A stretch of DNA of 11,797 bases from an uncultured Prevotellaceae bacterium (GTDB lineage Bacteria > Bacteroidota > Bacteroidia > Bacteroidales > Bacteroidaceae). Under the pieces are notes generated by a model, which saw nothing but the letters and a program-made list of their open reading frames with translations, did no database searches and was not told where the DNA came from. Shown here one piece after another: positions 1-11,797 of this stretch (the stretch's first letter is position 1; each line of letters starts with the position of its first letter). The DNA lies in NCBI GenBank assembly GCA_946405695.1, contig CAMJIA010000048.1, positions 1 through 11,797 on the forward strand, read 5' to 3'. Both the position numbers and the translations under genes were made by a program.

Positions 1-1170
1 CCTGAATTCGTGGACTTCTGCTATGGTGGCGAGGTTGGATGTACTGCCTATACCCTACCCGTCAACAAACCCCTTTCCCTGGAATTCCGTGGTCAGCACT
101 ATGATTATCAGCTGTTAGAGCTGGCCCTCTACCTCATGCCTCAGCAAATGGTGCTCTTCTCCGTGAAGATCAGCCAAGAGGCTGACGACCTGAATGCTTT
201 TACGGCTACCCTGTTCTCGTTGCGAGCCATTGACTACTACGCACCAGACGTACACCAGTCATTCATCGATGCTGCCATCAATCCCCTGAAAGCAGCCTAC
301 CAACAGCTGACAGGCAACACACCAGACAGTCTGTCTGCCCTCGTAGAGAATGGCAACAAGCTACGCGTCTATCAAGTCATCAACACCACCGACACAACCC
401 TTCGCCCTGAGAGCGACGAAGCCCGCTCCACATTGCTTTACCAGTTGGGCACACTTTCGAAAGTCACCAAAGACGAAGAATCAGACGAATACAGTGTGGC
501 GCCAGAATACCTGCAACGCATCATGGAAGAGAACCGCATCTCCGTATTCCGCAACTGGGATGCGCTGGCCTTGATGGACACCTTCACCATGCATGCCTAC
601 GGAGCCTCCCCAGGCATCATCGACAATTGGCAGGGCACCTATTTCCGCATGATTTACCTGCATGCCCTGTTCCAGAAGTGTTACCTCTTCAACCTCAACG
701 CCCGCTTCCGCCAGTCGCTTCGCAAGTCATTGTCTCCCTTTGCCCGTCTGCGCGGACTCCTCAACGCCAGCAATTCTGAGATTGGCGAGTTGACAGAAGA
801 GTATGAGCAGTTTGAGCGCTGGTGCTGCTTCCATAAGATTTCCTATAACTTCCTGCCGCTGGAACTCAACGAGGCCATGGACAAAGGACTGGAGATTCAC
901 GAGGAGCAAGAGCAGTTGGCTGGCATCCTTGAGAAGGAGAAGAACCGTCGTGATGCAGCCAACGACAAGATGGTCAACACGTTACTGTTCTGTCTGTCCA
1001 TACTCACACTGGCTTCCGCCATCTGGGACCTCACCTGTCTGTTAGACCAGATGTATCCCTACTCAGACTATCTGGGCAGCACAATTCTTGGATACCGCAC
1101 AGTAACCTTGTTGGTACTGCTCCTGCTGGGTGGTGTATTATACCTGCTGTTTCACCGCAAGAAAAAGTAA
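1..1170 (+). CDS. Membrane protein with C-terminal helical hairpin, possibly CorA-like (5'-truncated)
   Basis: The frame is open from base 1, and the first in-frame start-like codon is a GTG at 10, so the true start is probably upstream and the gene is cut by the window edge. Numbering from that GTG, most of the protein is soluble and mixed helical. A long charged helix (about 285-322) then leads into two hydrophobic segments, about 324-346 and 364-381, joined by a short loop and ending in a basic HRKKK tail. A long helix feeding a C-terminal two-helix hairpin is the layout of CorA-type channels, but I see no GMN motif between the helices. The CorA comparison is therefore only an inference about fold. 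The stop lies three bases before the STAND NTPase start, so the two are surely co-transcribed. A plausible role is the membrane partner or effector of that NTPase. I do not recognise the family. Confidence 0.8.
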   Translation, partial: PEFVDFCYGGEVGCTAYTLPVNKPLSLEFRGQHYDYQLLELALYLMPQQMVLFSVKISQEADDLNAFTATLFSLRAIDYYAPDVHQSFIDAAINPLKAAYQQLTGNTPDSLSALVENGNKLRVYQVINTTDTTLRPESDEARSTLLYQLGTLSKVTKDEESDEYSVAPEYLQRIMEENRISVFRNWDALALMDTFTMHAYGASPGIIDNWQGTYFRMIYLHALFQKCYLFNLNARFRQSLRKSLSPFARLRGLLNASNSEIGELTEEYEQFERWCCFHKISYNFLPLELNEAMDKGLEIHEEQEQLAGILEKEKNRRDAANDKMVNTLLFCLSILTLASAIWDLTCLLDQMYPYSDYLGSTILGYRTVTLLVLLLLGGVLYLLFHRKKK

Positions 1171-1173
1171 GCC

Positions 1174-4100
1174 ATGCTACTCAACGACTATAACGTCCAA
1201 GACGCTGAGAGATACGAAGCGGTCATCGCCAATGCCATCGAGCATCTGCCATTCACCCTATCGTACCCCATCCGCCAGCAACAGCAAGCAGTGAAGGACC
1301 AGCGCTATGGGCAGGCCATGAACCACCTGCTCGACTTCTTTGAGATATCAACACCGTTCTGTTCCTTCCTCTTCCTACGCCTGCTGCAGGGAGAGATGGA
1401 CACGAAACCTGCCATACGACCTGTGCTGGAGACCTTCGTCAACCGTATTGACCAGAAGCGTCCCTTGTCGTTTGGCGACTGGCAGAACGACTTGCTAACA
1501 CCCTTGCTAGCTGCCGCGCAGAAGTCATTAGAAGAGCATCCGCTGACCCAGAGTTTCTCAGCCCATATCTACGTTAAACGCAAGAACATACTGTTGGGTA
1601 GCAAGTCTGAGCCAAGCATCGTACAGATACGCAACGAATATAGAGGACACAGCACGACACTGTCAGAGGAAATCTATGCCGAAGTGGTACGCTCGCTGGA
1701 ACCTCGTATGCTCCGCATGCTGCAAGCCTTGGAACCGTTATGCCATTGTCGCTACGACATCCGCGAAGGATGTTACGGCATTCAGGGAGACCACATCGAC
1801 ATCGACCTCTTCCCATTGGTCTTCGTCAACGACAAGGACTACCGCTACGTCTTCCACACCCTGAAGGACGAGCAGGCTTGCTATCTCTCGTCGAACGAGA
1901 ATGCGCTGTCTTACATTTCCTACGACATGAACAGCGCCATAGACCACGACCTGCAACACATCGTCCCATCGTTCGACATCGCTAAAGACTTGAACTGGAA
2001 CGAGATACGCCAATATATGCAACGCCAGTCGGCCATCTACCTGCAACGTGTCTATGCTGAAAAGAAATACAACCAGGAGCTCTTCGTCGAACGTCAGCAA
2101 CTGACCAATGTGCTCCATCGCTTCTGGGACAGCACGTCAACACTATTTCCCCTTGTCGGTGAAGCCGGTCAGGGCAAGACCAATCAGCTCTCTTACTGGA
2201 CCGAGCAGCTCATCGCAGCTGATGAGCCAGTGCTTATCTTCAATGCCTCTGACTTCGTGGCAGCCACCCTTGACAACACCCTGAAACAGCTTTTCGGCTT
2301 TAACCTGCGCAAGGACATCAGTAGGCTGACAGACAACATCCATGCCAAGGCCGAAGAGGCTGGACACGATGTCTATATCTTCTTCGATGCCCTGAACGAG
2401 TGTCTGAAATATGCCGATGAAGAAGCTTCGGCAGAAGGTCCATTGGCCCTCTACCAAGCCATCTGCCGCCTATTTATCAACGAGCGCTACCCACGTTTCA
2501 AGGTTTTATTTACTTGTCGCGTCTTCACATGGAAGAATGTCGTGCTTCCCATGGTTGGCGAAGAGCGCATGCTATCCTTCAATACTGATTCAGAAGATGC
2601 CAAGGTGCGAGGTTTCAACCAGGAAGAAACCCAACGCGCCTATGAAATCTACCAACAGCTCTACCAGATGCACACGCCGTTCAGCGAACTGGACCGTCGC
2701 GTAACACTGCGTCTGAAAGACCCCCTGACACTGAAATTCACCGCAGGCATCTTCCTCGGACGCGACCTCGACAGCAGTCCCAACAGTTATACATCGCTGG
2801 CCCTTTACCAACAGATTGCCGAAGGCATCAGCAACTCCTACGCAGGAAATCGACAGAACGACATCATCGGGATGGTGGGCGACTACCTGCTGGACAGCTA
2901 TCTGCGAGGCGAAGCCATCGACGGCATAGCGGTAGCGGAGCTGAAAGGCGCTCTCGACGACCCCTCATCGCCGCTCTATCCACTAGCCTCACTCATCTAT
3001 AAGAAAGACGGTATCAGTATCGCCTTTGCCGAATTGCTCAATAAAGCCGAGCGACCAATCCTCAAGGAGGTCACACGCCGGACTATCCGTGGCGAGGAGC
3101 GCTACATACAGTTCATCTACGAACGCTACCTGGAATATGTGCTCAGCTGCGCCTTCCTGCGCCGTCAGCAGGACAGCACCATCAATGCCCAGACATTTGT
3201 CGACGCCCTACACCAGGGAAGGAGCAATGTGGTGTTCATCGGCACCATGCGCAATGCCCTACTCCAACACTGTCTGAAAACAGGATCGTTTGACATCATC
3301 ATAGATTTGGAAGCACAATGGGGCGAGGACTATGCCGTGATGTCGCTGGTCAACGAAAGCATCAACACCCTCATCACCGAGAACTACGAAGACGAGTTGT
3401 TTGCCTTCATGAACCAAATCATGGAGATTCAGGACGACAACGAAGCCAGCATCCTACGCTTGCGCAAACTGGCAGCGGTAAGCATTGTGAACGGCATACT
3501 GCTGACCGACTACTTCAACGAGCAACTTTACCACCACGATGCGCTGGCACTGCTGTGGAAGATAATGGCAGACCCCATCTACGACGTACGCAACGATGCC
3601 TGCATGTATTCGTACTACCTGTCGAACAACCACCACACACTGGACTATACCCCTCTTCGCGAGAACCTTACCGTTCGTATCGTCAAGGAGATGTATGCCA
3701 ATATCAAGCGCCACAACCTCATCTACAACATGGTGTCGAAGAAAGCACGTACACTGGCGCTATTCAATGTAGAGACAGCATCGCGTCTGGCCGTACTGAT
3801 GATTATCGACAGCACGCTACGACGCAAGAAAGAAGGCGACGACGGCATCGTCAGCGACATGATGGCCGAGATACGTTCCATCTTCAACTACCTGACTGCC
3901 AACCTTATGCTGATACGTCTGTTCATGCCGCTGTTCCAGATAGCCATGCGCCGACAGGTCACCTTCCAGTCGGACTATGTCAACAACGCCATGGAATACC
4001 AGACATTCTGGCAACCAGACACTTTCCGCGACCACGAATACCAAGGTTGCAAGTGGCAGCCGGCAATGGTCAAGGAAGCCATGAGTTTCTGTCACCACCA

Positions 4101-5142
4101 TGCGCGTTACGGCAACGACAACTCGTCAGCAGCATGTAAGGCAGAGGAAGAGCGCTGGCGCCAGTTGCAGCCCTTTGTGCTGTCAGCGTACAAGACGGGC
4201 GACTCATTCAGCCTCTTCGTCCTTGAGCGCATGATGATTATCATGGGCGTTTCCGACTGGAGAAACATAGAACCTATCGTCACTACGTTCTTCTCGGACG
4301 AGTTCCGCCAGACACCATGGTTTGACTATTGCCGCATGTCGATGCTCTACGTGCTCTACCAGATTGCCTCGCAGAAACGAGTTGTCAACAGGCAACTCCT
4401 CGACATCTACGCCCGTGAGGCAGAAGAGTGGACACAGACATGTCGCGGACTCTTCGTAGGACGTCGCAGCAAGGAAGCCAATGCCATTGGCAAGTACAAG
4501 CGTAACATCATGAGTTGGTATGCTGCCGTATATGTCGCCTACGCAGGCGACGGACAGACATTGGAGGGTGACGAACGTGCCGTTCCCGTTTTCTACCAAC
4601 TCATTGAGAAAGCTTTTGCCGACCACGATAAAGAGCTGCTCATCCACCTGATAGAGAACATCCAGGAACTGATAGCAGACATGGGCTACATACAGACCGC
4701 CCTGCCCCTGCTGAAAAATATCCTTGAACGGCTGGATACGCAGGCAACCATCGATGCCATAGATGCCATCAACCTGGAGCGTGGCGGCGTATATCAGTAC
4801 GACATCGTTAAGCTGATAGGTAATGTGCTGAGTACCGCCAAGCACTACTTCCCCACAGAGATTGACGCATTCATCCAGAAGGAAGTCATCGGACTCAGTT
4901 TCCCTGGTGCCAAGACCTATCGAGAGGATGTGCTGAACTACCACCCCAGCGGCGAATCACTGCAAGACGTGCTGACCCACAAGTTCGGCAACTTCCTGAT
5001 ATACTCACTACTCAACGTAGAAGCCATCGACAACTTCGCCGTCGAGGCTATCGAGGCGTCAACCAGTGCCAGCAACTCGTTTGCATGGTATGAGCAGTGC
5101 GTCAGGGTACTTGTCAAACATCTCTTCAACAAAAAGCTATGA
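1174..5142 (+). CDS. Large STAND/NACHT-like P-loop NTPase, 1322 aa
   Basis: The core NTPase motifs are clear: Walker A GEAGQGKT (residues 329-336), Walker B ending FFDALNE (403-409, Asp405), and a sensor-type strand KVLFTCR (443-449) equivalent to the hhhTSR strand of NACHT/STAND proteins. A Tyr-rich linker with LFVER precedes the P-loop, as in many STAND proteins. The N-terminal 300 residues hold a helical part (about 1-85) and a probably beta-rich part (about 190-249) that I cannot name. After the NTPase, about 560-665 looks like the winged-helix region, closing with GEERYIQFIYERYLEYV. The remaining 650 residues are helical with HEAT-like stretches, for example DPIYDVRNDA at 800, and could be a sensor surface. 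STAND ATPases are signalling switches that oligomerise on ligand binding, and many bacterial ones act in phage defence. That role here is inference. The ATG start is 3 bases after the upstream stop, and the frame is intact. Confidence 0.93.
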   Translation: MLLNDYNVQDAERYEAVIANAIEHLPFTLSYPIRQQQQAVKDQRYGQAMNHLLDFFEISTPFCSFLFLRLLQGEMDTKPAIRPVLETFVNRIDQKRPLSFGDWQNDLLTPLLAAAQKSLEEHPLTQSFSAHIYVKRKNILLGSKSEPSIVQIRNEYRGHSTTLSEEIYAEVVRSLEPRMLRMLQALEPLCHCRYDIREGCYGIQGDHIDIDLFPLVFVNDKDYRYVFHTLKDEQACYLSSNENALSYISYDMNSAIDHDLQHIVPSFDIAKDLNWNEIRQYMQRQSAIYLQRVYAEKKYNQELFVERQQLTNVLHRFWDSTSTLFPLVGEAGQGKTNQLSYWTEQLIAADEPVLIFNASDFVAATLDNTLKQLFGFNLRKDISRLTDNIHAKAEEAGHDVYIFFDALNECLKYADEEASAEGPLALYQAICRLFINERYPRFKVLFTCRVFTWKNVVLPMVGEERMLSFNTDSEDAKVRGFNQEETQRAYEIYQQLYQMHTPFSELDRRVTLRLKDPLTLKFTAGIFLGRDLDSSPNSYTSLALYQQIAEGISNSYAGNRQNDIIGMVGDYLLDSYLRGEAIDGIAVAELKGALDDPSSPLYPLASLIYKKDGISIAFAELLNKAERPILKEVTRRTIRGEERYIQFIYERYLEYVLSCAFLRRQQDSTINAQTFVDALHQGRSNVVFIGTMRNALLQHCLKTGSFDIIIDLEAQWGEDYAVMSLVNESINTLITENYEDELFAFMNQIMEIQDDNEASILRLRKLAAVSIVNGILLTDYFNEQLYHHDALALLWKIMADPIYDVRNDACMYSYYLSNNHHTLDYTPLRENLTVRIVKEMYANIKRHNLIYNMVSKKARTLALFNVETASRLAVLMIIDSTLRRKKEGDDGIVSDMMAEIRSIFNYLTANLMLIRLFMPLFQIAMRRQVTFQSDYVNNAMEYQTFWQPDTFRDHEYQGCKWQPAMVKEAMSFCHHHARYGNDNSSAACKAEEERWRQLQPFVLSAYKTGDSFSLFVLERMMIIMGVSDWRNIEPIVTTFFSDEFRQTPWFDYCRMSMLYVLYQIASQKRVVNRQLLDIYAREAEEWTQTCRGLFVGRRSKEANAIGKYKRNIMSWYAAVYVAYAGDGQTLEGDERAVPVFYQLIEKAFADHDKELLIHLIENIQELIADMGYIQTALPLLKNILERLDTQATIDAIDAINLERGGVYQYDIVKLIGNVLSTAKHYFPTEIDAFIQKEVIGLSFPGAKTYREDVLNYHPSGESLQDVLTHKFGNFLIYSLLNVEAIDNFAVEAIEASTSASNSFAWYEQCVRVLVKHLFNKKL

Positions 5143-6029
5143 AGAAAAAAATACTCATATACACTGTTTGCGCACTGGTGACCGTCATACTCTATCTGCT
5201 GAGTCCCTTCATCCCTGCGTTTTTCTATTCTGAACAATATGCAACAAAAAATACAGACCATATGATTATCATCGGACATCGCGGAGGTGCTTCATTAGCA
5301 CCCGAGAACACACTCGCCTGCTATCGTAAAGGCATCGAGGCAGGAGCAGACATGATAGAGATTGACATCCACCTGACTCGCGACGGACACGTCGTGGTGT
5401 GTCACGACCAAAGCGTAGATCGCACCACCGATGGTCAAGGGCTCATCCGGGAGCTGACGCTCGACGAGATACGCCAGCTACACATTGTTGACCGCAATGG
5501 TCAACAGACAAATGAGCGCATACCCACCTTGGAGGAGGTCTTCCAACTATTCCAGGAGGTGCGCAGCAATGGCAATCCCTGTAAGTTGCTCGTTGAGATT
5601 AAGCGCACACGCAACATCTATCAAGGATTAGAGGAGAAATTGTTGGAGCAAATATACCAGAACAACGCTCGCGAGTGGGTCACCGTGCAGTCGTTCAACG
5701 ACTTTGCCCTGGAACACATCCATGAGCTCGACCCTTCCATACGCCTGGAGAAGTTGCTCTTCTGCAAACTGCCTTTGCTGCCACTTATCATTGACGGCTA
5801 TCACATCAGTAGTTTCTCTTACGAAAAATACAGCTACGTCCGCTCCTTCAACTTCCAGTATCATGGCATCTGGCGCTCCCTGCTCGACGATCTCCATGAC
5901 CACGGCAAGGAGGTGAAGCTATGGACGCTTGAAGACCTCAACGCTCCAGCCCTCGATGTTGACGGTATCATCACCAACTGTCCCGACATCTGGGTAGAGC
6001 ACCGGAAAAACAAAGCACGGGGTGAGTAA
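5139..6029 (+). CDS. Membrane-anchored glycerophosphodiester phosphodiesterase (GDPD family), 296 aa
   Basis: This enzyme family hydrolyses glycerophosphodiesters to an alcohol plus glycerol 3-phosphate. The start chosen is the ATG at 5139, which overlaps the stop of the NTPase gene as ATGA; the frame opens 42 bases earlier, but MKKKILIY begins a proper membrane anchor. Residues 5-28 are hydrophobic, so the catalytic domain is probably exported and tethered to the inner membrane. Catalytic residues of the TIM-barrel GDPD fold are present: GHRGG (His47, Arg48), APENT (Glu56), the metal-binding EIDIHLTRDG (Glu74, Asp76) and the second His in VCHD (His89). The C-terminal VDGIITNCPD matches the usual family ending (DGIiTDyP). 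The length is normal. The overlap implies translational coupling to the NTPase. A housekeeping phospholipid-salvage role and a role in the upstream module are both possible. Confidence 0.92.
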   Translation: MKKKILIYTVCALVTVILYLLSPFIPAFFYSEQYATKNTDHMIIIGHRGGASLAPENTLACYRKGIEAGADMIEIDIHLTRDGHVVVCHDQSVDRTTDGQGLIRELTLDEIRQLHIVDRNGQQTNERIPTLEEVFQLFQEVRSNGNPCKLLVEIKRTRNIYQGLEEKLLEQIYQNNAREWVTVQSFNDFALEHIHELDPSIRLEKLLFCKLPLLPLIIDGYHISSFSYEKYSYVRSFNFQYHGIWRSLLDDLHDHGKEVKLWTLEDLNAPALDVDGIITNCPDIWVEHRKNKARGE

Positions 6030-6050
6030 TTCATACCGTGCTTTTTGTTT
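6006..6050 (+). terminator. Intrinsic terminator overlapping the GDPD stop codon
   Basis: The arm AAACAAAGCACGG (6008-6020) pairs with CCGTGCTTTTTGTTT (6036-6050): nine consecutive pairs (CCGTGCTTT) and further A/T pairs past a small bulge, ending in a T-rich run. The loop contains the TAA stop at 6027-6029, so the last codons of the gene form the left arm. It separates the NTPase/GDPD run from the envelope run. The A-rich left arm and T-rich right arm would also allow some function in the opposite direction. Confidence 0.75.
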
Positions 6051-6068
6051 ACAAAACATAAAAAATAT

Positions 6069-6099
6069 CCTTTTATAATATATTTTACTTAATAAAAGG
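6069..6099. promoter_or_regulatory. 8-bp perfect dyad upstream of the lipoprotein promoter
   Basis: CCTTTTAT (6069-6076) and ATAAAAGG (6092-6099) are exact reverse complements separated by 15 A/T-rich bases. The right arm ends eight bases before the -33 TTG. It could be an operator or an AT-rich UP-like stretch. An 8-bp match in AT-rich DNA is also not rare by chance. Confidence 0.3.
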
Positions 6100-6106
6100 T
6101 AGAAAA

Positions 6107-6139
6107 TTGCTCAAAATTCGGGAATTGTGCGTAACTTTG
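6107..6139 (+). promoter_or_regulatory. Bacteroidetes-type sigma-ABfr promoter (TTG, 22 nt, TAACTTTG)
   Basis: TAACTTTG at 6132-6139, followed by CAC, matches the Bacteroidetes -7 consensus TAnnTTTG, with a TTG at 6107-6109 at about the -33 position. Transcription would begin around 6144-6148, leaving a leader of roughly 25 bases before the ATG at 6170. It is the only strong promoter I found, and it lies just after the terminator. It probably drives the lipoprotein, DUF6089, uppS and bamA genes. It also shows that a TTG at 6107 cannot be the start codon of the next gene. Confidence 0.75.
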
Positions 6140-6169
6140 CACGGAATTTTGGAAAAAAGACTCATTGAG

Positions 6170-7627
6170 ATGAAACAGATAAAGACAACATACCTGCTAA
6201 TAGCCATACTCTTAGGCAGTCTGGCAGCATGTAGCAAGTTGGACGATACGGAGGTAACACTCTATGACGATGCCGCCATCACCTCCTTTACGCTGGGCAC
6301 GGTAAATCGCTATGTCAACGGTGTAAAGAGCACCTTTGACGGTAGCGGATACCTCTTTCACATTGATCAGATTAGCCGTACGATCTACAATACAGACTCA
6401 CTGCCCATCGGTTCAGATGCAGCCCATATCATCTGCAGACTAACGACCTACAACAATAGTCAGGCCTACCTCATCAGTACCGACGGCGCAACGATGAAGT
6501 ATCACACGACCAGCGACAGCGTGGACTTCACCACGCCTCGCATCTTCCGTGTCTTTGCCAGCAGCGGTGCCGGTTATACCGACTTTACCGTGAAGGTCAA
6601 CGTACACAAGGAGAGCCCCGACTCTTTCGTATGGAAGAAGATGGCTGACATCCCTGTGATGACAGGTCTTCGCACCATCATGTTCAACGACCGTCTCTAC
6701 GTCTTTGGCAACGAAGGGGCTACGACCACGGCCTATACCACAGACGACGGCAGTGCATGGACCCCTGTCACACTGCCGGCCACAACCGATGCAGACAGTT
6801 GGGCGAACGCTGTAGCCACCATCGACTCACTCTACATCATGTGTGGTACGAAGGTGTATCGCACCCAGGACTTTACCACATGGGACGAGGACAATAGTGA
6901 CATCATGGACGAGACCGGCATCGAGCAACTGATTGGTGCCAGCAGTCAGGAGATATATGCACTGTCTACCAGCGGTATGCTGATGACAAAATACTGCGGC
7001 AATCTCGGCTTGGGTATGTGGATACCGGCAGACTTCGAGAGCGACGTCAATGCCGAAGACCTGCCCATCGCCGACTATACCTTCACCAGCTATCCGATGG
7101 CATATGCCGACAGCACCGACTACGTCGTGATGGGTGGCACCAAGCAGATCGGCGACGAATGGCACGGACGCGTCTGGCGTCGTATCGTAGACTATAGCGA
7201 ACAGGGTATCCTCAGCGAGCTGAAGAAGCTCATTGAACAGGCAGAATCAGGCAGCGAGACCATCAGTTCCAGCTGGATACGTCAATGGACATACATCGAC
7301 CGCACGAGTAACAGACTCTACGAACTGCCGGCACTGAAGAACCTGCAGTTGGTTTACTATGGCGACGAACTGCTGGCCTTTGGCGGTCAGTCGTATGACA
7401 ACGAGATAGCACCGCTGTCGGCCTTCTGGCGCAGTCGCGACAACGGCATCACCTGGAAGCAAGACGTGCGCTACACAATGCCTCCGATAGACGGTACAAC
7501 CGAGTTCAACAACGCAGCGACCAGTTTCTCGGCAGCTGCCGACAATGAAGGAAATATCTGGATTGTCAGCGCAGGCACTGGCGAAGTATGGCGCGGCAGA
7601 CTGAACAGAGTAGCATGGGAGCAGTAG
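6170..7627 (+). CDS. DUF6242-like lipoprotein with Asp-box motifs, 485 aa
   Basis: The start is the ATG at 6170. An in-frame TTG 63 bases upstream is part of the promoter. The N-terminus is a lipoprotein signal with lipobox LAAC, Cys21 being the lipidated residue. It is followed by SKLDDTE, an acidic stretch that in Bacteroidetes can direct lipoproteins to the cell surface. Residues about 30-150 form a beta-rich N-terminal domain (DDAAITSFTLGTVNRYV and onward) that I recognise from DUF6242 proteins. The rest looks like a beta-propeller with Asp-box-like turns: TTDDGSAW (190-197), TQDFTTW (232-238) and SRDNGITW (422-429). No catalytic residues are evident and the function is unknown. In Bacteroidales this gene sits next to DUF6089, uppS and bamA, which suggests an envelope role. 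The family assignment is from memory of the motif pattern, not from a search. Confidence 0.85.
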   Translation: MKQIKTTYLLIAILLGSLAACSKLDDTEVTLYDDAAITSFTLGTVNRYVNGVKSTFDGSGYLFHIDQISRTIYNTDSLPIGSDAAHIICRLTTYNNSQAYLISTDGATMKYHTTSDSVDFTTPRIFRVFASSGAGYTDFTVKVNVHKESPDSFVWKKMADIPVMTGLRTIMFNDRLYVFGNEGATTTAYTTDDGSAWTPVTLPATTDADSWANAVATIDSLYIMCGTKVYRTQDFTTWDEDNSDIMDETGIEQLIGASSQEIYALSTSGMLMTKYCGNLGLGMWIPADFESDVNAEDLPIADYTFTSYPMAYADSTDYVVMGGTKQIGDEWHGRVWRRIVDYSEQGILSELKKLIEQAESGSETISSSWIRQWTYIDRTSNRLYELPALKNLQLVYYGDELLAFGGQSYDNEIAPLSAFWRSRDNGITWKQDVRYTMPPIDGTTEFNNAATSFSAAADNEGNIWIVSAGTGEVWRGRLNRVAWEQ

Positions 7628-7635
7628 CGCTACGC

Positions 7636-7677
7636 TAGTGAATAGTGAAGAGTGAATAACGAAGAGTGAAAAATGAA
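7636..7677 (+). repeat. Heptanucleotide tandem array, left arm, before the DUF6089 gene
   Basis: Six 7-base units follow one another: TAGTGAA, TAGTGAA, GAGTGAA, TAACGAA, GAGTGAA, AAATGAA. A partial unit GAGTG continues to 7682. Nearly every unit contains TGA, TAG or TAA, and because 7 is not a multiple of 3 the stops fall in all frames. Bases 7636-7658 are complementary to 7716-7738 at 21 of 23 positions. The last unit (AAATGAA) contains the more upstream candidate start codon of the next gene. Confidence 0.85.
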
Positions 7678-8380
7678 GAGTGTCATGAAGAAACGGTTAT
7701 ACGTAGTAACGATACTATTCACTATTCACTGTTCACTATTCGTTAGCCACGCAGTGGCGCAGACAGAGCCGGAATACCGACTGGAGGTCGGTGGAGGCAT
7801 CGGTATGGTGTCCTATGAGGGTGACTTCAACGGTAACATCTTCAAGAATGCACAGCCTATGTTCTCGCTGCTGGCGAAATATCGGTTCAACCCACGCATG
7901 GCACTGGCCATGAATATCAGCTACGGCTCGCTGAAAGGTTCGGCAAAAGACGTTTCGTCGTATGTGCCGGAGGAATGGGCCGACTACGACTTCAAGACCA
8001 ACATCGGCGATGTGGGATTACGGCTGGAATGTAATTTCTGGCCCTTTGGAACAGGAATGGAATATCGTGGAGCCCAACGGCTCACACCATATATATTTAT
8101 AGGTTTGGGAACGACCGTCTTCAAGACCGACGAGACGCGGCTGACCATGAACATGCCTATCGGCATAGGTGTGAAGTATAAAGCTGCCAACCGTGTGAAC
8201 ATGGCGTTGGAATGGGCTATGCACTTCTCCAACAGCGACCGTCTGGACGGTGTCTCCGACCCCTATGGCATCAAGAGTTCCGGACTCTTCAAGAATACCG
8301 ACTGCTACAGTCAACTGCGGCTGTCAGTCACTTACGATTTATGGGCGAAATGTAAAACTTGTCACAATGATAGAGACTAA
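7673..8380 (+). CDS. DUF6089 / PorG-like outer-membrane beta-barrel protein, about 235 aa
   Basis: Two in-frame starts are possible: ATG 7673 (MKSVMKKR), which lies inside a heptamer repeat unit, and ATG 7685 (MKKRLYVV). The second gives a more ordinary signal peptide, and both have equally weak GAAGAG upstream. A Sec signal peptide ends around VSHAVAQ. The mature part begins [21 protein letters not shown], with alternating hydrophobic residues and aromatic strand ends (for example [21 protein letters not shown]) typical of a small eight-stranded outer-membrane barrel. The pattern and gene order fit DUF6089, related to PorG of type IX secretion; a specific secretion role is not shown. The gene ends 14 bases inside uppS, so translation of the two is probably coupled. 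The signal-peptide core is encoded by an inverted copy of the upstream heptamer repeat. Confidence 0.85.
7715..7742 (+). repeat. Heptanucleotide tandem array, right arm, inside the DUF6089 signal peptide
   Basis: Four units: CTATTCA, CTATTCA, CTGTTCA, CTATTCG. They are the reverse complement of the array at 7636-7677 and are read as the hydrophobic signal core FTIHCSLF. The third unit has G for A, giving a Cys codon (TGT) where the unmodified unit would give Tyr (TAT). Pairing with 7636-7658 would place the start codons in a loop of about 57 bases. Confidence 0.85.
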
Positions 8381-9095
8381 CAACATCCCCCAGCATATTG
8401 CCATCATCATGGACGGCAACGGACGCTGGGCCAACGAACGAGGCAAAGAGCGCAGCTACGGTCACCAGGCTGGTGTAGAAGCTGTGCGCAAGATTACGGC
8501 TGAATGTACCCGTCTGGGTGTCAAATACCTGACACTCTACACGTTCTCCACTGAGAACTGGGGACGTCCTGCCGACGAAGTAGCCGCCCTGATGGGATTG
8601 GTGCTGAGTTCGCTGGAAGACGAGATATTCATGAAGAATAATGTGCGCTTCCGTGTCATAGGCGACATGAAACGTCTGCCAGAACCCGTACAGCAAAAGT
8701 TGCGCGAGACAGAGGAGCACACTGCCAAGAACGACGCCATGACCATGGTCGTAGCGCTGAGCTACAGTAGCCGCTGGGAGATTACCGAGGCCGTTCGCCA
8801 GATGATTCAGGAAGGTGTTCAGGACATTACCGAAGAGACCATCAGCCAACACCTGACCACCAACTTCATGCCCGACCCCGACCTGCTCATTCGCACTGGC
8901 GGAGAACTGCGCATCTCGAACTACCTGCTGTGGCAGATAGCCTATTCGGAGCTGTACTTCTGCGACACCTACTGGCCCGACTTCGACGAAGCCGCCCTAC
9001 ACACGGCCATCGAGAGCTACCAGAAGCGCCAGCGCCGTTACGGAAAGACTGAAGAACAAGTGGAAGCGGCCGAAGGCCTAAATGATAATTGTTAA
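8367..9095 (+). CDS. uppS: Isoprenyl transferase / undecaprenyl diphosphate synthase (UppS), 242 aa
   Basis: This is a cytosolic cis-prenyltransferase that extends farnesyl diphosphate with isopentenyl diphosphate to make the C55 lipid carrier for peptidoglycan and surface glycans. The start is the ATG at 8367 ([20 protein letters not shown]), 14 bases before the end of the previous gene. The frame is open 39 codons further upstream, but that sequence is only the shifted reading of the DUF6089 gene. Family motifs are complete: IMDGNGRWA with catalytic Asp16, [10 protein letters not shown], and the C-terminal block [20 protein letters not shown] with the conserved Arg and Ser-Asn. The length is normal. 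The last four residues and the TAA stop (after NDNC) come from the heptamer repeat at 9079-9110 and are probably not functional. It is co-transcribed with bamA. Confidence 0.97.
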
Positions 9096-9108
9096 TTGAT
9101 AATTGATA
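9081..9108 (+). repeat. Heptanucleotide tandem array, left arm, at the uppS end
   Basis: Four units: AATGATA, ATTGTTA, ATTGATA, ATTGATA. Extended to 9079-9110, this arm is complementary to 9174-9205 at 27 of 32 positions. It contains the uppS stop codon (9093-9095) and further stops after it. It has the same 7-base period and the same layout as the repeat before the DUF6089 gene, with a related unit. Confidence 0.82.
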
Positions 9109-9129
9109 AAGAAAAATAAGAATAGCTAA

Positions 9130-11797
9130 ATGAATATGAGAAAAACATATCTGATAAAAGGATGGATGATAAGTTTATCATTTATCATTTGTCATTTATC
9201 ATTTAGCGTAAGCGCAACAGCCCAGGACATCATCATCAATCCAGACATTTCTTATGCCGGTACGCCACGCCAACTGGAAATTGGCGGACTGACCGTCAAA
9301 GGTGTTGAAGGCTATGAGGACTACGTGCTGACAGGACTGTCAGGACTGTCTGTCGGACAGGTCATCGATGTGCCAGGCCAAGACATTACGGAAGCTATCA
9401 AGCGTTACTGGAAGCATGGTTTGTTCTCAAAGGTGGCCATTTCTGCCGATTCCATCGTAGGTGACAAGGTGTATCTCTGCATCCATCTGGCCACTCGTCC
9501 GCGTGTCAGTACCATCAACTACTATGGTCTGAAGAAGTCAGAGAGGGAGGACATGGAGTCTAAGCTGGGTATCATGAAGGGTAGTCAGATTACGCCCAAC
9601 ATGATAGACCGTGCGAAGATCCTGGCCAAGAAATACTTCGATGACAAGGGCTATAACAATGCCGAGATAGAGATTACCCAGCGCGACGACGTGACGGGAA
9701 AGAACGAGGTAATCCTCGACGTCTCTGTTGACAAGAAGTCGAAGATGAAGGTCAAGGAGATTGTTTTCGACGGTAACAATAAGCTGTCGAAGAGTAAAAT
9801 TACGGGTTCGCTGTTCAAGAAGGGTGCTTTTGGCAAGATCAACGAGGTCAACAAGTTCAAGAACATGTTCAAGGCCAAGAAGTTCACGCCAGAGCGCTAC
9901 GACGAAGCCAAGACAATGCTTATTGAAAAGTATAACGAGCTGGGCTATCGCGACGCCACCATCTTGGAAGACTCTGTATGGACCGTTGACGAGAAGCACG
10001 TCAATGTCTATGTGAAGGTTGACGAGGGTGAGAAATACTACATCCGTAACATCACATGGGTGGGTAATACCGTGGTCACCACCGATTACCTGAACAGGGC
10101 GCTGGGCATGCAGAAAGGCGATGTCTATAACCAGAAGCTGATGAACAAGCGACTGAAGGAGGACGAAGATGCCGTAGGTAACTACTATTGGAACAACGGT
10201 TACCTGTTCTATCAACTGGAGCCTACCGAGGTGAACATCGTGGGCGACAGCATCGATCTGGAAATGCGTATCCAAGAAGGCACACAGGCCCATATCAGCC
10301 ACGTCCGCATCTTCGGTAACGACCGACTGTACGAGGAAGTGGTACGCCGTGAGTTGCGCACCAAGCCTGGTGACCTCTTCTCGAAGGATGCCATCCAGCG
10401 TTCTGCTCGTGAGATTGCCTCAACAGGTTTCTTCGATCCTGAGAAGGTCAATCCTGACATCAAGCCTAACTACGACGACGGTACCGTAGACATCAACTGG
10501 GAACTGGAGCAGAAATCCAACGACCAGCTGGAGTTCTCATTGGGTTGGGGACAGACAGGTATCATCGGACGTATTGGTATCAAGCTGAATAACTTCTCCA
10601 TGCGTAACCTCTTCGGTAAGAACAAGATGCACCGTGGCATCATGCCTATCGGTGATGGTGAGCAGGTGTCGCTGTCGTTCCAGTCGAACGGTACCTACTA
10701 TAGTTCTGTATCGGCAGGCTACTCTACCGGATGGTTTGGCGGAAAGCGTCCTAACGCTTTGAGCATCAGCGCTTTCTACTCTAAGCAGAGTGATATCTCC
10801 AGCACCTACCGTAACTCGGCATGGATGAACAACTACTACAGCTACTATGGAGGTTACGGCTCGTACAACAGTGGTTACTACGACTACACATCTTATATGG
10901 ATGAGGATAAATACATCAAACTGTTTGGTGTAAGCCTCGGTTGGGGTAAGCGTCTGCGCTGGCCTGACGACTACTTCCAGTTGTCAACACAGTTGGCCTA
11001 CACCCGCTATATGCTGCGTGACTGGAGCTACTTCCTCGTCTCCAACGGTAACTGTAACAACATCAACCTGGGTGTGACTCTGTCACGTACCTCAACGGAC
11101 AACCAGCTGTTCCCACGTCGTGGTTCAGAGTTCATGATGCAGGTAACCCTGACGCCACCCTGGTCACTCTTCAATGGCAAGGACTATGCTAACCTGGCCA
11201 CCGCAGAGACCTATGCGAAGAATGTCGACCAGTATAATGCAGAGTTGCAGGAGAAATACCGCTGGATAGAATACCATAAGTGGAAGTTCAAGACTAAGAC
11301 CTATACCGCCCTGACGGAAGGTCAGAAGTGTCTGGTGCTGATGACCCGCGTAGAACTCGGTCTGCTGGGCTCTTACAACAAGTACAACAAGTCACCGTTT
11401 GAGACCTTCTACGTCGGTGGTGACGGTATGAGCGGCTACAGCTCCAGCTATGCTGAGGAGACCATCGGTCTGCGTGGTTACGAGAACGGTTCACTGACGC
11501 CCTATCGTGCAGAAGGCTACGCCTACGACCGCTTTACGCTGGAGTTGCGCTATCCTATCCTGCTGGGCAACACGACCATCTACGGTCTGGGCTTCCTGGA
11601 AGGTGGTAACGCATGGACAGAGACCAAGAACTTCAATCCCTTCGACATCAAGCGTTCTGCCGGTATCGGCGTGCGTATCTTCCTGCCAATGGTGGGTCTG
11701 ATGGGTATCGACTGGGCCTACGGCTTCGACAAGCCCTACTACACCAGTACAGCGAAGGGTGGCAGCCAGTTCCACTTCATCCTGGGACAGGAGTTCT
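9130..11797 (+). CDS. bamA: Outer-membrane protein assembly factor BamA (stop codon beyond window)
   Basis: BamA is the Omp85 protein that folds and inserts beta-barrel proteins into the outer membrane. The start is ATG 9130 (MNMRKTYL) or ATG 9136 (MRKTYL). A signal peptide ends near SVSATAQ. Five POTRA domains follow, roughly at residues 48-120, 124-200, 205-297, 302-380 and 386-458, each opening with the usual strand and a G-N or similar turn (IVFDGNNKLSKSK, ITWVGNTVVTTDYL, VRIFGNDRLYEEVV). The barrel runs from about 467. The loop-6 motif is IGLRGY, with the conserved Arg at 782. Residues 567-595 form a Tyr/Gly-rich insert, and a helical, charged insert lies around 695-730. The frame ends HFILGQEF at residue 889, with Phe last as BamA requires. 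One T remains, so the stop codon very probably follows at once. Gap from uppS: 34 bases. Confidence 0.97.
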   Translation, partial: MNMRKTYLIKGWMISLSFIICHLSFSVSATAQDIIINPDISYAGTPRQLEIGGLTVKGVEGYEDYVLTGLSGLSVGQVIDVPGQDITEAIKRYWKHGLFSKVAISADSIVGDKVYLCIHLATRPRVSTINYYGLKKSEREDMESKLGIMKGSQITPNMIDRAKILAKKYFDDKGYNNAEIEITQRDDVTGKNEVILDVSVDKKSKMKVKEIVFDGNNKLSKSKITGSLFKKGAFGKINEVNKFKNMFKAKKFTPERYDEAKTMLIEKYNELGYRDATILEDSVWTVDEKHVNVYVKVDEGEKYYIRNITWVGNTVVTTDYLNRALGMQKGDVYNQKLMNKRLKEDEDAVGNYYWNNGYLFYQLEPTEVNIVGDSIDLEMRIQEGTQAHISHVRIFGNDRLYEEVVRRELRTKPGDLFSKDAIQRSAREIASTGFFDPEKVNPDIKPNYDDGTVDINWELEQKSNDQLEFSLGWGQTGIIGRIGIKLNNFSMRNLFGKNKMHRGIMPIGDGEQVSLSFQSNGTYYSSVSAGYSTGWFGGKRPNALSISAFYSKQSDISSTYRNSAWMNNYYSYYGGYGSYNSGYYDYTSYMDEDKYIKLFGVSLGWGKRLRWPDDYFQLSTQLAYTRYMLRDWSYFLVSNGNCNNINLGVTLSRTSTDNQLFPRRGSEFMMQVTLTPPWSLFNGKDYANLATAETYAKNVDQYNAELQEKYRWIEYHKWKFKTKTYTALTEGQKCLVLMTRVELGLLGSYNKYNKSPFETFYVGGDGMSGYSSSYAEETIGLRGYENGSLTPYRAEGYAYDRFTLELRYPILLGNTTIYGLGFLEGGNAWTETKNFNPFDIKRSAGIGVRIFLPMVGLMGIDWAYGFDKPYYTSTAKGGSQFHFILGQEF
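9174..9201 (+). repeat. Heptanucleotide tandem array, right arm, inside the BamA signal peptide
   Basis: Four units: TTTATCA, TTTATCA, TTTGTCA, TTTATCA. They are the inverse complement of the arm at 9079-9110 and are read as the signal core SLSFIICHLSF (residues 15-25). As in the DUF6089 case, the third unit has G for A, changing a Tyr codon to Cys. Pairing of the arms would put both candidate bamA starts in a loop of about 63 bases. Confidence 0.85.

Follow-up and report, generated by a model that had tools for sequence, protein, structure and literature searches.

Blocks of DNA that carry a start codon together with an export signal appear to pass as copies from one species to another, and sometimes from gene to gene, in rumen relatives of Prevotella. 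The starting point was a stretch of 11,797 nucleotides from an uncultured Prevotellaceae bacterium (hereafter the window), in which a DUF6089 gene and bamA each have their start flanked by a heptamer system of its own, the two systems being unrelated. The features are listed below.

7625..7637, + strand: outer mini-hairpin TAGCG-CTA-CGCTA, 5' of left array 1 (read from the sequence)
7625-7627, + strand: stop codon of the upstream DUF6242 gene, within the outer mini-hairpin 7625..7637
7637..7682, + strand: left (direct) array 1, heptamers of the GAATAGT/GAAGAGT type, period 14 and 7
7673..8380, + strand: gene 1, DUF6089/beta-barrel outer-membrane protein; ATG at 7673 (within the array) or 7685
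7714..7741, + strand: right (inverse) array 1 of ACTATTC units, translated to TIHCSLF within the signal peptide, with TGT (Cys) in unit 3
7746..7758, + strand: outer mini-hairpin GCCAC-GCA-GTGGC, 3' of right array 1 (hairpin scan)
8367..9095, + strand: uppS (undecaprenyl diphosphate synthase), with its stop within left array 2
9068..9078, + strand: outer mini-hairpin GGCC-GAA-GGCC, 5' of left array 2, in uppS codons (hairpin scan)
9079..9109, + strand: left (direct) array 2, TAATTGA/TAAATGA heptamers
9130..11797, + strand: bamA, POTRA domains, continuing past the window end; ATG at 9130 or 9136
9174..9205, + strand: right (inverse) array 2 of TTTATCA units, translated to LSFIICHLSF within the signal peptide, with TGT (Cys) in unit 3
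9206..9215, + strand: weak outer mini-hairpin GCG-TAAG-CGC of 3 bp, 3' of right array 2, missed by the hairpin scan and seen by eye only

These four arrays were the only ones in the window to pass a scan of periods 4–16 at a threshold of 22/28. Left array 1 is closer to a 14-mer than to a clean 7-mer (TRF: period 14 at 87%, period 7 at 71%). The other three were reported by TRF with period 7, at 90% for right array 1, 87% for left array 2 (unit TAATTGA) and 92% for right array 2 (unit TTTATCA). The arms of the first pair (7634-7667/7714-7747, 34 nt) are 82% complementary with a spacing of 46 nt, and those of the second (9078-9110/9174-9206, 33 nt) are 85% complementary with a spacing of 63 nt. 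Their pair scores are 22 and 23, while the best of 3000 dinucleotide shuffles reached 16, and cross-pairing between the two systems is absent (scores of 10 and 6). The mini-hairpin at 7746..7758 is translated as part of SHAVAQ, where signal peptidase presumably cleaves, and the one preceding left array 1 was also present at the equivalent place in a relative (C26:9218). Rfam returned nothing at the gathering score for positions 7000–9600, the single match reaching 19.5 bits against a cut-off of 75.

The layout given in the preliminary description, with a direct array, the start codon and then an inverse array in the signal peptide, holds for both systems, and the A to G change that turns TAT into TGT in unit 3 of both right arms is read in the sequence. 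The idea that this variant marks a common origin was not supported. In signal-peptide arrays the base at this position falls in a Tyr codon, one such codon occurring every 21 nt; it is replaced in 27/27 arrays of the TATTCAC family and in 13/18 of the TATCATT family, and the variant is explained by the reading frame together with a hydrophobic core that avoids Tyr. Nor is the third unit always the variant one, other arrays lacking it, for example those of bamA in L002 and L037. The motif GAWWART, offered as a common definition of the units, was too narrow: left array 2, with its GATAATT-like units, does not fit, and the motif does not define the family because the units of relatives (GAAGAAT, GAGAAAT, GAACAAT and the octamer AAAAGGTA) lie outside it. 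The N-terminal strings mentioned in the preliminary description were recovered, SFIIYHLSF in L053 and L079, LFTIHCSLF in L001-L004 and LFTIHYSLF in G001.

A census was made of 1.11 Mb of the closest relative, G001, or about 41% of its genome. It contained 60 arrays of period 7, 14 of period 8 and 6 of period 9, with 0–2 arrays at each of the periods 4–6, 10–13, 15, 17, 19 and 20, so that the window's arrays are far from being the only two. Tandem period 7 stands clearly above the other periods, as in heptanucleotide simple repeats. Period 9 gave 7 and 6 arrays in two censuses, and most periods outside 7, 8 and their multiples gave 0–2. Placement was not random either: 31 of 85 period-7 arrays lay 1–45 nt upstream of a start, where 1.8 were expected. 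The expected position at gene starts is borne out as a strong clustering, but not as a rule, some pairs of G001 being intergenic or inside coding genes. Of 16 inverted pairs of period 7 or 8 in the 1.11 Mb, seven span a start, two are wholly within a coding gene and the other seven lie between genes or at the edge of one. One heptamer family was patchy, with 16 of 119 genomes of the order positive. The reversed-pattern control was rarer than the pattern in genomes other than G006; in that genome the two were about equal (31 vs 28) because the reversed pattern matches another heptamer family present there (ATCACTT). Caps in the form of GC mini-hairpins were found at 39/266 arrays against 2.8% in shuffles, and mini-hairpins at the other end at 12/266 against 1.0%.

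The two arms change together. The uppS-bamA junction was compared at 81 loci. A start-based pass gave no gene start for 13 DUF6089 rows and 6 bamA rows; a fixed geometry was used afterwards, and all 81 loci were retained. Over the 81 loci, a bamA left arm scored on average 16.8 with its own right arm and 9.9 with arms from other loci, the highest of 2000 permutation means being 11.46. With unit classes that were defined post hoc, on data already seen, both arms could be classed at 43/81 loci, and they belonged to the same class at 39 of these 43 (6.7 by chance, at most 16 in 5000 permutations). At ompH, the class was the same at 12 of the 13 classed loci among 78. On the BamA tree, the 39 loci imply at least 21 changes of class in both arms. 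The own left arm was the single best partner at only 13 of the 42 paired bamA loci because loci of the same class pair about equally well. A bamA pair scoring at least 16 was present in these 42 of the 81 junctions under the fixed geometry and absent from 39; DUF6089 pairs were scarce, with 9/81 reaching this score. The ten shortest junctions, of 95–107 nt, all lack a pair, the median of the 42 paired loci being 168 nt; these ten short bamA junctions are the empty form.

At the uppS-bamA junction the cassette is replaced wholesale, with sharp edges, and in several pairs of species it is closer in sequence than the flanking genes. Between L002 and L004 the junction is 100% identical, with an exact run of 194 nt, while BamA and uppS are 83% and 86% identical. 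Between L005 and L046 it is 94% identical, against 77 and 78% for the flanking genes (longest exact run tried, 39 nt), and between L035 and L046 it is 90%, against 80 and 77%. The reverse situation was also encountered, L028/L035 and L044/L045 having closely similar flanks and unrelated junctions. Some close pairs speak against block exchange: in L075/L076 the junction, at 84%, is below the flanks (98 and 96%), and in L024/L026 it was inherited together with them. The identity between L002 and L004 despite more divergent flanking genes indicates that the uppS-bamA block probably moves between species. Likeness between genes was observed in L051, where bamA and ompH agree at 91% over 86 nt, start codon included, and between bamA of L029 and the DUF6089 gene of L052 (85% over 79 nt). 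Copying within a genome was modest, a bamA/ompH cassette score of at least 50 occurring in 1/78; the unit class was common to bamA and ompH in 6 of 12 cases, against 2.6 by chance (p = 0.015).

A related family lies in frame inside enzymes. In CobT the element adds a net 96 nt relative to the orthologs of six genomes, and its peptide is also found in ORFs with the Pfam domains of ArgRS, AsnB, M3 peptidase, GH2, RND transporter, Mur ligase and CobU; the in-frame hosts of the core-bearing family include arginyl-tRNA synthetase and asparagine synthase. Of 18 core copies, 11 are inside an open frame of at least 390 aa and seven are at a frame edge or outside. The core is a palindrome: over the 18 copies, the left arm matches the reversed right arm at a mean of 24.8 of 32 positions, around TTTGCTACCGC / GCGGTAGCAAA. 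Both properties of protein-coding palindromic elements are therefore found here, namely palindromic DNA and in-frame insertion into unrelated conserved ORFs. The full core was present in 4 of 60 relatives. Its left half, TTTGCTACCGC, occurs in 9/81 bamA junctions, with one-off forms in six further ones, and its right half, GCGGTAGCAAA, was found in none of the 81. In AroB and SufS, arrays stand in place of native codons and the net length differs by 0–6 nt, which fits overwriting better than insertion. The filled and empty orthologs are too diverged to show a target-site duplication.

No mobilising enzyme was found. A Y1 transposase (RAYT) is not supported as the mover, Y1_Tnp being absent from two of the nine genomes with pattern matches; 4 of 15 Y1_Tnp loci have arrays (6 arrays), and one of these, L182, which is below the family cut-off, adjoins the gene end. 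The GTAG tag of REPs and REPINs, the latter being the term for paired REPs, abuts a hairpin in only 2 of 41 matches inspected by eye (C26:9218 and C32:13643).

We consider it probable that these are short coding palindromic elements with heptamer or octamer arms, exchanged as cassettes of a start plus a signal peptide. Each array pair would represent a single copy of a short element with inverted repeats, its arms being tandem heptamers (octamers in some species) and, in some cases, capped by a small GC hairpin. In genes for exported proteins the cassette would run from the direct array through the start codon and the N-terminal codons to the inverse array, translated as the hydrophobic core, and the cap, translated at the presumed cleavage site. 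Both arms may originate together in the DNA, by insertion or template switching, and lengthen by slippage in 7-nt steps, selection retaining only the readable forms, with no stop and no Tyr in the core. The cassette would move as a DNA copy from one species to another and, more rarely, from locus to locus, through short recombination between conserved flanks or some mobilising enzyme. More tentatively, and with somewhat less than an even chance, it could be a mobile signal-peptide cassette of about 110–230 bp, holding 5' leader, start and the whole export signal between convergent heptamer or octamer arrays and exchanged both horizontally and from gene to gene, with even bamA repeatedly swapping its signal peptide and leader, and with sister families of the same architecture inserting in frame into essential enzymes.

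In another reading, the arms pair in the transcript with the start in a loop of about 45–65 nt, the hairpin being selected because it tunes the translation of exported proteins and the covariation reflecting selection for pairing. Both window regions do fold as RNA better than shuffles (z of -4.26 and -4.12), the arms covary between loci and the direct arrays are concentrated just upstream of starts. However, arm mismatches show no preference for G-U, with 24 G-U vs 33 A-C at bamA heptamer loci, 11 vs 45 at octamer loci and 9 vs 9 at DUF6089 heptamer loci. Some array pairs lie within enzymes or in intergenic DNA, and the ten short bamA junctions have none. Without a wobble excess, RNA pairing was rejected as the sole cause, and we regard a selected mRNA hairpin as unlikely; an effect of the hairpin on translation is possible, and the preferred explanation does not need it. 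Mutation in place, in which 7-nt slippage builds the arrays in tolerant DNA, their reverse complement is added nearby by fold-back template switching and nothing moves, is consistent with the dominance of period 7, with the general heptamer excess on record for bacteria (PMC4679880, introduction), with the difference of 21 nt between loop 1 of the window (46 nt) and that of L001 (67 nt), and with the length kept in the AroB and SufS arrays. It accounts poorly for loops that, like the arrays, are common to different species and genes, for a 194-nt identity despite diverged flanks and for one conserved core across many genes, and its probability appears low.

The inverted repeats flanking the start codon would be of a size suited to an inverton, the segment between the arms flipping to switch the gene on and off. 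Yet the related junctions compared all hold the loop in a single orientation, only L275 and L266 (arm and core, with no start) among the 26 matches listed are on the opposite strand, and bamA is presumed essential; this reading is highly improbable. Chance, low complexity or an assembly artefact was rejected as scarcely credible. Most records are indeed metagenome assemblies, and of the four that are not labelled MAG or uncultured (L007, L012, L039 and L063), L039 and L063 have no bamA pair of at least 16, but L007 and L012 carry one with scores of 17 and 24. Periods other than 7, 8 and their multiples are rare, and shuffles never reached the pair scores of the window. The common mechanism or mobile family suggested by the preliminary description was largely right, a fixed layout recurring at starts and signal peptides in many Prevotella-like genomes.

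If the exchange of coding palindromic elements is correct, core outer-membrane genes of a common rumen lineage would have export signals and translation leaders that are exchangeable modules. Turnover of these modules would be faster than that of the genes themselves. This would join three facts known separately: the bacterial heptamer excess, protein-coding palindromes and mobile sequence read as a signal peptide. Natural replicates are available in dozens of orthologous junctions, each with two arms that lie far apart and changed jointly, and the origin of the arms, whether by template copying, an enzyme or selection for RNA pairing, is therefore testable.

The titles and opening abstract lines of open-licence papers contained nothing on signal peptides with inverse heptamer arms, nor on Prevotella coding palindromes. 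Several known systems resemble the present one in part, as far as excerpts of the reports go. The TAACTGA arrays of Beggiatoaceae, cyanobacteria and five Bacteroidetes are likewise direct heptamer arrays shortly upstream of start codons, with stops in all three frames in one direction and the other direction open; they differ in having a single fixed unit and just one indirect repeat, and the excerpt describes neither an inverse arm in a signal peptide nor a joint change of two arms (PMC4679880). The GGGAATC arrays of Xanthomonas are dispersed, most often of four units, and form 70 and 75 convergent pairs in two genomes, which is comparable; they have one G-rich unit and are mainly intergenic, the excerpt describing no start-spanning signal-peptide cassette (PMC4692102). 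REPs and REPINs with their RAYT are also small dispersed stem-loops, often paired, whereas the elements here have long tandem arms and neither a fixed GTAG tag nor an association with a Y1 transposase (excerpt of PMC3733652). Enterobacterial RU elements have another structure, with no exchange of a single locus between species in the excerpted account (PMC2759123). The Rickettsia palindromic elements, short palindromes in frame within unrelated conserved genes, are alike in form, as excerpted from PMC10969869 and PMC2996958; compared with them, the elements described here belong to another phylum, have arms of tandem heptamers whose unit varies between copies, and occur in a form that spans the start and the signal peptide.

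On the plus strand the window carries a DUF6242 gene, the gene of a DUF6089 beta-barrel protein, uppS and bamA. The start of the DUF6089 gene lies within the first array pair (arms 7634–7667 and 7714–7747) and that of bamA within the second (arms 9078–9110 and 9174–9206), with the direct array as the left arm before the start and the inverse array as the right arm read in the signal peptide. The coordinates, periods and arms given for both pairs in the preliminary description were borne out on recheck. The arms scored 22 and 23 against a maximum of 16 in 3000 shuffles each, and the two systems were mutually unrelated (cross scores of 10 and 6, same-strand scores of 7 and 7). Elsewhere in the window, positions 1174–5142 encode a protein of 1322 residues whose match to NPHP3_N (P-loop) is weak and barely above the cut-off, adjoined by an ORF at 1–1170 that ends in hydrophobic stretches.

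The A to G change in the third unit of both right arms had been taken as a mark of common origin, a reading that did not hold. A TATTCAC-family array is read as T-I-H-Y-S-L-F, giving one Tyr codon per 21 nt, and across the 27 signal peptides matching this family that codon never had A as its middle base (G in 16, T in 7 and C in 4; in this and the following counts families overlap and many loci are kin by descent, and they are not independent events). The corresponding heptamer base was replaced in 13/28 ATT and 22/53 CTA codons, the other two codon settings, where G was present in 1/81. At the Tyr-codon middle base, A was retained in 5/18 cases in the TATCATT family and 6/20 in the TTATCAC family. 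The shared position of the variant unit reflects the reading frame and not origin, and we infer that it also reflects signal-peptide hydrophobicity.

Relatives' loci (L-numbers) came from a DUF6089 protein scan, in which 80 Prevotella-like loci, the best 80 of 84, were taken; bamA was present in 81/81 records, preceded by the end of uppS in 81/81. The uppS–bamA junction is the best natural series for arm change. Arms of the same locus had a mean score of 16.8 (n = 81) compared to 9.9 across loci, with a maximum of 11.46 among 2000 permutation means, and 42/81 own pairs reached at least 16 compared to 10% of the cross pairs. Using ten reference units, picked after the data were seen, both arms were classed in 43/81 loci and the class was identical in 39/43; permutations gave an agreement of 6.7 on average and 16 at most. 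On the BamA tree, a quick tree in which 23/78 inner forks are weakly supported, the right arm required at least 45 class changes, the left arm 37 and the joint class (39 concordant loci) 21. At ompH, the next exported gene (family assigned by Pfam in L001), found in 78/81 loci, both arms were classed in 13, with identical class in 12/13. The DUF6089 arm effect was small (9.1 for own and 7.7 for cross pairs, permutation maximum 8.64), with own pairs scoring at least 16 in 9/81 loci.

The block composed of the start and signal peptide probably moves between species. L002 and L004 were identical over 194 bases, spanning the last codons of uppS to the first mature BamA codons, with flanks at 83% in BamA (600 nt) and 86% in uppS (450 nt, gapped); an ungapped count over 400 nt upstream gave 60%, a low value presumably due to an indel. 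Among the 90 pairs listed out of 380 with a junction identity of at least 60%, the junction reached 94% in L005/L046 (flanks 77% and 78%) and 90% in L035/L046 (flanks 80% and 77%); junction and flanks were inherited together in L024/L026, and the flanks were more alike than the junction in L075/L076. Closely similar flanks enclosed unrelated junctions in L028/L035 and L044/L045, the L028 junction being without an array. Junction identity barely climbed with BamA identity in a 40% sample of pairs: means were 0.49–0.52 across the bins from 60–70% to 85–90%, 0.57 at 90–95% (8 pairs) and 0.50 above 95% (2 pairs). Junctions with an arm pair measured 141–228 nt (median 168, n = 42) and those without 95–212 nt (median 152, n = 39), the ten shortest (95–107 nt) having no pair. 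Octamer pairs or GC-rich inverted pairs stood at this junction in other loci instead. The GC-rich pairs, of the ACCCACCCCC...CCCCTCCCTG or CCTCCAAAGGAGG type, replaced the heptamers around the bamA start in L065, L067, L073, L017 and L057. Downstream of bamA, L054:10393–10524 held a clean pair of direct and inverse GAATAGT arrays.

Of 1777 matches, 26 were listed after length and periodicity filters. Among those listed, likeness between genes in blocks taking in the start codon or N-terminal codons was seen between bamA and ompH of L051 (91%, 86 nt), bamA of L029 and DUF6089 of L052 (85%, 79 nt), and bamA of L049 and DUF6089 of L056 (85%, 78 nt). Within genomes the extent of gene-to-gene likeness was modest; the bamA/ompH cassette score was at least 50 in 1/78 pairs, and a right-arm class was common to both genes in 6/12 loci (2.6 expected, p 0.015).

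Tandem arrays at 24/28 or more were counted in the 81 records (787,815 bases), where 75 had period 7 and 30 period 8. There were 7 at period 9, 5 at 18, 1–2 at 6, 10 and 12, and none at 4, 5, 11, 13 and 15; the 29, 12 and 18 arrays at 14, 16 and 21 are multiples. The genome of the closest relative (G001, which includes L001; 1,111,181 bases scanned) gave 60, 14 and 6 arrays at periods 7, 8 and 9, 4 at 18 and 22, and 0–2 at 4–6, 10–13, 15, 17, 19 and 20. Placement was tallied there for 85 period-7 arrays at 23/28 or more, with genes from a simple codon-usage caller. Array centres fell 1–45 nt upstream of a start in 31 cases (1.8 expected) and 46–150 nt upstream in 15 (2.1 expected), with 8 arrays within the initial 120 nt of genes (6.0), 20 deeper inside genes (67.0) and 11 elsewhere (8.1). 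Both arms were periodic at 7 or 8 in 16/66 inverted repeats, of which 7 spanned a start, 2 lay inside a gene and 7 were intergenic or at an edge. This filter loses pairs with arms that terminate in a non-repeat core; two so lost, C4:75682 and C4:76348 (C-numbers are pieces of G001), lie inside genes.

G001 holds other repeats. A separate octamer family, TCGAAACA/TCGAAATA (e.g., C26:14075–14179, which is L001:9800–9904), formed arrays, mostly upstream of genes (12/14 period-8 arrays at 24/28 or more in 1.11 Mb). Heptamer arrays of about four units at C1:147109, C9:40083, C11:104084, C32:1054, C40:10991, C5:26850 and C26:20018 differed in unit (TTTTCAC, TATTCAC, TTCGTAA, TTCATAA) and shared a similar AT-rich frame 50–105 nt before starts that mostly belong to divergent genes; they are perhaps part of promoters. 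Intergenic inverted repeats of GACAACTT-type units formed a further dispersed family:

C11:5645, C36:14248, C4:109743, C24:31030, C24:53960, C39:19294, C6:45477, C47:45926: GACAACTT-type inverted repeats, G001

In-frame arrays occurred in G001 in SufS, AroB, a SufB/D protein and a PglZ response regulator, among others (names by Pfam), and in genes we take to be RsgA-like and RecF-like. The AroB array at residues 194–208 kept the length of 14/19 ortholog rows, and that at residues 42–57 was 2 residues longer than 18/19. At the former site, where the G001 loop is array-like, aroB of the relative G017 (L158/L168) has a different inverted heptamer pair, judged by eye, adding about 22 codons. SufS with its array matched 12/13 orthologs in length, the thirteenth, from G017, being one residue longer. 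In the SufB/D protein both arms flank a native stretch; they are absent from G017 (89% identical) and present in G016 (82%), and the right arm preserves the length of most other orthologs. The PglZ arrays say little, since the linker length varies greatly across all orthologs.

In CobT, an element of the family with core TTTGCTACCGC...GCGGTAGCAAA accounts for 96 nt more than the orthologs in six other genomes have. By Pfam domains this family is also in frame in arginyl-tRNA synthetase, asparagine synthase, M3 peptidase, GH2, RND transporter, TPR, CobU and Mur ligase (the last from a 113-residue piece) in G001, and in ABC transporter, fucosidase, GH43 and GT2 genes in G044 and G045. Of 60 relatives, 4 carried the exact full core, at 25 places in total (7, 12, 5 and 1), and its reversed control pattern had no match in the 60. 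Eleven of 18 distinct copies lay inside an open frame of at least 390 aa and 7 at a frame edge or outside. The mean arm match, out of 32, was 24.8 within and 22.4 between these copies, a difference kept small by the likeness of the units. Among bamA junctions, 9/81 contained the core's left half and 6 more a one-change form of it, a link between the start cassettes and the in-frame family; the right half, GCGGTAGCAAA, occurred in 0/81.

A small GC-rich hairpin, or cap, stood directly outside the array, on the 5' side of the purine-rich strand, in 39/266 arrays (2.8% in shuffles) and on the other side in 12/266 (1.0%); most of the 266 had none. Its pairing was kept while the sequence varied (GGGCTTCGCCC, GGCCGAAGGCC, AGCGCTGCGCT, GCCACTGCGTGGC). 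Where it lies on the signal-peptide side, its translation is SPARAQ, SPVRAQ, SHAVAQ or similar, presumably at the cleavage site.

An RNA hairpin is predicted at both window pairs (z of -4.26 and -4.12). If the arms were kept by pairing in the mRNA, G-U mismatches should exceed A-C. Over 51 pairs scoring at least 16 (42 bamA, 9 DUF6089) there were 48 G-U and 94 A-C mismatches (24 and 33 in bamA heptamers, 11 and 45 in octamers, 9 and 9 in DUF6089 heptamers), and among heptamer loci G-U prevailed in 11, A-C in 12, with 13 ties. Without a G-U excess, wobble pairing left no trace in the mismatch types of these 51 pairs. For a link with Y1 transposases, these were present in 7/9 genomes, and arrays stood at 4/15 Y1 loci, six in total, one adjoining the gene's end. 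The enzymes were absent from G006 and G010, where the pattern matched 28 and 5 times and the reversed control 31 and 2 times, the control in G006 fitting another heptamer family. What remains is probably a DNA-level element. Length-neutral replacement hints at templated overwriting, and the core family hints at insertion.

Heptamers standing before starts (PMC4679880) and inverted heptamer pairs in Xanthomonas (PMC4692102) have been described, and these two works, with PMC10969869, PMC2996958, PMC3733652 and PMC2759123, each match one side of the present system as far as their available text goes. That text of the six papers describes neither paired heptamer arms flanking a start codon with the inverse arm serving as signal peptide, nor joint arm turnover or block exchange.
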